In this document: positions 1-64,000 of the stretch, one piece after another
Layout: the number at the start of each line of letters is the position of its first letter
Numbering within the stretch: position 1 is the stretch's first letter
NCBI GenBank assembly: GCA_021462855.1
Contig: JAJTXQ010000041.1
Span: 1-64,000, forward strand
DNA length: 64,000 nt
DNA from: Dehalococcoidia bacterium
GTDB lineage: Bacteria; Chloroflexota; Dehalococcoidia; DSTF01; JACRBR01
Reading direction: 5' to 3'
Made by a program: the position numbers and the translations under genes
Notes under the pieces: generated by a model
What the model was told of the DNA's origin: nothing
What the model saw: the letters and a program-made list of their open reading frames with translations, nothing else
The model's database searches: none

Positions 1-475
1 CCGCCGACGAACACGCCGACGCCCGTGCCGACGAGCACGCCCACCGACGGCCCGACGCCGACGAACACACCGACGCCGACTGAGACGCTGACGCCGACCG
101 ACGGCCCGACGCCGACGAACACGCCGACCAGCACGCCGACGGACACGCCGACTAACACGCCGACGGCCACCAACACGCCGACCAATACGCCGACGAACAC
201 GCCGACGCCGACCAACACGCCGACGAACACGCCGACGCCGACCGACACGCCGACGAATACGCCGACGCCGACGGCGACCGACATCCCGCCGACGAGCACG
301 GGGACGAATACCGCCACGCCGACGGCGACGAACACGCCGACCGCGACGAGCACCGCCACCAACACCGCCACGAACACGGCGACCGCGACGAACACGCCGA
401 CGGCGACCGGGACGACGGCGGCGGTCACGGAGACACCTGTCGGCACGGCGACGCCGACGGCGACGGGCGGCCCGT
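1..475 (+). repeat. Low-complexity ACGCCGACG-type coding repeat
   Basis: Degenerate tandem repeats built from acgccgacg/acaccgacg units encode the Thr-Pro linker of the overlapping gene. The units are short and imperfect, vary in phase, and lack spacers, so this is a coding low-complexity tract prone to length change by slippage. It may extend left of the window. Confidence 0.9.
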
Positions 476-1341
476 CGGTGAGCAAGATCCCCGAAGGCAA
501 CGCGAACAACGTCGACCCGATGATCCCGGCGGCGAACCTGTGGATCTGCGTGACCGGCCCGTGCTCGGGTCCGGGCGAGGGCTCGCTGATCATCTTCGAG
601 TACGCGCGCAACGTGCAGACCGGGGACCAGAACGCCGACACGCTGCCGGATGGCCTGGGCGCCTACGAGTTCTCGGTGGAGTACGACAACTTCGTCATCC
701 AGTCGGTGAACCCGCAGGACGCGGTGTTCGCGCCGCTGAACTCACTCAGCCCGTACCCGGGTGGCGCCGACGGCGTGCTCGATGGCGAGGGCGCGGGCCG
801 TGCGCCGGCGAGCTGTAACTTCTCGCTGGTGTTCGAGAACATCATCCACTTCGGGTGCACGACGAGCGGGCCGCTGCCGCCGGGACCGCTGGGCGACTTC
901 GACCTGGCGCGGCTGGAGCTGATCCCGCATCCGGACCTGACGAACGACCTGTTCCCGGGTAACGACAACGGTGTTGTGACGGTGCTGAAGGACAACGGCT
1001 GCGAGCTGGTCGACGTGTTCGGCCACCCGGTCGTCGGGAGCATCGGCGGCGGCCTGACGCCGGTCTGTGGCGATGTCGCGGTGACGGTGCGGATCCTGGA
1101 GGGCGACCTCGACCTGGACTGCGACGTGGACGTGCAGGACCAGCAGCTGATCGCGTACCGGTACAACTCGTTCTTCGGGAGCAACCTGTACAGCCAGTGG
1201 TACGACCTGGAGCCGAACCTGCACGACCTGGACATCGACATCAAGGACCTGCAGAAGGTGTTCGGGCGCGACCAGTCGACGTGCCAGGATCCGCGGCAGC
1301 CGCAGCCGCCGTACCCGCCGCCGGCGCCCTTCGGGCCGTAG
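1..1341 (+). CDS. Thr-Pro repeat surface protein with cohesin-like and dockerin-like modules (5' partial)
   Basis: The frame is open from base 1, so the true start lies upstream; the GTG at 25 is only the first in-window start codon. The first ~155 residues are almost entirely Thr-Pro-Asn-Asp repeats (TPT, TNTPT, TDTPT), a linker type that is often O-glycosylated or wall-spanning. A globular domain follows (about nt 480-1080) with alternating strands such as [15 protein letters not shown], resembling cohesin-type beta-sandwich domains. Two Asp-rich segments near the C-terminus ([16 protein letters not shown], about nt 1108, and [16 protein letters not shown], about nt 1225) look like the paired calcium-binding loops of a type I dockerin. 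No membrane anchor or sortase signal is visible, and the protein ends in a Pro-rich tail. Extracellular or surface location and a role in attachment or scaffolding are inference. Cohesin and dockerin assignments are tentative because they rest on short motifs. Confidence 0.75.
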
Positions 1342-1361
1342 CGGCGACCCCGCATGACGAA

Positions 1362-1391
1362 CAAGAAGCCCGCCAAACGGCGGGCTTCTTG
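1362..1391. terminator. Bidirectional intrinsic terminator
   Basis: A perfect 13-bp stem (CAAGAAGCCCGCC / GGCGGGCTTCTTG) with a four-base AAAC loop sits between two convergent genes. The A-rich left arm and T-rich right arm mean it can serve both the repeat protein (+) and the yqeY-like gene (-). Confidence 0.85.
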
Positions 1392-1414
1392 CTGTCTGGC
1401 GCTGTGCGCGGCGG

Positions 1415-1891
1415 CTATCCGCCGCCGAGCAATTCTCCCACGACTTCGTTGACGATCCGGCCATCGGCGCGCCCCTTGAGCTGCGCCATCGCCGCCGGCA
1501 TGACCTTGCCCTTGTCCTTCATGCCCGCGGCGCCCGTCTCGGCGATCACGGCGCGCACGACCCCGGCCACCTCGTCGCGTGACATCTGCGCCGGCAGGTA
1601 GCGCTCGATGAGCGCGAGCTCCGCTTCTTCGCGTGACGCCAGGTCTTCGCGCGCGCCCTTGCGGTACTCGGCGATGCTCTCGCGCCGCTGTTTCGCCTGC
1701 TTCGCGACGACGTCGAGGACGTCGGGTTCTGGCAGATCCTGGCGCGTGGCGCCGGCCTGCTTCACGTTCACGCGCGCGATCTCGGCGTTGGCGATGGCGG
1801 TGAGCAGGCTGCGCAGGGTGTCGCGCCGCAGCGCGTCGCCGGCGCGCATCGCCTCGCGCAGGTCGTCCGAAAGCTGCTCCTTCAGGCCCAT
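1415..1891 (-). CDS. yqeY: GatB/YqeY domain protein
   Basis: A 158-residue protein matching the YqeY family in length and pattern: N-terminal LKEQLSDDLREAMRAGD, central QRRESIAEYRKGAREDLA, and ELALIERYLPAQMSRDEV. YqeY resembles the C-terminal tRNA-binding domain of GatB, the amidotransferase B subunit, but it stands alone and its cellular role is not settled; tRNA-dependent amidation is the usual guess. The start is supported by a GGGAGG box just upstream (complement of cctccc near 1898). It is a single-gene unit facing the repeat protein and divergent from coaX. The C-terminus GELLGGG is glycine-rich as is common in the family. Confidence 0.9.
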   Translation of the reverse strand: MGLKEQLSDDLREAMRAGDALRRDTLRSLLTAIANAEIARVNVKQAGATRQDLPEPDVLDVVAKQAKQRRESIAEYRKGAREDLASREEAELALIERYLPAQMSRDEVAGVVRAVIAETGAAGMKDKGKVMPAAMAQLKGRADGRIVNEVVGELLGGG

Positions 1892-2057
1892 GTGGCACCT
1901 CCCGCGGCGGCTGCGGGCGTCCCCCTAGGCGAGCGCCCGATCTTGCGGCACCAGCGTAGCGCGTCGCGCGTGCGCGGACGATCCGCGGCTGCCGACAATC
2001 GCAACGGAGGGCCGCGGCGTGTCAACGGGGCGGCCGGGGGGCCGCGGCGGCGGGCGA

Positions 2058-2063
2058 TATACT
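2058..2063 (+). promoter_or_regulatory. -10 box for coaX-coaBC
   Basis: TATACT lies 21 bases before the coaX start in the divergent yqeY/coaX gap, with a GGAACGGAGGG ribosome binding site between. No clear -35 hexamer is seen. Confidence 0.55.
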
Positions 2064-2084
2064 TCCGCGCGGGAACGGAGGGAC

Positions 2085-2879
2085 ATGCTCCTCGCGCTCG
2101 ATGTCGGCAACACCAACATCACCATCGGCATTTTCGATGGCGCGGAGGTCCGCGCGAGCTGGCGCATCGCCACCGACCTGGAGCGGCTGGCCGATGAATA
2201 CGCGGTGCTGCTGCTGGGCCTGCTCCGCACCGAGGGAATCGCCGAGAGCGAGGTGACGAACGCGGTGATGGCGAGCGTGGTGCCGGACCTGGCGCCGGTC
2301 TTCGAGCGGCTGTGCAAGCGCTACTTCAACATCGACCCGCTCGTCGTCGGTACGGGCACGCGAACGGGCGTGCGCATCGTCTACGATAACCCGCGCGATG
2401 TCGGCGCCGACCGCATCGTCGATGTGGTGGCGGCGCTGGAGCTGTACGGGCCGCCGCCGCTGATCATCGTCGACTTCGGCACCGCAACGGTGTTCGATGC
2501 CGTGTCGGACGAGGGAGCGTATCTCGGCGGCGCCATCGCGCCGGGCATCGGCATCGCGTCGGAGGCGCTGTACGAGCGCGCGGCGAAGCTGTACCGCGTC
2601 GAGCTCGAGCGGCCGCGCACGGCAATTGGCAAGAACACGATCGCGGCGATCCAGTCCGGGACGCTGTACGGGTACGTCGGCCTGATCGAGGGCATGGTGG
2701 CGCGGTTTCAGAAGGAGCTCGGCGGCAACGCGCGCGTCATCGCCACGGGCGGCTGGGCGACGCTGCTGGCGAAGGAGACGCAGGTATTCGACGCCGTGGA
2801 CCTGAACCTCACGCTGACGGGGCTGCGGCTGATCCACGAGACGCACCTGCGCGGAGGGCACGCGCATGCTGCGGGGTAA
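2085..2879 (+). CDS. coaX: Type III pantothenate kinase
   Basis: Phosphorylates pantothenate to 4'-phosphopantothenate, the first step of CoA synthesis, in the cytoplasm. The N-terminus MLLALDVGNTNITIGIFDG is the ASKHA-type phosphate-binding motif of CoaX, and IVDFGTATVFDAV with GGAIAPGI supplies the second conserved motif. At 264 residues it is of normal CoaX length. The start at 2085 is chosen because a good purine-rich ribosome binding site (GGAACGGAGGG) lies directly upstream and the protein then begins exactly at the conserved motif. An in-frame upstream extension to 2019 encodes only Gly/Arg-rich sequence and is probably not translated. It overlaps coaBC by 14 bases, so the two CoA genes are translationally coupled. 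Confidence 0.95.
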   Translation: MLLALDVGNTNITIGIFDGAEVRASWRIATDLERLADEYAVLLLGLLRTEGIAESEVTNAVMASVVPDLAPVFERLCKRYFNIDPLVVGTGTRTGVRIVYDNPRDVGADRIVDVVAALELYGPPPLIIVDFGTATVFDAVSDEGAYLGGAIAPGIGIASEALYERAAKLYRVELERPRTAIGKNTIAAIQSGTLYGYVGLIEGMVARFQKELGGNARVIATGGWATLLAKETQVFDAVDLNLTLTGLRLIHETHLRGGHAHAAG

Positions 2880-4059
2880 GCGCATCGTCCTCGGCGTAAC
2901 GGGCAGCATCGCCTGCTACAAGGCGGCCGACCTCGCCAGCAAGCTGACGCAGGCGGGCGCGGACGTCGACGCGATCCTCACGGAGTCGGCGGCGAAGTTC
3001 GTGACGCCGTTGACGTTCCGAAGCCTGACGCTGCGGCCGGTCTTCACCGACATGTTCGACCCGAACTCGCCGATGGCCGAGGAGCACGTCGCGCTGGCGC
3101 GCGCGGCCGATGCGATGATCATCGCGCCGGCGAGCGCGACGACGATCGCGCGGCTCACGCACGGCATGGCCGACAACATGGTCGCGCTGACGGCGCTCGC
3201 CACGAAGGCGCCACTCCTCGTCGCGCCGGCGATGGACTCGCAGATGTGGGGGAACGACGCCACGCGCGCGAACGTGGCGTCGTTGCGCGCGCGCGGTGTG
3301 ATCTTCGTCGGGCCGGCGGAGGGGCGGCTCGCCAGCGGCACGATGGGCCTCGGCCGGCTCGCCGACAACGACACGCTGCTCGGAGCGCTGCGGCAGGCGC
3401 TCGGCGCGGGCGGCGACCTCGCCGGCCGGCGCATCGTCGTCAGCGCGGGCGGCACGCAGGAGCCGATCGACCCGGTGCGCTACATCGGCAACCGTTCGTC
3501 CGGGAAGATGGGCTTCGCCATCGCCGAGCAGGCGCGCGACCGCGGCGCGAAGGTGACGCTCGTGTGCGGCCCGGGCGCGCTCGCGACGCCCTACGGCATC
3601 GAACGCGTCGACGTCGGCACGACGGCCGAGATGGCCGACGCGATCGGCCGCGCGACCGAAGGTTGCGACGCGCTGATCATGGCGGCGGCGCCCGCGGACT
3701 TCCGCGCCGCGAACCCTGCCGGGCAGAAGATCAAGCGCACGGGCGCGGACCTCAACGTCGAGCTCACGCCGAACGTCGATATCATCGCCGGGCTGCGCGG
3801 CGGCTTCGTAAAGGTCGGCTTCGCGGCGGAGACGGAGAGCGTGCTCGTCAACGCGCACGCGAAGATCGCGAAGAAGGGCCTCGACATGATCGTCGCGAAC
3901 GATGTGACGGCGCCGCAGGCGGGCTTCTCGGGCGACACCAACCTGGTGACGCTGATCGACCGCGCCGGCGAGGTCGAGGAGCTGCCGCTGCTCACCAAGC
4001 ACGAGGTCGCGGACCACATCCTGGACCGCGTGGCGCGGATGATCAGCGCGCGGCGGTAG
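2866..4059 (+). CDS. coaBC: Bifunctional phosphopantothenoylcysteine decarboxylase / phosphopantothenate-cysteine ligase
   Basis: Carries out the second and third steps of CoA synthesis: ligation of cysteine to 4'-phosphopantothenate and then FMN-dependent decarboxylation. The N-terminal CoaC flavoprotein half starts with GKRIVLGVTGSIACYKAADL and includes an active-site-like PAMDSQMW motif (family consensus PAMNxxMW, here Asp for Asn). The C-terminal CoaB half has the ligase signature VVSAGGTQEPIDPVRYIGN followed by SSGKMG and the AAPADFR segment. At 397 residues it is full length. The overlap with coaX places both in one operon. The Asn-to-Asp change in the CoaC motif is worth noting, because the Asn contributes to substrate binding in studied enzymes. 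Confidence 0.95.
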   Translation: MLRGKRIVLGVTGSIACYKAADLASKLTQAGADVDAILTESAAKFVTPLTFRSLTLRPVFTDMFDPNSPMAEEHVALARAADAMIIAPASATTIARLTHGMADNMVALTALATKAPLLVAPAMDSQMWGNDATRANVASLRARGVIFVGPAEGRLASGTMGLGRLADNDTLLGALRQALGAGGDLAGRRIVVSAGGTQEPIDPVRYIGNRSSGKMGFAIAEQARDRGAKVTLVCGPGALATPYGIERVDVGTTAEMADAIGRATEGCDALIMAAAPADFRAANPAGQKIKRTGADLNVELTPNVDIIAGLRGGFVKVGFAAETESVLVNAHAKIAKKGLDMIVANDVTAPQAGFSGDTNLVTLIDRAGEVEELPLLTKHEVADHILDRVARMISARR

Positions 4060-4119
4060 GGCACCCTTCGGCCATCCGCCGTACCTCCGGCGCACCGCTG
4101 TCCGCAAAACGCGCTCGCG

Positions 4120-4896
4120 CTACTCCAGCTCGTCGATGGCGACGTCGAGCGGCGTCTCCTCGGTGGGCACGAGGACGATGTCGGAGAACGTGCCGTCCTG
4201 CTCGGCATCGAGCACGCGCGATTTGATCAGCTCCAGCACGGCCATGAACGAGACGATGATCTCCATCCGCGTGCCGCACGCGTCGATCAGCGCGCGGAAG
4301 CTGACGCGGCCGCTCTCGCTGAGCATCGCGCGGATGAGCGTGACCTTCTCGCGGACGGTGAACTTGTGCGGCCGCACGACGATCACGTGCGGTTTCACTT
4401 CGGGCGTCCGTGTGAGCGCGATCTCGACCATCTGGCGCAGCAGGTCGGTGGTGACGCCGTCGAGCCCCGGCGGCGGCGGCAGCTCCGGCGGCGGGGCGAT
4501 GCGCGGGTAGGAGTGGAGCCCTGCCGTCTCGATCTGGCGCAGCCGGCCCGCGGCTTCCTTGAACAGCTTGTACTCCATCAGCTGCCGCGCGAGGTCGTCG
4601 GGATCGTCTTCGTCGTCCTCGATGCCGTCGTCGACCCGCGGCTTCGGCAGCAGCGCGCGCGACTTGAGCAGCATGAGCCGCGCGCCGATCCAGATGAAGT
4701 CGGCCAGCAGATCGAGGTTGATCTGCTCGGTGTCGCGCAGGATCTGCATGTACTGGTCGGCGACGGCGACCAGCGCGATGTTCGTGATGTCGAGCTCTTC
4801 GCGTTCGATCAGGTGCAGGAGGAGGTCGAGCGGCCCCTCGAAGCAGGGGAGCGTGAGCTGGATGCCGTCGGTCTGCGTGCCGGCCGTCGCGCTCAT
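4120..4896 (-). CDS. scpA: Segregation and condensation protein A
   Basis: ScpA is the kleisin subunit that bridges the SMC heads in the bacterial condensin used for chromosome segregation. The 258-residue protein has the family hallmark near the start (FEGPLDLLLHLIEREELDI) and the expected C-terminal winged-helix region (EIIVSFMAVLELIKSRVLDAEQD). The start at 4896 is chosen because the conserved segment begins about 15 residues later and a TATCAT -10 box sits nine bases upstream, suggesting a leaderless message. The usual partner scpB is not adjacent, so it must lie elsewhere or be missing. The gene converges with coaBC. Confidence 0.93.
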   Translation of the reverse strand: MSATAGTQTDGIQLTLPCFEGPLDLLLHLIEREELDITNIALVAVADQYMQILRDTEQINLDLLADFIWIGARLMLLKSRALLPKPRVDDGIEDDEDDPDDLARQLMEYKLFKEAAGRLRQIETAGLHSYPRIAPPPELPPPPGLDGVTTDLLRQMVEIALTRTPEVKPHVIVVRPHKFTVREKVTLIRAMLSESGRVSFRALIDACGTRMEIIVSFMAVLELIKSRVLDAEQDGTFSDIVLVPTEETPLDVAIDELE

Positions 4897-4904
4897 ACCG
4901 GCAG

Positions 4905-4910
4905 ATGATA
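4905..4910 (-). promoter_or_regulatory. -10 box of leaderless scpA
   Basis: TATCAT on the minus strand, with its last T nine bases from the scpA start codon and no ribosome binding site between. Confidence 0.5.
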
Positions 4911-4930
4911 CCAGAGCGCCGCGCCGGCGG

Positions 4931-5863
4931 TCAGCGCGGCATGAAGATCGGGCGCACCTCGCCATCGACGATCGCGGCGATGAGCCCCGCGCCGGCAAAC
5001 AGCGACGGGTCGAGCGACTTCACGAACGAGCCGACCGTCTCGTGCTCGGCGTACTCATAGATCGCGACCAGGCCGGCGCCCTTCACATCCGCGTCGACGC
5101 CGGCGAGCGCGGCGGTCGCTTCCTTCATCCGCTTCCGCACCAGGCGGCGCATCAGCGTGCCGTCGGTCGGGTCGGCGCCGGGCGGCGCCTGGGCGATGGC
5201 GAAGCCACGCTCGCCGAGCGGGTCATCGGCGAGGCGCTGCACCGTCCACGCCTCGGACGCCTCGAACTCCATCGCCTCGCCGCTGCGCAGGCCCTTCGAC
5301 AACTCGCCGATACGGTCGAACAGCGCCTCGCGCATCTCGGCCGACTGCGGCGCGCGCCGCATCTGCGCGCTGTTGACGTTGAATGTGCCGCCGACGCGCT
5401 CGGTGATCAGCGTCCACCAGCGCGACAGCCCGCCGATCACCGATGCGTAGCCGCCTTCGTCGCGGAGCTTCGCCAGCTGGATGCGGACCGGCATCTCGAA
5501 CTCCGCGCGGCCGCCCGGCGGGATGGGCCCCGCCGCCTGCTGGACCCGCTGCACAAAGTCCGAGGCCTGCGGTTCCTGCGACGGGACGGCGGCGCGCGGT
5601 GGCAGCCAGAGCATGTACGGCCCGCGCACCAGCCCGCCGGTCAGCCGTTCCTCCATGAACGCGCGCGCGTCCTCGGCGGCCGGCGCAGACTCCGGTTCCC
5701 ACAGCCGCACGATGGCGAGCGCCGCCGTCGTGCCGTCGCTCTCGGCGATGTAGACGGGCGGCGTGCCTTCGATCGCGCGCGCCAGGCGATGCGGGCGGCC
5801 GGTCTTGCCGCCGTACCACTCGGACAGCAGCGCCGCCGCGTACGTGTCGACGCGCTCGGGCAT
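4931..5863 (-). CDS. Protein of unknown function in hydrolase-SDR operon
   Basis: A 310-residue soluble protein that I do not recognise. The start at 5863 overlaps the stop of the SDR gene by ATGA, implying coupling. It has no signal peptide or membrane helix. Its two halves look related: RAEFEMPVRIQLAKLRDEGGY is followed later by VADDPLGERGFAIAQAPPG and a repeat of the xxAxYEYAE style strand pattern. Motifs that may matter are RVQQAAGPIPPGGRAEFEMP, an Arg/Trp-rich segment GGLSRWWTLITERVGG and the C-terminal GLIAAIVDGEVRPIFMPR. Context with an SDR and an epoxide-hydrolase-like enzyme suggests a role in small-molecule oxidation or degradation, but no function can be assigned from sequence. Confidence 0.8.
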   Translation of the reverse strand: MPERVDTYAAALLSEWYGGKTGRPHRLARAIEGTPPVYIAESDGTTAALAIVRLWEPESAPAAEDARAFMEERLTGGLVRGPYMLWLPPRAAVPSQEPQASDFVQRVQQAAGPIPPGGRAEFEMPVRIQLAKLRDEGGYASVIGGLSRWWTLITERVGGTFNVNSAQMRRAPQSAEMREALFDRIGELSKGLRSGEAMEFEASEAWTVQRLADDPLGERGFAIAQAPPGADPTDGTLMRRLVRKRMKEATAALAGVDADVKGAGLVAIYEYAEHETVGSFVKSLDPSLFAGAGLIAAIVDGEVRPIFMPR

Positions 5864-6621
5864 CAGATGTTGCTCCGCGTCTGGCCGCCGTCGATGTTGA
5901 CGCACGAGCCCGTGACCCACGAGGCGCGCGGCGAGCAGAGGAAGGCGACGACGTTCGCTACCTCCTCCGGCGAGCCGAAGCGGCCCATGGCGATGTTCTC
6001 GGCGACGAAGCGCTCCATGGCGCCGGGGTCCTCTTCGACGCGGCGGCCCCACGAGCCGCCGGCGAACAGGATCGAGCCCGGCGCGACGGAATTGACGCGG
6101 ATGTTGTCCTTCGCGAGGGCGAGCGCGCTGTTCTTCGCGTGGCTGATCATCGCTGCCTTCATCGCGTTGTATGGCAGGCCGCCGCCGGCTTCGCGGCCCC
6201 AGATCGACGCGACGTGCACGATCGCGCCGCCTTCGCCGTGCGTGCGGATGCGCGGCACGACGGAGCGCGTCGCCCGGACGGCGGCTTCGATGTTCGCGCG
6301 GAACGCCGCTTCCCAGCCGGCGTCGTCGTCCGGGAACGAGCCGCCGGCGTTGTTCACCAGGATGTCGATCCTGCCGAAGCGCGACTCGGTCTCCGCCGCC
6401 ATGCGCTCGATGTCCGCCGCGGAGGTCACGTCGGCGACGATCGCCTCCGCCCGCGCGCCTGCGCGCGCCGCCTCGGCGACGGCGGCGCGCAGCGTCTCCT
6501 CGCCGCGGGCGGCCATCGCCACGCCGCAGCCCTCGGCCGCGAGCGCGAGCGCGATCGCCTTGCCGATGCCGCGCGAGGCGCCGGTGACGATCGCGACCTT
6601 GCCGCGCAGTTCCAGGTCCAC
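5863..6621 (-). CDS. Short-chain dehydrogenase/reductase
   Basis: A 252-residue classical SDR oxidoreductase. It has the TGASRGIG cofactor-binding motif at residues 13-20, the NNAG motif in LVNNAGG, the catalytic Ser in HVASIWG and the YNAMK catalytic Tyr-Lys pair, followed by RVNSVAPGSI. Presence of Arg-rich sequence after the second strand (AARGEE) suggests NADP(H) preference. The C-terminus SWVTGSCVNIDGGQTRSN is typical for FabG-like dehydrogenases. It starts one base after the stop of the upstream alpha/beta hydrolase gene and overlaps the next gene, so the three form one operon. The substrate cannot be told from sequence. Confidence 0.92.
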   Translation of the reverse strand: MDLELRGKVAIVTGASRGIGKAIALALAAEGCGVAMAARGEETLRAAVAEAARAGARAEAIVADVTSAADIERMAAETESRFGRIDILVNNAGGSFPDDDAGWEAAFRANIEAAVRATRSVVPRIRTHGEGGAIVHVASIWGREAGGGLPYNAMKAAMISHAKNSALALAKDNIRVNSVAPGSILFAGGSWGRRVEEDPGAMERFVAENIAMGRFGSPEEVANVVAFLCSPRASWVTGSCVNIDGGQTRSNI

Positions 6622-6622
6622 G

Positions 6623-7489
6623 CTACTGCCCCATGAACGCGACGATCTCCGCGTTCACGCGCTCGGGCGCCTCGCGCATCATGAAGTGCCCGACGCCGTC
6701 CATCTTCTTCAGCGTGAGGTTGCTGAAGAACTGCGGCAGGTTGTCCGTCCATTCGTACGGAAGGATGCTGTCCTTGGTCCCCCACAGCACGGTCGTCGGC
6801 GCGTGGATGACGAGGTCGCCGCTCGACTGCATGCCGCCGCGCATCGTCGCGCGGTAGCAGTTGAAGCCACCGCGCAGCGCGCCCGGCTGAGCGTAGGCGT
6901 CGGTGTACGCCTCGATCTCCTCGTCGGTCCAGATGTTCGGGTCTGCGGACCACGCGCGCAGGAAGTGCGAGATGTAGGCGCGCGTGGCGTCGCGCGAGGC
7001 GCCGACGATCGCTTCGGCCATGGGCTGCTGGTGAAACACCTGGTACCACGTGTGGAAGTTGTGCGGGAACTGGAACCAGCGGGCGCCGATGCCGAGGTAC
7101 GGCGGGTCGAAGAGCATCAGCTTCGCCATGCGCTCGGGGTACATGCGCGCGAAGCGCTGCACCCAGATCGCGCCGAAGTCGTGCGAGACGATGTTCACGC
7201 GGTCGACCGCGAGCGCGTCGAGCAGGGCGCGGATGTCCTCGGCGAAGGCGGTGTCGCTGTACGCTGTCTCGGGCGCGCCGTCGGGCTTGTCGGAGTAGGC
7301 GTAACCGCGCATGTCCGGCGCGATGACATCGAACCGCTCGGCGAGCGGGCCGATGTTCAGCCGCCACTCGTACCAGAAGCCCGGCCAGCCGTGGACGAGC
7401 AGCAGCGGCTCGCCGGCGCCCTGCCGCACGTAGTGCAGGTTGATGCCGTTGACCCGGGCGTTGTGGTGCGTGAACCCGTCGTGATGCAT
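6623..7489 (-). CDS. Alpha/beta hydrolase, epoxide-hydrolase-like
   Basis: A 288-residue alpha/beta-fold enzyme. The oxyanion motif LLLVHGWPGFWYEWR is followed by the nucleophile elbow VSHDFGA, where Asp is the nucleophile as in epoxide hydrolases and haloalkane dehalogenases, not Ser. The catalytic His is in MDGVGHFMM near the C-terminus. A cap domain lies between, with the two Tyr-rich segments (YISHFLR, AYTDAYAQ) usual in epoxide hydrolases. I therefore favour an epoxide hydrolase or related dehalogenase. The start at 7489 follows a GGGGAGG ribosome binding site; upstream in-frame residues are Arg-rich noncoding. First gene of the minus-strand trio and divergent from an enoyl-CoA hydratase. 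Confidence 0.9.
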   Translation of the reverse strand: MHHDGFTHHNARVNGINLHYVRQGAGEPLLLVHGWPGFWYEWRLNIGPLAERFDVIAPDMRGYAYSDKPDGAPETAYSDTAFAEDIRALLDALAVDRVNIVSHDFGAIWVQRFARMYPERMAKLMLFDPPYLGIGARWFQFPHNFHTWYQVFHQQPMAEAIVGASRDATRAYISHFLRAWSADPNIWTDEEIEAYTDAYAQPGALRGGFNCYRATMRGGMQSSGDLVIHAPTTVLWGTKDSILPYEWTDNLPQFFSNLTLKKMDGVGHFMMREAPERVNAEIVAFMGQ

Positions 7490-7616
7490 CGGTGGCCTCC
7501 CCGCCGGGGAAGCGTAGCCGCGCGCGCGCGTGCGATCCAGACGCGCGGTTGCCTCTCCGCCGCGCCCCGCGCACAATGCCGATCTGCAAACGGCGACCCA
7601 GCGGGAGGACGGCGAG

Positions 7617-8435
7617 ATGTACGCGGACTACCAGACCCTGAAGCTCGAGCGGGAGGGCAACGTCGGCCTGTTCACGCTGAACCGGCCGGAGAAGCTCAAC
7701 GCGATGAACGGCATCATGATGGACGAGATGCCGCGCGCCATCGCCGAACTGGCGACCGACCCGGACGTGCGGTGCATCGTCATGACCGGCGCGGGGCGCG
7801 CGTTCTGCGCGGGCGGCGACCTCGGCGACATGCAGCCGGGCGCGGGCGTGGCGATCGGCGACGGCCGCGCGTTCAGCCTGCTCGACGCGGCGACGGGGCT
7901 GTACGAACGCATGGGCATCTCGAAACTGCTGCACGAAGTCACGAAGCCGACGATCGCGATGGTCAACGGGCATGCTGTCGGTGCGGGGTTGAGCATGGCG
8001 CTGGCGTGCGACATGCGCATCGCCGGCGAAGGCGCGAAGTTCTCGACGGCGTTCGCGAAGGTCGGCTTCAGCGGTGACTTCGGCGGCACGTACTTCCTGA
8101 CGAAGCTCGTGGGCCCGGCGAAGGCGCGCGAGCTGTTCTTCCTCGCCGACCAGTTCGACTCCGACACGGCGCTGCGCCTCGGCGTGGTGAACCGCGTCGT
8201 CGCCGATGAGGCGCTGCGGGCGGAGACGCTGGCGGTCGCCGCGCGCCTCGCCGCGGGCCCGACGCTGGCGTACGGCTACATGAAGCAGAACCTGAACGAC
8301 GCGCTCGACCACGACTTCGACACGTGCCTGCGCCGCGAGGCGGAGCGCATGACGATCACCGGCCGTACCGAGGATTTCCGCGAAGCGTCACGCGCATTCC
8401 TCGAAAAGCGCACGCCCACCTTCAAGGGCCGCTGA
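7617..8435 (+). CDS. Enoyl-CoA hydratase/isomerase family protein
   Basis: A 272-residue crotonase-fold enzyme acting on acyl-CoA. LFTLNRPEKLNAMN starts the fold; GRAFCAGGDLGDM is the first oxyanion-hole loop and GHAVGAGLSMALACDMRIA the second. In the third catalytic segment (FSTAFAKVGFSGDFGGTYFLTKLVG) the position usually holding a Glu in true hydratases reads as Gly-Asp, so isomerase or other crotonase chemistry is possible. The start at 7617 has a GGGAGG box nine bases upstream; an upstream in-frame start at 7530 would add low-complexity residues. A CACAAT -10-like element lies near 7572. Divergent from the hydrolase-SDR operon, which supports a shared catabolic theme. Confidence 0.9.
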   Translation: MYADYQTLKLEREGNVGLFTLNRPEKLNAMNGIMMDEMPRAIAELATDPDVRCIVMTGAGRAFCAGGDLGDMQPGAGVAIGDGRAFSLLDAATGLYERMGISKLLHEVTKPTIAMVNGHAVGAGLSMALACDMRIAGEGAKFSTAFAKVGFSGDFGGTYFLTKLVGPAKARELFFLADQFDSDTALRLGVVNRVVADEALRAETLAVAARLAAGPTLAYGYMKQNLNDALDHDFDTCLRREAERMTITGRTEDFREASRAFLEKRTPTFKGR

Positions 8436-8528
8436 AGCGACGAACCTGCGGCATCGTGGTGCGGGAGCTTCTCGGCTCCAGCGACGCGCCCGGAGGGTTA
8501 GCCGGGATCCAGCTGGCGGCGACGGCGC

Positions 8529-9299
8529 TTACAGCCGCGCGAGCCACTCCGTCATCGCCGCGTTCACAGCGGCAGGATGCTCCATCGGCGACAGGTGGCC
8601 GGCGTCCGGGATCACGACGAGCTTCACGTCCGGGATGGTGCCGGCCATGCGCTCGGCGTCGGCGACGGGCGTGATCACGTCGTCGTGTCCGACGATGACG
8701 AGCGCCGGACAGACGATCGCTGACAGGTCGCCGGACGAATCCGGCCGCTCCGCCATCGCCTTCAGCGCGCCGATGATGCCCTCCTGCGTCGCGCCGCCCT
8801 CGACATCGAGCACCGCCTGCACGACATCCGGCCGGCCGCTGAGCGTGGCGTCGGCCACGAGGCGCGGCAGCATCGCCTCGATGACGATGCCCTTGCCCTC
8901 GGACCGCACGCGGTCGGCGAGCGCATACCGTCCCTTCTTTGCCTCGGCGCCGTCGGCCTCGGCTTTGGTGTCGACGAGCATCAACCCCCGTACGCGCGCC
9001 GCGTGCCGCCGCATGAACGCGAGCGCGATGTATCCGCCCATCGAGAACCCGCCGAGGACGACGCGGTCCGCGCCGAGCGCGTCGATGAGCGCGAGCAGGT
9101 CGTCGGCGGCCTCGTCGACCGACGCGATGGCGCCGGGCGTGCGCCCGAAGCCGCGCAGGTCCGGCGCGACGGCGCGCCACGCGCCCGTGCCGAGCGCGGG
9201 CAGCTGCGCGCGCCACATCGCCGCCGTGAGCGGGAACCCGTGCACCAGCACGACCGTTTCGCGGCCGCTGCCCCATGATTCGTATGCCAGTTCAGCCAT
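8529..9299 (-). CDS. Alpha/beta hydrolase, serine nucleophile
   Basis: A 256-residue alpha/beta hydrolase. VVLVHGFPLTAAMW carries the oxyanion hole, LGGFSMGGYIAL the nucleophile Ser, and DAGHLSPMEHP the catalytic His; the acid is probably in IVGHDDVITPV. Overall organisation and size resemble 3-oxoadipate enol-lactonase and related esterases, but the substrate is not predictable. A strong GGAGGAG site precedes the ATG at 9299. It starts 28 bases after the gmk stop and is likely the last gene of the long minus-strand operon beginning at 13436. Confidence 0.9.
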   Translation of the reverse strand: MAELAYESWGSGRETVVLVHGFPLTAAMWRAQLPALGTGAWRAVAPDLRGFGRTPGAIASVDEAADDLLALIDALGADRVVLGGFSMGGYIALAFMRRHAARVRGLMLVDTKAEADGAEAKKGRYALADRVRSEGKGIVIEAMLPRLVADATLSGRPDVVQAVLDVEGGATQEGIIGALKAMAERPDSSGDLSAIVCPALVIVGHDDVITPVADAERMAGTIPDVKLVVIPDAGHLSPMEHPAAVNAAMTEWLARL

Positions 9300-9327
9300 G
9301 TGTGCCGCTCCTCCCCGTCCCTTCGCG

Positions 9328-9939
9328 CTACGCGCGCAGTCGCTTGGCGTCCAGCGCCTCCGCCAGGCGGTCGACGGTGGCGCCGAGCTTCCCCGGCTCG
9401 TTGACGATCACGTAGGTGAATTCGTGCCGGCGTGCCATCTCGTCGCGCGCGGTGGCGAGGCGCCGCGCGATGCGCTCGTCGTCGTCCGAGCCGCGCGCGC
9501 GGATGCGCTCCTCCAGCTCGTCGAGCGACGAAGGCGCGATGAACACGAGCACCGCATCCGGCATCAGCCGCTTGATCGAGGCGGCGCCCTGCACGTCGGT
9601 GCGCACGAAGACGTCGATGCCCGATGCGAGCCTGTCGGCGACCTGCTGGCGCGGCACGCCGTAGTGGCGGCCGTAGACGAGCGCGTGCTCGAGCAGCCCG
9701 TGCTCTGCGATCAGCCGCTCGAACTCGGCATCGGTGACGAAGTGGTAATCGATGCCGTCGCGCTCGCCGTCGCGCGGCGGCCGCGTCGTGCACGTCACGA
9801 CGCGGTGGAACGCGTGCCCGCGCCGCGCCAGCTCGTCGAGCACGGCGTCCTTTCCCGCGCCCGATGGCCCGGACAGCACGACGAGCAGCGGCCGGCGGCC
9901 GGCGGCCTCGCGCGCCTCCGTGCGCCGTGCCTCGCTCAT
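9328..9939 (-). CDS. gmk: Guanylate kinase
   Basis: Converts GMP to GDP with ATP. The P-loop LSGPSGAGKDAVLDEL near residue 22 is followed by the GMP-binding region TTRPPRDGERDGIDYHFVT and YGRHYGVPRQQV, and by the lid Arg-rich segment RIRARGSDDDERIARRL. The 203-residue length fits. The start codon overlaps the aroA stop by four bases (ATGA), so it is translationally coupled to aroA. About 18 residues precede the first strand, a slightly long but common N-terminus. Confidence 0.95.
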   Translation of the reverse strand: MSEARRTEAREAAGRRPLLVVLSGPSGAGKDAVLDELARRGHAFHRVVTCTTRPPRDGERDGIDYHFVTDAEFERLIAEHGLLEHALVYGRHYGVPRQQVADRLASGIDVFVRTDVQGAASIKRLMPDAVLVFIAPSSLDELEERIRARGSDDDERIARRLATARDEMARRHEFTYVIVNEPGKLGATVDRLAEALDAKRLRA

Positions 9940-11219
9940 GCGCGCAGCCGCTCCAGGTCGTCCCAGAACGCCGGGTACGACACGCTGACCGCCTCCGCGC
10001 CGTCGATGCGCACATCGCCCGTGCCGCAGAGCGCGGCGACCGCAAGCGCCATCGCCAGGCGGTGGTCGCCGAATGACCGCACCGCCCCGCCGCCGATCGC
10101 GCCGCCCTCGATAGCCATGCCGTTGTCGCGTTCCTCGACTCGCACGCCGAGCGCCTGCAGCTGCGAGGCCGTCGTGGCGATGCGGTCGGACTCCTTGACG
10201 CGCAACTCCCCGGCGTCGCGCACCTCCGTCGTGCCGGCGGCGCGGGCAGCGGCCACCGCGAGCGCGGGCGCCTCATCGATCATCCGCGCCACGGTGTCGC
10301 CCGCGACGACCACGCCCTCGAGCCGGGACGAGCGCACGACGATGTCCGCGACCGGCTCACCGCCCACCGTCCGCTCCTCGCCGGTGCTGATGTCGCCGCC
10401 CATCGCACGCAACGCGTCGATCAGCCCCGTGCGCGTCGGGTTGATGCCGACGCCGGTCAGCGTGATCTCCGCATCCGGATGCGCCAGTCCGGCGACGATC
10501 CAGAACGCCGCGGCGGAGATGTCGTTCGGCACGCGCATCGACAGCGGCGAGAGCGCGGCGGCCGGGCGAATGCTCACCGCGGCGCCCTCGCGGCGCACGT
10601 GCGCGCCCATCGCCGCGAGCATGCGTTCGGTGTGGTCGCGCGCGGGCGCCGGTTCCTCGACGATCGTCTCGCCTTCGGCGTAGAGGCCGGCGAGCAACAC
10701 GGCTGACTTCACCTGCGCGCTCGCGACGGGCATGGCGTAGCGGATGCCGCGCAGCGCGCCGCCGCGCACGGAGACCGGGGCCAGCCGCCCGCCGTCGCGC
10801 CCGTCGATGCGCGCGCCCATCTGGCGCAGCGGCTCGGCGACGCGCGCCATTGGCCGCGTGCGCAGCGATGCATCGCCGGTCAGCACGCTGTGGACATCGT
10901 ATCCAGCGAGTACGCCGCACATCAGGCGCATGGTCGTGCCGGAGTTGCCGCAGTCGAGCACGCCATCGGCCTCGCGCAGCCCGCGCAGTCCGGCGCCGCG
11001 CACGCGCAGCGTCGCGCCATCGAGCGACCAGTCGGCGCCGAGCTGCCGCAGCACGGCGAGCGTCGACATGCAGTCATCGCCGGGGAGGAAGTTGTGCACG
11101 GCCGCCTCGCCCGACGCGAGCGCGTTGAGCATCGCTGCCCGATGCGAGACCGACTTGTCGCCCGGCACGGATATCGTCCCGCGCAGGCGGCGCGCCGGCG
11201 AGATCGTTCGGGTGGTCAC
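9936..11219 (-). CDS. aroA: 3-phosphoshikimate 1-carboxyvinyltransferase (EPSP synthase)
   Basis: Transfers enolpyruvate from PEP to shikimate-3-phosphate in the aromatic amino acid pathway. Key motifs are PGDKSVSHRAAM near the N-terminus, CGNSGTTMRLM, RPMARVAEPLRQMG, the catalytic Asp/Glu region KESDRIATTASQL and FGDHRLAMAL near the C-terminus. The GNSGTT form and the overall pattern resemble Bacillus-type (class II) enzymes. At 427 residues it is full length. The GTG start at 11219 overlaps the tyrA TGA as GTGA, and the stop overlaps gmk; the triplet tyrA-aroA-gmk is therefore tightly coupled. The start is set by the overlap and by the conserved start of the first domain 12 residues later. 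Confidence 0.95.
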   Translation of the reverse strand: MTTRTISPARRLRGTISVPGDKSVSHRAAMLNALASGEAAVHNFLPGDDCMSTLAVLRQLGADWSLDGATLRVRGAGLRGLREADGVLDCGNSGTTMRLMCGVLAGYDVHSVLTGDASLRTRPMARVAEPLRQMGARIDGRDGGRLAPVSVRGGALRGIRYAMPVASAQVKSAVLLAGLYAEGETIVEEPAPARDHTERMLAAMGAHVRREGAAVSIRPAAALSPLSMRVPNDISAAAFWIVAGLAHPDAEITLTGVGINPTRTGLIDALRAMGGDISTGEERTVGGEPVADIVVRSSRLEGVVVAGDTVARMIDEAPALAVAAARAAGTTEVRDAGELRVKESDRIATTASQLQALGVRVEERDNGMAIEGGAIGGGAVRSFGDHRLAMALAVAALCGTGDVRIDGAEAVSVSYPAFWDDLERLRA

Positions 11220-12217
11220 GGGCGCTTGCCCTCGGCGCGATCCTCGGCGGCGCGGACGATCTCCTCCTGTTTGCGCATGAACTCCGCCACGCGCGAGCCG
11301 AGCAGGAAGTCGCTGAGACTGACCTTCGGCAGCGCCTGCGCCTGGTGGCGCATCGGCGGGCCGTCGGCGAGGTAGTTGTCGCGCTCGATCTGCGCGCGCA
11401 TGAAGGTGCCGAGGAGGTGCTTCGCATCTTCGCCGGCGATCGCCGCGCGGTAGCGGCGCAGCTCTTGCTCGAAGCGGTCGATCCAGTGCAGCACGTTCTC
11501 GCGGTTCGTCGTCATGATGTCGTGCGCCATCTCCGGCGAGCCCGATGCGAGCCGCGTCGTGTCGCGGAAGCCGCTCGAGGCGAGGGCGGCCAGCTCGGGC
11601 CACGCCGCGCTGCCGAACGCCATCGAGAACAAGGCCGACGACAGCACGAGCGGCAGGTGGCTGATCGCCGCGACGTAGCTGTCGTGCTCCTCGGCATCCA
11701 TGAACATCGGCTCGGCGCCGGCCGCCTGCGCGAGGCCGACGACGAGGGGTATCGCGCCATCGCTCGCATCGACCGCCGGCGAGATTACCCACGGCTTGCC
11801 GCGGAACAGCTCCGCATCCGCCGCGTCGATGCCCTGGCGCTCCTTGCCGGCCATCGGGTGCCCGCCGACGAAGCTGGCGTGCGCGGGCAGCGACTCCTTC
11901 GCCCAGCGCGCCACGAGCGCCTTGGAGCTGCCGGCGTCGGTGACGGTCGCGCCCTCGGCGAGCGCGGGGGCGATCTCGGCGAAGACGTCGCGCGTCGTCA
12001 CCAAGGGCGCGGCGACGATCACGAGCCGGGCGCCGCGCGCCGCGTCCGCGGCATCGCGAGCTTCGACATCGATCGCGCCGGCCTTGCGTGCCTTCTGCGC
12101 CGTCTGCCGGCTGCGCGCGACGCCGGCGATCTCGATGTCGCGGATGCCGGCGGCCTTGAGCGCGAGCCCGATCGACCCGCCGATCAGCCCCAGCCCGATG
12201 ATCGCGATGCGTTCCAC
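11216..12217 (-). CDS. tyrA: Prephenate/arogenate dehydrogenase
   Basis: NAD(P)-dependent oxidative decarboxylation of prephenate or arogenate toward tyrosine. The N-terminus VERIAIIGLGLIGGSIGLALK is the Rossmann dinucleotide fold; FVGGHPMAGKERQG carries the catalytic His; SHLPLVLSSALF begins the helical dimerisation domain. At 333 residues it lacks a separate ACT domain, so feedback control by tyrosine through ACT is unlikely. The GTG start is preceded by GGAGG. The stop overlaps the aroA start. The C-terminal 45 residues are charged and helical (LLGSRVAEFMRKQEEIVR). Confidence 0.94.
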   Translation of the reverse strand: MERIAIIGLGLIGGSIGLALKAAGIRDIEIAGVARSRQTAQKARKAGAIDVEARDAADAARGARLVIVAAPLVTTRDVFAEIAPALAEGATVTDAGSSKALVARWAKESLPAHASFVGGHPMAGKERQGIDAADAELFRGKPWVISPAVDASDGAIPLVVGLAQAAGAEPMFMDAEEHDSYVAAISHLPLVLSSALFSMAFGSAAWPELAALASSGFRDTTRLASGSPEMAHDIMTTNRENVLHWIDRFEQELRRYRAAIAGEDAKHLLGTFMRAQIERDNYLADGPPMRHQAQALPKVSLSDFLLGSRVAEFMRKQEEIVRAAEDRAEGKRP

Positions 12218-12231
12218 GGCGGCCTCCTCGC

Positions 12232-12723
12232 CTACATCTCGTCGGCGGCCTGCAGAAGCGCGAGGCGCGCGTCCGGCGCCGGGGCGTCCTGCTGCCTGAT
12301 CATACGCACAACGTCGGCGCTGGCGCCCGCTTCGGCGGCCATCCGCGCGCCAAGTTCCGGATGGTGCCGCAGCCGCCAGAACGCCCGCCGCCACGCCGCG
12401 CCGCGTTCCGCCGCGATGACGCCGCACAGCGCATCGGGCAGCGCCACGTGCGCCACGCGCTGCCAGAGCGCGATGGCGCCCTTGCCGCAGTCGTGGAGGA
12501 GCGCCGCCGCGCACAGGTCGCGGTCGTCGGCGCGGCCGCCGGCGGCCAGCACGCGCCGCAGGACGACGATCCCGTGCCGCTGGTCGCGCAGCGTCATCGA
12601 TTCAAACACCGGGCGCAGCGGCTGATCGAGGTGCCGGTATGCATCCTCGCGGTCCGCGGGCGTGACGCGGGGGCGCAGCGCGCCGAAGAACTGCCGGGCG
12701 CGGTGCCATGCGCGGCCGGTCAC
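12232..12723 (-). CDS. HD-domain phosphohydrolase-like protein
   Basis: A 163-residue protein with an HD metal-dependent phosphohydrolase motif: LCAAALLHDCGKGAIALW contains the His-Asp dyad, and FWRLRHHPELGARMA provides downstream His residues of the HDIG-type fold. The start at 12723 is a GTG that overlaps the M50 protease stop as GTGA; this is the same coupling seen at tyrA/aroA. It ends 14 bases before tyrA. Substrates of stand-alone HD proteins include nucleotides and cyclic dinucleotides; nothing here points to one. Location in the middle of an operon with aromatic and nucleotide genes is not informative. Confidence 0.8.
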   Translation of the reverse strand: MTGRAWHRARQFFGALRPRVTPADREDAYRHLDQPLRPVFESMTLRDQRHGIVVLRRVLAAGGRADDRDLCAAALLHDCGKGAIALWQRVAHVALPDALCGVIAAERGAAWRRAFWRLRHHPELGARMAAEAGASADVVRMIRQQDAPAPDARLALLQAADEM

Positions 12724-13436
12724 GCGCCTGTCAGCAGGTGCACGAGCCACCGCACCGACGGCCCGAGGACGTCGGCGAGCGGGTTGACGCTCGGCAGCAC
12801 GAGCGGGACGAAGATCAGCGCCATCAGGATGCCCGGCCCGTAGCGTGCGAGCTTGGCGAACTCGTCGGAGACGGCCTCCGGGAGCACGCCGACGGCGACC
12901 TTGAAGCCATCGAGCGGGTGGATCGGCAGCAGGTTGAACACGCCGAGGATGCAGTTGAGGTACACGGCGCCGGTGAGGAACAGGCCCAGGTACTCCTCCT
13001 GCGTCTGCACGCGCGCCTCGAAGAACGACGCCGGCCAGCCGGCGAGCGGGTTGATGTACGGGGCGTAGCCGAGCTTGATCGGCAGCGCCAGCAGCGCCGC
13101 CGCCGCGAAGTTCGACGCCGGCCCGGCGAGCGAGACGAGCAGCGTCGCCGTCTTGGGGTTGACGCGCAGGCCGAACGGGTTGAACTGCACCGGCTTGCCC
13201 CACCCGACCCCGATGAACAGCATCATGAACGTGCCCGCCGGGTCGAGATGCGCGAGCGGGTTGAGCGTGACGCGCCCCTGGCGCGCCGGAAGCGTGTCGC
13301 CGAGGCTATCGGCCATGAACGCGTGGCAGAACTCGTGGAACGCGATGCCAATCAGCAGCGCGAACAGCGTCGAGGCGACCAGCACCAGGAACAGCCCCAT
13401 GTTGCTGTCGATGAGGTCGGCGTGGATGAGGATCAA
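12720..13436 (-). CDS. Site-2 protease family (M50) membrane metallopeptidase
   Basis: A 238-residue integral membrane zinc protease. The HEFCH motif (HExxH) is at residues 34-38 within the first long hydrophobic segment, and the second conserved motif NLLPIHPLDGFKV, contributing an Asp ligand, is near residue 175. This is the compact type without PDZ domain, similar to the Bacillus/Chloroflexi group of unknown substrate. Promoter-like TAAGCT (extended -10, TGnTAAGCT, complement of 13467-13472) lies 24-30 bases upstream, and the gene is first in the operon running to 8529. Intramembrane signalling by proteolysis is the family role; the target is unknown. Confidence 0.88.
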   Translation of the reverse strand: MILIHADLIDSNMGLFLVLVASTLFALLIGIAFHEFCHAFMADSLGDTLPARQGRVTLNPLAHLDPAGTFMMLFIGVGWGKPVQFNPFGLRVNPKTATLLVSLAGPASNFAAAALLALPIKLGYAPYINPLAGWPASFFEARVQTQEEYLGLFLTGAVYLNCILGVFNLLPIHPLDGFKVAVGVLPEAVSDEFAKLARYGPGILMALIFVPLVLPSVNPLADVLGPSVRWLVHLLTGA

Positions 13437-13466
13437 ACGAGGGGCGCCTTTCGCTTCGGTGAGTCC

Positions 13467-13472
13467 AGCTTA
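13467..13472 (-). promoter_or_regulatory. Extended -10 promoter of the M50-tyrA-aroA-gmk operon
   Basis: Minus-strand TGCTAAGCT, an extended -10 (TGn plus TAAGCT), about 31 bases before the M50 start codon. No clear -35 is seen. Confidence 0.45.
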
Positions 13473-13547
13473 GCATGCTCGCTTGACGCCCCGAATCGCC
13501 TGCGGAATCCGCAACGCGGCGCCGCCGCAGCGCTCCCGCGCCCGATC

Positions 13548-13553
13548 TATGCT
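13548..13553 (+). promoter_or_regulatory. -10 box for 2TM-domain gene
   Basis: TATGCT 24 bases upstream of the ATG at 13577; a good AGGAGG ribosome binding site (13565-13570) lies between. Confidence 0.45.
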
Positions 13554-13576
13554 TGATACGAAGCAGGAGGTCGGCC

Positions 13577-14008
13577 ATGTCACGCGATCGCGACGAGTTC
13601 GAGGGCATCGACATCAGCGGGCCGTGGGGTGGTGTGCGGATCGGCGCCGGCGGCGTGCGCGTCGGCGGCTCGTGGGACGATGAAGACGACGACCGTGAGG
13701 TGCGGCGCATCCGCCGGCGCGTGCGGCGGCGTCTCGGCTTCTTCCGGCATTTCGGGACCTACATCGTGGTCGTCGGTGTGCTCGCGCTGCTCGATGGCGC
13801 GACGGGCGGCGGTTGGTGGGTGCAGTGGCTGGCGATCATCTGGGGCGCGTTCCTCGCCCTCGAGTTCATGTCGACGTTTGTCTCGCCGCGCCTCTGGGGC
13901 CGCGATGTCGAGGAACGGATGGTGCGCCGCGAGCTGGAGCGCCGCCGCGGCCGCGTCACCGTCACACGGCCGCCGGCCGACATGCCGCCGGATCAGCCTG
14001 ACGCGTAA
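13577..14008 (+). CDS. 2TM-domain membrane protein
   Basis: A 143-residue protein with an acidic, Gly-rich N-terminus (WGGVRIGAGGVRVGG followed by DDEDDD), an Arg-rich stretch RRIRRRVRRRLGFFRH and two transmembrane helices (about residues 62-77 and 86-105), followed by a positively charged cytoplasmic tail. This matches the 2TM domain family. An AGGAGG box seven bases before the ATG fixes the start. Function is unknown; in other genomes the domain is sometimes attached to histidine kinases. It is monocistronic and converges on mreB. Confidence 0.8.
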   Translation: MSRDRDEFEGIDISGPWGGVRIGAGGVRVGGSWDDEDDDREVRRIRRRVRRRLGFFRHFGTYIVVVGVLALLDGATGGGWWVQWLAIIWGAFLALEFMSTFVSPRLWGRDVEERMVRRELERRRGRVTVTRPPADMPPDQPDA

Positions 14009-14021
14009 GCCGGCGCCGTGA

Positions 14022-14040
14022 GGCGCGGTATTCCCGCGCC
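14022..14040. terminator. GC hairpin between convergent genes
   Basis: GGCGCGG and CCGCGCC pair around a TATTC loop between the 2TM gene and mreB. There is no T-tract, so it is only a possible terminator for either strand. Confidence 0.35.
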
Positions 14041-14050
14041 GGGCGGCGGG

Positions 14051-15085
14051 TCAATAGCTCGCGACGAGCGTCTCTTCTTCCGTCGGCAGGCTGCGCTTGA
14101 TCACGTCGAGGTACTCGAGCGCGACGCCGGCGCCGATCGCGACGCAGTCCATCGGGTTCTCTGCCACCTGGCACGGGATGCCGGTCTCCTGTGTCAGCAG
14201 GATGTCGAGGTGGCGCAGCAGGGCGGTGCCGCCCGTCAGCACGATGCCGCGGTCGATGACGTCGGACGCGAGCTCGGGCGGCGTGCGCTCGAGCACCGTC
14301 CGCACGACCGACACGATCGTGCCGAGGTTATCCTGGATCGCCGCGGTCACGTCGCTGGAGTGCACGGTGATCGTCTTCGGCAGGCCGGTGATCTGGTCGC
14401 GGCCGCGCACCTCCATCGACAGGTCCTCGTCGAGCGGCACCGCGGCGCCGATCGCGATCTTCACTTCTTCCGCCGTGCGCTCGCCGACGAGCAGGTTGTA
14501 GCGCCGCTTGATGTAGGCGACGATCGAATCATCGAGCCGGTCGCCGGCGACACGCACGCTCTCGCTCACGACGATCCCGTACATGGAGATCACCGCCGCC
14601 TCGGTGCGGCCGCCGCCGATGTCGACGACCATGTTTCCGCTCGGTGAGTTGATCGGGATGCGCGCGCCGATCGCCGCGGCCAGCGGCTCCGGCACCAGGT
14701 GCACCGGCCGGCGCCCGCCCGCCTGCTCCGCGGCGTCGCGCACGGCGCGCTGTTCCACGCTCGTCACGCCGGCGGGGATGCACACCATGATCTCGGGTTT
14801 GATGATGTTCAGGCGCCCGACGACGCGCGAGATGAAGTACCGCAGCATCGCCTCGGTGATCAGGTAGTCGGCGATCACGCCGTCGCGCATCGGGCGGATG
14901 ACCGAGATGCTGCCGGGGACGCGGCCCATCATCTCCTGCGCCTCGCGGCCGACGGCGACGACGGTGTTGTCGCGGTTCGCCAGCGCGACGACCGAAGGCT
15001 CCTTGACGACGATCCCGCGGCCTTTCACGTACACCAGCACGTTCGCCGTGCCGAGGTCTATGCCGATCCGCTTCGGAAGAAGCAT
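14051..15085 (-). CDS. mreB: Rod-shape determining actin homologue MreB
   Basis: A 344-residue actin-family ATPase that organises wall synthesis along the inner membrane. The phosphate 1 motif is [16 protein letters not shown], phosphate 2 is [16 protein letters not shown], and the adenosine motif is [15 protein letters not shown]. The start at 15085 is supported by a GGAGAGGGTGGAGGG site and by the conserved N-terminus. It follows murA by 91 bases on the same strand, so murA-mreB may be one transcript linking precursor synthesis and shape. The usual mreC and mreD partners are absent downstream. Together with murA and alr it indicates a peptidoglycan wall. Confidence 0.95.
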
Positions 15086-15176
15086 CTGCCCTCCACCCTC
15101 TCCGGGGAACCTGCCGGGAAGTCTGCGCGATACCGGGGACGCGGGGTGCCCCCTGCGCACCGGCCAGCGTAACGGA

Positions 15177-16436
15177 CTACGCCCGTTCGATCGATGCGCC
15201 AAGCGCGCTGAGTTTAACATGCAACGCTTCGTGCGCACGGTCAATATGGAAGACGTCGCTGACTTCGGTCGTGCCTTCGGCGACGAGTCCGGCGAGCACG
15301 CACGCGGTGCCGGCGCGCACGTCGAGCGCCTTCACCGGCGCCGCCGACAGGCGCGTCGGGCCGCTGATGATCGCCGTCTGGCCGGCGGTGATCACATCGG
15401 CGCCCATCTTTCGCAGTTCGCCGATGTACAGCATGCGGTTGTCGAACACGCGCTCGTTGATCGTGCTGACGCCGCGCGCCTGCGTCAGGAACGCCGCCAG
15501 CGGGGGGTGCAGGTCCGTCGCCAGGCCCGGGTACGGCACCGCCTGCGCGCCGATCGCGCGGTAGTCGCCGCTGCCCCGCACGCGCATACCAGCATCCGTC
15601 GGCTCGATCTCGACGCCGGCCTCGCGCATCTTCGTGATCAGGGCGTCGAGATGCTCCGGGATCGCTTCCTCGATCTCGACCTCGCCGCTGGTGATCGCGG
15701 CCGCGAGCGCGAACGTGCCGGCCTCCAGCCGGTCGGGGATGACGCGGTGCTCGACGCCACCGAGCTCGCGCACGCCATTGATGCGCACGGTGTGCGTGCC
15801 GGCGCCGCTGATGCTCGCGCCCATCGCGTTCAGCATGTCGGCGAGGCTCGCGACCTCGGGCTCGCTCGCCGCGTTGATGATCGTCGTGGGACCGTCGGCG
15901 AGGGCGGCTGCCAGCATCACGTTCAGCGTGCCCATGACGCTCGGGTAGTCGAGCACGACGCGCCCGCCGCGCAGCCCGTCCGGCGCCGTCGCGACGAACA
16001 TCGCCTCGCGCCGCGCTACATCCGCGCCGATCGTGCGGAAGCCCGAGAGGTGCACATCGAGCGGGCGGATGCCGATGACGTCGCCGCCGGGCGGCGGGCA
16101 CGCCGCGCGGCGGAACCGCCCGAGCAGCGATCCCATGACGAGGAATCCGGCGCGGATGGGCGTCGCCAGGCTCGCCGGCACGTCGAGCTTGTCGATGTTG
16201 GCGCAGTTGATGCGCAGCGACGACGGGCCTTCGTGCGCGACGGTCGCGCCGAGATACTCCAGGAGCTCTTCCATGCGACGCACGTCACCGATGGCAGGGA
16301 CGTTGTGCAGCACCACGTCGGCCGCCGTGAGCAGCGCGGCCGCAATCGCGTAGTCGGCGGCGTTCTTCGACCCGCTGATGCGCACGCGGCCCTTGAGCCG
16401 GGCCCCCCCGGTGATGCGGAAGCGCGCGTCTGTCAT
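15177..16436 (-). CDS. murA: UDP-N-acetylglucosamine 1-carboxyvinyltransferase with Asp in place of the fosfomycin-target Cys
   Basis: First committed step of peptidoglycan synthesis: enolpyruvyl transfer from PEP to UDP-GlcNAc. Conserved features are [11 protein letters not shown] (Lys24-Asn25), [21 protein letters not shown] (catalytic Asp region) and the C-terminal [13 protein letters not shown]. At 419 residues it is full length. In the mobile active-site loop the sequence is [14 protein letters not shown], where Asp119 takes the place of the Cys (Cys115 in E. coli) that fosfomycin alkylates. The same natural replacement in Mycobacterium and Chlamydia enzymes keeps activity and gives intrinsic fosfomycin resistance. 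A TATCCT box eight bases before the ATG suggests a leaderless message. Confidence 0.95.
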
Positions 16437-16443
16437 CGCGTGC

Positions 16444-16449
16444 AGGATA
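16444..16449 (-). promoter_or_regulatory. -10 box of leaderless murA
   Basis: Minus-strand TATCCT with its last T eight bases from the murA ATG; no ribosome binding site between. Confidence 0.5.
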
Positions 16450-16622
16450 CCCGCTCCGCGGTTCGGCGGGGCGCCGTGGCGGGGGGGCTCCGCCGCGCTG
16501 CCGTACGGGCGGCGTACCGGCGATTTCTTGACGCCAGCGCACGCCACCGGCAGGGAACAAACGGCGGCGCGGCGGCGTCTTTCCGGTATCCCCGCCGGGG
16601 ATGATGAAGAGGAGGCACTCCA

Positions 16623-17615
16623 ATGTTCGGGACCATCCACAAGGGCCGGTGGATCGTTGCCGCAGCGCTCATCTCGGCGTTCGTGCTGGGCGCGGCGTGC
16701 TCATCGGCCGGCGACCCATCCTCGATCGACGGGTATTCGGCGGACGAAGACGGCGCCGGCGCGCCGCCGGTCGAGCGCATCGACAAGGCGACCGGGGAGA
16801 TGAACGGCTACGGCGGCGATGCCGTGCGCGAACCAGCGGCAGGCGCAGGGCAGGGCACGACGGCATCGGACGGCGGCAGCTCGCCGGTGGGTCTGCCGGC
16901 GCTGCTCGACCGCAAGATCATCCGCACCGCCACGCTCACGCTGGAGACGGACGCCGTCTCCGCGCGGTTCGAGGACGTGGGCAACATCGCCGCGGGCGCT
17001 GGTGGCTACATCGCCAGCTCGACGTTCGGCAAGAGCGAGGACCGCGATACGGCGTCGGTGACGGTCCGCGTGCCCGCCGACCGCTACCAGGACGCGCTGG
17101 TCCAGCTGCGCAAGCTCGGCGAGGTGAAGGGCGAGCAGTCGAACGCCAACGACGTCAGCGAGGAGTTCACCGACCTCGAGTCGCGCCTGCGCAACCTCGA
17201 TGCGACCGAGCGGCAGTACCTCGAGTTCCTGACGCGCGCGCAGGACATCAACGACGTGCTGACGGTGCAGGACCGCCTGAACGCGGTGCGCGCGGAGATC
17301 GAGCAGGTCAAGGGCCGCATCCAGCTCCTCGATCACCAGTCGGCGCTCGCGACGATCACGGTGCACCTGAACCCGCCGATCGCGAAGGCCGAGCCGAAGG
17401 ACGGCGGCGACACCATCACCAACCCGCTCGATGCGGCGGAGCGCGCGTTCGAGCGCTCGCTCGAGGTGTTGATCGGCGCCGGCATCGTCGTGGCCGCTGT
17501 GGCGGCGTTCTCGTGGTGGATCGTCCCGCTCGCCGCGCTCGGCCTGTGGCTGGGACGCCGGCAGGTGCGCGCAACGCGCGAGCGGACGGCGCCGCCCGCC
17601 GCGCCCGCGCCGTAA
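16623..17615 (+). CDS. DUF4349 lipoprotein
   Basis: A 330-residue membrane-anchored protein. The signal segment WIVAAALISAFVLGAACSS ends in a lipobox with Cys around residue 26. The DUF4349 domain spans about residues 95-265: DRKIIRTATLTLETDAV, a strand-rich segment, then a long coiled coil (SEEFTDLESRLRNLDATERQYLEF through AEIEQVKGRIQLLDHQ). A C-terminal transmembrane helix (about 278-310) is followed by a short basic tail. The family is widespread and of unknown function; similar proteins are membrane-tethered at both ends. An AGAGGAGG site upstream supports the ATG at 16623. It is divergent from murA. Confidence 0.88.
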   Translation: MFGTIHKGRWIVAAALISAFVLGAACSSAGDPSSIDGYSADEDGAGAPPVERIDKATGEMNGYGGDAVREPAAGAGQGTTASDGGSSPVGLPALLDRKIIRTATLTLETDAVSARFEDVGNIAAGAGGYIASSTFGKSEDRDTASVTVRVPADRYQDALVQLRKLGEVKGEQSNANDVSEEFTDLESRLRNLDATERQYLEFLTRAQDINDVLTVQDRLNAVRAEIEQVKGRIQLLDHQSALATITVHLNPPIAKAEPKDGGDTITNPLDAAERAFERSLEVLIGAGIVVAAVAAFSWWIVPLAALGLWLGRRQVRATRERTAPPAAPAP

Positions 17616-17640
17616 TGCAGTCGATCCTCCTTCACCGGGG

Positions 17641-17677
17641 CGGAACGAGGGTGCCTTCCGGCGCCCTCGCTCCGTTT
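17641..17677 (+). terminator. Intrinsic terminator after the DUF4349 gene
   Basis: Long hairpin CGGAACGAGGGTGCC / GGCGCCCTCGCTCCG around TTCC, one G-U pair and one bulge, followed by TTT. It ends the DUF4349 transcript. Confidence 0.65.
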
Positions 17678-17792
17678 CCGGCGCGGCGCCACATGCACCG
17701 GCGCATTTCGCCATCGCGGCGCGGCGCCGGCTACGGTTTTCGCAGCGTTTTGCGGGGCACCGGCGGAAATCAGCAGCGGTTTGACACGCGGA

Positions 17793-17822
17793 TTGACCGT
17801 CCGCGGGACTTATCGTTAGCAT
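17793..17822 (+). promoter_or_regulatory. Candidate ribE-ribBA promoter
   Basis: TTGACC (17793-17798), 18-base spacer and TAGCAT (17817-17822), about 40 bases before ribE. A second TTGACA at 17781 overlaps. I looked for an FMN riboswitch here and did not find its conserved core. Confidence 0.35.
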
Positions 17823-17861
17823 GACACGAACCCCGCCGCGACCCTCCGCCGGAGGCACATC

Positions 17862-18455
17862 ATGTTCACGGGAATCATCGAAGAGGTCGGCACGGTGCGC
17901 CGCGCCGAGGACGGCGAACTGGCCATTGCCGCGAAGAAGGTGCTCTGGGGCACCAATCTTGGTGACAGCATCAGCGTCAACGGCGTCGACCTGACCGCGA
18001 AGTTCTTCGATGAAGAGGGCTTCGAAGCCAATGTCATGCCGGAGACGTACCGCCGCAGCAACCTCGGCGACCTCAAGCCCGGCGACCTCGTGAACCTCGA
18101 ACGCTCGCTGCAGCTCGCCGGCCGGCTCAGCGGCCACCTCGTGCGCGGCGTGGTCGAGGCGACCGGCACGCTCCATTCGTTCACGCCTGAAGCGGACGCG
18201 ATCATCGTGCGCGTCACAACGCCGGCGGACATCCTGCGCCACATCATCGTCAAGGGCCCCGTCGCCATCGACGGCATCAGCCTGACGGTGATCGACAAGA
18301 CGGCGGACAGCTTCGCGGTGTCGATCGTGCAGTACACGCGCGACAACACGAACCTCGCGACGCGCAAGCCCGGCGACCGCGTCAACCTCGAGACCGACAT
18401 CATCGGCCGCTACGTCGAGGCGATGCTCGAGGACCGCGCGCCGGCGACCGCCTGA
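17862..18455 (+). CDS. ribE: Riboflavin synthase alpha chain, diverged
   Basis: Dismutates two 6,7-dimethyl-8-ribityllumazine molecules into riboflavin. The two lumazine-binding barrels are clear: [10 protein letters not shown] with DVMPETYRR-like [16 protein letters not shown] and NLERSLQL, then a second repeat with [10 protein letters not shown] and [13 protein letters not shown]. At 197 residues it is of normal length. Several usual conserved residues differ: the NGxCLT motif reads NGVDLT (Asp43 for Cys), the second His of GHxxxGH is Val97 (GHLVRGVVE), and the PHT motif in the second barrel reads QYT. It is directly upstream of ribBA (11-base gap) so a flavin role remains likely, but catalysis may be altered. 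Confidence 0.85.
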
Positions 18456-18466
18456 ACGGAGGAAGT

Positions 18467-19708
18467 GTGCAACAGGAACTGCCGACGATCAGCGCGAAGG
18501 AGCTCCGCCGCTCGAAGGGCCTCGCCACGATCGAGGAAGCGATCGAGGAGTACCGCAACGGCCGCCAGGTGATCATCATCGATGATGAGGACCGCGAGAA
18601 CGAGGGCGACCTGACGATCCCCGCGCAGTTCGCCACCCCGGAAGTGATCAACTTCATGGCGCGCTACGCCCGCGGGCTCGTCTGCGTGCCGATGACCGCC
18701 GAGCGCCTCGAACAGCTGCATATCCCGATGATGGTGAACCACAACGACTCGCATTTCGGCACGCCGTTCTCGGTGTCGGTCGAGGCGCGCAGCGGCGTGA
18801 CGACGGGCATCTCCGCGGCGGACCGCGCCCGCACGATCCAGGTGCTCATCGACCCGAAGGCGAAGCCGTCGGACCTGGTGATGCCGGGGCACATCTTCCC
18901 GCTGCGCGCGCGCGACGGCGGCGTGCTGGTGCGCGCGGGCCAGACCGAGGCCTCGGTCGACCTGTGCAAGATGGCCGGCCTGTACCCGGCCGCCGTGGTG
19001 TGCGAGGTGATGAACCTCGACGGGACGATGGCGCGGCTGCCGCAGCTCCGCCGATTCGGCAAGCGCCACAACCTGAAGGTCATCAGTGTCACGCAGCTGA
19101 TCCAGTACCGCATGGAGAAGGAGAAGCTCGTGCGGCGCGTCGCCGAGAGCCGCCTGCCGACGGATACCGGCGAGTGGCGCTGCATCGCCTACAAGGCGAT
19201 GACCGACCCCGACGAGCACGTCGCGCTCGTCTACGGCGACATCAGCGGCGACCAGCCGGTGATGGTGCGCGTGCACAGCCAGTGCGTGACGGGCGACGTC
19301 TTCGGGTCGCAGCGCTGCGACTGCGGCGAGCAACTGCAGTTGGCGATGCGCCTGATCGCCGGGGCCGGCCGCGGCGTGATCGTGTACATGCGGCAGGAAG
19401 GCCGCGGCATCGGCCTGCATAACAAGATCAAGGCGTACGGCCTGCAGGACGGCGGCATGGATACGGTGGAGGCGAACGAGGCGCTGGGGTTCCCGGCGGA
19501 CCGCCGCGACTACGGCATCGGCATGCAGATCCTCGTCGACCTCGGGCTGCGTGACCTGCGGCTGCTGACGAACAACCCGACGAAGCGCGCCGGCCTCGAG
19601 GGCTACGGCCTGCACGTCGTCGAGCGCGTGCCGATCACGGCGACGCCGAACGAGCACAACCTCCGCTACCTCGAAACCAAGCGGAAGAAGATGGGCCACA
19701 TCCTGTAG
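18467..19708 (+). CDS. ribBA: Bifunctional DHBP synthase / GTP cyclohydrolase II
   Basis: Supplies both riboflavin precursors: 3,4-dihydroxy-2-butanone-4-phosphate from ribulose-5-phosphate (N-terminal half) and the pyrimidine from GTP (C-terminal half). The N-half has [13 protein letters not shown] and [14 protein letters not shown], but the next metal-binding His of the AGHTEA motif is Gln159 here (AGQTEA). The C-half is intact: [21 protein letters not shown] has the three zinc Cys, followed by RQEGRGIGL and [16 protein letters not shown]. 413 residues, full length. GTG start just after CGGAGGA, spacing short. ribD and ribH are not next to it. The Gln makes DHBP synthase activity uncertain. 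Confidence 0.92.
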
Positions 19709-19723
19709 CCGGCGGACGCGACG

Positions 19724-21031
19724 CTATGCGCCGTACAGGCGAGCGGCTTCCTTCCGCAGCTCGGCGCGGTGGTCCGGGTGGGCGATCGCGATCAGTTCGC
19801 GCGCTCGCCGCCGCAGCGTCGCGCCCTTGATCCGGGCGATGCCGTACTCCGTGACCACGATGTCAGCGTACACCCGCGGCACGGTCACGGCGCTCCCCTG
19901 CGGGAACATCGGCACGATGCGGGATCGCCGCTCGCCGCGCACCAGCGACGCGGACGGCAGCACCGTCACCGAGCGGCCGCCCTTCGCGTGCAGCGCGCCG
20001 ATCGCGAAGGCGAGCGCGCCGCCGGTGCCGCTGTAGATCTCCGGGCCGATCGTCTCGCCGTTGATCTGGCCCGTCAGGTCGACCAGCAGCGCGTTGTTCA
20101 CGGCGCACATGTTTTCGTGCGCGGCGATCACCTGGATGTCGTTTGTGTGGCTCATGGTGTAGAGCTCGTAGCGCGGGTCGCCGTCGACGGCGGCGAACTC
20201 GTGCGCCGTCAGCGGGCCGAACGACGCGCCGACGACTTTGCCGGGGTGCACGGTCTTCCGCGCGCCGCTGACCACGCCCTGCTCCACGAGCGCCGGGATG
20301 CCGCCGAAGATCAGCTCCGAGTGCCCGAGGAACGACGCCAGCGCCGCCGACACCGTGCCGGTGCCCATCTGCAGCGTGTCGCCATCACGCACGACCTCCG
20401 TCGCGACGAGCGAGCAGATGACCTCGGTGATGCCGGACTCCTCCTCGGTGCGCGGCGGCCGGCGCAAGTACTTCCACTCGTGCGGCGCCTCGACGAGCGC
20501 CGCGAAGCGCGAGATGTGCACGCGGTTGTCGCCGCCCGTGCGGATGAACCGTGGGTTCACCTCGCCGATGACGGCGCGCGCTTCGCGGGCGACCTCGGGC
20601 GCGCCCCACACGCTCATGCCGAAGCTGCACCAGCCGTCGCCGTCGGGCGGCGAGATGCTGACGAGGAACACGTCGGGCTGGCGGTCGAGCCAGTAGCTCT
20701 CGTCGGAGCGCGTCGGCGGGGCGATGACGTAGTCGAGCAGACCGTGGCGCATCGCCGGCCGGTCGCTCGCCTGCAGGAAGAACGAGCGCACGTCAAAGCT
20801 GTTCGGCTCGCTGCCCTCCCACCACGAGATGAACGTGGAGATCGAGTTCTCGATCTCCACATCGCGCAGTTCGCCGGCACGCGCCGCAAGCGCCCGGCAA
20901 AGCGCCAGCGGCGTCTGGTAGTGCATGCCGATGACGACGCGGTCGCCGTTGCGGATGGCGCGCACCGCCTCTCCGGGCGTCGTGAGCCTGTCGGCGTACC
21001 GTCCGCGCCAGTCCGTCACGTTGCGCTCCAT
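19724..21031 (-). CDS. Acetyl-CoA hydrolase / CoA-transferase family protein
   Basis: A 435-residue family I CoA-transferase resembling 4-hydroxybutyrate CoA-transferase and acetyl-CoA hydrolase. The N-domain has GDRVVIGMHYQTPLALCRAL, the second domain LQMGTGTVSAALASFLG and the late motif YSGTGGALAFAIGAL corresponding to the conserved GxGG stretch. VVTEYGIARIKGATLRRRA is the conserved C-terminal segment of the family. The ATG at 21031 gives a normal N-terminus. It would swap CoA between acetyl-CoA or other acyl-CoA and carboxylates in the cytoplasm; the acceptor is not predictable. It faces ribBA and is divergent from ruvB. Confidence 0.88.
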   Translation of the reverse strand: MERNVTDWRGRYADRLTTPGEAVRAIRNGDRVVIGMHYQTPLALCRALAARAGELRDVEIENSISTFISWWEGSEPNSFDVRSFFLQASDRPAMRHGLLDYVIAPPTRSDESYWLDRQPDVFLVSISPPDGDGWCSFGMSVWGAPEVAREARAVIGEVNPRFIRTGGDNRVHISRFAALVEAPHEWKYLRRPPRTEEESGITEVICSLVATEVVRDGDTLQMGTGTVSAALASFLGHSELIFGGIPALVEQGVVSGARKTVHPGKVVGASFGPLTAHEFAAVDGDPRYELYTMSHTNDIQVIAAHENMCAVNNALLVDLTGQINGETIGPEIYSGTGGALAFAIGALHAKGGRSVTVLPSASLVRGERRSRIVPMFPQGSAVTVPRVYADIVVTEYGIARIKGATLRRRARELIAIAHPDHRAELRKEAARLYGA

Positions 21032-21103
21032 CGTGCTTCGCGGGGTGCGACGTGAGGCTATCGCGCCGCACCCCCGGCGGCAACGCGCGGCGGGCGCGTG
21101 GGC

Positions 21104-21109
21104 TAGAAT
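21104..21109 (+). promoter_or_regulatory. -10 box of leaderless ruvB
   Basis: TAGAAT, last T seven bases before the ruvB ATG; no ribosome binding site. Confidence 0.55.
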
Positions 21110-21115
21110 GCGGCG

Positions 21116-22177
21116 ATGCCGAAGCCCAGGCCGGAGAGCGCCGACAAGCCCGAGCGCGTCCTCGCGGGTGACCCGCAGGAGGGCGACCTGCAGGCCGACA
21201 CGTCGCTGCGCCCCAGGCGCCTCGCCGACTACATCAACCAGGAGAAGGTCAAGGACAACATCAGCATCAGCATCGCCGCGGCGCGACAGCGCGGCGAGCC
21301 GCTCGACCACATCCTGCTCTATGGCCCGCCCGGGCTGGGCAAGACGACGCTCGCCTACATCATCGCCGCCGAGATGCAGGTGTCGGTGCGCGTGACCTCC
21401 GGCCCGGCGGTCGAGCGCATCGGCGACCTGGCGGCGATCCTCACGGGGCTGCACGAGGGCGACGTGCTGTTCATCGACGAGATCCACCGCCTGTCGCGCG
21501 TCGTCGAGGAGTTCCTGTACCCGGCGCTCGAGGACGGCGTGATCGACTGGGTGACGGGCAAGGGCCCGGGCGCGCGCTCGATCCGCCTCGCGATCAAACC
21601 GTTCACGCTTGTCGGCGCGACGACGCGCTACGCGATGATGTCTCCGCCGCTGCGGGACCGCTTCGGCGCCGTGTACCGGCTCGACTTCCACGATGCCGCC
21701 GCGCTGACGACGATCGTGCGCCGCTCCGCGGCGATCCTCGGCGTGCCGGTCGATGACGCGGGCGCCGCCGCCATCGCCAACCGCGCGCGGGGCACGCCGC
21801 GTGTCGCCAACCGGTTGCTGCGGCGCGTCCGGGACTACGCGCAGGTCAAGGGCGACGGCGCCATCACCGAGGCCATCGCCATCGAGGCGCTCGCCCGGCT
21901 CGAGATCGACCACCTCGGGCTCGACAGCGTCGACTACCGCGTGCTGCGCGCGATCATCGAGAAGTTCGATGGCGGCCCCGTCGGGCTCGACACGATCGCC
22001 GCTTCGATCTCCGAGGAAGCGGACACGATCATGGACGTCTACGAGCCGTACCTCATGCAGATGGGGTTCATCCAGCGCACGCCGCGCGGGCGGCAGGCGA
22101 CGCGGCGGGCGTACGAACACCTCGGCATCGAGCCGAACCGCGGCGCGCCGCCGGCGCAGAGCGCGCTGTTCGAGTAA
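21116..22177 (+). CDS. ruvB: Holliday junction branch migration helicase RuvB
   Basis: Hexameric AAA+ motor that with RuvA drives branch migration during recombination repair. The Walker A motif is [15 protein letters not shown], Walker [24 protein letters not shown], sensor motif [19 protein letters not shown], and the C-terminal winged helix begins [17 protein letters not shown]. The 353-residue length matches, with a slightly charged extra N-terminus. The -10 box TAGAAT seven bases upstream and absence of a Shine-Dalgarno sequence point to a leaderless message. ruvA and ruvC are not neighbours. Confidence 0.96.
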
Positions 22178-22201
22178 GAGCGCGGCGCTCCGGGCGCCTG
22201 C

Positions 22202-22207
22202 TATCCT
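22202..22207 (+). promoter_or_regulatory. -10 box for the M23-TlpA pair
   Basis: TATCCT 36 bases before the GTG start at 22244, just after ruvB. Confidence 0.4.
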
Positions 22208-22243
22208 TTCCCGCGCAGAAGTACCGTACGAAAGGACGGCCAC

Positions 22244-22963
22244 GTGTCGCGCAGACGCGCCGCGTTCGGGTGTGCGATGTTCATCGCGACGGCGCTGCTC
22301 GCCGCCTGCGGCAGCGGCTCGGCGAGCGACGACGCGCCGCCGAAGCCCGCCCTCATCGAGCCGACGGCGACGCCCGCCGGCCCCGACCTGACCGTCTTCC
22401 GCAACTTCATCTTCCCGATCGAGGGCGGGTGCCTGCCAGCCGGCGATCAGCTGATGCCGAACGCGCCGCGGGAATACCGTGACGGCGTGCATGAGGGCGT
22501 TGACCTGTACGCGTACGACAACTGCGCGGAGATCGAGAAGGACACGCCGGCGCGCGCGGGAAAGGACGGCGTCATCATCCGCGCGGACCACGACTACCAC
22601 GACCTGACGCAGGCGGAGCTCGCCGCCGCCGAAGCGGAGATCGCCGCCGGCCGCGCCAACGCCTTCGAAGTCATCGACCTGTTCCGGGGGCGGCAGGTGT
22701 GGGTCGACCACGGCAAGGGCGTCGTCACGCGATACGCGCACCTCGAAGGCATCCCGCCGGAGATCAAGGAAGGTGTCCGGGTCGTGCAGGGGCAGACGGT
22801 CGGGCTCATCGGCGACTCGGGCACGCCGGAGTCGCTGTCATCGCCCGACACGGAGGTCCACCTGCACTGGGAACTGCGCGCCGGCGACGGGTTCCTCGGC
22901 CAGGGACTGGCGCCTGCCGACGTGCGCGCGCTCTACACGCAGCTGTTTCAGCCGCTGCCATGA
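22244..22963 (+). CDS. M23 (LytM-type) peptidase lipoprotein
   Basis: A 239-residue exported protein with a lipobox (TALLAACGSGS) near residue 20. The C-terminal two thirds is a LytM/M23 metallopeptidase domain: GVHEGVDLY gives HxxxD, VWVDHGKGVVTRYAHLEG a central strand, and EVHLHWEL the HxH ligands, so the zinc site looks complete. An insertion rich in Ala/Glu (QAELAAAEAEIAAGRANAF) interrupts the domain. It may cleave wall peptides or bind them at the outer face of the membrane. GTG start; the stop overlaps the downstream TlpA-like start by ATGA. Together with the murein genes in this window it supports a walled cell. Confidence 0.88.
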   Translation: MSRRRAAFGCAMFIATALLAACGSGSASDDAPPKPALIEPTATPAGPDLTVFRNFIFPIEGGCLPAGDQLMPNAPREYRDGVHEGVDLYAYDNCAEIEKDTPARAGKDGVIIRADHDYHDLTQAELAAAEAEIAAGRANAFEVIDLFRGRQVWVDHGKGVVTRYAHLEGIPPEIKEGVRVVQGQTVGLIGDSGTPESLSSPDTEVHLHWELRAGDGFLGQGLAPADVRALYTQLFQPLP

Positions 22964-23631
22964 TGCCGGACAGCGGCACCCCCGTCGACGAGCAGTCGGG
23001 CGTCGAGGAGCGTCCGCAGAACCGGCGTGAGTGGTCCGGCTTCCTGCGCAGCCTGGCGGTGCCGGCGCTGATCGTCGCCACCGTCGTCGGCGCGCTGTGG
23101 TACATCGACCGGCGCGGCGAAGACGGCGCCGCCGGCGACGGGCGCTACGGCGTCGTGGCGCTGCCGGCGGAACTGAACACGACGGGCAAGTCGCCCGGCA
23201 CTGACGCCGGCCGCACGCCACCGGACTTCCTGCTGCAGACCGTCGATGGCGGCGAATTGCGATTCAGCGACCTGCGCGGGAAGCCGCTGCTGGTGAACTT
23301 CTGGGCGTCCTGGTGCACGCCGTGCCGGCAGGAGATGCCCGACATTGTCCGCGCGGCCAGCGCGTACCGCGCCCGCGGGCTCGTGGTCATCGCGGTGAAC
23401 CTGCAGGAGGACGACGGCCGGGTGCGCGGCTTTGCCGCCGACTTCGGCATGGACTTCGCCATCCCCATGGACCGCACAGGGCAGGTGGGCGGGGCGTGGC
23501 GCATCGGCGGGCCGTTCGAGGGCATCCCGTCGTCGTACTTCATCGACGCCGCTGGCGTCGTGCGCGCGCGCCGTTTCGGGCCAATGACGGCGGAGATGAT
23601 CGCCGGCGATGTCGCGGCGGTGCTGCAGTGA
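22960..23631 (+). CDS. Membrane-anchored TlpA/ResA-like thioredoxin
   Basis: A 223-residue protein with one transmembrane helix (LAVPALIVATVVGALWYI, about residues 29-46) and an extracytoplasmic thioredoxin fold. The active site is FWASWCTPCRQEMPDI with a CTPC pair, and the cis-Pro loop is GIPSSYFIDAAG. ResA/CcmG-like proteins reduce apocytochrome c Cys residues in System II maturation; ResB is 800 bases downstream, supporting that role. The ATG at 22960 overlaps the M23 stop; 22963 is an equal alternative. It converges with the minus-strand gene that follows, with no gap. Confidence 0.88.
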   Translation: MMPDSGTPVDEQSGVEERPQNRREWSGFLRSLAVPALIVATVVGALWYIDRRGEDGAAGDGRYGVVALPAELNTTGKSPGTDAGRTPPDFLLQTVDGGELRFSDLRGKPLLVNFWASWCTPCRQEMPDIVRAASAYRARGLVVIAVNLQEDDGRVRGFAADFGMDFAIPMDRTGQVGGAWRIGGPFEGIPSSYFIDAAGVVRARRFGPMTAEMIAGDVAAVLQ

Positions 23632-24153
23632 TTATGGAAGTCCGGCCCGCGGGCCGTTGACGCCCGCATGCCGCACGCGCAGGATGCGCTCCGCGCGTTC
23701 GGCGTCGGCGCGGTCGGCGCAGGTCACTTTCACGAGGATGCGGCCGCGGTCGGCTGGCTGGAAAGTGAGCTCCCACGCCGCGCCGTTGCGCAGGCCCGTG
23801 TAGGCGCCCCACAGCCAGCCCATCAGGTGTGCGAACAGGCCCCACGTCATGGTCCACAGCGCGACGCCCATCCTGTCCGCCGGGCCGGCGCCCGCCCACA
23901 CGAACAGCAGCCCCACGACGACCCCGGCGGCGGCGCCCCACACGCTCCACCACAGCGCGCGCCAGAAGATGCGGCTCGTCACGCCGGCATCACCGGTGGC
24001 GGTGTTGCGCCCGGGCGCGCGCTTCGCGTGCTCCGCGCCCTCGCCGACGAGGGTGATGCGCGACGGGCTGACGCCGTTCATCTGCAGCGCCTCGATGGCG
24101 CGGCGGGCGCCCTCCATGTCGGGATACGCCACCAGGACCTCGTTGTCGGACAT
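23632..24153 (-). CDS. Two-helix membrane protein of unknown function
   Basis: A 173-residue protein beginning MSDNEVLVAYPDMEGARRAIEALQMNGV, a ferredoxin-like alpha-beta segment reminiscent of general stress/heat-shock-type 17M domain starts, followed by a hydrophobic region (ALWWSVWGAAAGVVVGLLFVW and VALWTMTWGLFAHLMGWLWG) with two helices and a final soluble domain LVKVTCADRADAERAERIL. The start at 24153 is chosen because GGGAGG lies six bases upstream of it, whereas it abuts the ATG at 24159. It lies between the TlpA-like and resB genes but on the opposite strand, so it interrupts the cytochrome c cluster. Function unknown. Confidence 0.75.
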   Translation of the reverse strand: MSDNEVLVAYPDMEGARRAIEALQMNGVSPSRITLVGEGAEHAKRAPGRNTATGDAGVTSRIFWRALWWSVWGAAAGVVVGLLFVWAGAGPADRMGVALWTMTWGLFAHLMGWLWGAYTGLRNGAAWELTFQPADRGRILVKVTCADRADAERAERILRVRHAGVNGPRAGLP

Positions 24154-24252
24154 CTCCATCCTCCCGGCGGCATCCCGCGGGGCCGCCGCGGCGTATCATG
24201 TGCGCGTCTCGTGCTATCTCGTCTGTTGTCTGCTGCCGTCTGGTACCCGGGC

Positions 24253-24268
24253 GGGAGGCTCGCCTCCC
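24253..24268. other. Perfect inverted repeat in the resB upstream gap
   Basis: GGGAGGC and GCCTCCC flank a TC centre in the 250-base gap between the minus gene and resB. It could form a small hairpin (loop CTCG), but no T-tract follows, so it is more likely an operator or accidental. The rest of the gap shows no gene. Confidence 0.3.
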
Positions 24269-24404
24269 CGACGTTAGTGTCGCGCGTTTCCAGCGCCGCC
24301 GCATCGGATGAATGGCGCCTCGCGCCTCGGACGAACGGCGGAGCCGCGCTTTCGGCCCGAATCGCGGCGGGCGACAATATGACGATGTCCGCCCGGGGTG
24401 TTCC

Positions 24405-26048
24405 GTGACCACCGCCCGCGCCACCACGCGCCCGCGCGCGTCGTTCGACCCGTTCCAGCCGCTGTGGCGGCTGCTGACGTCGGTGCGGTTCGCCGTGGCA
24501 TACATCGCCGTGCTCGCTGCGCTCGGCCTGCTTGGCGTGCTCATCCCGCAGGTGCCCGAGGCGATGCGCGGCAATGACGCCGCGGTCGACGCCTGGCTGG
24601 ACACGCACCGCGGCACCTTCGGCCCGCTGACCGACCCGATGCACCGCGCCGGGCTGTTCTCGATCTTCCAGGCGAAGTGGTTCCTCGCCGCGCTCGGGTT
24701 CCTCGTGCTGAACGTCAGCGTGTGCACGTTCAACCGCTGGTCGCCGACGTTCCGCAACGTGTTCCATCCGCCGGAGCGCGTGCCGGATTCGTTCTTCGAC
24801 CGCGCGCACAACCGCACGGCGCTGGCGCCGGTCGCGCGGGCCGACGCGCTGGCGGCGTTGCGGTCGATGCGGTTCCGCCTGCGCACGCGCGAGGAGGGCG
24901 GCGCGACGTACGTCTTCGCTGACCGGTACGGCTGGGCGCAGCTGGCGACGTTCGTGAGCCACCTTGCGCTGATCCTGTTCATCGCCGGCGGGCTCGTCAC
25001 GAGCCTCACCGGGTTCTCGACGGACGCGTTCGCGGGCGAAGGCACGACGTGGCCAGTATTCGCCGTCAAGGATCCGGGGCAGATGCAGGTGCGCATCGAC
25101 GACGCCGTGGGCGTGTACGGCGAGAAGGGCAACCCGCTCGACTTCCGCACGCACATGACGATCTTCCGCAACGGCGAGCAGGTGAAGTCCGGCGTCGCAA
25201 CGGTCAACGACCCGCTCGAGTACAACGGCTACCGCTTCCACCAGGTCGCGTTCCTGGCGAGCGGCGTGGCGCTGCGGATCCGCGAGGTCGCGACGGGCAA
25301 CACCGTCTTCCACGAGACGTTCGCGCTCGAGGAGACGACCGCCGCGCCCGCTGTCACCATCACCGGCGCGGACGGACAGACGTTGCTCTCCGGCGTCATC
25401 ACGCCGACGGACTTCCTCGAGGTCGCCAGCGGGACGACCGTGCTCATCCCCGGGCGCGATGGCATCTTCTGGGTCGGCATCACCACGCGCGGCGAGGCGT
25501 GGGAGCTCGTGGCGTACGACCCCCGCTCATCGGACAGCACGAAGCAGCTCCGGCTGCTCGAAGGCGAGACGGGCGAGCTCTCGGGCATGCGCGTGACGTT
25601 CGACCGCGTGACCGCAGTGCCTTCCGCGCTCGGCCTGGGCATCCCCGGCAGCGCGGACGCGGTGCTCGCGCAGCTCGACGACGCGCCAGGAGGCGGCAAG
25701 ACACTGACGCTCGTGGCGAGCGATCGCCCGGCGATCACGCTGGCGGAGGGTGAGCCCGTCGTGAGCGGCGCGTACGAGTACACGTTTGAGGGCCCGCGCG
25801 AGTTCGCCGGCATCTCGGTGAAGCGCGACCACGGCGCGTGGTTCATCTGGGTGGCCACGGGTATGCTGGTCACCGGCCTTGCGGTAACCTTTTACGTGCC
25901 GCGCCGCCGTCTCTGGCTGAAGCTGACGCGCGAGCGCACGCAGGTCGCCGCACTGGCAGAAAAGAGCGGCGGGTTCGAGAAGGACATGCGGATCCTCGCG
26001 CAACGGTTGGGCGTCGAGGTGCCGGCGGAGCTCCAGGAGGAGCGATAG
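24405..26048 (+). CDS. resB: Cytochrome c biogenesis protein ResB
   Basis: A 547-residue ResB/Ccs1-type protein of the System II haem-transfer complex. The first helices are SVRFAVAYIAVLAALGLLGVLIPQ and WFLAALGFLVLNVSVCTFNRW; a third is TFVSHLALILFIAGGLVTSL; a large extracytoplasmic domain (about 215-480) follows, and a last helix is WFIWVATGMLVTGLAVTFYV. The usual partner CcsA/ResC is not in this window, so the complex must be completed elsewhere or System II here is partial. GTG start at 24405; upstream codons are Arg-rich and not convincing. Its TAG overlaps the lgt GTG by one base. Confidence 0.9.
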   Translation: MTTARATTRPRASFDPFQPLWRLLTSVRFAVAYIAVLAALGLLGVLIPQVPEAMRGNDAAVDAWLDTHRGTFGPLTDPMHRAGLFSIFQAKWFLAALGFLVLNVSVCTFNRWSPTFRNVFHPPERVPDSFFDRAHNRTALAPVARADALAALRSMRFRLRTREEGGATYVFADRYGWAQLATFVSHLALILFIAGGLVTSLTGFSTDAFAGEGTTWPVFAVKDPGQMQVRIDDAVGVYGEKGNPLDFRTHMTIFRNGEQVKSGVATVNDPLEYNGYRFHQVAFLASGVALRIREVATGNTVFHETFALEETTAAPAVTITGADGQTLLSGVITPTDFLEVASGTTVLIPGRDGIFWVGITTRGEAWELVAYDPRSSDSTKQLRLLEGETGELSGMRVTFDRVTAVPSALGLGIPGSADAVLAQLDDAPGGGKTLTLVASDRPAITLAEGEPVVSGAYEYTFEGPREFAGISVKRDHGAWFIWVATGMLVTGLAVTFYVPRRRLWLKLTRERTQVAALAEKSGGFEKDMRILAQRLGVEVPAELQEER

Positions 26049-26971
26049 TGTCAGTCCTCTGGGCGCTGCTCTCCATCACCATCGACTGGGATCCCACGCT
26101 GACGAAGTTCGGCCCGTTCGAGCTCACCTGGCACGGCGTGTTCACCGCCGTCGGCATCGCCGCGGGTGTGTACCTCGGCGCATGGCTCGGGCGCCGGCAG
26201 GGGTTCACCGAGGACGACGCGTACAGCATCGCGCTCGTCGGCGTGCCGGCGGGCATCATTGGCGCCCGCGCGATGTACGTGCTGGAGAACCACATCAAGT
26301 TCGAGGGCCAGTGGCTCGACGTCCTGCGCATCAACGAGGGCGGCATCACCGTCTACGGCGCGGTCATCGGCGGCGTGCTCGGCGCTGTCGCCTACGGCGC
26401 GCTGCGGCGCATGCCCGTCATGCGCGGGCTCGATGTCGCGGGCTTCGGCCTGCTGCTCGGCATGGCGATCGGCCGCATTGGCGACTTCATTAACGGTGAG
26501 CACATCGCGAAGGAGTCGGGCCTGCCGTGGGCGGTGAAGTACACGCACCCGAACAGCCCCGGCTTCGACTTCTCGGCGACCTCCAGCGGCGAGTTCATCG
26601 CCCGCCACCCGGCAACGACCTACGAGATGATCGGCGACCTGCTGATCATCGGGGTCATGGCGCTGCTGTTCGTGAAGCTGTGGCGCCACCGGCCGGGAAT
26701 CACGTTCTTCACGGGCGTCGTGCTGTATTCAGCGATGCGATTCGGCGTCAGCTACCTGCGCCTCGACAGCTGCCCGCGTGGTTTCGACTGCCCGGAGTAC
26801 GTCGTCCGCGACTGGATGACGTTCCCGCAGGTCGTGTCGACGATCACGTTCGGCATCGGCATGCTGGGACTGATCTGGTCGGTATTCCGCGCGCCGCAGG
26901 AGGCGCCGTCGTCGCGCGCGCCGGCGACGAGCGCGGCCGGAGCGGCGAAGACGGCGGCGCGCGAGGCGTGA
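26048..26971 (+). CDS. lgt: Prolipoprotein diacylglyceryl transferase
   Basis: Adds diacylglycerol to the lipobox Cys of preprolipoproteins in the membrane, the first step for the several lipoproteins in this window. Seven hydrophobic segments are seen; motifs are ITVYGAVIGGVLG and LGMAIGRIGDFINGEHIAKESG, the Lgt signature. The signature usually reads GRxGNFxNxE; here the first Asn is Asp. The residue at the position of the catalytic His103 of E. coli is Tyr, common in this branch. 307 residues with a 40-residue Ala/Ser-rich tail. Starts at GTG 26048 overlapping resB, ends overlapping the glutaredoxin gene. Confidence 0.92.
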   Translation: MSVLWALLSITIDWDPTLTKFGPFELTWHGVFTAVGIAAGVYLGAWLGRRQGFTEDDAYSIALVGVPAGIIGARAMYVLENHIKFEGQWLDVLRINEGGITVYGAVIGGVLGAVAYGALRRMPVMRGLDVAGFGLLLGMAIGRIGDFINGEHIAKESGLPWAVKYTHPNSPGFDFSATSSGEFIARHPATTYEMIGDLLIIGVMALLFVKLWRHRPGITFFTGVVLYSAMRFGVSYLRLDSCPRGFDCPEYVVRDWMTFPQVVSTITFGIGMLGLIWSVFRAPQEAPSSRAPATSAAGAAKTAAREA

Positions 26972-27213
26972 GCGAGGTCACCCTCTACACGCGCAAGATC
27001 TGCGGCCTCTGCGACGAGACGCTCGCCGAGTTGCGCGCGCTGCGCAGCGAGCTCGGATTCGACCTCATCGAGCGCGATGTCGATGATGACGATGCCCTGC
27101 GCGAGCAGTACAACGACATCGTGCCGGTCGTCGCCGTCCGGGGCGAAGTAGTCGCGCACGCGCCGGTGGACATCGCCGGGCTCCGCGACGCGCTTGCCGC
27201 GGCGCTGCGCTAG
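26968..27213 (+). CDS. Glutaredoxin-family protein
   Basis: An 81-residue protein of the small glutaredoxin-like (DUF836) type: VTLYTRKICGLCDETLAEL with a CGLC active site at residues 12-15 and the cis-Pro in DIVPVVAVRGE. Start GTG overlaps the lgt TGA as GTGA, so it is coupled to resB-lgt; it could help shuttle electrons for thiol chemistry in the same pathway, but this is inference. Its TAG shares the CTAG tetramer with the stop of the convergent GDPD-like gene. Confidence 0.85.
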   Translation: MSEVTLYTRKICGLCDETLAELRALRSELGFDLIERDVDDDDALREQYNDIVPVVAVRGEVVAHAPVDIAGLRDALAAALR

Positions 27214-28094
27214 GCGAACGCCGCGCGCCACCCCTCGAGCGTGTTCGTGGTGATCCGCGCGATGCCTGCGCGGACGAGCTGCTCGACCGCCGCGGCCGAC
27301 GCCTTGCCGCAGTCGACGGTCCACGCGTTCGCGTCGACGCCGCGCTCGCGCAGGAATGCCGCGACATCGAACCCGTCCCCGAGCATCTGCAGCACGAGCC
27401 GGTAGCTCAGGAACTGCTCGCGCGCCATGGGCGCCTGCAGCGCGAGCGCCTCGAACCGCTCGCGGAGGTAGACCGCCGGCTCCTCCGTGCGCCCGATGGC
27501 GGTCGGGTGGTCGTCGCGGTAGCCGTACGCGCCCATCGTCCGCGGCAGGAAGAACGGTGTGCCCTCGCTCGCGTGGTCGATGTAGTGCCCGGGGTCGAAC
27601 CCCAGCGCCAGCGATGGGTCGGCGCGGTGGATCCGCAGCAGGTTCCAGTCCTGTCCGCTCGACACGATGACGCGTTCGCGCACCGGCGCGACGGCTTCGA
27701 GCAGGGCGCGGACGCGCTCCGGCGGCAGCGGGCGCCAGTCCTTCAGGTCGAGCTGCAATTCGCTGTCGTGGCGGGCGGCGAGCGCGGCGACTTCGCTCAG
27801 CAGCGGCGGTCGCGCGCCGGCGTCGTCGTTGAGCCGGCAGGCGCGGATGTCGTCGGGCGTGGCGCTCCCGATCGGGCCGGCGGCGGTCGTGCTGTGCTCG
27901 AGCCGGCGGTCGTGCGTGACGGCGTAGTCGCCGCCCGCGAGCGAGTGGATGTCGATCTCGACCCGCTCGGCGCCGGACTCCAGGCAGCGGGCGATCGCCT
28001 CGATGGAGTTCTCGCGGTCGCCGGGCGCCATCACCGCCATGTGGCAGACGAAGCGCGCGTCGCCCGCCGGTGTGGCCACGGTCGAAGGACGCAT
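27210..28094 (-). CDS. Glycerophosphodiester phosphodiesterase-like protein
   Basis: A 294-residue TIM-barrel protein of the GDPD/PI-PLC-like superfamily: ENSIEAIARCLESGAERVEIDIHSLAGGDYAVTHDRRLE matches the GDPD core (two acidic metal ligands in EIDIH, the second catalytic His in THD), and QLDLKDW and VDANAWTVD are later strands. The first catalytic motif, normally HRG, is CHMAVMAPGDRENS: the His is present but Arg and Gly are not. Whether the enzyme is active on glycerophosphodiesters is therefore unclear. A consensus TATAAT six bases from the ATG suggests leaderless transcription. Confidence 0.78.
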   Translation of the reverse strand: MRPSTVATPAGDARFVCHMAVMAPGDRENSIEAIARCLESGAERVEIDIHSLAGGDYAVTHDRRLEHSTTAAGPIGSATPDDIRACRLNDDAGARPPLLSEVAALAARHDSELQLDLKDWRPLPPERVRALLEAVAPVRERVIVSSGQDWNLLRIHRADPSLALGFDPGHYIDHASEGTPFFLPRTMGAYGYRDDHPTAIGRTEEPAVYLRERFEALALQAPMAREQFLSYRLVLQMLGDGFDVAAFLRERGVDANAWTVDCGKASAAAVEQLVRAGIARITTNTLEGWRAAFA

Positions 28095-28099
28095 GCGCG

Positions 28100-28105
28100 A
28101 TTATA
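28100..28105 (-). promoter_or_regulatory. Consensus -10 box of leaderless GDPD-like gene
   Basis: Minus-strand TATAAT (complement of attata) with its last T six bases from the ATG at 28094. Confidence 0.6.
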
Positions 28106-28156
28106 GCCGCGCCCGCGCGCGTCAACCGGCCGCTGCGGGGGGCGCGGCGGATTCGA

Positions 28157-28162
28157 TACACT
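28157..28162 (+). promoter_or_regulatory. -10 box for pdxS
   Basis: TACACT 35 bases before the pdxS ATG; a GGAGGG ribosome binding site lies between. Confidence 0.45.
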
Positions 28163-28196
28163 GGCCGCGATCACCCCATTCCGCGGAGGGACGAAG

Positions 28197-29114
28197 ATGG
28201 TTGCCACGAACGACCACTCCACCAATGGCGCATTGGCGACGGGCACCTGGACGGTGAAGTCGGGCCTGGCGCAGATGCTGAAGGGCGGCGTCATCATGGA
28301 CGTCGTCACGCCCGAACAGGCGAAGATCGCCGAGGAGGCGGGCGCCTGCGCCGTCATGGCGCTCGAACGCGTGCCGTCGGACATCCGCGCGCACGGCGGC
28401 GTGGCGCGCATGTCCGATCCCGACATGATCACCGGGATCATCGAGGCCGTGAGCATCCCCGTGATGGCAAAGGCGCGCATCGGCCACTTCGTCGAGGCGC
28501 AGATCCTCGAGGCGCTCGGCGTCGACTACATCGACGAGTCGGAGGTGCTGACGCCGGCCGACGAGGCGCACCACGTGAACAAGCACCCGTTCAGGGTGCC
28601 GTTCGTCTGCGGCTGCCGGGACCTCGGCGAGGCGCTGCGGCGGATCGGCGAAGGCGCGGCGATGATCCGCACGAAGGGTGAGGCCGGCACCGGCAACGTC
28701 GTCGAAGCGGTGCGGCACATGCGCCAGCTGTGGGACGACATCCGCCGCGTGCAGAGCCTGCCCGAAGACGAGCTGATGGCGGAGGCGAAGAACCTGCAGG
28801 CCCCGTACGAGCTCGTGAAGGACGTGCACGCGCTTGGCAAGCTGCCGGTCGTGAACTTCGCCGCCGGCGGCATCGCCACGCCGGCCGACGCCGCGCTGAT
28901 GATGCACCTGGGCGCGGAGGGCGTGTTCGTCGGCTCCGGCATCTTCAAGTCGGAGGACCCGGAGAAGATGGCGCGGGCGATCGTCAAGGCGACGACGCAC
29001 TACCGCGACCCGGCGATCCTTGCCGAGGTGAGCCGCGGCACCGGCTCGGCGATGAAGGGCCTGGAGATCGGCGCCATCCCCGAGACGGAGATCCTCGCCA
29101 GGCGCGGCTGGTAG
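28197..29114 (+). CDS. pdxS: Pyridoxal 5'-phosphate synthase subunit PdxS
   Basis: Makes PLP directly from ribose-5-phosphate, glyceraldehyde-3-phosphate and ammonia delivered by PdxT. Conserved segments are [42 protein letters not shown], the catalytic-Lys region [25 protein letters not shown], and [36 protein letters not shown] near the C-terminus. 305 residues including a 20-residue leader before the core. pdxT is not adjacent, which is unusual because the two are commonly paired. PLP-using enzymes of this window (alr, lysA) depend on it. Confidence 0.95.
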
Positions 29115-29166
29115 CACCGCTGCCGCAACGCCGCGAGCGCCACAGCGCGCGGACGCCCGCGCGACG

Positions 29167-30435
29167 CTACGGACCGATGCGCGCGGCGCCGCCCATGAAC
29201 GCGCGCAGCACGTCCGGCACCTCGATCGAGCCGTCGGGTTGCTGGCAGTTCTCCATCAGCGCGATCATCGTGCGCGGCAGCGCGAGGCCGGAGCCGTTGA
29301 GCGTGTGCGCGAACTCCGGCTTGCCGCCCGCCTCGCGCCGGAAGCGAATGTTGGCGCGGCGCGCCTGGAAGTCGGTGCAGTTGCTGACCGAGCTGATCTC
29401 GAGCCACTCGCCGACGCCCGGCGCCCATGCCTCGATATCGCAGGTGCGCGCCGCGTTGAACCCGAGGTCGCCGGTGCAGATGTCGATGACGCGGTAGCGG
29501 AAGCCGAGCGCCCGGCAGACGGCGGTCGCGTCGGCGAGCATCGACTCGAACTCCTCCGGTGAGCGTTCGGGCTCGCAGAACTTGTACATTTCGACCTTGT
29601 CGAACTGGTGTCCGCGCTTGATCCCGCGTACGTCGCGCCCCGCGCTCATCTTCTCGCGCCGGAAGCAGGGCGTGTAGGCGACGTAGTGCAGGGGGAGCGC
29701 GCCGGGTTCGAGGATTTCGTCGCCGTGCATGTTCGTCAGCGGCACCTCGGCCGTCGGGACGAACCAGTAGTCCTCCTCGGCGTCGCGGTAGAGGTTGTCG
29801 CGGAACTTCGGCAGCTGGCCGGAGTGCCACATCGTCTCTTCCTTCACCATCGCCGGCAGGTACATCTCCGTATAGCCGTGCCTGTCGATGTGCAGCGCGA
29901 GCATGAACGCGATGAGCGCCCGCTGCAGCCGCGCGCCCTCGCCCTTCAGCACGTAGAAGCGGCTGCCGGAGAGCTTCACTCCCCGGTCGAAGTCGATGAT
30001 CCCGAGCGACTCGCCGAGTTCCCAGTGCGGCTTGCGCCAGGCGTCGGCGTACTCTTCGCCGTGTTGCTCGCGGATCGTGTTGTCGTCCTCGCCCTCGCCG
30101 TACGGCGTGGTGTCCGCCGGGATGTTCGGGATCTCCATCACCAGCGCGTCGAGGCGCTCCTCGATCTCGCGCAACTGCGGCGTGAGCTCGTCGACGCGCG
30201 CCGACACGCCCTTCATCTCGTCGATCATTCGCTGCCGCTCGGCGGGCTCCTTCGCCGCGCCGATCTTCTTGCCGGCCGCGTTCTGCTCGGCGCGCAGCGA
30301 CTCGACCTGCGTGAGCAGGGCACGGCGCTGTTCATCGAGCGCGAGGATCTCGTCGAGCGGGCCCGGCGTCTGGCGGTCGGCGAGCGACTTGCGCACGACA
30401 TCCGGATGCTCGCGGAGGAACTGCAGGCTCAGCAT
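29167..30435 (-). CDS. serS: Seryl-tRNA synthetase
   Basis: Charges tRNA-Ser. The N-terminal coiled coil (ALDEQRRALLTQVESLRAEQNAAGKKI to about residue 110) is the tRNA-binding arm; the class II catalytic core follows with GEGARLQRALIAFM, PTAEVPLTNMHGDEIL, FRREKMSAGRDVRGIKRGHQFDKVEMYKF and the motif 3 stretch TLNGSGLALPRTMIALMENCQ. 422 residues, full length. The TACCCT -10 box seven bases before the ATG suggests a leaderless message. It is divergent from the TPR gene and meets pdxS at its 3' end. Two tRNA-Ser genes occur near 62.5 kb. Confidence 0.96.
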   Translation of the reverse strand: MLSLQFLREHPDVVRKSLADRQTPGPLDEILALDEQRRALLTQVESLRAEQNAAGKKIGAAKEPAERQRMIDEMKGVSARVDELTPQLREIEERLDALVMEIPNIPADTTPYGEGEDDNTIREQHGEEYADAWRKPHWELGESLGIIDFDRGVKLSGSRFYVLKGEGARLQRALIAFMLALHIDRHGYTEMYLPAMVKEETMWHSGQLPKFRDNLYRDAEEDYWFVPTAEVPLTNMHGDEILEPGALPLHYVAYTPCFRREKMSAGRDVRGIKRGHQFDKVEMYKFCEPERSPEEFESMLADATAVCRALGFRYRVIDICTGDLGFNAARTCDIEAWAPGVGEWLEISSVSNCTDFQARRANIRFRREAGGKPEFAHTLNGSGLALPRTMIALMENCQQPDGSIEVPDVLRAFMGGAARIGP

Positions 30436-30441
30436 GCCGCT

Positions 30442-30447
30442 AGGGTA
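30442..30447 (-). promoter_or_regulatory. -10 box of leaderless serS
   Basis: Minus-strand TACCCT, last T seven bases before the serS ATG at 30435. Confidence 0.45.
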
Positions 30448-30517
30448 ACGGTGGCGCGCGGCGCGATCCACCGGCCATGGACGCACGGCGGCGTCTGCAC
30501 GATCTTCGCCGCGGGCG

Positions 30518-30523
30518 TATGAT
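30518..30523 (+). promoter_or_regulatory. -10 box of leaderless TPR gene
   Basis: TATGAT, last T eight bases before the ATG at 30531; divergent from the serS box 71 bases away. Confidence 0.5.
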
Positions 30524-30530
30524 ACGCGGC

Positions 30531-31853
30531 ATGACGTCGCAGCACGCCGGACCTGCTGACGAAGCCGCCGCATTGCGCCTCGAAGCCGAACGCGCCGAAG
30601 CCGCCACGCTCTGGCGCGACGCCGCAGGCGCGTACGAGCGCTGCCTCTCGCTCGCCGCGCCGGGCGAAGACGAGGCGGCGCTGCTCACGGCCGCCGGCCG
30701 CTGTTACTGGAACATGTCGGAGGCGCGCACCGCGTGGCGCATGCTCCGCCGGGCGATCACGCTCTACCAGCAGCGCGGCGACGCGCTGGGCCAGGCGGGC
30801 GCTACGCTCGAGCTCCAGCGCATCTGGGGGCCGCCCGAACGGCAGCGCGAGATGGCGCAATCGGCGCTCGACGCGCTCGGCGCGGGCGACCCGCACATGC
30901 AGGCGCTGTTGCTCGTGCGCGTGGCGCGGTTCATGCCAGAAGGCGAGTGGCGCGCGCCGTTCGACCGCGGGATCGGCATCGCGCGGGAGCACGGATTCGA
31001 GGATGTGCTCGCCGTCGCTCGCGAGCGCGACGCATGGGTCGCCGGCGACGAAGGCCGCGCAGACGACGCCGTCGCCATCTTCACGGAGATCCACGAGGCG
31101 TTCGCGCGCCTGAACATCTACGACGCGGCGGCGAACGCGCTGCGCGGCGCGGGGTACAACGCGCTGACATTCGGGTCGATCGACGGCGGATACGAGCTCG
31201 CGCGGCGGGCGTTCGAGTACGCGAGCGGCGTGCACCTCGACTTCCAGGCGCAGCTCGCGCAGATGGACATGGCCGCGGTGCACTTCGCGCGCGGCGACTT
31301 CGCGGCGTGCCAGGCGACGCTCGACCTTGTCCCGCACGCGGCGGACTTCCGCGGCGACCTCCATCGCCTGTGGATGGCTGAGCGGCGCGGCGAGGGCGAG
31401 GCGGCGCTCCGCCACCTGCCCGACCCGTCGCGCGGCGGAGGCGCGCCGACCGCCATGGGTCAGATCCACGCGGCCGCCGCAGCGGCGCTGCATCACGCCG
31501 GGCGGAACGATGCCGCGCGACAGGCGCTGGGCGCGTGGGCGGAGGTGGAGCGGCGCCCGGCCGATGACTACGCCGAGGAGGCGGCGGTGCTCGTCGACTG
31601 CCTGCCGGAACTGGGCGACGAGGACCTGCTCCGGCGCGTGCACGGCGGCTTCCATAACGAGACGAATCCGCGCGGGGCGCTCGGGCAATTCACGCCGCTC
31701 CAGGGGCGTGCGATCGCGCCGCTGCACGCGGCGGTCGCGCATCGCCTCGGCCTCGAAGACGAGGCGCGCGCCGTCGCCCGGGCGGGCCGCGCGTGGTGCG
31801 AGGCCGAGCGTCTCGCGCATGACGCGGCGATCTGCGCGCGCTACGCCGGATAG
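30531..31853 (+). CDS. TPR-like helical repeat protein
   Basis: A 440-residue all-helical cytoplasmic protein. Successive helices such as AALRLEAERAEAATLWRDAAGAYERCLSLA, ALLTAAGRCYWNMSEARTAWRMLRRAI, and later DPHMQALLLVRVARFM and NEDEARAVARAG-like pairs fit the TPR/helical-repeat pattern found in signalling and adaptor proteins. There is no attached effector domain. It may be the detached helical part of a LuxR/AAA-type regulator or an adaptor, but this is inference. Start at 30531 is favoured over 30519 because of the TATGAT box. Divergent from serS. Confidence 0.75.
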   Translation: MTSQHAGPADEAAALRLEAERAEAATLWRDAAGAYERCLSLAAPGEDEAALLTAAGRCYWNMSEARTAWRMLRRAITLYQQRGDALGQAGATLELQRIWGPPERQREMAQSALDALGAGDPHMQALLLVRVARFMPEGEWRAPFDRGIGIAREHGFEDVLAVARERDAWVAGDEGRADDAVAIFTEIHEAFARLNIYDAAANALRGAGYNALTFGSIDGGYELARRAFEYASGVHLDFQAQLAQMDMAAVHFARGDFAACQATLDLVPHAADFRGDLHRLWMAERRGEGEAALRHLPDPSRGGGAPTAMGQIHAAAAAALHHAGRNDAARQALGAWAEVERRPADDYAEEAAVLVDCLPELGDEDLLRRVHGGFHNETNPRGALGQFTPLQGRAIAPLHAAVAHRLGLEDEARAVARAGRAWCEAERLAHDAAICARYAG

Positions 31854-31893
31854 GCGCTCGCCCCGGCGTCTGGCCGCTGGGAAGCTTCTCTGC

Positions 31894-31899
31894 TCTAAT
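31894..31899 (+). promoter_or_regulatory. -10 box of leaderless LLM gene
   Basis: TCTAAT, last T seven bases before the ATG at 31906; no ribosome binding site. Confidence 0.4.
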
Positions 31900-31905
31900 G
31901 CGCGC

Positions 31906-32853
31906 ATGACGACGATGCGCTTCGGTATCCAGACGAGCCTCAACAACGTCGAGTGGCGCGAGATCGAGGACATGTGGAAGTTCCTCGACCGCGAGACGCG
32001 CTTCCACAGCGCGTGGACGTTCGACCACTTCGTGCCGCCCGGGCCCGGGCAGGACGTCAACGCCAACTGCTTCGAAGGATGGTCAGCGCTTGCCGCGCTC
32101 GCTGCGGTCACGTCCCGGCTGCGCGTCGGCTGCCTCGTGACCGGGGTGACGTACCGCGAGCCGGCGGTGCTGGCGAAGATGGCGGCCACGATCGACCACC
32201 TGAGCAACGGGCGCCTCGAATTTGGCATCGGCGCGGCGTGGCACGAGCCCGAGCACCGCATGTACGGCATCCCGTTTCCCGCGGTGAGAGAGCGCCAGGA
32301 CCGGCTCGAGGAGGCGCTGCAGGTCACCCGCCTGCTGTTTGATGCGACGGGCCCGGTGTCGTTCGACGGCACGTACTACCGCCTGCGCGACGCGGTCTTC
32401 GTGCCGCGCACGGTGCAGCGGCCGCGCCCGCCGATCATGGTGGGAGGCGGCGGCGAGCAGCGCACGCTGCGGGCGCTCGCCAAGTACGGCGACGTGATGA
32501 ACGTGTCCGGCACGCCGGCGATGGTCGCGCGCAAGATCGAGGTGCTCGAGCGCCACTGCCGCGACGCCGGCCGCGACCCGCGCGAGATCGAGCGCACGGT
32601 GTTCGGCACGGTGGTCGTCAGCGACAACCAGGGGCTGATCGACCGCCTCGCCGCGATGTTCGGCGCCGGCCTGGGGCTGAAACCGGAGCAGGCGAAGGCA
32701 GAGTTGCCCATCGGCGCCCCGGCGCACGTGCGCGAGGTGGTGGAGCGCTACGCCGCGCTCGGCGTGACGCAGATGATCATGATGAGCCAGGGCCCGTGGA
32801 AACGGGAGGTCTACCAGCGCATCGATGATGAGGTGGTTGCGGCCTTCACATAG
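31906..32853 (+). CDS. LLM-class F420-dependent oxidoreductase
   Basis: A 315-residue luciferase-like (LLM) TIM-barrel protein. Characteristic features are FGIQTSLNNVEWREIEDMWKFLDRE, AWTFDHFVPPGPG, AAVTSRLRVGCLVTGVTYREPAVLAKMAATIDHLSNGRLEFGIGAAWHEPEH and PIMVGGGGEQRTLRALAKYGD. In this subgroup the flavin is usually F420, as in many Actinobacteria and Chloroflexota, though FMN cannot be excluded. Substrate unknown. A TCTAAT box seven bases upstream with no ribosome binding site makes it another probable leaderless gene. Confidence 0.88.
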   Translation: MTTMRFGIQTSLNNVEWREIEDMWKFLDRETRFHSAWTFDHFVPPGPGQDVNANCFEGWSALAALAAVTSRLRVGCLVTGVTYREPAVLAKMAATIDHLSNGRLEFGIGAAWHEPEHRMYGIPFPAVRERQDRLEEALQVTRLLFDATGPVSFDGTYYRLRDAVFVPRTVQRPRPPIMVGGGGEQRTLRALAKYGDVMNVSGTPAMVARKIEVLERHCRDAGRDPREIERTVFGTVVVSDNQGLIDRLAAMFGAGLGLKPEQAKAELPIGAPAHVREVVERYAALGVTQMIMMSQGPWKREVYQRIDDEVVAAFT

Positions 32854-32886
32854 CGAACATAAGCCCAATAACGAGGTAAATACCCG

Positions 32887-32916
32887 TTGCAACGCCGTCG
32901 AGGGGTCTGCTACTGT
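32887..32916 (+). promoter_or_regulatory. Promoter for the zinc-ribbon gene
   Basis: TTGCAA (32887-32892), 18-base spacer, TACTGT (32911-32916) in an unusually AT-rich 164-base gap. The transcript would have a leader of about 95 bases before the GTG at 33018; the leader's role is unknown. Confidence 0.55.
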
Positions 32917-33017
32917 ATGCGGGTCATAAGCAGGTAGTTTCCCGTCCAAGACCGCCGCGGGGCATGAAGCTCCGCTCCGCCCGACGACTAGGAAACGTTC
33001 TTTCAGGAGGTCGTCTG

Positions 33018-33377
33018 GTGGCGTTCACCGACCGAACACTGGCATGCGTCGATTGCGGCTCGGAATTCGTGTTCACCGCATCGGAGCAGGAGTTCCACGC
33101 GAGCCGTGGGTTCACGAACGAGCCGAAGCGGTGCCCCGACTGCCGGCGCGCACGGAAGAGCGCGCGCGGCGACAGCGGCGGCGGCTACGGGGGCGGCGGC
33201 GGCTACGGTGGTGGCGGCGGTTACTCCTCGGAGCCGCGGCAGATGTACCCGGCGACGTGCGCCAACTGTGGCCGCGAGACCGAGGTGCCGTTCCAGCCGC
33301 GCGGCACGCGCCCCGTCTACTGCCGCGACTGCTACCGGACGATGGCTCCGGGTGGCGGCGGCGGGCCGCGCCGCTAG
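33018..33377 (+). CDS. Double zinc-ribbon protein with Gly-Tyr linker
   Basis: A 119-residue protein: N-terminal CVDCGSEFVFTASEQEFHASRGF...CPDC gives one four-Cys zinc ribbon; a low-complexity GGGYGGGGGYGGGGGYSS linker follows; then CANCGRETEVPFQPRGTRPVYCRDCY gives the second ribbon. The zinc-ribbon pair with Gly-rich linker occurs in Chloroflexota and cyanobacterial small proteins thought to bind nucleic acid or partner with cold-shock factors; function is not established. Chosen start is GTG 33018 because AGGAGG (33005-33010) lies seven bases upstream; the earlier ATG at 32964 has none. Strong promoter and terminator suggest abundant expression. Confidence 0.85.
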   Translation: MAFTDRTLACVDCGSEFVFTASEQEFHASRGFTNEPKRCPDCRRARKSARGDSGGGYGGGGGYGGGGGYSSEPRQMYPATCANCGRETEVPFQPRGTRPVYCRDCYRTMAPGGGGGPRR

Positions 33378-33404
33378 CCAGCGCGACGGCAATCGAATAG
33401 CACG

Positions 33405-33437
33405 ACAGGGACACGCAGCGCGTGTCCCTGTTTGTTT
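33405..33437 (+). terminator. Strong intrinsic terminator
   Basis: Perfect 11-bp stem ACAGGGACACG / CGTGTCCCTGT with five-base loop, followed by TTGTTT. Confidence 0.9.
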
Positions 33438-33488
33438 CGGAGCTGGGAGGTGCGCCAGTCCGGGGAGCGCCGGGCGGCATCGCGCGGG

Positions 33489-34496
33489 TCACTCACGGCC
33501 GGCGAAGAACTCCCACATCAGGTCTGTCGCGCTGATCTCCTGCGTGGTCGCGCCGAGCCGGGCGACGTCGACCGCGCCGGGCCACGTGTGACCGCCGCCG
33601 TAGATGATGTACAGCACGACCGCCGCATCGACCTCGCGGCACTCGCTGTACGCCACGGCGCGCACGTGCTCCGTCACCTGCGAATGCGGCGGTTCGAGGT
33701 TGCACCCCCCGTGGCGCGCCCAGTTCTTTGCCGCTTCCTCCGCCGCCGGCACAGGCAGCTGCATCCCGCAGGCCGATGTGCCGCCTTCGAACGGCACGCA
33801 CGGATCGTCCGTGCCCTGGAACGCGACGACCGGTACGGCGCGCGGTGCTTCGCAGCGAGCCGGGTACACGGTTGCCGCGACCATCGCAATCGCGCGGATG
33901 CGGTCCGGCAGGTCGCACGCGAGCCGCGCCGAGAACGCCGCGCCGTTCGAGATGCCGGTCGCGAAGATGCGCGCGGCGTCGACGCACAGGGTCGTCTCGA
34001 GGTCTGCGATGAGCTCGCGCACGAACACGATGTCGGCGCTGCCCGGGAAGAAGTTCCAGCGGCGCGGCTCGCCCGTGCCATCGGGCGTGACGACGATGAA
34101 GCCGGCGCGATCGGCCTTTGCCGGCAGGCCGGAGTACGCCGCCTGCTGCCGCGCGTTTGAGCCAAACCCGTGGAAGTTGAGCACCAGCGGCATCCGCCGT
34201 GCGCCGTCGTACGCGGGCGGCAGGTGCAGGATGTACCTGCGGTCCTCGCCGCCCGACGCAAGCGCGTGGTCGCTGTCGCCGGCGGGCGGCGGTGATGGCG
34301 CGGGCGCGCACGCGGCATGCGCCTGCGCGGCGGGCGGCGTAGAAGGCGCGCCGTCGGCGGCGGCGGCGGGTGTGGCAACGTGCGATGCGCTCGCCGGCAC
34401 GGTCGCGGGCGCCTCGGGCGCGCCGGCGCGTGATGCGCACGCCGGCGCCACCAGCGCCAGCGCGACCGCGACGATCGTGAACGCACGGAACGTCAT
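33489..34496 (-). CDS. Secreted PHB-depolymerase-like esterase lipoprotein
   Basis: A 335-residue exported esterase. The signal AIVAVALALVAPACAS-type segment ends in a lipobox Cys near residue 19, followed by an Ala/Pro-rich linker to about residue 80. The catalytic alpha/beta domain has LVLNFHGFGSN, the nucleophile elbow FATGISNGAAFSARL (GxSxG), Asp in FQGTDDPCVPFEGG and His in YGGGHTWPGA, the LpqC/polyhydroxybutyrate depolymerase pattern. Substrates of the family include polyesters and feruloyl esters; none is implied by neighbours. Its ATG overlaps the rimI TGA. Confidence 0.88.
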   Translation of the reverse strand: MTFRAFTIVAVALALVAPACASRAGAPEAPATVPASASHVATPAAAADGAPSTPPAAQAHAACAPAPSPPPAGDSDHALASGGEDRRYILHLPPAYDGARRMPLVLNFHGFGSNARQQAAYSGLPAKADRAGFIVVTPDGTGEPRRWNFFPGSADIVFVRELIADLETTLCVDAARIFATGISNGAAFSARLACDLPDRIRAIAMVAATVYPARCEAPRAVPVVAFQGTDDPCVPFEGGTSACGMQLPVPAAEEAAKNWARHGGCNLEPPHSQVTEHVRAVAYSECREVDAAVVLYIIYGGGHTWPGAVDVARLGATTQEISATDLMWEFFAGRE

Positions 34497-35113
34497 CACG
34501 TCCAGAGGTCGGGGTAGCGGTCCCGGTGGCGCGCGCGCAGGCCCTCGAACAGGCGGCGGTACGAAGGCGTCGTCAGGTCGGGCGTGGTCATGATGACAGC
34601 GTCCTCCTGGTTGTCGGTGTAGTAGCGCACGCGCAGGCCGACGCGGTCGAAGCCGTACTTGATGTACAGGTCCTGCGCGGCGGTGTTGCTCTTGCGCACC
34701 TCGAGCGTCACCACCTCCTGGTCGCTGTCCACCGCCAGCTCGATGCAGGCGATGAGAAGCCGCTCGCCGATGCCCATGCGCCGAACGCGCTCGCGGACCG
34801 CGACCGTGACGATGTGCGCCTCGCCGACCATCAGCCAGATGCCGAGGAAGCCGAGCACGTGCTCGCCGCGCTCCTCGGCAGGCGTGACGATCCGCCGCAG
34901 CGCATTCCAGAATCCGCCGCCTGCGTCGGCGCCGTCCGGCGGCTCGCCGCCGTCCTCGACGAGCACGAGGTAGCGCGCGGCCCGGTTCTGCAGCTCGCGC
35001 TTGTATGCGGTCTGGGGCCACATCGTGGGGAAGGACTCCCGCTCAATGTCCATGACCTGCGGGATGTCCTCGGCGTGCATCGGCCGGAGATGTGTGCGAA
35101 GGAGTGTGCGCAT
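34496..35113 (-). CDS. rimI: Ribosomal-protein-alanine acetyltransferase-like GNAT
   Basis: A 205-residue GNAT acetyltransferase. MHAEDIPQVMDIERESFPTMWPQTAYKRELQN is typical of RimI, and RRMGIGERLLIACIELAVDSDQEVVTLEVRKSNTAAQDLYIKYGF contains the acetyl-CoA-binding motif and the NTAAQ-type segment. It carries a roughly 30-residue insertion after the third strand (EDGGEPPDGADAGGGFWNA) and about 35 residues after the core, longer than E. coli RimI. Likely substrate is the N-terminus of a ribosomal protein or another protein. The start at 35113 is chosen over 35146 from the family N-terminus. Operon with the esterase (ATGA overlap). Confidence 0.85.
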   Translation of the reverse strand: MRTLLRTHLRPMHAEDIPQVMDIERESFPTMWPQTAYKRELQNRAARYLVLVEDGGEPPDGADAGGGFWNALRRIVTPAEERGEHVLGFLGIWLMVGEAHIVTVAVRERVRRMGIGERLLIACIELAVDSDQEVVTLEVRKSNTAAQDLYIKYGFDRVGLRVRYYTDNQEDAVIMTTPDLTTPSYRRLFEGLRARHRDRYPDLWT

Positions 35114-35184
35114 GCGCCGCCCTTCATCCTGCGCCCGATGTTCCACTATACATCGGCGGCCCGAGCGCGATGGTTGACGGCGCG

Positions 35185-37455
35185 TTAGTCCGGCAGCGAG
35201 TGGGGGCCGGCGCCCGCGTAGAGCTCGCGGTAGCGCGCGTAGTTCTCGACGACGAGCCGCACGTACAGCCGCGTCTCGTCGAACTCGAGGTCCTCGACGA
35301 ACCGGTCGATGTCGTCGCCTGTGAGCTCGATCGCGTTCAGGGCGGCGCCGGGCCCGCCGTTGTACGCCGCGAGCGCGTGGTAGATGTTGCCGTCGAACTC
35401 GGCGAGCTGCCCGGCGATGTAATGCGCGCCGAAGCGCAGACTCAGCGCCGGCCGGTACAGGTCGCGCATCTCGAAGTCGGCGATGCCGAGCTCGCCGGCG
35501 ATGGCGCGGCCTGTCGGCTCGATGACCTGCGTCAGCCCGAGCGCGCCGGCGTGCGAGCCGGCGAGCGGGTCGTAGAACGACTCCTGCCGCATCAACGCCA
35601 GCAACAGCAGCGGATCCATGTCCTCATCGGCGGCGGCGCGCTGTGTGAGATCGCCGAACGCCGGCGGGTACGCCAGGCGCAGCAACTCCGGGTGCGGGGC
35701 GCGGTAGCCCGGCGCCGAGCGGTAGAGCGTGCGCGCGGCTCGCGCGGCGAGCGCGGTGCGCCCTTCATCGTGGAACCGGCGCAGCATGCGGTACAGCCCG
35801 ATGACATCCTCGCCGCCATTGTCGGTGATCATCGACTGGTACACGCCCATGGACTCGGCATGCATGCCCGCTTGTTCGAGCGCGGCGCCGACCGGCCAAC
35901 GCGCGTCGTTTTCGAGCGGCGGCGCCGACGTCTCGGGGTCGACGCCGCGCTGCTCCGTGACCCACCGGGCGATCGCCGCCCAGTCCGGCACGCGCGGCGC
36001 AAGATCGGGTTCGCCGGCGTCGCCTCCGTCGTGCCCGAGGATCGCCGCCGCGCGGATCGCGTAGAACTCGTCCGGGAACTCGGCGATCACGCGGGAAAAT
36101 GCGAAGCTCGCCTCGCCGGCGCGGCCAGCCGCCTGCAGCGCGCGTCCCTGCCAGAACAGCGCGCGGACCCGCTCGTCATCGGGCGCTTCGCTGCCGGCGA
36201 CGGCGCCCCATGCGAACGATGCGCCTTCGTGGTTGCCCGCGCGGTGCAGCACCATCCCCTGCTGGAACCGCGCTTCGGGCGCGCGTGACGATGCGGCGTA
36301 GTCCGTGGCGAGCTGCGCGAATGTCGCGCCTGCCTCGTCGAAGCGGCCGGCGGCGGCGAGGAGACGCCCGCGCCACCACAGCGCGTCATCGGCAAGCGGG
36401 CCGGCGGGGGCGAGCGCGGCGGCGCGGGCGTAGGTGTCGATGGCGGTGGCGTTGTCGCCCGTCCGTTCGTCGAGCGCGCCGAGGTAGTACGTCGCGGAGC
36501 CGGCGTTGTCGCCGGCGGCCGCCGCGCGCTCGAACGCGGCGCGCGCCTCGTCGTTGCGGAAGGCGCGGTAGTGCACCACGCCGCGCGTGTAGTCGCTGAC
36601 GGGCACAGACGCGTCGTCGAGCGCGGCGAGCAGCGTCGTGGCATCACCGCTCGCGGGGTAGCGGGCGACCGCCGTGGCGTAATCCTGCACCCACGCCGCG
36701 TCGCCGATCCGCCGCCGTATCGCGCCCGCGCGCGCGAGCGCTGCCGCGCCGTCGCCACCGTTCGGTTCGACGCGCGCGTACCACGCGAGGGCCGCGCTAT
36801 CAGCGCCGGCATCTTCGAACGCGCGCGCGAGGCGGTACGCGACGGTGCCTTTGTCCTCGGGCAGGGGCGTGGCGAACACCGCCTCGCCGGCGATGCGCGC
36901 CTCGTCGAAGCGGCCGAGCGCTGCGAGCAGCGGCGCGCGCTCAGCCTGGGCGTACGGCGTCAGCGTACCGGCGGCGGCGACATACCGGTCGAGGCTGTCG
37001 AGCGCGCCGGCGTTGTCGCCGGCCGCCGCCAGCGCGCGCCCGAGCGCGAACCGCAGCGTCGACGCGTCGGAGGGCGGCGCCGCGCCATCGAACGCCGCCG
37101 CCAGCGCGGAGCGCGCCTCGTCTTCGCGGCCGTGGCGGGCGAGTGCGCGGGCCTGCCCGAGCAGCGCGTCCTCCCGCGCTGCGCCGTTGGATGCGGCGGC
37201 CACGTCGCCGTACGTCACCGCCGCGCGGTCGAACTCGCCCTCGTACTCCAGGCGGGCCGCGCCCGCCAGCGTCGGCGGCGCCTCGGTCGGCGTCGGCGCG
37301 ACCGTGGGCAGCGGCGATGGGGGCGTCGGCGTGGCGCGGGCCGGCGCGCCGTCGCCGTCACAACCGGCAGCGGCAAGGCCGATGATCAATGCGGCGACAA
37401 GCGGCGGAATGCGCGCCGGGGCGCGCGCTGCGGCCATCGTGCGAAGCTGAGACAT
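35185..37455 (-). CDS. Lytic transglycosylase lipoprotein with helical repeats
   Basis: A 756-residue exported murein enzyme. The signal sequence IPPLVAALIIGLAAAGCDGDG has a lipobox Cys near residue 32. Residues about 60-560 are helical repeats (TPR-like pairs such as GDAGALDSLDRYVAAAG and LADDALWWRGRLLAAAGRFDEA), matching the superhelical part of soluble lytic transglycosylases. The C-terminal SLT domain (about 600-745) has MRQESFYDP with the catalytic Glu, GALGLTQVIEPTG and AYNGGPGAA. It cleaves the glycan of peptidoglycan with anhydro end formation. Presence supports a Gram-negative-like or walled envelope. The gene is single. Confidence 0.9.
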   Translation of the reverse strand: MSQLRTMAAARAPARIPPLVAALIIGLAAAGCDGDGAPARATPTPPSPLPTVAPTPTEAPPTLAGAARLEYEGEFDRAAVTYGDVAAASNGAAREDALLGQARALARHGREDEARSALAAAFDGAAPPSDASTLRFALGRALAAAGDNAGALDSLDRYVAAAGTLTPYAQAERAPLLAALGRFDEARIAGEAVFATPLPEDKGTVAYRLARAFEDAGADSAALAWYARVEPNGGDGAAALARAGAIRRRIGDAAWVQDYATAVARYPASGDATTLLAALDDASVPVSDYTRGVVHYRAFRNDEARAAFERAAAAGDNAGSATYYLGALDERTGDNATAIDTYARAAALAPAGPLADDALWWRGRLLAAAGRFDEAGATFAQLATDYAASSRAPEARFQQGMVLHRAGNHEGASFAWGAVAGSEAPDDERVRALFWQGRALQAAGRAGEASFAFSRVIAEFPDEFYAIRAAAILGHDGGDAGEPDLAPRVPDWAAIARWVTEQRGVDPETSAPPLENDARWPVGAALEQAGMHAESMGVYQSMITDNGGEDVIGLYRMLRRFHDEGRTALAARAARTLYRSAPGYRAPHPELLRLAYPPAFGDLTQRAAADEDMDPLLLLALMRQESFYDPLAGSHAGALGLTQVIEPTGRAIAGELGIADFEMRDLYRPALSLRFGAHYIAGQLAEFDGNIYHALAAYNGGPGAALNAIELTGDDIDRFVEDLEFDETRLYVRLVVENYARYRELYAGAGPHSLPD

Positions 37456-37481
37456 GGGGTTACACCCGGGTGGCCGGCGTT

Positions 37482-37511
37482 TTGACAGGGGTTCGAATCG
37501 AATGGTAGCCT
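37482..37511 (+). promoter_or_regulatory. Promoter for the unknown gene at 37543
   Basis: TTGACA (37482-37487), 18-base spacer, TAGCCT (37506-37511), with start of transcription near 37518 and a ~25-base leader. Good sigma-70-like match. Confidence 0.7.
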
Positions 37512-37542
37512 CGGATCACGGGCCCTCACAACCCGATCAGCC

Positions 37543-38025
37543 ATGAACCTCATGCGGCTTACGCTGATTGATGCCGGCGGCGGAGTCAGCTTCGTCGCCC
37601 ACGGCGAGGCGCTCCCGGCGCTGCTGCGCGCCTGCGCGACCAGCCCCGGCACGATCGACGAGCTGCTCGAACGCACGGAGCCGTACTACCAGGGGCTCCG
37701 GGAGCGCATCGAAAACGGGCTGGCGATGTTCGACGAGCGCAACGCGCCCGGACATTACGAAACCATCCACGGCGCGCTCGACGCCGCCCGGCCGGAGGAG
37801 TCGCCGCTGTTCCGCATCGTCGACGAGGTGACGCGCGAGGCGTCGCTGCGGCCGGTGAAGGCGGGCGCGATCGTCATCAACCTCATCGACCGGCGGATCA
37901 TCCAGCTCCAGAACGGGTACCAGGAGATCACGCGCAACGGCCGCGGCCGCGTCTTCGACGGCGAGCGCATGACGGAGCGCACGTTCGTCTACCGGCTCCC
38001 GAAGGACTGGGCGCTCGTCCCCTGA
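37543..38025 (+). CDS. Conserved-looking protein of unknown function
   Basis: A 160-residue soluble protein starting MNLMRLTLIDAGGGVSFVAHGEALPALLRACA. No signal peptide or membrane helix. The C-terminal half AGAIVINLIDRRIIQLQNGYQEITRNGRGRVFDGERMTERTFVYRLPKDWALVP is strand-rich and looks like a small sensor or regulatory domain; the N-half is helical (DELLERTEPYYQGLRERIENGLAMFDE). No family recognised. The start may also be Met4. A strong promoter 30 bases upstream and 28 bases to alr suggest it is transcribed alone or read into alr, which has its own box. Confidence 0.75.
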   Translation: MNLMRLTLIDAGGGVSFVAHGEALPALLRACATSPGTIDELLERTEPYYQGLRERIENGLAMFDERNAPGHYETIHGALDAARPEESPLFRIVDEVTREASLRPVKAGAIVINLIDRRIIQLQNGYQEITRNGRGRVFDGERMTERTFVYRLPKDWALVP

Positions 38026-38041
38026 CGCGCGGGTGATCCCG

Positions 38042-38047
38042 TATCCT
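38042..38047 (+). promoter_or_regulatory. -10 box of leaderless alr
   Basis: TATCCT, last T seven bases before the alr ATG at 38054; no ribosome binding site. Confidence 0.5.
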
Positions 38048-38053
38048 GCCCGC

Positions 38054-39250
38054 ATGGAGCAGCCTGCCGAGCGCTGGCACGGCCGCCCGGTCTGGGCGGA
38101 GATCGACCTCGACGCGCTGGCGCACAACGTGCGCACGCTCGCCGGCCGCGCGGCTCCGGCGCGGCTCTACGCCATCGTCAAGGCGAACGCGTACGGGCAC
38201 GGAGCCGTGGCTGTCGGGCGGGCGGCGCTGCAGGCGGGCGCGTCCGGCCTGGGCGTGGTCTGCGTCGACGAGGCGGAAGAGCTGCGCCGTGCCGGCATCG
38301 ATGCGCCGCTGCTCGTCGTCGGCTACACCGGCGCCGGGGAGGCGGAGCGCGTCGTCGAGCTGGGCCTGACGCCGACCGTGACATCGATGCAGACGGCGCT
38401 CGCGCTGTCGCGCTTCGCGGCGGAACGCGACGTCGTCCAGCCGATCCACGTGGAGCTGGAGAGCGGGCTGAACCGCCACGGGCTCGAGCTCGACGCGCTC
38501 GTCGCCTTCGCGGAGGCCGCGCGCGCGCTCCCGCACATCGAGGTCGAGGGGCTGTACACGCACTTCGCGGCCGCGGAGGAAGGCGATCAGACGTTCACGC
38601 GCGCCCAGTACGACGCGTTGCGTTCGGCCGCCGAGCGGCTGCCGTGGATCGCGCTGCGTCACTGCTCGGCGACGGCGAGCCTGCTCGCCACCCCGGACCT
38701 GCGGCTCGATGCCGTCCGGGCGGGGATCGGCATCTACGGCTACCACCCGGCGCCGGGCTGCGGCGAGGACGTGGCGTTGCGGCGCGTGTTGTCGCTGAAG
38801 TCGCGCGTCGCGCGGGTGCTGCGCGTGGAGCCGGGCGCGACGGTCGGCTACGGCCGCACCTGGCGCGCCGGGGCGCCGGCGACGATCGCGCTCATCATGT
38901 GCGGTTACGCCGACGGGCTGCGCCGCGCGCTCTCGAACCGCGCGAGTGTGCTCATCCGCGGCCAGCGCGCGCCGATCGCCGGGCGCATCGCGATGGATAT
39001 GTGCATGGCCGACGTGACGGCGATCGCCGGCGTTGCGCCGGACGACGAGGCCGTTATCATTGGCGCGCAGGGCGGCGAGGCAGTCGATGCCGACGAGCTG
39101 GCAGGCCTGGCGGACACGATCTCGTGGGAGATCCTCGCCGGGATCAGCGCCCGCGTGCCGCGCGTGTACCTCCGCGGCGGCGAGCCGGTCGCCGCGACGA
39201 CGCTCAACGAACGCACGCCGGTCCCGCTCGGCGAGCCATCACGCAGGTAG
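38054..39250 (+). CDS. alr: Alanine racemase
   Basis: PLP-dependent interconversion of L- and D-alanine for the wall peptide. The PLP Lys43 is in IVKANAYGHG, and the second catalytic Tyr is in TVGYGRTWRAG. Other motifs: HVELESGLNRHGLE, TAR-type DAVRAGIGIYGYHP, and IAMDMCMADVTAI near the C-terminus. Full length at 398 residues. The TATCCT box seven bases upstream suggests a leaderless start. A DinB gene follows at 9 bases and may be co-transcribed. Confidence 0.95.
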   Translation: MEQPAERWHGRPVWAEIDLDALAHNVRTLAGRAAPARLYAIVKANAYGHGAVAVGRAALQAGASGLGVVCVDEAEELRRAGIDAPLLVVGYTGAGEAERVVELGLTPTVTSMQTALALSRFAAERDVVQPIHVELESGLNRHGLELDALVAFAEAARALPHIEVEGLYTHFAAAEEGDQTFTRAQYDALRSAAERLPWIALRHCSATASLLATPDLRLDAVRAGIGIYGYHPAPGCGEDVALRRVLSLKSRVARVLRVEPGATVGYGRTWRAGAPATIALIMCGYADGLRRALSNRASVLIRGQRAPIAGRIAMDMCMADVTAIAGVAPDDEAVIIGAQGGEAVDADELAGLADTISWEILAGISARVPRVYLRGGEPVAATTLNERTPVPLGEPSRR

Positions 39251-39259
39251 GTGAGACCG

Positions 39260-39775
39260 ATGCCATCGCAGACGCCGAACGTGTTTACGTTTCCCCGCAA
39301 CGAGCCGGGGACGCAGGGCCACCTCGACCTCGTCGAGCCGCTGCGGGCGATGCCGCACGCGCTGGTCGACCTGCTGCGCGGGATCGGCGAAGCGGAGGAA
39401 CTGCGCCGTCCGGCGGACGGCGGCTGGGGCATCCGCGAGATCGTCGGGCACCTGCGCGACGCGGCGGAGGTGTACCACAAGCGCCTGTACATGATGTCGA
39501 CGCAAGCCGACCCCGTGCTCGAGCCGTACGACCCCGACGCCTTCGCGAAGGACCACGACTACCTCGGCCGCACGCTCGAGGAGATGATCGGCGCGCTGCG
39601 GGAGTTCCGTGCGGATACGGTCGCGCTGCTGACATCGCTCGTCAACTGGAACTGGGCGCGCAGCGGACAGCACCTGGAGCGCGGCCGCGTGAGCATCCGC
39701 CAGCTCGTCGAGCACATGATCGAGCACGAGCACGAACACCTGGAGGACATCCGCCGCCTGCGGGCTTCGGCGTAG
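39260..39775 (+). CDS. DinB-family protein
   Basis: A 171-residue four-helix-bundle protein of the DinB/YfiT superfamily. REIVGHLRDAAEVYHKRL supplies the first conserved His, and RQLVEHMIEHEHEHLEDIRRL at the C-terminus the other metal-binding His residues. Such proteins bind divalent metal and may act as thiol-dependent transferases; activity here is unknown. The start at 39260 has GGTGAG four bases upstream; GTG 39251 is an alternative. Follows alr by nine bases. Confidence 0.8.
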   Translation: MPSQTPNVFTFPRNEPGTQGHLDLVEPLRAMPHALVDLLRGIGEAEELRRPADGGWGIREIVGHLRDAAEVYHKRLYMMSTQADPVLEPYDPDAFAKDHDYLGRTLEEMIGALREFRADTVALLTSLVNWNWARSGQHLERGRVSIRQLVEHMIEHEHEHLEDIRRLRASA

Positions 39776-39776
39776 C

Positions 39777-40322
39777 CTACCGCCGGATCTCTCCCAGCTG
39801 GTGGAGCCACGCGCGCGCGTAGCCCTCGCCGATGTCGAGGAAGGCGAGCGTGCCGGGGCGGCGCGTGAGGTTGCGCGGGTATGTCGGACTGCCGGGATTG
39901 ATCATCAGCACGCCGCGCACCTCGACGATCTCTTCGACGTGCGTGTCGCCGTGCACGAACACGTCTACCGGCCCGCCAAAGTAGTGCTCCATGATCGTCT
40001 CGAGCGTGCGATGCGGCGGCCACTCCGGCAGGGTCGCGTCGTGCACCATGCCGACGCGCGCGCCGTGCGCCTCGACGATCTGCACGGGTTGCAGGCGGGC
40101 GTCGGGCGGGCACACGGGGCGCCCGCCGCCGCCGTCATCGCCGTTGCCGCGGACGCCGAGCACGGGCGCGGCGCAACGCTGCTCGAGCCAGTCGAGCACG
40201 TCGAGCGTGTGCAGGTCGCCGGCATGCAGGATCAGGTCGACGCCGCGCAGCGCGTCGTACGCCTCGTCCCACAGCGGACCGGCCTCCGGGTAGTGCGTGT
40301 CGCCAATGATGCCGATGCGCAT
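39777..40322 (-). CDS. YfcE/MJ0936-type metallophosphoesterase
   Basis: A 181-residue calcineurin-like phosphoesterase. Metal motifs in order are GIIGDTHYP, ILHAGDLHTLD, GVRGNGD and VFVHGDTHVEE, with Asp where GHTH is common. Such small proteins hydrolyse phosphodiesters, often cyclic nucleotides or bis-p-nitrophenyl phosphate in vitro. Substrate unknown. The U-tract of the rpmB terminator lies immediately before the ATG, so expression probably comes from read-through or a start close to the gene. Confidence 0.88.
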   Translation of the reverse strand: MRIGIIGDTHYPEAGPLWDEAYDALRGVDLILHAGDLHTLDVLDWLEQRCAAPVLGVRGNGDDGGGGRPVCPPDARLQPVQIVEAHGARVGMVHDATLPEWPPHRTLETIMEHYFGGPVDVFVHGDTHVEEIVEVRGVLMINPGSPTYPRNLTRRPGTLAFLDIGEGYARAWLHQLGEIRR

Positions 40323-40325
40323 GTC

Positions 40326-40359
40326 TCGAAAAACGCGAAGCCCCCGCGGCGACGGGGGC
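40326..40359 (-). terminator. Intrinsic terminator of rpmB
   Basis: On the minus strand, a GCCCCCG / CGGGGGC stem (complement of 40340-40359) is followed by a T-rich run (complement of 40328-40333, TTTTTC). It ends rpmB just before the phosphoesterase ATG. Confidence 0.75.
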
Positions 40360-40380
40360 CGGGCGCAGCGCCTGTGGCCG

Positions 40381-40590
40381 CTACGCCGACTTCGTCTGGC
40401 TGCGCAGGCAGCGCGTGCAGATCCTCACGCGCACCGGCTCGCTGCCGACGTAGACGACCTGCTTGTGCAGGTTCGCCTTGAACGTTCGATTCGTCTTTGG
40501 CGCTTTGCGGACCCAACGGCCCGAGTGCTGGTGGCGGATGTTGCGTCCGAAGGTCGTGCCCTTGCCGCACACGGCGCAGATGCCTGGCAT
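40381..40590 (-). CDS. rpmB: 50S ribosomal protein L28, zinc-ribbon form
   Basis: A 69-residue L28. CAVCGKGTTFGRNIRHQHSGRWV at the N-terminus, then VRVRICTRCLRSQTKSA at the C-terminus: the two CxxC pairs (C5-C8 and C59-C62) form the zinc-binding version of the protein. Basic central region binds 23S rRNA in the large subunit. A GAGGACGAAC site lies upstream. Divergent from fakA. Confidence 0.95.
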   Translation of the reverse strand: MPGICAVCGKGTTFGRNIRHQHSGRWVRKAPKTNRTFKANLHKQVVYVGSEPVRVRICTRCLRSQTKSA

Positions 40591-40621
40591 GTTCGTCCTC
40601 TATGGCCCGCAGGCCTCGTGA

Positions 40622-40627
40622 TAGAAT
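40622..40627 (+). promoter_or_regulatory. -10 box for fakA-fakB
   Basis: TAGAAT 22 bases before the fakA ATG in the short rpmB/fakA gap. Confidence 0.45.
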
Positions 40628-40648
40628 CGGAAATCACGGAACTGTAAC

Positions 40649-42325
40649 ATGCAGTCCGAAATCGAGGCAAACGGGGGCAGATTGCGCGAACCCCGCTCCG
40701 CCGCTCGCACGGGGCGAGCCGATCCCGCCGGCGCGCTCGATGCCGCGGCGCTGCTCGATGCGTTCGCCGGTGGCGCCGAGGCGCTGCGCCAGCAGGCCGA
40801 CGCCCTCAACGCCATCAACGTCTTTCCCGTGCCCGACGGCGATACCGGCACGAACATGTCGATGACGATGCGCGCGTGCGTCGACGCGATCGCCCGCGCG
40901 CCGGCCGCCGGCGCGGCAGCGCTGCTTGGCGCGGCGGCGCGGGGCGCGCTCATGGGCGCGAAGGGCAACTCCGGCGTCATCCTGTCGCAGATCCTCGGCG
41001 GGGTGGCGGCAGGGGCGCCGGCAGCCGTCGATGGCGCGGCGCTGGCCGCCGGACTGGCGCGCGGCCGCGATGCGGCGTACCGGGTCGTCTCGGCGCCGCG
41101 CGAAGGCACGATCCTGACCGCCATCAGCGCCGCAGCCGATGCCGCAGCACGCGCGGACGGCGATGCGGTCGCCACGCTCGCCGCCGCGGCAGCAGGAGCG
41201 GCCGAAGCGACGGCGCGTACGCCGGATCTCCTGCCCGTGCTGAAGGAAGCCGGCGTCGTCGATGCGGGCGCGCAAGGCCTCGCCGTGCTGCTCGATGGCA
41301 TGGTGCGCGCGCTCCGCGGCGAGGAGCAGGCGGCCGGCGCCGACTTCGGCGCGATCGACCCGGCGTGGCTCGGCGCGACGCAGCAACTGCACGCGCACGA
41401 GGGCGCGCAGGCCGGGTTCTGCACGGAGTTCGTGGTCGAAGGCCATGCGCTCGACGCCGGCGCGGTGCGCGCGCGCATGCAGCAATCCGGCGAGAGCGTG
41501 CTGGTCGTCGGCGGGGAGCGCGTGCTGCGTGTGCACCTGCACACGCACGAGCCGCAGGTCGCGATCGCCTGGGCGCGCACGCTCGGCGCCGTCTCGCACG
41601 AGAAGGTCGATGACATGGAGGCGCAGTTCCGCGCGCTGGCGGCGCGGCGCGCGCCCGCGGCTGGCCCGCGCGCGGGCCTCGCCGTCGTCGCCGTCGGCGC
41701 GGGCGCCGGGATCGAAGCGCTGTTCGCATCGATGGGCGCGACGGTCGTCCGCGGCGGCCAGACGATGAACCCGAGCATTGGTGAGATCCGCGCGGCGATC
41801 GACGCGACCGGCGCGGCTGACGTCATCGTGCTGCCGAACAACAAGAACATCGTGCTCGCAGCGCGGCAGGCGGCGGCCGGCGCCCCGGCGCGCGTCCACG
41901 TTGTCGCAACGACGAGCGTCCCGCAGGGCGTCGCCGCGCTCGTCGCGCTCAACACCGAGTCGCCGTACGACGAGAACGTCGCGGCGATGGATGCGGCGTC
42001 CGCCGGCGTGCGCACCGGCGAGGTCACGCTCGCCGCGCGGCCGACGACGGTCCACGGACTGAAGGTGCGCCAGGGCCAGCCCATCGGCCTTGTCGACGGC
42101 GACCTCGTCGTCGCCGAGGACACGGTCGATGCCGCCGTCCGCGCCTGCGTTGCGCGCATGGCGGAGGGTCGCGACGGCGCGCTCGTCACGCTGTACGCCG
42201 GCGAGGGCATCGCGCGCGCGGGCGCCGACGCGCTTGCGGCGTCGCTGGCCGGCGAGCTCGGCGTCGAAGTGGAGGTGGTCGAAGGCGGCCAGCCGCACTA
42301 CCCGTACCTGGTCGGGGTGGAATGA
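40649..42325 (+). CDS. fakA: DAK2-domain fatty acid kinase FakA
   Basis: Phosphorylates fatty acid carried by FakB to acyl-phosphate for phospholipid synthesis. The N-terminal Dak2-type ATP-binding domain has NAINVFPVPDGDTGTNMSMTM and LMGAKGNSGVILSQILGG; the middle is Ala-rich helical; the C-terminal DegV-like-binding domain contains VIVLPNNKNIVLAARQA and GLVDGDLVV. 558 residues, typical for FakA. The downstream fakB start overlaps its stop by four bases, the expected pairing. TAGAAT upstream is the likely promoter. Confidence 0.94.
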   Translation: MQSEIEANGGRLREPRSAARTGRADPAGALDAAALLDAFAGGAEALRQQADALNAINVFPVPDGDTGTNMSMTMRACVDAIARAPAAGAAALLGAAARGALMGAKGNSGVILSQILGGVAAGAPAAVDGAALAAGLARGRDAAYRVVSAPREGTILTAISAAADAAARADGDAVATLAAAAAGAAEATARTPDLLPVLKEAGVVDAGAQGLAVLLDGMVRALRGEEQAAGADFGAIDPAWLGATQQLHAHEGAQAGFCTEFVVEGHALDAGAVRARMQQSGESVLVVGGERVLRVHLHTHEPQVAIAWARTLGAVSHEKVDDMEAQFRALAARRAPAAGPRAGLAVVAVGAGAGIEALFASMGATVVRGGQTMNPSIGEIRAAIDATGAADVIVLPNNKNIVLAARQAAAGAPARVHVVATTSVPQGVAALVALNTESPYDENVAAMDAASAGVRTGEVTLAARPTTVHGLKVRQGQPIGLVDGDLVVAEDTVDAAVRACVARMAEGRDGALVTLYAGEGIARAGADALAASLAGELGVEVEVVEGGQPHYPYLVGVE

Positions 42326-43176
42326 TGGCCGTCCGCATCGTCACGGACAGCACGTGCGACATCCCGCACGAGATCGCGGCGGAGCTGAACATCACGGTCG
42401 TGCCGCTGACGATCAACTTCGGCACGCAGTCGTACCGCGATGGCATTGACCTGGGCGCCGACGAGTTCTACGAGCGGCTGGCGCAGGCAAAGGAGCTGCC
42501 GACCACGTCGCAGCCGCCGCCGGCGTTGTTCGAGCACGCGTACCGCCACCTGGTGACGCAGGGCGACGTGGTGTCGATCCACCTCTCGCACAAGTTCAGC
42601 GGCACGGTCGAGACGGCGCGCAGCGCCGCGCGCGGCGTGGCGCCCGAGCAGATCACGGTCGTCGACAGCGGCTCCGCCTCGATGGGGCTCGGGCTGTGTG
42701 TGATCGCGGCGGCGCGTGTCGCCCGCGATGGCGGGGACCGCGACGCCTGCGTCGCGGCGGCGGAGCACGTCGCGCAGCGCCTGCGTATCGCCGTGGCGTT
42801 CGAGACGCTGGAGTACCTGCGTCGCGGGGGACGCATCGGCCGGGGGCGCGCGTTCCTCGGCGGGCTGTTGCGGCTGAAGCCGATCATGACGATCAAAGAC
42901 GGCGAGACGCATCCGGTGACGCGCGCCCGCTCCCGCGCAAGGGCGATCGACGAGCTGTTCGCGCTGTGCACGCGCCACCAGGACGTCACCGACGTCGTCG
43001 TGCTGCACACGACGACGCCCGGCGACGCGGAGCAGCTCGCGCAGCGCGCTCGAGAGGCGGCGCCGGCCGCGCGCGTGTACGTCGGGCGGTTCGGCGCGTC
43101 GCTTGGCGTGCACGGCGGGCCGGGCATGCTCGGCATCGCCATCGTTGGCGACGAGGCGCCCGACGCGAGCGCGTGA
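42322..43176 (+). CDS. fakB: DegV-family fatty acid-binding protein FakB
   Basis: A 284-residue DegV protein that holds the fatty acid presented to FakA. The N-lobe has RIVTDSTCDIPHEIAAELNITVVPLTI and PTTSQPPPALFEHAY; HLSHKFSGTVETARSAA and VVDSGSASMGLG follow; GGRIGRGRAFLGGLLRLKPIM and GPGMLGIAI lie in the C-lobe. Overlaps fakA by ATGA. The pair is a complete fatty acid kinase module. Confidence 0.94.
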   Translation: MMAVRIVTDSTCDIPHEIAAELNITVVPLTINFGTQSYRDGIDLGADEFYERLAQAKELPTTSQPPPALFEHAYRHLVTQGDVVSIHLSHKFSGTVETARSAARGVAPEQITVVDSGSASMGLGLCVIAAARVARDGGDRDACVAAAEHVAQRLRIAVAFETLEYLRRGGRIGRGRAFLGGLLRLKPIMTIKDGETHPVTRARSRARAIDELFALCTRHQDVTDVVVLHTTTPGDAEQLAQRAREAAPAARVYVGRFGASLGVHGGPGMLGIAIVGDEAPDASA

Positions 43177-43222
43177 CGTTCGGCGGCGCGATTTCCGCCG
43201 AACGGCCCCCCGCGCCGCTTGC

Positions 43223-43228
43223 TAGAGT
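43223..43228 (+). promoter_or_regulatory. -10 box of near-leaderless redoxin gene
   Basis: TAGAGT, last T ten bases before the ATG at 43238. Confidence 0.4.
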
Positions 43229-43237
43229 GGATCTGCG

Positions 43238-43726
43238 ATGGTGACGAGCGGCGGGGACGCGCCCGACTTCACGCTGCCGGGGCTGGATGGCCTGGACTAC
43301 GCGCTGCACGAGGCGCGCGGCAAGGGACCGGTGTTGCTGGCGATCTGGCAGGCCGGATGCGGCACGTGCCGGCTCGCGGCGCCGTACCTCAACCGCCTGC
43401 ACGGCGCGTACGAGAACCTGGGCTGGTCGTTCTGGGCGATCGCGCAGGACGGCGCCGAGCGGGCGCGCGAGTTCGTGCGCGCGCATGACTTCCGGCCCAC
43501 GGTGCTGATCGATGCGCCGGCGCTCGCCGTATCGGACGCCTACGACCCGGACGCAACGCCGACGCTCTACCTCATCGAGCCGGGGCAGGGCGTGACGGTC
43601 GAAAGCGGCGGATTTGACAAGGAAGCGCTGAACGAGATCTCGCGCCGCATCGCAGCGTATTCCGGGGCGGAGTACGTGGAGATCGCGCCGGCGGACGACG
43701 GCAATCCGCCCTACAAACCGGGTTGA
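43238..43726 (+). CDS. TlpA/thioredoxin-like redoxin
   Basis: A 162-residue cytoplasmic-looking redoxin of the AhpC/TSA-TlpA type: APDFTLPGLDGLDYALHEARG, the CGTC active site in IWQAGCGTCRLAAPYL, and a thioredoxin-like DATPTLYLIEPG cis-Pro region. No signal peptide or membrane helix, in contrast to the ResA-like protein at 22960. It may be an antioxidant or a reductant for a neighbouring protein; the partner is unknown. A TAGAGT box ten bases upstream and no strong ribosome binding site. Confidence 0.82.
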   Translation: MVTSGGDAPDFTLPGLDGLDYALHEARGKGPVLLAIWQAGCGTCRLAAPYLNRLHGAYENLGWSFWAIAQDGAERAREFVRAHDFRPTVLIDAPALAVSDAYDPDATPTLYLIEPGQGVTVESGGFDKEALNEISRRIAAYSGAEYVEIAPADDGNPPYKPG

Positions 43727-43806
43727 GGCCCGCTGCACCGGTAGGCCGTGTGCCTGCGCGCTTCCTTGACGGCCTCCAGCGCCGCCGCGCGAAGTAGACG
43801 TAATGA

Positions 43807-43835
43807 TTGACAGATGCGCCGGAAACAAAGACAAT
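43807..43835 (+). promoter_or_regulatory. Strong sigma-70-like promoter of the patatin gene
   Basis: TTGACA (43807-43812), 17-base spacer, GACAAT (43830-43835). It precedes an AGAGGTGA ribosome binding site and the ATG at 43885. The clearest promoter in the window. Confidence 0.8.
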
Positions 43836-43884
43836 CGCCGGCACATTACTCCATGCAGAGGAGCGCCCCGCCAGAGGTGATGCC

Positions 43885-44763
43885 ATGCGGGAGTTGAAGC
43901 TGGGCCTCGCGCTCGGCGCAGGAGGCACGAAGGGAGCCGCGCACGTCGGGGTGATGCGCGTGCTCGACGAGGCGGGGATCCGTGTCGACGCGGTCGCCGG
44001 CACGAGCATCGGCTCGCTGTACGGCGGGGCGTACGCCGTCGGACGGTCGTCCGAGGAGATGGAGGACGGCATCCGCACCTGCCCGCCGCAGGACGTGATC
44101 AACTTCTTCCGCCATCGCCTGAAGATCCGCCACAACAACCGCCTGGCGCGCCGCTTCTACGAGGCGCTGGCCGGCCACCGCATCGAAGACCTGCCGATCA
44201 AGTACGCGGCGACGGCGTCCGACATCGTCGAGAAGTCGCACGTGTTCCTCGACCGCGGCCCCCTCATCGACGCGATCGAGGCCAGCATCGCGATCCCCGT
44301 GATCGCGCGGCCGGTCGCGCACCAGGGGCGCTGGCTGCTCGATGGCGGCTTCTGGGACAGCGCGCCGGTCGACGCCTGCATGGCGCTCGGCGCCGATGTC
44401 GTCGTCTCGGTGGAGCTCGGGAACCCGGTGACGCTTCCGGAGCGGATCCACCGGCCGGCCGCGTGGCTGGCGCGGCGGCTCGACTTCGTGGGGCTGCGGC
44501 ACGCGCTCGCGGGCATCCCGTTCACCATCCACGCGACGACGCAGTTGCACGAGCGCGGGCGCGCGGCGCACGTCGTCATCCGGCCCTCGCTGAAGGGCGG
44601 CGGCGCTTCGCCGTTCCAGATGGTCAGCTGCCTCGATGCGGGGATGGCCAGCGCCCGGGAGGCGCTGCCGGCGATCCGCGCGCTGCTCGCCGGCGAAGCG
44701 CCGGCCGCCGTCGCCGGGGAGTACGTCGCCACGCCGCGCCTCGCGCTCGAACCGGGTACATAG
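43885..44763 (+). CDS. Patatin-like phospholipase
   Basis: A 292-residue serine lipase of the NTE/RssA type. The glycine-rich oxyanion loop GLALGAGGTKGAAHVGVM, nucleophile elbow VAGTSIGSLYGGAY (GTSIG) and the catalytic DGG in WLLDGGFWDSAPVDA are intact. It could hydrolyse phospholipids or lysophospholipids at the membrane. Start ATG 43885 has AGAGGTGA upstream. Single gene with its own strong promoter. Confidence 0.92.
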   Translation: MRELKLGLALGAGGTKGAAHVGVMRVLDEAGIRVDAVAGTSIGSLYGGAYAVGRSSEEMEDGIRTCPPQDVINFFRHRLKIRHNNRLARRFYEALAGHRIEDLPIKYAATASDIVEKSHVFLDRGPLIDAIEASIAIPVIARPVAHQGRWLLDGGFWDSAPVDACMALGADVVVSVELGNPVTLPERIHRPAAWLARRLDFVGLRHALAGIPFTIHATTQLHERGRAAHVVIRPSLKGGGASPFQMVSCLDAGMASAREALPAIRALLAGEAPAAVAGEYVATPRLALEPGT

Positions 44764-44776
44764 CCCGTAGGGGTGA

Positions 44777-44790
44777 AATTGACGTCAATT
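44777..44790. promoter_or_regulatory. Perfect 14-bp palindrome, candidate operator
   Basis: AATTGACGTCAATT is a perfect inverted repeat just after the patatin stop, overlapping a TTGACG that could be a -35 element (with a weak CTGTAA 19 bases on). Candidate operator for the small gene at 44945 or a terminator-proximal element. Confidence 0.45.
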
Positions 44791-44944
44791 CGGGGCGTTC
44801 GGCCTGTAACAACCGGCCGGGCGCTGCGTTAGGGTCTTTGGCGCTTCGCACCACGAGCCCCCGGCGGGATCCGTGGGAGTGGGTGCAAGCACCGCGACAG
44901 ATTCCCGGATGCCCGCCGATTCTGGAACTGACGAAGGCTTTGAC

Positions 44945-45133
44945 ATGACGAAGAACACGGCCGCCATCACGAATATCGAAGACGCCGCCGCCGCACGCTG
45001 GCTCACCAGGACGCTCAAGCCGGCGCGCGTCCACATCCTGGGCACGCCCACCGACGAGGCGATCGCCCGCATGCGCCTGCGGATCTTCGGCGAGGTGCCG
45101 GCGCGCAAGCCGCGCAAGATCATCGCCGCGTAA
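44945..45133 (+). CDS. Small hypothetical protein
   Basis: A 62-residue protein (MTKNTAAITNIEDAAAARWL, then KPARVHILGTPTDEAIARMRLRIFGEVPARKPRKIIAA) that I do not recognise. An upstream GTG at 44873 is in frame but lacks a good ribosome binding site; GAAGG 44933-44937 supports the ATG at 44945. Basic C-terminus could contact nucleic acid or membrane. A good terminator follows at 45159. It may be expressed from the palindrome-containing region. Confidence 0.6.
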   Translation: MTKNTAAITNIEDAAAARWLTRTLKPARVHILGTPTDEAIARMRLRIFGEVPARKPRKIIAA

Positions 45134-45158
45134 CGGCAACGACCCGGTAACGCGCGAG

Positions 45159-45184
45159 CGCCCGCCCATTGGCGGGCGTTTCGT
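45159..45184 (+). terminator. Intrinsic terminator
   Basis: CGCCCGCC / GGCGGGCG stem with CATT loop followed by TTTCGTTG; ends the small hypothetical gene. Confidence 0.8.
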
Positions 45185-45223
45185 TGTCTGTCGCGGTTGC
45201 CCGTGCCGATGCGGAGGCGCCGG

Positions 45224-45229
45224 TATACT
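45224..45229 (+). promoter_or_regulatory. -10 box for the MFS gene
   Basis: TATACT 35 bases before GTG 45265. Confidence 0.5.
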
Positions 45230-45264
45230 CCGGCATCCCGCACAGCCGAACGCCGGAGCGCCGT

Positions 45265-46494
45265 GTGAAGCTCGAGACCTGGGAGAAGAACCTCTACGCC
45301 GTCTGGGTCTCCCAGTTCCTCGCGCTCATGGGCGCCAACCTGGTCTTCCCGTTCATCCCGTTCTTCGTGCAGGACCTCGGCATCGAGTCCGACTCGGATG
45401 CGGCGCTGTGGTCGGGCGTCCTCGCCACGGCCACCGGCGTGATGCTGTTCATCTCGTCGCCGCTGTGGGGGTCGCTGGCCGACCGCTTCGGCCGCAAGAC
45501 GATGCTGCTGCGGGCGTACGCCGGCGCGACGGTGACGATCACGCTGCAGGCGGCGGTGACGAGCGTCTGGCAGCTGCTGGTGCTGCGGGGGTTGCAGGGC
45601 GCGTTCGTCGGCACGATCCCGGCGGCGACGGCGCTGGTCGCGGGCGGCACGCCGGCGCGGCGGATGGCGTACGCGCTCGGCCTGGTGCAGATGGCGGTGT
45701 TCACCTCGCAGACCGTTGGTCCGGTCGTCGGCGGGCTGATGGCCCAGGCCGTCGGGTTTCGCACGACGTTCGCGCTCGGCGGGCTGGCGTACGTGGTCTC
45801 GTTCGTCGTCTGCCTGGTGTTCGTGAAGGAGGACTTCCAGCGGCCGCTGCCGGGCGCGGAACGCCCTTCGTACGTCGAGAACCTGCGCGCCGTGATGCGC
45901 GTCCCGACGATGCTGCTGCTGATCACGGTGATGTTCCTCGTGTCGTCGGCGGCGGTGTTCGTGCGGCCCGTGGTCCCGCTGGTGGTCGAGGGGTTCACCG
46001 ACGCCAGCGTGGAGACGAAGTCCGGCTTTGTCTTCGCCGCGGTCGCGCTCACGAGCGCCATCGCTGCAGTGGCCTCCAGCCGTATTGCCGCGCGCACGGG
46101 CTATCGCAACATGCTCGTCGTCGCCACGCTCGGCGCGGGCATTGCGTACATCCCGGTGGGCGTCGCCAACAGCATGCTGCCGTTGATGGTGCTGATGGCG
46201 CTCGTCGGCGTATTCAGCGGCGCGATGATCCCGATGGTGAACGCGCTGATCGGGGCCAGCGCGCCCGATGGCAAGCACGGTTCGGCATTCGGGCTCGTCG
46301 GCAGCGCGCAAGCACTGAGCTTCGCCATCGCGCCGCTGCTTGGCGGGCTGACGGCGCAGCGGCTGGGCATCCACGCCGGCTTCCCGATCATCGGCGCGAT
46401 GCTCGTCGCGGTGTCGGTGCTGGCATGGCTGACCGTGCGCGAACCCGCGTCGATGCGCGAAGAGGCGCGCGAGCCGGAGGCGGCGCCGGCGTAA
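45265..46494 (+). CDS. MFS transporter, drug-exporter type
   Basis: A 409-residue membrane protein with 12 helices. MFS motif A is GSLADRFGRKTMLLRAYAG between helices 2 and 3, and a motif C-like segment QTVGPVVGGLMAQ is in helix 5, both pointing to a proton-driven drug/metabolite exporter. The second half repeats the pattern (SRIAARTGYRNMLV). GTG start at 45265 is preferred because CGGAG precedes it and the hydrophobic core starts soon after; upstream residues to 45169 belong to the terminator region. Substrate unknown. Confidence 0.88.
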   Translation: MKLETWEKNLYAVWVSQFLALMGANLVFPFIPFFVQDLGIESDSDAALWSGVLATATGVMLFISSPLWGSLADRFGRKTMLLRAYAGATVTITLQAAVTSVWQLLVLRGLQGAFVGTIPAATALVAGGTPARRMAYALGLVQMAVFTSQTVGPVVGGLMAQAVGFRTTFALGGLAYVVSFVVCLVFVKEDFQRPLPGAERPSYVENLRAVMRVPTMLLLITVMFLVSSAAVFVRPVVPLVVEGFTDASVETKSGFVFAAVALTSAIAAVASSRIAARTGYRNMLVVATLGAGIAYIPVGVANSMLPLMVLMALVGVFSGAMIPMVNALIGASAPDGKHGSAFGLVGSAQALSFAIAPLLGGLTAQRLGIHAGFPIIGAMLVAVSVLAWLTVREPASMREEAREPEAAPA

Positions 46495-46550
46495 ACCCGC
46501 GCGCGCTGCTTGGTATCCTTCGGATCCACGCACAAGAAGAGGAGACCACA

Positions 46551-47267
46551 TTGAGCAAGCTCGCAGACAAGATCCGCAAAGCCGCGCGCGGCGAGCCACA
46601 GCCGCTCGGCTTCGTCGCCGCGCGGTCGCAGGCGACGGCGACGATGGTGCTGGCCGGCATCGCGAAGAACGCGGGCGATGCCGCCGAGCTCGCCCGACGC
46701 GGCGCCGATACCGTGATCGTGAGCTCGCCCAAACCCGCGGACGGCAAGCAGGGCGACGTGGCCTGCGGCGCGCACATCGCCGGCGATGACGACGCGAAGG
46801 CGTATCGCGAGGGTGGCTTCGACTTCGTCGTGTTCGACCCGGACCGCACATCGTCGACAGCCGTCCTGGAAGAGGAGATCGGCTATGTCCTCTCGCTCCC
46901 GAAGGATGTGACCGATGTCGAACTGCGCGCGATCGAGGGCTTTCGGCTCGACGCGATCGATGTCGGCGCGGTGGAGCGATCGCTCACGGTGCGGCGGCAG
47001 ATCGACCTGCGGCGCGTCTTCGCGCTGGCGCACAAGCCGCTGATGGCGCGCGTGGCGGCGGACATCGACGTTCGCGCGCTGCAGGCGCTTCGCGACACGA
47101 ACGTGCTGGTGGTGGCGGTCGAAGGGGCGGACAACGTCGAGCGGCTGCGGAAGACGATCGACGCGTTGCCGCCGCGCAGCAAGCGCCGCGAGGACGGCGA
47201 CCGCCCTGCGCCGCTCGTGCCCGCCGCCGCATCGGCCGGCGATGCGGATGACGACGACGACGATTAG
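46551..47267 (+). CDS. Unknown protein with TTG start and Asp tail
   Basis: A 238-residue soluble protein. The start is TTG at 46551, because GAGGAGA lies five bases before it and the first residues are SKLADKIRKAARGEPQPLGF. The core alternates strands and helices: GFVAARSQATATMVLAGIAKNAGDAAELARRGADTVIVSSP, then CGAHIAGDDDAKAYREGGFDFVVFDPDRTSS; the later part VEGADNVERLRKTIDALPPRSKRRED ends in a poly-Asp tail DADDDDDD. Strand-helix-strand layout resembles TIM-barrel (e.g. phosphate-binding) parts, but I recognise no family. No neighbours that suggest function. Confidence 0.75.
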   Translation: MSKLADKIRKAARGEPQPLGFVAARSQATATMVLAGIAKNAGDAAELARRGADTVIVSSPKPADGKQGDVACGAHIAGDDDAKAYREGGFDFVVFDPDRTSSTAVLEEEIGYVLSLPKDVTDVELRAIEGFRLDAIDVGAVERSLTVRRQIDLRRVFALAHKPLMARVAADIDVRALQALRDTNVLVVAVEGADNVERLRKTIDALPPRSKRREDGDRPAPLVPAAASAGDADDDDDD

Positions 47268-47400
47268 ATCCGGGCGGCGATCCTGCAAGGCGCGTGCAAT
47301 CCGTCACGCGTGACCGTTTGCCGCAAGCTTGACGCGCGCCGGCGTAGGATGCCCCTGACGGTCCGGATCGCAGCGGCTCCCCCCTGCATCCACCGAGAAG

Positions 47401-47426
47401 CGAAGCGCGCAGCAATGCGCGCTTCG
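47401..47426. other. Hairpin in a 297-base gap
   Basis: CGAAGCGCGC / GCGCGCTTCG with loop AGCAAT, extended by GAGA/TCTC at its ends. No T-tract, so a weak terminator of the preceding gene, or part of a small RNA. The rest of the 47268-47564 gap holds only a CATACT -10-like box near 47518 for the NUDIX gene. Confidence 0.4.
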
Positions 47427-47564
47427 TCTCGTACCGGCCGCGGCGGGTCGGCGGCGGCGCGTCGCAGCGCGCCCGGGACGGCTGTCAACGCATCTACCGG
47501 CGCGCCGGCGCGATCGCCCATACTGAAGGTCATGCCTGTTTCGGGCTGAGGGAAACGGAGAAGC

Positions 47565-48779
47565 ATGGCCGAGCCACGCTATGTCCCGCGTTCGATCTCC
47601 GCCGGCGTGATCCTCGTCGATCCGCACGGCCGCGTGCTGATGCAGTTGCGGGACGATGACCCGCGCATCATGTACCCGGGGCACTGGGGCCTCACCGGCG
47701 GCGCCGCCGACAAGGACGAGCCGCCCGAGGACACCGCCCGCCGCGAGGTGCGCGAGGAGACGGGCATCGACTTGGAGCACTTCGAGCCGTTCCGCGCGTA
47801 TTACTTCGCCGGCGCGCCCGCAGCGAAGCCATCGTCGCGGGCGCGAGCGGAGTACGAACTCTACATCTATCACGCCGCCTGCACGACGCCGCTCGAAGAC
47901 ATGATCTGCGGCGAGGGCCGCGAGCTGCGCTTCCTCGCGCCGGAGGAGATCGGCGCGCTCGACATCGCCTACAACCACCGCGAGGTGCTGGCGGAGTTCT
48001 TCGCGTCGCCGGCGTACCGGCTCTACGTGAGCGGCGTGCCGTTCGAGGACGGCGGAGGGTCGCACATCGACCCGCGCGACCGCTTTCTCGCCGACCTCGA
48101 CGCCGGTGCGCCGTGGTTCGAGGCGCTGATGAGCGCGATCGCCACGTGGGAGCGTGCCGAAGAGCGCGCCGGCGACCGCGAGTACCGCTACCTCGTCGGC
48201 GGCGAGGCGTTCGACTGGCTGTTGCTCGCCGAGCGGCTCGCCGGCGACCCGGCCGCGCGCGTCGACCGGTCGGAGGTGGAGCGGCTGTTGTTCCACGGCA
48301 TCGCGCCGGACGGCGACGGGCGGCCGATCGAGGACGCGCGCCTGCGCGAGCTGATCGGCGAGGCGAAGCACCGCGCGCACCTCAACTACGTCTACGGCGT
48401 GACGGTCGAGGAGGCGCTGCAGTACGCCGTCGAACTCGAGGTGGCGAAGGAGCGCAGCGCCGTGTCGATCCGCGATCCGCGCGCCGACCCGGAGCTCGCC
48501 GATCCCGTGTTCGAGCGCATCTACGGCAAGGCGCGCGTGTCGCTGCTCGGCGAGTTCCGCGAGGAGCGCGGGTTGGCACACGCGGCAGCGGTCACGCTCG
48601 GCGAGTTGCGCGAGTTCACGTACTGGCTGTTCAAGTACCGCGTGAAGCACAGCGAGCCGGCGCGCGTCGCCTCCGACACGCGCAAGGCGCTGGCGCAGCT
48701 GTCGGCGATCGAGGATGCCGTGCGCCGGGCGCGCGCCCGCGCCGACGCCGATCGCGCACCCGCCGCCGTCCCGCAATGA
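47565..48779 (+). CDS. NUDIX hydrolase with unknown C-terminal domain
   Basis: A 404-residue fusion. Residues 10-150 are a NUDIX domain with a perfect Nudix box (Gly46 to Ile68: GAADKDEPPEDTARREVREETGI), preceded by GHWGLTGG. Residues about 180-380 form a helical, acidic domain of unknown type (GGEAFDWLLLAERLAGD, then LRELIGEAKHRAHLNYVYGVTVEEALQYAVE and LREFTYWLFKYRVKHSEPARVASDTRKAL). NUDIX enzymes cleave nucleoside diphosphate derivatives; the second domain probably decides substrate or partner. I recognise no family for it. Followed at 10 bases by a hydroxyacid dehydrogenase. Confidence 0.85.
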   Translation: MAEPRYVPRSISAGVILVDPHGRVLMQLRDDDPRIMYPGHWGLTGGAADKDEPPEDTARREVREETGIDLEHFEPFRAYYFAGAPAAKPSSRARAEYELYIYHAACTTPLEDMICGEGRELRFLAPEEIGALDIAYNHREVLAEFFASPAYRLYVSGVPFEDGGGSHIDPRDRFLADLDAGAPWFEALMSAIATWERAEERAGDREYRYLVGGEAFDWLLLAERLAGDPAARVDRSEVERLLFHGIAPDGDGRPIEDARLRELIGEAKHRAHLNYVYGVTVEEALQYAVELEVAKERSAVSIRDPRADPELADPVFERIYGKARVSLLGEFREERGLAHAAAVTLGELREFTYWLFKYRVKHSEPARVASDTRKALAQLSAIEDAVRRARARADADRAPAAVPQ

Positions 48780-48789
48780 CGCGGCCGCG

Positions 48790-49758
48790 ATGACACCGCG
48801 CCCGCGCGTCTTCGTCACGCGCACGCTGCCGGGCGACGCCGTCGACGAGCTCGCGCGGCACGCGGAGGCCGAAGTATGGCCGGGCGGCCTGCCGCCGCCG
48901 TACGACGCGCTCGCATCGCACGTGGCCGGCGCCGATGCGGTCATCTGCCTGCTCACCGACCGCATCGATGCCGCGCTGATCGCCGGCGCGCCGCGCCTGC
49001 GCGCGATCAGCAACGTCGCCGTCGGCTACGACAACATCGATGTCGCGGCCGCGACGGCGCGCGGCATCCCCGTCGGCAACACGCCGGGCGTGCTGACCGA
49101 GGCGACGGCGGACCTGGCGTTCGCGCTGATCCTGGCGGCCGCGCGCCGGATCAGCGAGGCGGAGCGATACGTGCGTGACGGCCGCTGGCGCACGTGGGAT
49201 CCGAACCTGCTCCTCGGCATGGAACTGCACGGGGCGACGATCGGCATCGTCGGCATGGGGAAGATCGGGCGGGCGGTGGCGCGCCGCGCGGCCGGGTTCG
49301 GCATGCGCATCGTGTACGCGTCTCGCGGCGACGCTGAAGGCGCGCCGGGCGCACGCATGCCGCTCGACGCGCTGCTGCGCGCGGCGGACATCGTGACGCT
49401 GCACGCGCCGCTCACCGATGAGACGCGCGGGATGATCGGCGAGCACGAGCTGCGGTCGATGAAGCCGGCGGCGCTGCTCATCAACACCGCGCGCGGCGCG
49501 ATGGTCGACCAGGCGGCGCTCGCGCGCGCCCTCAACGAGGGCTGGATCGCCGGCGCCGGGCTCGATGTCGCGGATCCGGAGCCGGTCCCGGCGGGCGACC
49601 CGCTGCTCGCCGCACCGAACCTCGTGCTGCTCCCGCACATCGGCAGCGCGACGGTGGCCACGCGCACGCGCATGGCGGCGATGGCCGTGGAGAACTGCCT
49701 CGCGGCGCTCCGCGGCGACCGCATGCCGCACTGCGTGAACCCGCGGGTGTACGGCTGA
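48790..49758 (+). CDS. D-2-hydroxyacid dehydrogenase (glyoxylate/hydroxypyruvate reductase-like)
   Basis: A 322-residue NAD(P)-dependent D-isomer dehydrogenase. VGYDNIDVAAATARGIPVGNTPGVLTEATADLAFALILAAARR is characteristic of glyoxylate/hydroxypyruvate reductases; the cofactor motif is IGIVGMGKIGRAVARRA, catalytic Arg in LINTARGAMV, acid in the AGLDVADPEPVPAG stretch and the His in LLPHIGSATV. The start at 48790 immediately follows the NUDIX gene and the two are likely co-transcribed. A paralogue lies on the minus strand at 49848. Confidence 0.92.
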   Translation: MTPRPRVFVTRTLPGDAVDELARHAEAEVWPGGLPPPYDALASHVAGADAVICLLTDRIDAALIAGAPRLRAISNVAVGYDNIDVAAATARGIPVGNTPGVLTEATADLAFALILAAARRISEAERYVRDGRWRTWDPNLLLGMELHGATIGIVGMGKIGRAVARRAAGFGMRIVYASRGDAEGAPGARMPLDALLRAADIVTLHAPLTDETRGMIGEHELRSMKPAALLINTARGAMVDQAALARALNEGWIAGAGLDVADPEPVPAGDPLLAAPNLVLLPHIGSATVATRTRMAAMAVENCLAALRGDRMPHCVNPRVYG

Positions 49759-49847
49759 CGCGGTGGCACGCCGTTGACCAGCGGCGTTCGTGGTCGGCGC
49801 CTGCTGACCGGGCAGCTGCGCTTACACGCGCGCTGTCATTCCCCGGC

Positions 49848-50924
49848 TCAGTAGCCGCGCGCCGGGTCGACGACGTTCTCGAGCGGCTCGCCGGCGAGAT
49901 AGCGGCGCAGGTTGCGCGCGAAGATCTCCACCGCGCGCTCGTTGTATCGCTCGGTGCCGCCGGAGATGTGCGGCGTCAGGATCACGTTCTCCATCGACCA
50001 GAACGGATGCTCCGGCGCCAGCGGCTCGCGGTCGAACACGTCGAGCGCGGCGCCGGCGATCCACCCCTCGCCCAGCGCGCGGACGAGGTCCGCTTCGACC
50101 GTCACGGGCCCGCGGGCGATGTTCACGAGCAGCGCGGTGGGCTTCATCGACCGCAGCTCGCGCTCGCCGATCATGCCGCGCGTCTCCGACGTGAGGGGGA
50201 CGCAGAGCACGACGTAGTCGCTCTCGGCGAGTACGCGACCGAGCTCCGCCGCGGGCAGGATCTCGTCGGCGTACGAGGCGATCCCGGACGACCGCACGGA
50301 GCGCTTCGTCGCGATGACGCGGCAGCCGAACGCCTTCGCCAGCCGCCCGACCTCGGCGCCGATATGGCCGATGCCGACGATGCCGACGGTCTTGCCGTAC
50401 AGCTCCGTCGGCGCGAAGCGCACCCATTCGTGCGCCGCCTGCGCGCGCATCGCCCGCGGCATGCCCTTCGCCCACATGAGCATCGTGCACAGCACGTGCT
50501 CGCCGATCGGGGTCGCGTGCAGGCCGCTGACCGTCGTCACGGTGATCCCCTGCTCGACGAAGCCGCTGTTGAGCAGCCGGTCGGCGCCGGCGCTCGTCAG
50601 CTGGATCCACCTGAGGCGCGGGGCGGCCTCGCGCAGCGTCTTGGGCGCTGCGACTGCGTCCTTCGCCCTGGCGTCCGTGAGCGCGGTGTGCAGGTCCGCA
50701 CCCCAGAAGCCGAAGACGACTTCCGCGCGGTCGAAGGCGCCGTGCAACCCTTCGGCGACGGCCTCGCGCTCGCGTTCGCTCGGGTATTTGAACCCGCGCA
50801 GCATCTTCCGCTGGTCGGAGCCGAGCACCTCGATCTCGATCCGCCCGGGCGCGACCGCGCGGATCGTGTCGACCAGTTCCGGTTCCAGCGCGAAGGTGAT
50901 GAGGATGCGGGCGGGCTCCGTCAT
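49848..50924 (-). CDS. Second D-2-hydroxyacid dehydrogenase
   Basis: A 358-residue member of the same superfamily but a different branch. Motifs: WIQLTSAGADRLLNSGF, TVSGLHATPIGEHVLCTMLMW, cofactor fold VGIVGIGHIGAEVGRLA, LVNIARGPV (catalytic Arg), ALDVFDREPLAP and LTPHISGGTERYNERA (catalytic His). The longer catalytic domain suggests a substrate other than glyoxylate. Starts at 50924 overlapping the lysA stop by ATGA, so the two are one operon. No evidence links it to lysine metabolism. Confidence 0.9.
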   Translation of the reverse strand: MTEPARILITFALEPELVDTIRAVAPGRIEIEVLGSDQRKMLRGFKYPSEREREAVAEGLHGAFDRAEVVFGFWGADLHTALTDARAKDAVAAPKTLREAAPRLRWIQLTSAGADRLLNSGFVEQGITVTTVSGLHATPIGEHVLCTMLMWAKGMPRAMRAQAAHEWVRFAPTELYGKTVGIVGIGHIGAEVGRLAKAFGCRVIATKRSVRSSGIASYADEILPAAELGRVLAESDYVVLCVPLTSETRGMIGERELRSMKPTALLVNIARGPVTVEADLVRALGEGWIAGAALDVFDREPLAPEHPFWSMENVILTPHISGGTERYNERAVEIFARNLRRYLAGEPLENVVDPARGY

Positions 50925-52276
50925 CGCGCGGCGTCCGGAGCGATGTGCGCGGGCTCGTCCCACGCGTCGGTCGCGAGCAGGTCGGCGTAGGTTTCGCGAC
51001 GGCGGATGAGCCGCGCGACGCCGTCGCGCGCGGCGACGACCGCCGGTTTGAGCGACATGTTGTAGTTGCTCGCCATCGTCAGGCAGTACGCGCCCGAAGC
51101 CGGCAGCGCGATGACGTCACCGGGCTCGGTGTGCGGCAGCCGCGCGTCCTTCACGAGCAGGTCGCCGGATTCGCAGAACTTCCCGGCGATCGTGACGGTT
51201 TCCGCAGGCTCATCGTCGGCGCGGTTGACGACGACGGCCTCGTACTTCGCGTCGTAGATCGCGGGGCGGATGTTGTCCGCCATGCCCCCGTCGACCGAGA
51301 CCCACGTGCGGAGGCCCTCGACCTCCTTGCGCGCGCCGACGGTGTACAGCGCGACGCCCGCGCGCGCGACGAGCGACCGGCCCGGCTCGACGAACAAGTG
51401 CGGCAGCGGCAGCCCGTTTTCGGCGCAGCGCCGCTTGAACGACGACACGACCGCCTCGGCGTACGTCTCGGTGGACGGCGCGGGCCGCTCGCGGATGTAC
51501 TGCGCGGCGTAGCCGCCGCCCGGGCTGTACTCGCGCAGTTCCAGGCCGTGCTTGCGGCGCATCTCCGCCGCGAAGGGCAGCATGACGGCGTTCGCCTCGT
51601 CGTACGGCTCCAGGTCGAACAGCGGCGAGCCCAGGTGGCAGTGCAGGCCACGCAGGTCGACGCCCTTCAGCCGCTGCGCTTCGGCGATCGCCTGCTCGGC
51701 GGCGCCGGTGCTGATCGGAAAGCCGAACTTCGTGTCCAGCGTGCCAGTGGTCGTCTTTGCGTGCGTGTGCGCGTCGACGCCGGGCGCGACCCGCAGGATG
51801 ATCGGCTGCGCGGCGCCGAGCGCCCGCGCGATGCGGTCGAGCATCTCGAGCTCGTGGAAGTTGTCGACGATGATCCGGCCGACGCCGGCGTCGAGCGCCT
51901 CGCGCAGTTCCTGCTCGCTCTTGTTGTTGCCGTGGAAGTGGCAGCGCGCCGCCGGAAAGCCGGCGGCCAGCGCCACCGCGAGCTCGCCGCCGGAGACGAT
52001 ATCCAGCCCGATGCCCTCTTCCGCCGCGACGGCGGCCATCCAGCGGCTGAGGTACGCCTTGGACGCGTAGGTGACCTCGGTGGCGGCGTGGCGCGAGGTG
52101 AACGCGCGCACGTACTCCCGGCACGTCTCTCGAAGCTCCGTCTCATCGAAGACGTAGAGCGGCGAGCCGAAGTCGCGCGTCAACTCCTGCGCATCGAGCC
52201 CGCCGATCGACAGGCGGCCGCGTTCGACGCGCGTCGTGCGCGGAAAGATCGATGCGTACGCGGGGTCGAACGCCAT
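50921..52276 (-). CDS. lysA: Diaminopimelate decarboxylase
   Basis: Last step of lysine synthesis: PLP-dependent decarboxylation of meso-diaminopimelate. Lys73 in TYASKAYLSRWM binds PLP; other motifs are HGNNKSEQELREAL, the phosphate-binding SPGGGYAAQY, EPGRSLVARAGVALY, SVDGGMADNIRPAIY, and CESGDLLVKD with the catalytic Cys. 451 residues. TATACT ten bases upstream and no good ribosome binding site. Its operation implies a DAP pathway, in line with a peptidoglycan wall. Confidence 0.95.
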   Translation of the reverse strand: MAFDPAYASIFPRTTRVERGRLSIGGLDAQELTRDFGSPLYVFDETELRETCREYVRAFTSRHAATEVTYASKAYLSRWMAAVAAEEGIGLDIVSGGELAVALAAGFPAARCHFHGNNKSEQELREALDAGVGRIIVDNFHELEMLDRIARALGAAQPIILRVAPGVDAHTHAKTTTGTLDTKFGFPISTGAAEQAIAEAQRLKGVDLRGLHCHLGSPLFDLEPYDEANAVMLPFAAEMRRKHGLELREYSPGGGYAAQYIRERPAPSTETYAEAVVSSFKRRCAENGLPLPHLFVEPGRSLVARAGVALYTVGARKEVEGLRTWVSVDGGMADNIRPAIYDAKYEAVVVNRADDEPAETVTIAGKFCESGDLLVKDARLPHTEPGDVIALPASGAYCLTMASNYNMSLKPAVVAARDGVARLIRRRETYADLLATDAWDEPAHIAPDAAR

Positions 52277-52285
52277 GGTGGAGGG

Positions 52286-52291
52286 AGTATA
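52286..52291 (-). promoter_or_regulatory. -10 box of lysA
   Basis: Minus-strand TATACT with its last T ten bases from the lysA ATG at 52276. Confidence 0.45.
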
Positions 52292-52375
52292 CGGAACGCA
52301 AGCCGCGGGCGCGGCGCGGGGCGAGCGGCACACGGCAACCCCGGGCCGAGGCTAGTGCGCCGCGGCGGCACGCAC

Positions 52376-52381
52376 TACCAT
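52376..52381 (+). promoter_or_regulatory. -10 box of leaderless FAD oxidoreductase
   Basis: TACCAT, last T seven bases before the ATG at 52388. Confidence 0.45.
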
Positions 52382-52387
52382 CGCCGT

Positions 52388-53692
52388 ATGGCGGATACGA
52401 TCACGATCCCCGAGCAGCAGGTGCAGGTCATCGCCGAGTGCGACGTGCTCGTCGTCGGCGGCGGCGCGGCGGGGATGTCGGCGGCGATCGCCGCGGCGCG
52501 CCAGGGCGCCGACGGGATCCTCGCCGAGCGCTACGGCTATCTCGGCGGGCTTGCGTCGGGCGGCCTGATCGCGCTGCTCCTCACGCTCGATGACGGCGAG
52601 GGGCGGCAGGTGATCGCCGGCCAGTGCCAGGAACTTGTCGAGCGGCTCGAAGCGCGCGGCGCGTGCTTCTACCCGCCAAAGGGCGAGTGGGGCGCGGCCG
52701 ACGATGCGCTCGTCGAGCGATACCGCCGGTGGGGCCTGGTGTGGGGGTCGGCGCCGCACGTCGTGCGGTACTCCGTCGCGTACGACCCGGAGGAGTACAA
52801 GTACATCGCCAACACGTGGGTCGGCGAGGCCGGCGTCCGTCTGCTTTACCACCGGTGGGCGAGCGACGCGGCGGTGGAGATGGACCGCCCGCACGGCGGC
52901 GCGCCGTGGCGGATCTCGCACGTCGTCTTCACGTCAAAGGCGGGCCGGCAGGCCGTGCGCGCGTCGTACGTGATCGATGCAACCGGTGACGGCGACATCT
53001 TCCTGCTGGCCGGCGAGTCGTACGCGCGTGAGCTCGTGCACCCGTGGCTGTGGTTCCGCATGGCCGGCGTGAACGACGCCGGCGCCGCGCAGGCGGGGCG
53101 CGAAGGGTTTTTCTTCCGCACCGTGCACGGCGGGCAGGCGCTGATGCCGTGGGGCGCCGCCGAGCGCATCTCCCGCAAGATCGACGCGACCGACCCGGAC
53201 GACCTGACGTTCGCGGAAGTCGAGTGCCGTCGCATGGTGATGGACGAGGTCGACCGCCTGCGCGCCCAGGTGCCCGGCTTCGAGGACGCGTACCTGACCG
53301 ACGTGGCGCTGACGCTGGGCATCACCGAATCGCGCCGGCTCGAGGGCGCGTACACGCTCACGCGCGAGGACATGGGCCGCGCGTTCGACGACGCGATCGC
53401 GACGACGGGTCACTGGACGAAGTACGGCGCCGTCTACCACATCCCGTACCGCAGCCTGCTGCCGCGCCGCGTGTCGAACCTGCTCGTCGCGGGACGCTGC
53501 ATCAGCGTCGACCATCGCGCGCACCACGCGACGAAGGAGATCCCGCCGGCGTTCGCCACGGGTGAGGCGGCGGGCATCGCCGCCGTGCAGGCGCTGCGTG
53601 CGGCGAAGCCGGTGCAGGAGGTCGACGTCACGGCGCTGCGCGAGGCGCTTCGCCGCGCCGGCGCCATCGTGCCGGGCGCGCCAGCGAGCTGA
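52388..53692 (+). CDS. FAD-dependent oxidoreductase
   Basis: A 434-residue flavoprotein of the FAD_oxidored family. The dinucleotide motif CDVLVVGGGAAGMSAAIAAARQGADGILAERYGYLGGLASGGLI near residue 20 is followed by VIDATGDGDIFLLAGES and the C-terminal VSNLLVAGRCISVDHRAHHATKEIPPAFATGEAAGIAA, typical of this family. Similar proteins oxidise or reduce diverse small molecules, and some are linked to glycoside or xylose metabolism; the substrate is not known here. Divergent from lysA; likely leaderless (TACCAT box seven bases upstream). Confidence 0.9.
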   Translation: MADTITIPEQQVQVIAECDVLVVGGGAAGMSAAIAAARQGADGILAERYGYLGGLASGGLIALLLTLDDGEGRQVIAGQCQELVERLEARGACFYPPKGEWGAADDALVERYRRWGLVWGSAPHVVRYSVAYDPEEYKYIANTWVGEAGVRLLYHRWASDAAVEMDRPHGGAPWRISHVVFTSKAGRQAVRASYVIDATGDGDIFLLAGESYARELVHPWLWFRMAGVNDAGAAQAGREGFFFRTVHGGQALMPWGAAERISRKIDATDPDDLTFAEVECRRMVMDEVDRLRAQVPGFEDAYLTDVALTLGITESRRLEGAYTLTREDMGRAFDDAIATTGHWTKYGAVYHIPYRSLLPRRVSNLLVAGRCISVDHRAHHATKEIPPAFATGEAAGIAAVQALRAAKPVQEVDVTALREALRRAGAIVPGAPAS

Positions 53693-53708
53693 GCAACGCC
53701 GCCTCACG

Positions 53709-54545
53709 TCAGGCGATGATCGACCGCATGGTGAGCGCGATGCTTGCCAGCGCCGCGTCGCCGCTGATGCGCGCCCGCGGGCGCACGTCGCCGGGAGCCA
53801 GCCCCGCCGTGAACAGGCGCCAGGCGTCATCCTGCCCGATCGCGATCGTGGCATCGGGAGCGCGCTCGACGTCTTCGTACAGGCCCCAGGCGCCATTGCG
53901 CGCGACGAGCGACCACGCGCCGCCCGCCTCGCCGGTGATTTCGAGACGGAGATGCGTGCCGTCGGGCGCGGCGATGTCGCGGTAGGTGTGCGGCAGCGCG
54001 CGGGCGAACGCGTCGAGCACGGGCGCGAAGAATCGCCGCGACGCCAGCGGCGCCGCGCCCACGGCATCGCGGATCTGCTGGTGGTGGTGCCACCGCTCGG
54101 TGTACTCCCGCGCGACGTCGAGCCAGTTCGGCGCCGGGCCGGGGCCGGCCCAGTCAACCGCGCCGCCGAGCGCATCGAGGTCGATCTCGCCGTAATGCCG
54201 CTCGGCGAGATCGCCGCTGAACCGGAGCATCGCCAGTACGATCGACGGGTGGAAGCGGCGCATCGCCGTGACCCACTGCTCGTTCTGCGCGTTGACCAGG
54301 TCGACGACCTCGGGCCACGCGAGGCGGGGCGCATCGCGCACGGCGCGCCAGCGGCCGCCGCCCTTCCACGAGACGACGTTCAGGTCGTCGCCGGCGATGT
54401 GCGCGGCGAGGTCTTTCACGCACCAGCCGTCGCACACCGTGGGCGCGCGCCATGTCTCGTCATCGAGCGGCTCCAGGAGCGCGAGGAGCGCCGCGCGTTC
54501 GGGCGCGAACAGGTCCAGCACGTGCACGGGTCCGAGCGGACGCAT
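53709..54545 (-). CDS. Maleylpyruvate isomerase-like DinB/TIGR03083 protein
   Basis: A 278-residue protein with an N-terminal four-helix bundle of the mycothiol-dependent maleylpyruvate isomerase type: FAPERAALLALLEPLDDETWRAPTVCDGWCVKDLAAHIAGDD, and REYTERWHHHQQIRDAVG with the metal-binding His. The C-terminal ~100 residues are an SCP2-like sterol-carrier domain (ATIAIGQDDAWRLFTAGLAPGD). Usually found with low-molecular-weight thiol systems; no mycothiol gene is nearby. Likely leaderless, TACAAT six bases upstream. Confidence 0.82.
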   Translation of the reverse strand: MRPLGPVHVLDLFAPERAALLALLEPLDDETWRAPTVCDGWCVKDLAAHIAGDDLNVVSWKGGGRWRAVRDAPRLAWPEVVDLVNAQNEQWVTAMRRFHPSIVLAMLRFSGDLAERHYGEIDLDALGGAVDWAGPGPAPNWLDVAREYTERWHHHQQIRDAVGAAPLASRRFFAPVLDAFARALPHTYRDIAAPDGTHLRLEITGEAGGAWSLVARNGAWGLYEDVERAPDATIAIGQDDAWRLFTAGLAPGDVRPRARISGDAALASIALTMRSIIA

Positions 54546-54550
54546 GGGCA

Positions 54551-54556
54551 ATTGTA
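54551..54556 (-). promoter_or_regulatory. -10 box of leaderless isomerase-like gene
   Basis: Minus-strand TACAAT with its last T six bases from the ATG at 54545. Confidence 0.5.
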
Positions 54557-54680
54557 GCGGCCCCGCAGATCTACATGTTGTCGACACGCCGGCGCGGGTT
54601 TTCCCGCTTATGCCGCATCGCGCGCGCGGCGTACGCTGGATCGAGCAACACGGGCGGTACGGCCCGCTGAAGGAGGTCGC

Positions 54681-54800
54681 ATGAAGAAGATCCTGGTGCT
54701 GCTCGGCATCGCCGCCGTGGCGTACGGTGCGTTCAAGGTGTTCAAGGGCGCCGGCGACGAATTTGCGCTGCCGGAGGAGTACGCGCCCGCGCAGGGATAG
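54681..54800 (+). CDS. 39-residue membrane peptide
   Basis: A small gene between the isomerase-like and lipid kinase genes. AGGAGG (54671-54676) is four bases before the ATG and a strong terminator follows. The peptide starts MKKILVLLGIAAVAYGAFKV, a single N-terminal transmembrane helix after two Lys, and ends in a short acidic/Pro tail (DEFALPEEYAPAQG). No catalytic residues. The helix-plus-tail layout is typical of small membrane regulators; function unknown. A TACGCT -10-like box is near 54631. Confidence 0.7.
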   Translation: MKKILVLLGIAAVAYGAFKVFKGAGDEFALPEEYAPAQG

Positions 54801-54833
54801 CGCGGCACTAACCACGAGGGTTCCTTAGCCCGT

Positions 54834-54870
54834 CAGGCGGCGCGCAATGAGGCGCGCCGCCTGTTCTTCT
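54834..54870 (+). terminator. Strong intrinsic terminator
   Basis: Perfect 12-bp stem CAGGCGGCGCGC / GCGCGCCGCCTG, six-base loop, then TTCTTCTTC; ends the 39-residue gene and may act in both directions. Confidence 0.85.
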
Positions 54871-55842
54871 TCACGGCCCGCCCACGCGCCCGACCGGGCC
54901 GGCCGGCGGCTGCCGGAACAGCGGCGTACGCAGCCGCGCCGGCACAACCACCAGGAGCGCGCCCGGCGCGACTTCGATGCGCACCGGCGTCGTCCCGTGC
55001 AGCTCGCCGTCGACCTGCACCGAAATGCCCGGCGTCTCGAAGTCGACGGTGCGCGCCGTCTCGTACGAGAGATTCGCGGAGCGCTGCTGCCGCCGCAGCA
55101 GCACGAGCGCGCCCGCCATCGCGAGGCGAAGCGCGCCGCCCCGCTTCATGATCGCGATGTCGAGCAGGCCGTCATCGGCGGCGGCGCGCGGTGTGAGGTT
55201 GACGACGCCGCCATACGAGCGCGTGTTTCCGGCGAGCATCCAGTACACGCTTGACTCGCGCGCGACGCCATCGACGACGATGCGCGCCCGGTCGGAGCGG
55301 CGGCGAAGGATCGTGGTCAGCCCGGCGATGATGTACGCCAGCGCGCCGAGCCGCCGCTTCATGCGCGCGCCGACGCGCGGGATGATCTCCGCATCGAGCC
55401 CGATGCCGCACATGAGCAGGAAGTAGCGCCCGCCCGCGCGCCCGAGGTCGACGCGCCGCCGCACGCCGCCGACGATCGCACGCATCGACACCACGGGATC
55501 CTTCGCGCACCGCGTCTCCTTCGCCCACACGTTGGCGGTGCCGCCGCGGAGCACCGCGAGCGCGACGCGCGTGCCGGCGATTCCGTTCACCACCTCGTTG
55601 ACCGTGCCGTCGCCGCCGTGCACGACGACGACGTCGACCCCGCGCGCGACGGCGTCGCGGGCGAGCGCCGTCGCGTGCGCGGGCGCCTCCGTCGCGACAG
55701 CTTCGATGCGCCAGCCGGCGTCGCGAGCGACCTGCAGCACGCGCGCGAGTTGCGCCGGCGCGATCGGGTGGCGCGCCACGGGGTTGCGGAGCAGCAGCGC
55801 CTCGACCGGGCGCGCGGGCGGGTGTGGGGTGAGCGGCAGCAT
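54871..55842 (-). CDS. Diacylglycerol/lipid kinase, YegS-DagK type
   Basis: A 323-residue lipid kinase. The ATP-binding signature VVVHGGDGTVNEVVNGIAG, RGGTANVWAKE and the late LTPRAAADDGLLDIAIMKRGGAL are conserved in the YegS/BmrU/Rv2252 family. It phosphorylates diacylglycerol or a related lipid at the membrane. Start ATG at 55842 with TAGCAT ten bases upstream. Divergent arrangement with the preceding ccr end. May connect with fakAB and gene 27210 in lipid turnover, but the link is only thematic. Confidence 0.88.
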   Translation of the reverse strand: MLPLTPHPPARPVEALLLRNPVARHPIAPAQLARVLQVARDAGWRIEAVATEAPAHATALARDAVARGVDVVVVHGGDGTVNEVVNGIAGTRVALAVLRGGTANVWAKETRCAKDPVVSMRAIVGGVRRRVDLGRAGGRYFLLMCGIGLDAEIIPRVGARMKRRLGALAYIIAGLTTILRRRSDRARIVVDGVARESSVYWMLAGNTRSYGGVVNLTPRAAADDGLLDIAIMKRGGALRLAMAGALVLLRRQQRSANLSYETARTVDFETPGISVQVDGELHGTTPVRIEVAPGALLVVVPARLRTPLFRQPPAGPVGRVGGP

Positions 55843-55851
55843 CGTCGCGTC

Positions 55852-55857
55852 ATGCTA
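55852..55857 (-). promoter_or_regulatory. -10 box of lipid kinase gene
   Basis: Minus-strand TAGCAT with last T ten bases from the ATG at 55842. Confidence 0.4.
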
Positions 55858-55925
55858 TCGCGAGACGCGGGGACGGGCGCGCTCGCGGCGCGCCCGTTGC
55901 CGGCGATTCCGTCCCGTCGTGCCGG

Positions 55926-57179
55926 TCAGGGCACATCCTTCATCCCCGTGCGGGGCGCGCCGACGAGCGCGGCCATGTTGCCGTCCGGGTTCTTGCCCTC
56001 GTACATCAGTTGGTGGCAGTCGCCGATCTCGTCGAACGTGAACGTGCGGGAGAGGCACGGGTCGATCTTGCCTTCGATGACGAGCTGGTTGAAGGCGTAC
56101 GCCTGGTCGTCGTTGGCGAAGTGCGAGCCTTGCAGCCGCTTCTGGCGCATCCACAGGTAGCGCAGGTCGACGGTCGCGTTGTAGCCGCTGGTGCCGGCGC
56201 AGATGACGACCATGCCGCCGTTGTCGACGACGAAAATCGACGTCGGGATCGTGTCCTCGCCGGGATGCTCGAAGACAATGCGCGGGTTGCGCCGCTCGCC
56301 GATCGCCTCCCAGAGCGCCTTGCCGAACGCGCGGGCGCCCTTCGTCCACTCGGCGAACTTCGCGTCGTCGGTCCAGTGGGGCAGCATGCCCCAGTGGTCG
56401 TAGTCCTTGCGGTTGAGGTAGCCCTGTGCGCCGAGCCGCTTGACGTACTCGCCCTTGGCGTCGCTGGAGACGACGGCGACGGGGATGCCGCCCATGGCGC
56501 GCGTGAGCTGGATTGCCATCGTGCCGAGGCCGCCGGCGCCGCCCCAGACGAGGACGATGTCGTTCGGGCGCACGTTGTGCGGCTTCCAGTTCGTGAGCAT
56601 GCGGTACGCCGTGGAGCCGACCAGCGTGGGCGCGGCCGCTTCCTCCCACGTCAGGTGCGGCGCCTTGGGCATGCACTGGTGCGCCCACGCCTTCGTGAAC
56701 TGGGCGAACGAGCCCCAGTTCGTCTCGTAGCCCCAGATCTTGAACGACGGCGCGAACATCGGGTCGCCGGATGCCTTCACGTCAGCGGCTTCGGGATCCC
56801 ATGAGCCGCAGTGGATGACGACCTCGTCCCCGACCTTGACGTTCGTGACCTCGGCGCCGGCCGCGTAGACGATGCCCGACGCGTCGCTGCCGCCGATGTG
56901 GAAGCCCGTCTCGTCGCCCTGGGCGGCGCGCGCCTTGATCACGTCGACGGGGACGCCGAGCGCGGCCCAGACGTTGTTGTAGTTGATGCCGGCGGCCATG
57001 ACGTAGACGAGCACCTCGCGCGGGCCGATCTCCGGCGTGGGGACGACTTCGCGCGTGAAGGCGCTCTTCGGCTCGCCGAAGTTGGCCTGGCGCACCGTCA
57101 TCGCGTGCATCCGCGGCGGGATGTGGCCGAGCGGCGGCGTCTCGCCCAGTTCGTAGAGGTCCTTCGTTACGGTGCTCAT
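55926..57179 (-). CDS. ccr: Crotonyl-CoA carboxylase/reductase
   Basis: A 417-residue NADPH-dependent enoyl-CoA carboxylase/reductase of the medium-chain dehydrogenase fold. The family-specific stretches are [30 protein letters not shown] (usually NFGSFAQF), [15 protein letters not shown] for cofactor binding, and [17 protein letters not shown], which contains the CO2-site His. It converts crotonyl-CoA to ethylmalonyl-CoA, the key step of the ethylmalonyl-CoA pathway of acetate assimilation or supply of extender units. No other pathway gene is adjacent. GGAGGCC supports the ATG at 57179. Divergent from the ABC operon across a 357-base gap. Confidence 0.93.
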
Positions 57180-57536
57180 GTGGCCTCCGGAGGCAGGCGG
57201 GCGTCGCGCGGCGGCGCGGCTTCCCGGGTACCGGCGTGTCGGTGTGGCCCAGCATATCGGGTGGATTGCGAGCGTGCATTCGGCTTCCGGGCGGTGCGCG
57301 GAGGCGGCGTCCGGCCGATATCCACTTCGGTGGGCGGAATGTGGGCGCCACGCAGATACGTAACATAACGATGCGGGTGTGATTGCCGTGCGCTTGACGG
57401 CGGGGTTACGATTGCAACACGCAAGTCGCTCTGGGCCGTTGCAAGGAGGTGCGCCAAAGCCAACAACCCGCCTGGGGCGGCAACGCCCGAACAGTTGGAG
57501 GGGATGAAGCAGGCAGCTTCGTCCCAGGGAGGATGC
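57180..57536. promoter_or_regulatory. 357-base divergent regulatory region, ccr / ABC transporter
   Basis: No gene is seen. On the plus side a promoter is plausible at 57383-57412 (TTGCCG, 18-base spacer, TACGAT), with a ~125-base leader before the SBP start at 57537 that contains a second AAGGAGG-like site (57444-57449) not used by any open frame I can support. On the minus side a TATGTT-like box lies near 57362-57367. The central part (57355-57370) is locally AT-richer. A long leader before the SBP may hold regulatory RNA structure, but I cannot name one. Confidence 0.5.
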
Positions 57537-59276
57537 ATGAGTATTAAGAACCGATGGTTCGCCCTTGTCGTCGGGCTCCTCTCGGTCGCGCTGGTATTCG
57601 GCGCGGCGTGCGGCGGAGACGACGACGACGACGGCGACGGCGGGGGCGAGACGCCATCCGCCGGCGCTTCGGCAACCCCCAGCGGCGGCGGGGACGGCGA
57701 CCAGGCGCCCGCCGACCAGCAGAAGATCTCCATCCAGTTCCCCGAGCCCGAGTTCTACGACCCGCACCGCTCGAACTTCGAGCAGGATATTGGCGTGGAG
57801 CGCATGCTCTTCCGCGGCCTGTACAACCTGACCGACGACGGCAGCGGCGGCGTGAAGGTCGAGAACGCGATGGCCGCCGGCGACCCGACGATCAACGGCG
57901 CGGTGTACACCGTGAAGCTCGGCGCCCACAAGTGGTCGGACGGCAAGGCGGTGACGGCGCAGGACTTCGTCTACGGCATCACGCGGGCGTGTGACCCGGC
58001 GGTCGCGAGTCCCTACCAGTACCTGCTGGGCGCGGGCCTCGGCGATGTCGTTGGCTGCGACGCGCTGACGAAGAACGAAGACCCGGCGCAGGCCGAGACG
58101 CTCAAGGCCGCGCTCGGCGTGAAGGCGGTCGACGAGACGACGCTCGAGATCACGCTGACGAAGGCGATCCCGACGTTCAAGACCGTGTTCTCGCTCTGGC
58201 CGACGTTCCCGGCGCGCCAGGACGTGATCGAGGCGAAGGGCGACGCGTGGACGGACGCCGGAAACATCGTCACCAACGGCCCGTTCACGATCTCCGCGAA
58301 GACGCCGGGTGACTCGGTCGTCCTGGCGCCGAACGCGAACTGGGCCGGCAAGAAGCCCGCGCTCCAGGAGATCACGATCAAGTTCATCGATGACATCGCC
58401 GCGGCGTACAAGGCGTTCCAGAACGGCGAGCTGCAGGCGACGAGCATCCTGAGCACCGACATCAAGACGGCGAAGGCCGACGCGGACCTTGCCGACCAGC
58501 TGGTCGTCGTCGGCTCGGCGCGCATCACGGCCGTCGAGATCCAGATGGAGAACGAGGCGCTCAGCGACCTCAACCTCCGCATGGCGCTCTCGCGCTCGAT
58601 CGACCGCGAGACGCTGAACAACATCGTGTACGACGGCTCGCACAAGCCGGCGACCTACTGGGTCGTCGAGGGCGTGACGGGCTTCCAGGGCAACGCCGCG
58701 TTCGAAGACAAGATCGGCTACGACGTCGATGCGGCGAAGGCCGCGCTGAAGGCGTACACCGACAGCGGCAAGACGCTGCCGACGCTTCGATTCACGACGC
58801 GCGACACGCCACAGCGGCGCAACGAGTTCGACTTCCTGTCGAAGGCGTGGAAGGACACGCTGGGCATCGAGGTCACACCGGAGTTCGTCGACAGCAAGAC
58901 GCGCTCACAGCGCTTCAACGCCGAGGACTTCGACCTGTTCCCCGGTGGCTGGCAGCTTGACTACCCGGACATCGAGAACCCGCTCGTCGGGCTCTTTGAC
59001 ACGGATGGTGGTAACAACCACTACAACTGCTCCATGCCGGAGATCGACGCCGCGTTCGCCGAGGCGAACGCCGCGACGAGCAACGAGGCGCGCATCAAGG
59101 CGTACCAGAAGGTTGAGACGCTCGTCGTCACAAACCTCTGCGGCGTCATTCCGATGTACCAGGATGGCCTGCCGTTCCTGGTCAGCGACAAGCTCGGCGG
59201 CGTCGTGCCCAACGGCACGATTGACGCCGGTCTGCCCGGCACGTACTGCGTCGAGTGCTGGTTCGTGAAGAAGTAG
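57537..59276 (+). CDS. Family 5 ABC solute-binding lipoprotein (peptide/dipeptide type)
   Basis: A 579-residue exported lipoprotein. The signal [21 protein letters not shown] has the lipobox Cys near residue 22, then an acidic Asp/Gly linker. The family 5 domain shows [32 protein letters not shown] near the start, [16 protein letters not shown] and the C-lobe [35 protein letters not shown]. It captures peptides or other oligomers at the outer membrane face and gives them to the DppBC-like permeases. Start ATG 57537 with AGGGAGG upstream. No ATPase genes follow the permeases. Confidence 0.9.
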
Positions 59277-59306
59277 CGCGCGCGAGCGCGTGAGGGAGTG
59301 ACCGTT

Positions 59307-59335
59307 CCGGGGGAGGGCAGCGCGCCCTCCCCCGG
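59307..59335 (+). other. Perfect 12-bp GC hairpin between binding protein and permease genes
   Basis: CCGGGGGAGGGC / GCCCTCCCCCGG with a five-base loop AGCGC and no T-tract. Such hairpins often protect the upstream binding-protein mRNA and reduce permease expression. Confidence 0.75.
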
Positions 59336-59346
59336 CACACAACCAG

Positions 59347-60303
59347 ATGCTTGCCTATACGATCCGCCGCCTGCTGTGGGCAATCCCCGTCCTCTGGGCG
59401 ATCGCCACCATCACGTTCCTGTTGATGCACGCGGTACCCGGCGGGCCGTTTACGCAAGACAAGACGCTGCCACCGGCCACGCAGGCCGCGCTGAACCGGC
59501 GCTACAACCTCGATGAGCCACTTCCGAAGCAGTACGTGCTCTACCTGTGGAACGGCATGCAGGGCGACCTGGGCCTCTCGGTAAAGGGCGACCAGGAGGT
59601 GTCGGATGTCGTGCGGCGCACGTTCTTTGTGACGGCGCAGCTCGGCGCGCTCGGCTTTCTGCTCGCGGTGCTCGTGGGGATGACGCTGGGCACGCTTTCG
59701 GCGCTCAACCACAACGGGCCGCTGGACTACCTCGGCGTCGCCTTCGCGACGATCGGCGCGAGCGTGCCCCACTTCATCATGGGCGCGTTCCTCGTCATCG
59801 TGTTCGCCGTGCAGCTCAGCTGGCTCGATGTGCTCGGGTGGGGCGGGCCGCTGAAGGTCGGCCAGATCACCGACCTCGGCGTCTACGACTACCGGAAGCT
59901 CATCATCCCCGTCGTGGCGGTGAGCACGCTGCCGGCGGCGTTCATCGCGCGGATCACGCGCGCGAGCGTGCTGGAGGTGCTGAGCCAGGACTACATCCGC
60001 ACGGCGCGGGCGAAGGGGCTCCGCGAGCGGCGCGGGGTCCTTCGCCACACGATCAAGAACGCGATGATCCCGGTGCTCACGCTGATGGGCCCGCTGTTCG
60101 CGGGCCTCGTGACGGGCTCGTTCATCATCGAGACGATGTTCGGCATCCCGGGGCTCGGGCGTGAGTCGATCCGCGCGGTGATCGCGCGCGACTACAACGT
60201 GATCATGGGCACGACGCTACTGTTCACGTTCATCGTCGTCATGTCCAACCTGTTCGTCGACTTGATGTACGCGGTGGTCGACCCGCGGATCCGGTATAGC
60301 TGA
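59347..60303 (+). CDS. ABC transporter permease, DppB type
   Basis: A 318-residue inner-membrane permease with six helices. The N-terminal helix is IRRLLWAIPVLWAIATITFLLMHAVPGGPF, and the EAA coupling loop reads QDYIRTARAKGLRERRGVLRHTIKNAMIPVLT. Together with the DppC-like protein it forms the channel for the family 5 binding protein. Ribosome binding site is weak, and the GC hairpin precedes it. Its TGA overlaps the next ATG (TGATG). A Dpp/Opp/Nik-type substrate is likely but not defined. Confidence 0.92.
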   Translation: MLAYTIRRLLWAIPVLWAIATITFLLMHAVPGGPFTQDKTLPPATQAALNRRYNLDEPLPKQYVLYLWNGMQGDLGLSVKGDQEVSDVVRRTFFVTAQLGALGFLLAVLVGMTLGTLSALNHNGPLDYLGVAFATIGASVPHFIMGAFLVIVFAVQLSWLDVLGWGGPLKVGQITDLGVYDYRKLIIPVVAVSTLPAAFIARITRASVLEVLSQDYIRTARAKGLRERRGVLRHTIKNAMIPVLTLMGPLFAGLVTGSFIIETMFGIPGLGRESIRAVIARDYNVIMGTTLLFTFIVVMSNLFVDLMYAVVDPRIRYS

Positions 60304-61250
60304 TGGCGACGACGACAACCGAGGGCAGCGGGTCGGCGCGGCTCTTCGTGGCGGAGCAGGAGCTCGGCAAGCAGCGCGGGCTCTGGGGTGACGCGTTCCG
60401 GCGGCTGCTGCGCAACCGCCTCGCGACGGCCGCGGGCGCGCTGCTGCTCATCATCTTCGCGCTGGCGTTTGTCGGCGCGCGCTGGGGCCCCGTCGCGCGC
60501 TACGGGCCGGACGACCGCGACTATACGCCCGGCGCGCAGCAGGCCGGTCCGACGTGGGACCACTGGTTCGGCACGGACCAGTTGGGCCGCGACCTCTTCG
60601 CGCGCGTGCTTGAAGGGACGCGCATCTCGCTCCAGATCGGGCTCGGCACGCAGTTGCTGGTGTTGGCGATCGGCATCGCCGTCGGCTCCGCGGCGGCATT
60701 CGGGGGCAAGCTCGGCGACAACCTGCTGATGCGGTTCACGGACATCTGGTTCAGCATCCCGGACCTGCTGGCGATCATCCTGCTGCGCGCGGTGCTGGTG
60801 GGCCGCGACATCCCGATCCTGACGGAGCCGAAGGTGCTGATGATCGTCGCCATCGCCATGGTGCAGTGGACGACGGTGGCGCGGCTCGTGCGCGGGCAGA
60901 TGCTGTCGCTGGCGGAGCGCGACTTCGTGACGGCGGCGCGCGCGCTCGGCGCGTCGCGGACGAGCATCGTGTTCAAGCACATGCTCCCGAACACGCTGGG
61001 GCCCGTGATCGTCGCGATTACCTTCGGCATTCCGGTGGCGATCTTCGCCGAGGCGGCGCTGGGATTCGTGGGGCTGGGCGTCCCGCCTCCGGCCGCCAGC
61101 CTGGGCACGCTTGTGAACGTGGGATATAGCCTGATCCAGCGCAATACGTGGGCGGTCGTCTTCCCGGCGGCGGCGATCGCCATGCTCATGCTCAGCTTCA
61201 CATTCCTCGGCGATGGCCTGCGCGACGCCCTCGACCCGCGCACGCGCTGA
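60303..61250 (+). CDS. ABC transporter permease, DppC type
   Basis: A 315-residue permease with the usual N-terminal helix (RNRLATAAGALLLIIFALAFVGAR), the OppC-specific HWFGTDQLGRDLFARVLEGTRISLQIGL segment and EAA loop LAERDFVTAARALGASRTSIVFKHMLPNTLGPVIV. Couples to ATPases not encoded here. Overlaps DppB by one base. Confidence 0.92.
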   Translation: MATTTTEGSGSARLFVAEQELGKQRGLWGDAFRRLLRNRLATAAGALLLIIFALAFVGARWGPVARYGPDDRDYTPGAQQAGPTWDHWFGTDQLGRDLFARVLEGTRISLQIGLGTQLLVLAIGIAVGSAAAFGGKLGDNLLMRFTDIWFSIPDLLAIILLRAVLVGRDIPILTEPKVLMIVAIAMVQWTTVARLVRGQMLSLAERDFVTAARALGASRTSIVFKHMLPNTLGPVIVAITFGIPVAIFAEAALGFVGLGVPPPAASLGTLVNVGYSLIQRNTWAVVFPAAAIAMLMLSFTFLGDGLRDALDPRTR

Positions 61251-61308
61251 GCGTCCGAGGCGCTCCTTGACATCGCCTGGCGCGATATTCCGGCGGTGGC
61301 ATTGGTGA

Positions 61309-61314
61309 TATGAT
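61309..61314 (+). promoter_or_regulatory. Extended -10 for the small membrane gene
   Basis: TGATATGAT is an extended -10 (TGn TATGAT) 31 bases before the TTG start at 61345. Confidence 0.5.
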
Positions 61315-61344
61315 TCCCCCGCACGCTGTCAGTGAGGAGCGCCG

Positions 61345-61695
61345 TTGTTGTCCGAGTCCCTGCTCTTCGTCGCGACGTTCCGCGACTGGGTGATCATCTT
61401 CATGGGCATCGCTGTTGCCGCGTTTTTCGTCGTGGCGATGGTCGTGATGCTCGTGCTCGGGTTGCTGACGCGCTCGCTGCTGAAGAAGACGTCGTCGGTG
61501 CTCGATGACAACGTGCGGCCGCTGCTCGACAGCGCGAAGCAGACGACCGACGGCGTAAAGGGCACGACGACGTACGTCTCGAACGCTGCCGTCACGCCGA
61601 TCATCAAGACCTATGGCGTGGTCGCGGGCGTGCGGCGCGCGGCCGGCGTGCTGGCGGGGCTCACCGGCTCCGGCGGCGACCGTCCACGGGAATAA
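61345..61695 (+). CDS. Single-pass membrane protein, TTG start
   Basis: A 116-residue protein with one long hydrophobic helix (FRDWVIIFMGIAVAAFFVVAMVVMLVLGLL, about residues 12-42) and a helical tail SSVLDDNVRPLLDSAKQTTDGVKGTTTYVSN, which looks like a short coiled coil of the DUF948 or YtxH style. GAGGAG precedes the TTG. Membrane-associated helical tail may bind another protein. Followed by another membrane gene 49 bases on. Function unknown. Confidence 0.75.
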   Translation: MLSESLLFVATFRDWVIIFMGIAVAAFFVVAMVVMLVLGLLTRSLLKKTSSVLDDNVRPLLDSAKQTTDGVKGTTTYVSNAAVTPIIKTYGVVAGVRRAAGVLAGLTGSGGDRPRE

Positions 61696-61744
61696 GCGGC
61701 TCCCCGCCGCGCATCGTTCGTTTCGCCAGTCCCGGAGGTGCGAC

Positions 61745-62353
61745 ATGGCCGACCACAACGGCACGGGCAACGACTCCGCCACCGCCGTCCTCGAACCGGC
61801 GGCGGTGAAGCCTGCGGCGGCGGAGATCGCGTCGCCGGCAAAGGACGCCGAGCAGACGAAGAAGAAGCGGGGCAAGGAGAAGCCGAAGAAGGACGAGAAG
61901 GACGCTCTCGAGTACGAAGTCGAGTTCGAGACGCCGTTCGGGAAGATCGAGTTCGAGTTCGAGCCGATCGACCGCAAGAAGAAGAAGGACGAGGAACGCC
62001 GCGAGAAAGCCGAGAAGGCGGCGCTGAAGCTCGCCGAGAAACAGGCGAAGCTTGCCGAGAAGCGCGCGAAGCGGGGCGACGGCCGGCGGCGCGGCGGCAT
62101 CCTGGTGCCGCTGCTGATCTTCGCACTGATCGCCGGCGCGATCATCGCCGCGTACTGGCTGTTCGCGCGGCCGGGCGAGGACGAGGTGCCACCGGAGTAC
62201 CTCACCGACCCCGACATGCAGCCGCAGCCGCAGGGGTTCGTCGAGAAGGCGCGCGCGCGCGTGAGCAGCGCGGTGCGCGCCGGCCGGCAGGCGTCACGCG
62301 AAGCGCAGCGCGAGCAGGAGCAGCGGTTCGAGGACTTGACGAGCGGGCGGTAG
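61745..62353 (+). CDS. Charged membrane protein with Lys/Glu-rich domain
   Basis: A 202-residue protein. The N-terminal ~105 residues are extremely rich in Lys, Glu and Ala (KKKRGKEKPKKDEKDALEYEV, then an alternating acidic/hydrophobic stretch EFETPFGKIEFEFEPID, then a helical ERREKAEKAALKLAEKQAKLAEKRAK coiled coil). One transmembrane helix follows (ILVPLLIFALIAGAIIAAYWLF), with a short acidic/Pro segment and a helical tail ending RFEDLTSGR. GGAGG lies just upstream of the ATG. Function unknown; transcription with the preceding gene is likely. Confidence 0.72.
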   Translation: MADHNGTGNDSATAVLEPAAVKPAAAEIASPAKDAEQTKKKRGKEKPKKDEKDALEYEVEFETPFGKIEFEFEPIDRKKKKDEERREKAEKAALKLAEKQAKLAEKRAKRGDGRRRGGILVPLLIFALIAGAIIAAYWLFARPGEDEVPPEYLTDPDMQPQPQGFVEKARARVSSAVRAGRQASREAQREQEQRFEDLTSGR

Positions 62354-62393
62354 GCCCAATCGCGGGGGTTCGTCCGTCATCCGGAGGCGTTGC

Positions 62394-62399
62394 TATACT
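62394..62399 (+). promoter_or_regulatory. Extended -10 promoter of tRNA-Ser
   Basis: TGCTATACT is an extended -10 (TGn TATACT). The start of transcription expected seven bases on, at 62406, is the first base of the mature tRNA. Confidence 0.7.
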
Positions 62400-62405
62400 C
62401 CACCC

Positions 62406-62492
62406 GGAGAGGTGTCCGAGTGGTTGATGGTGCCGCTCTCGAAAAGCGGTAGGCGATGAGCCTCGCGGGTTCGAATCCCGCCCTCTCCGCCA
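62406..62492 (+). tRNA. tRNA-Ser (anticodon CGA, codon UCG)
   Basis: 87-base gene with encoded CCA. Acceptor GGAGAGG pairs with CCTCTCC; anticodon stem CCGCT/AGCGG carries loop CTCGAAA with anticodon CGA at 62440-62442; a class II long variable arm and a GGGTTCGAATCCC T-arm follow. Discriminator base G and CCA at the end. An extended -10 lies directly upstream, so it may be made without a 5' leader. Confidence 0.93.
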
Positions 62493-62504
62493 TTTGACCG
62501 CGCG

Positions 62505-62528
62505 GAACCCGGGCGCTGCTCCGGGTTC
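62505..62528 (+). other. Hairpin between the two tRNA-Ser genes
   Basis: GAACCCGG / CCGGGTTC with an eight-base loop, followed by TTGC. Could be a partial terminator or an RNase processing element of the tandem transcript. Confidence 0.5.
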
Positions 62529-62547
62529 TTGCATGCGGAGGCCACGC

Positions 62548-62637
<90 letters not shown>

Positions 62638-62640
62638 CCC

Positions 62641-62698
62641 GCACCGCATGAAGGCGGGCGCCGCCCGGGCCGCGGGCCGGGCGACCGGCCCCGGTGCG
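62641..62698. other. GC-rich nested inverted repeats after the tRNA pair
   Basis: GCACCG (62641-62646) can pair with CGGTGC (62693-62698), enclosing an inner CGCCCGG / CCGGGCG stem. No clear T-tract. Possible terminator or 3' stabiliser. The rest of the gap to 62743 shows no gene. Confidence 0.4.
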
Positions 62699-62743
62699 AT
62701 CATCGAGGCGCCGTACGCCGGGCGCGCGCGCCACGTGGGCGTG

Positions 62744-63238
62744 CTAGAACGGCAGGCCTTTCAACCCCTGGAACCCCTTGACGGTGGAGATGTCGCCGGC
62801 GTGTCCCGCCACGTGCATGCCCATCAACTGCAGCACGAACGCGACGGTCTGCTTGCCGAAGAAGCGCGTATCGACCTCGCGGTCGAGGTCCGCCTCGGAG
62901 AGCGTGCCGACGTACGCGAGCGCCCCGTCGAGCATGCGCTGCTGGTAGTCCATCACCGGGGCGATGGAGATCTGGCCGTCGTGCTTCCACACCTCGAGGG
63001 GGTTGGCGGGCAGGCCGTGCTCCGAGGCGAAGGCCGTCCACGACGGCTGCTCGCCGCGCAGGATGCCGTTGATGAAGAAGTCGAGCGACGAAATGACGTG
63101 CACGTGCGTGTGCGCGACGGAGTTCGCCGTGCCGGGCGGCGTGAAGTTGTACTGGACCTGGTCCATGCCGTCGACCGACGGCCTGAGCAGGTTGAAGGTC
63201 TGTTCGAGCGCCTGGCGGGCGTATGTCACGGAATCCAC
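62744..63238 (-). CDS. DinB-family protein
   Basis: A 164-residue DinB/YfiT-type four-helix bundle. VAHTHVHVISSLDFFINGI gives the first His motif and MGMHVAGHAGDISTVKGFQGLKG the C-terminal His pair. Different in sequence from the DinB protein at 39260 and from the isomerase-like 53709 gene, so the window carries three members. GTG start at 63238 has GGGGGAAAC upstream. The gap up to mnmA contains a TTGACG-N17-CACGCT match, weak promoter. Confidence 0.8.
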   Translation of the reverse strand: MDSVTYARQALEQTFNLLRPSVDGMDQVQYNFTPPGTANSVAHTHVHVISSLDFFINGILRGEQPSWTAFASEHGLPANPLEVWKHDGQISIAPVMDYQQRMLDGALAYVGTLSEADLDREVDTRFFGKQTVAFVLQLMGMHVAGHAGDISTVKGFQGLKGLPF

Positions 63239-63330
63239 GTTTCCCCCTGTCCTCGCGAAACCTCGGTTTTCACAGGGGCGCAGCGTGGCACGCGCGGTCA
63301 CTACCGTCAAGCTAGTCGCTGCGGATTCGC

Positions 63331-64000
63331 TCAGTCGCTGCGTGCGCGGGCAATCGTGCCGCCGCCGATGACCTCATCGCCGTCGTAGAAGACGGCGGCC
63401 TGGCCGGGCGTGATCGCGCGCTGCCGCGCGTCGAACGTCACCGTTGCGCCACCGCCGGGCGATGGCGAGACGAGCGCGGGCGCGGCGGGCGTGCGGTAGC
63501 GCACCTTCACAGCGGCGCGGAACGGCGCGGCGGGCGTGGCGCCGGCCGTCCAGTTCAGGCGTTCGGCTTCGAGCCCGCGCGCGTACAGGCCGGCTTCGTC
63601 GCCGACGACGACGACCTGTGCCGCGGCATCGATGTCCGTTACGAAGCGCGGCGCGCCCGCAGCCACGCCAAGTCCGCGGCGCTGGCCGATGGTGAATCCG
63701 GCCACGCCGTCGTGCGCGCCGATGTCGTTGCCGGCGGTGTCGCGGAGGACGCCCGCGGCGGCAGGAAGCCGCTGGCGCAGGAACGCCTTGTAGTCGCCGT
63801 CGGGCACAAAGCAGATGTCGGCGCTGTCGGGCTTGTCGGCGAGGCCGAGGCGCATCTCCTGCGCCAGCGCGCGGATCGCCGGCTTGTCGTATCCCCCGAC
63901 GGGGAACAGGGTGCGTGCCAGCTCCGCCTGGCCGAGCGTGTACAGCACGTACGACTGATCCTTCGCGTCGTCGACGGCGCGCCGCAGGCGGTAGCGCCCG
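63331..64000 (-). CDS. mnmA: tRNA 2-thiouridine synthase MnmA (C-terminal part, continues past window)
   Basis: Thiolates U34 of several tRNAs using sulfur from a persulfide carrier. The frame is open from base 64000, so the N-terminal ATP-binding domain is outside the window. In the visible part are KDQSYVLYTLGQ (MnmA motif), PDSADICFVPDGDYKAFLRQ with a catalytic Cys region, GFTIGQRRGLGVA, and the C-terminal beta-barrel ending GTIARARSD. Ends at 63331. Confidence 0.93.
   Translation of the reverse strand, partial: GRYRLRRAVDDAKDQSYVLYTLGQAELARTLFPVGGYDKPAIRALAQEMRLGLADKPDSADICFVPDGDYKAFLRQRLPAAAGVLRDTAGNDIGAHDGVAGFTIGQRRGLGVAAGAPRFVTDIDAAAQVVVVGDEAGLYARGLEAERLNWTAGATPAAPFRAAVKVRYRTPAAPALVSPSPGGGATVTFDARQRAITPGQAAVFYDGDEVIGGGTIARARSD

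Follow-up and report, generated by a model that had tools for sequence, protein, structure and literature searches.

An Asp-type MurA encoded in a Dehalococcoidia genome: predicted fosfomycin insensitivity and the history of the active-site residue

MurA (UDP-N-acetylglucosamine 1-carboxyvinyltransferase) transfers enolpyruvate from PEP to UDP-GlcNAc in the first committed step of peptidoglycan synthesis, and fosfomycin inactivates Cys-type enzymes by bonding to the thiol of Cys115. The window analysed here, a stretch of 64,000 nucleotides from a Dehalococcoidia bacterium, encodes a MurA for which an earlier note, made from the sequence alone, had claimed an Asp in the place of this Cys. The locus raises the questions of whether this residue is real, whether the protein is an orthodox MurA that would be insensitive to fosfomycin and whether the Asp speaks for selected resistance or for ancestry.

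The murA gene and its product

The murA gene lies at 15177-16436 on the minus strand (419 aa, with the stop codon within these coordinates). Bases 16080-16082 were read directly as GTC on the plus strand, i.e. GAC on the minus strand, and the encoded Asp119 falls in the same column as Cys115 of E. coli K-12 MurA (NC_000913.3) in a MAFFT alignment. The loop PPPGGDVIG, from which the substitution had been proposed, is present in the translated ORF with the Asp as residue 119; residues 116-124 of this active-site loop (PGGDVIGIR; 16065-16091, minus strand) end in Arg124, the counterpart of E. coli Arg120. Codon, ORF translation and E. coli alignment all agree on an Asp in place of Cys115, and the coordinates and residue number of the earlier note were correct. 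The Asp column was also invariant in a 24-sequence alignment built from the true MurAs of 40 searched genomes. Because the same Asp occurs in 25 other true MurAs and this column does not vary, Asp119 is, on these comparisons, no accident of sequencing or alignment.

The product scored 477.4 bits against the MurA profile TIGR01072, passing the curated equivalog cut-off of 392.7, and 75.3 bits against the aroA profile, below the cut-off of 287.25. Its best PDB sequence match was 6q0a (2.8e-107), and the solved structures closest to it in sequence are MurAs. An AlphaFold2 model (mean pLDDT of 93.9) gave a TM-score of 0.97 to 3sg1 in a fold search in which MurA structures reached up to 0.97 and the matches included the Cys-to-Asp MurA variants 6q0a (C. 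difficile C116D) and 3v4t (E. cloacae C115D). These two carry the same residue at the equivalent position (42% and 41% identity, respectively; TM-score of 0.97) but are laboratory variants of Cys enzymes, whereas the Asp is natural in the Dehalococcoidia protein.

Ten listed active-site residues were kept in the MAFFT alignment, namely K22, N23, R91, R120, H125, D305, R331, D369, R371 and R397 of E. coli, with K24, N25, R95, R124, H129, D308, R334, D372, R374 and R400 as their Dehalococcoidia counterparts. The catalytic and PEP-binding set (i.e. K22, N23, R120, D305 and R397 in E. coli numbering) was kept in full. According to passages of a review (PMC4790336), fosfomycin is held by K22, R120 and R397, and D369 may have a role in PEP binding. 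The E. coli enzyme resembles the Dehalococcoidia protein in these ten residues and in overall sequence (40.7% identity) but has Cys115, the fosfomycin target, where the latter has Asp, and differs at some neighbouring positions, among others Lys160 (Tyr164 in the Dehalococcoidia protein), Val161 (Pro165), Gly164 (Met168) and Leu370 (Val373). Likeness to the Asp-type MurA of Mycobacterium extends to the PGGD loop, the ten residues and a His at E. coli position 125, with 44.7% identity to the enzyme of Mycobacterium sp. GA-1199, although the phylum is another and the loop region reads AACPPPGGD in the Dehalococcoidia protein as against AKVALPGGD in Mycobacterium.

Genomic setting and fosfomycin insensitivity

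A second, Cys-type MurA elsewhere in the genome, which the earlier note had named as a finding that would speak against resistance, was searched for in the assembly (3.02 Mb, 76 contigs, 97.47% completeness, 4.41% contamination) and was not found. The only genes of the EPSP-synthase family (PF00275) found there were murA and aroA, both in the window. The aroA gene (9936-11228, minus strand) scored 410.7 bits against TIGR01356 (cut-off of 287.25) and adjoins a prephenate-dehydrogenase-like gene, the two ORFs spanning 9936-12217 on the minus strand and overlapping by a few bases. A loop-pattern match at G000:C8 (L053) was rejected as a second MurA, being a chance match at which tblastn with the window MurA found nothing. 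One MurA match each was present in seven of seven same-family genomes. The absence of a second MurA holds as far as a 97.47%-complete assembly reaches; a further copy could in principle lie in a missing part.

Directly downstream of murA lies mreB (14051-15244, minus strand, with an uncertain start; scanned as 14051-15118), which scored 463 bits against TIGR00904 (cut-off of 365.75). In 66 of 80 named loci, of Asp and Cys types alike, mreB likewise follows murA on the same strand at a distance of no more than about 3.4 kb; some of the other 14 loci stop soon after murA. This arrangement speaks for the murA genes of both types being orthologues. Other peptidoglycan genes occur in a cluster on contig C6, where MurF, MurD, FtsW, MurC and Ddl were over their cut-offs and MraY (185.7 versus 192.05 bits, in an over-extended ORF) and MurG (249.9 versus 250.25 bits) were just under theirs. 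MurB on contig C6 and MurE on contig C28 were also over cut-off, as were three transpeptidase domains by the Pfam cut-off, one of them inside the C6 cluster; none of the NCBIfam penicillin-binding-protein models reached its cut-off in the genome. With this pathway in place, the organism is expected to synthesise peptidoglycan and to depend on the MurA encoded at 15177-16436.

Paralogues of MurA with other jobs exist, NikO having been a fold match at 23-24% identity, and the Asp could be read as the mark of a different reaction carried out by a NikO-like or other enolpyruvyl transferase. Such a role is scarcely credible for a protein that scores above the TIGR01072 equivalog cut-off, shares 36-45% identity with the listed solved MurAs as against 23-24% with NikO, and is the only MurA candidate found in an assembly that also holds the peptidoglycan pathway. 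With high confidence, the 15177-16436 product is assigned as an orthodox MurA of the Asp type, the only one found in the genome, which should be insensitive to fosfomycin.

In the proposed mechanism, the acid-base role that Cys115 has in the loop would be taken by Asp119. The enzyme should be insensitive because a carboxylate in place of the thiol would not be inactivated by fosfomycin; both activity and insensitivity are predicted here by analogy with characterised Asp-type MurAs. The available passages of PMC4790336 report full activity and complete fosfomycin insensitivity for E. coli C115D MurA, a natural Asp in the MurAs of M. tuberculosis, C. trachomatis and B. burgdorferi, and sensitisation of the M. 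tuberculosis and B. burgdorferi enzymes by an Asp-to-Cys change. The earlier statement that natural Asp variants are active and insensitive matches these passages, and the insensitivity that it predicted appears reasonable for the enzyme, given the insensitivity of characterised Asp-type MurAs in the same passages and the lack of a second MurA among the genes found.

The protein also contains Cys113 (16098-16100, minus strand), six residues ahead of Asp119. Attack by fosfomycin at this residue is not expected, since it is aligned with E. coli Val109, away from the catalytic position. In the class, a Cys is often found five or six residues ahead of the catalytic Asp (compare L003-L028), and 57 of 120 Asp-type and 7 of 51 Cys-type proteins of the tree set described below have one among the eight residues that precede position 115. 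A nearby Cys was considered as a substitute target and rejected: it is frequent in the class but missing, for example, in the Tepidiforma MurA (L086), and was treated as a lineage feature.

Distribution and history of the residue

The closest named sequences came from metagenome-assembled genomes labelled Chloroflexi, Chloroflexota or Dehalococcoidia, the named relatives being RBG_16_68_14, Dehalococcoidia PFL39 and Tepidiforma, whose MurA (L086) is of the Asp type. A true MurA was present in 26 of the 40 searched genomes (own included) and carried Asp in all 26. Thirteen genomes had no MurA match and one (G027) had an AroA-like match only; some of these 14 are incomplete (down to 54%) and others are 97-99% complete. 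The missing MurAs fit PMC10608941, according to which Dehalococcoidales and the SAR202 cluster have lost cell-wall genes that are present in basal lineages such as Tepidiformales. An extra, short fragment in one genome (G013; L031, residues 172-234) does not cover the site.

A loop pattern with the residue left open matched in 163 of 400 Chloroflexota genomes, MurAs with other loop residues being missed by it. Among the matches listed (150 rows, only partly confirmed as MurA), Asp occurred in 103 rows from 102 genomes, Cys in 42 rows from 42 genomes and other residues in five rows. Of the latter, the G000:C8 row is no MurA, the MurA of G106 (Cys-type) and that of G287 (Asp-type) lie elsewhere and G409 has no MurA match in its genome; the fifth row belongs to G371. 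One Asp row (G061) was rejected as MurA, the MurA of that genome being Cys-type. Among 30 hand-picked genomes, mostly from families missed by the loop pattern, 29 had a MurA, with Asp in 24 and Cys in five. Asp is more frequent than Cys in this Chloroflexota sample. A search by titles of the literature on MurA, fosfomycin and peptidoglycan in the phylum or in Dehalococcoidia found none on the MurA residue in Chloroflexota, which is no proof of absence.

For the trees, 199 loci were matched and 28 were dropped (4 weak or partial, 24 duplicates), leaving 171 proteins, 120 with Asp and 51 with Cys. Both choice and the PGGD pattern used in part of the retrieval bias this set, and the sequences of the retrieval that drew partly on this pattern were kept out of the frequencies. 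On these quick trees, made without bootstrap and with no root inferred, the residue changed between Asp and Cys four times, versus about 44 in shuffles, and again four times when columns 115, 125 and 163 were removed. One Asp-free group held 48 of the 51 Cys rows with an SH-aLRT value of 98, or 93 without the three columns (the latter value read after re-rooting by script, such that labels may be misplaced), and the branch above it was poorly supported. The Cys rows outside this group were E. coli, L163 and L194. The last of these (G357:C2:978822-980069) comes from a large Chloroflexota genome that also encodes an Asp-type copy (G357:C1:3692552-3693847), so both kinds occur together in some members of the phylum; another genome (G303) has two Asp-type copies. 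Lys22 was missing in four of the 120 Asp rows, which may not be ordinary MurAs. Although the tree is unrooted and contains few outgroups (E. coli, three Mycobacterium and one record labelled Bacillota), these patterns suggest that Asp is the old state in Chloroflexota.

A selective origin of the Asp, as a resistance to fosfomycin that arose in this organism or in a recent ancestor, would agree with the insensitivity of Asp-type enzymes reported in the passages of PMC4790336. This explanation is nevertheless very unlikely, as the presence of Asp in all 26 true MurAs and the mere four changes on the 171-row tree point to an old, inherited residue. Additionally, no gene of the GlpT-type transporter family reached cut-off in the genome (best score of 47.9 versus 407.75 bits, a cut-off reached in 2 of 14 control genomes), so there is no sign of fosfomycin uptake through such a transporter. 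Judged from the sequences compared, Asp119 is the usual state of the lineage and is inherited. As Asp is usual in the lineage, insensitivity would stem from ancestry and would not speak for selection by fosfomycin.

Coupled change at positions 115, 125 and 163

At position 125 (E. coli numbering), 118 of the 120 Asp rows had His, and 46 of the 51 Cys rows, or 46 of 48 within the main Cys group, had Asp. The Cys rows without Asp125 had His (L034, L063 from E. coli, L163 and L194) or Gly (L182). Val163 occurred in 110 of the 120 Asp rows and His163 in 44 of the 51 Cys rows, and the position changed nine times on the tree. Cys-type examples from Chloroflexota are L039-L049 and L105-L113. An independent-pairs sign test of 115 with 125 and 163 found three pairs on starred branches with a median p of 1, i.e. 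too few changes for significance, and the 115/125 coupling rests mainly on one event. Since E. coli MurA combines Cys115 with His125, a Cys115-Asp125 pair is not required in general. It is tentatively proposed, as a possibility short of an even chance, that in Chloroflexota the Asp type is old and the sensitive Cys type arose essentially once in the main line together with a change of His125 to Asp (and often of Val163 to His), in a joint rearrangement of the catalytic residue and the positions around it.

The prediction of insensitivity is sound but ordinary, concerning a known natural variant that is typical of the lineage, and the coupled 115/125 change is the one mildly new observation. 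The natural Asp-type MurA, cited from three pathogens in the passages of PMC4790336, is extended by these data to a large environmental phylum. Fosfomycin insensitivity predicted from Chloroflexota metagenomes would mirror ancestry and not acquired resistance, and the coupled change offers a testable idea about the requirements for a MurA to exchange Asp for Cys or the reverse.
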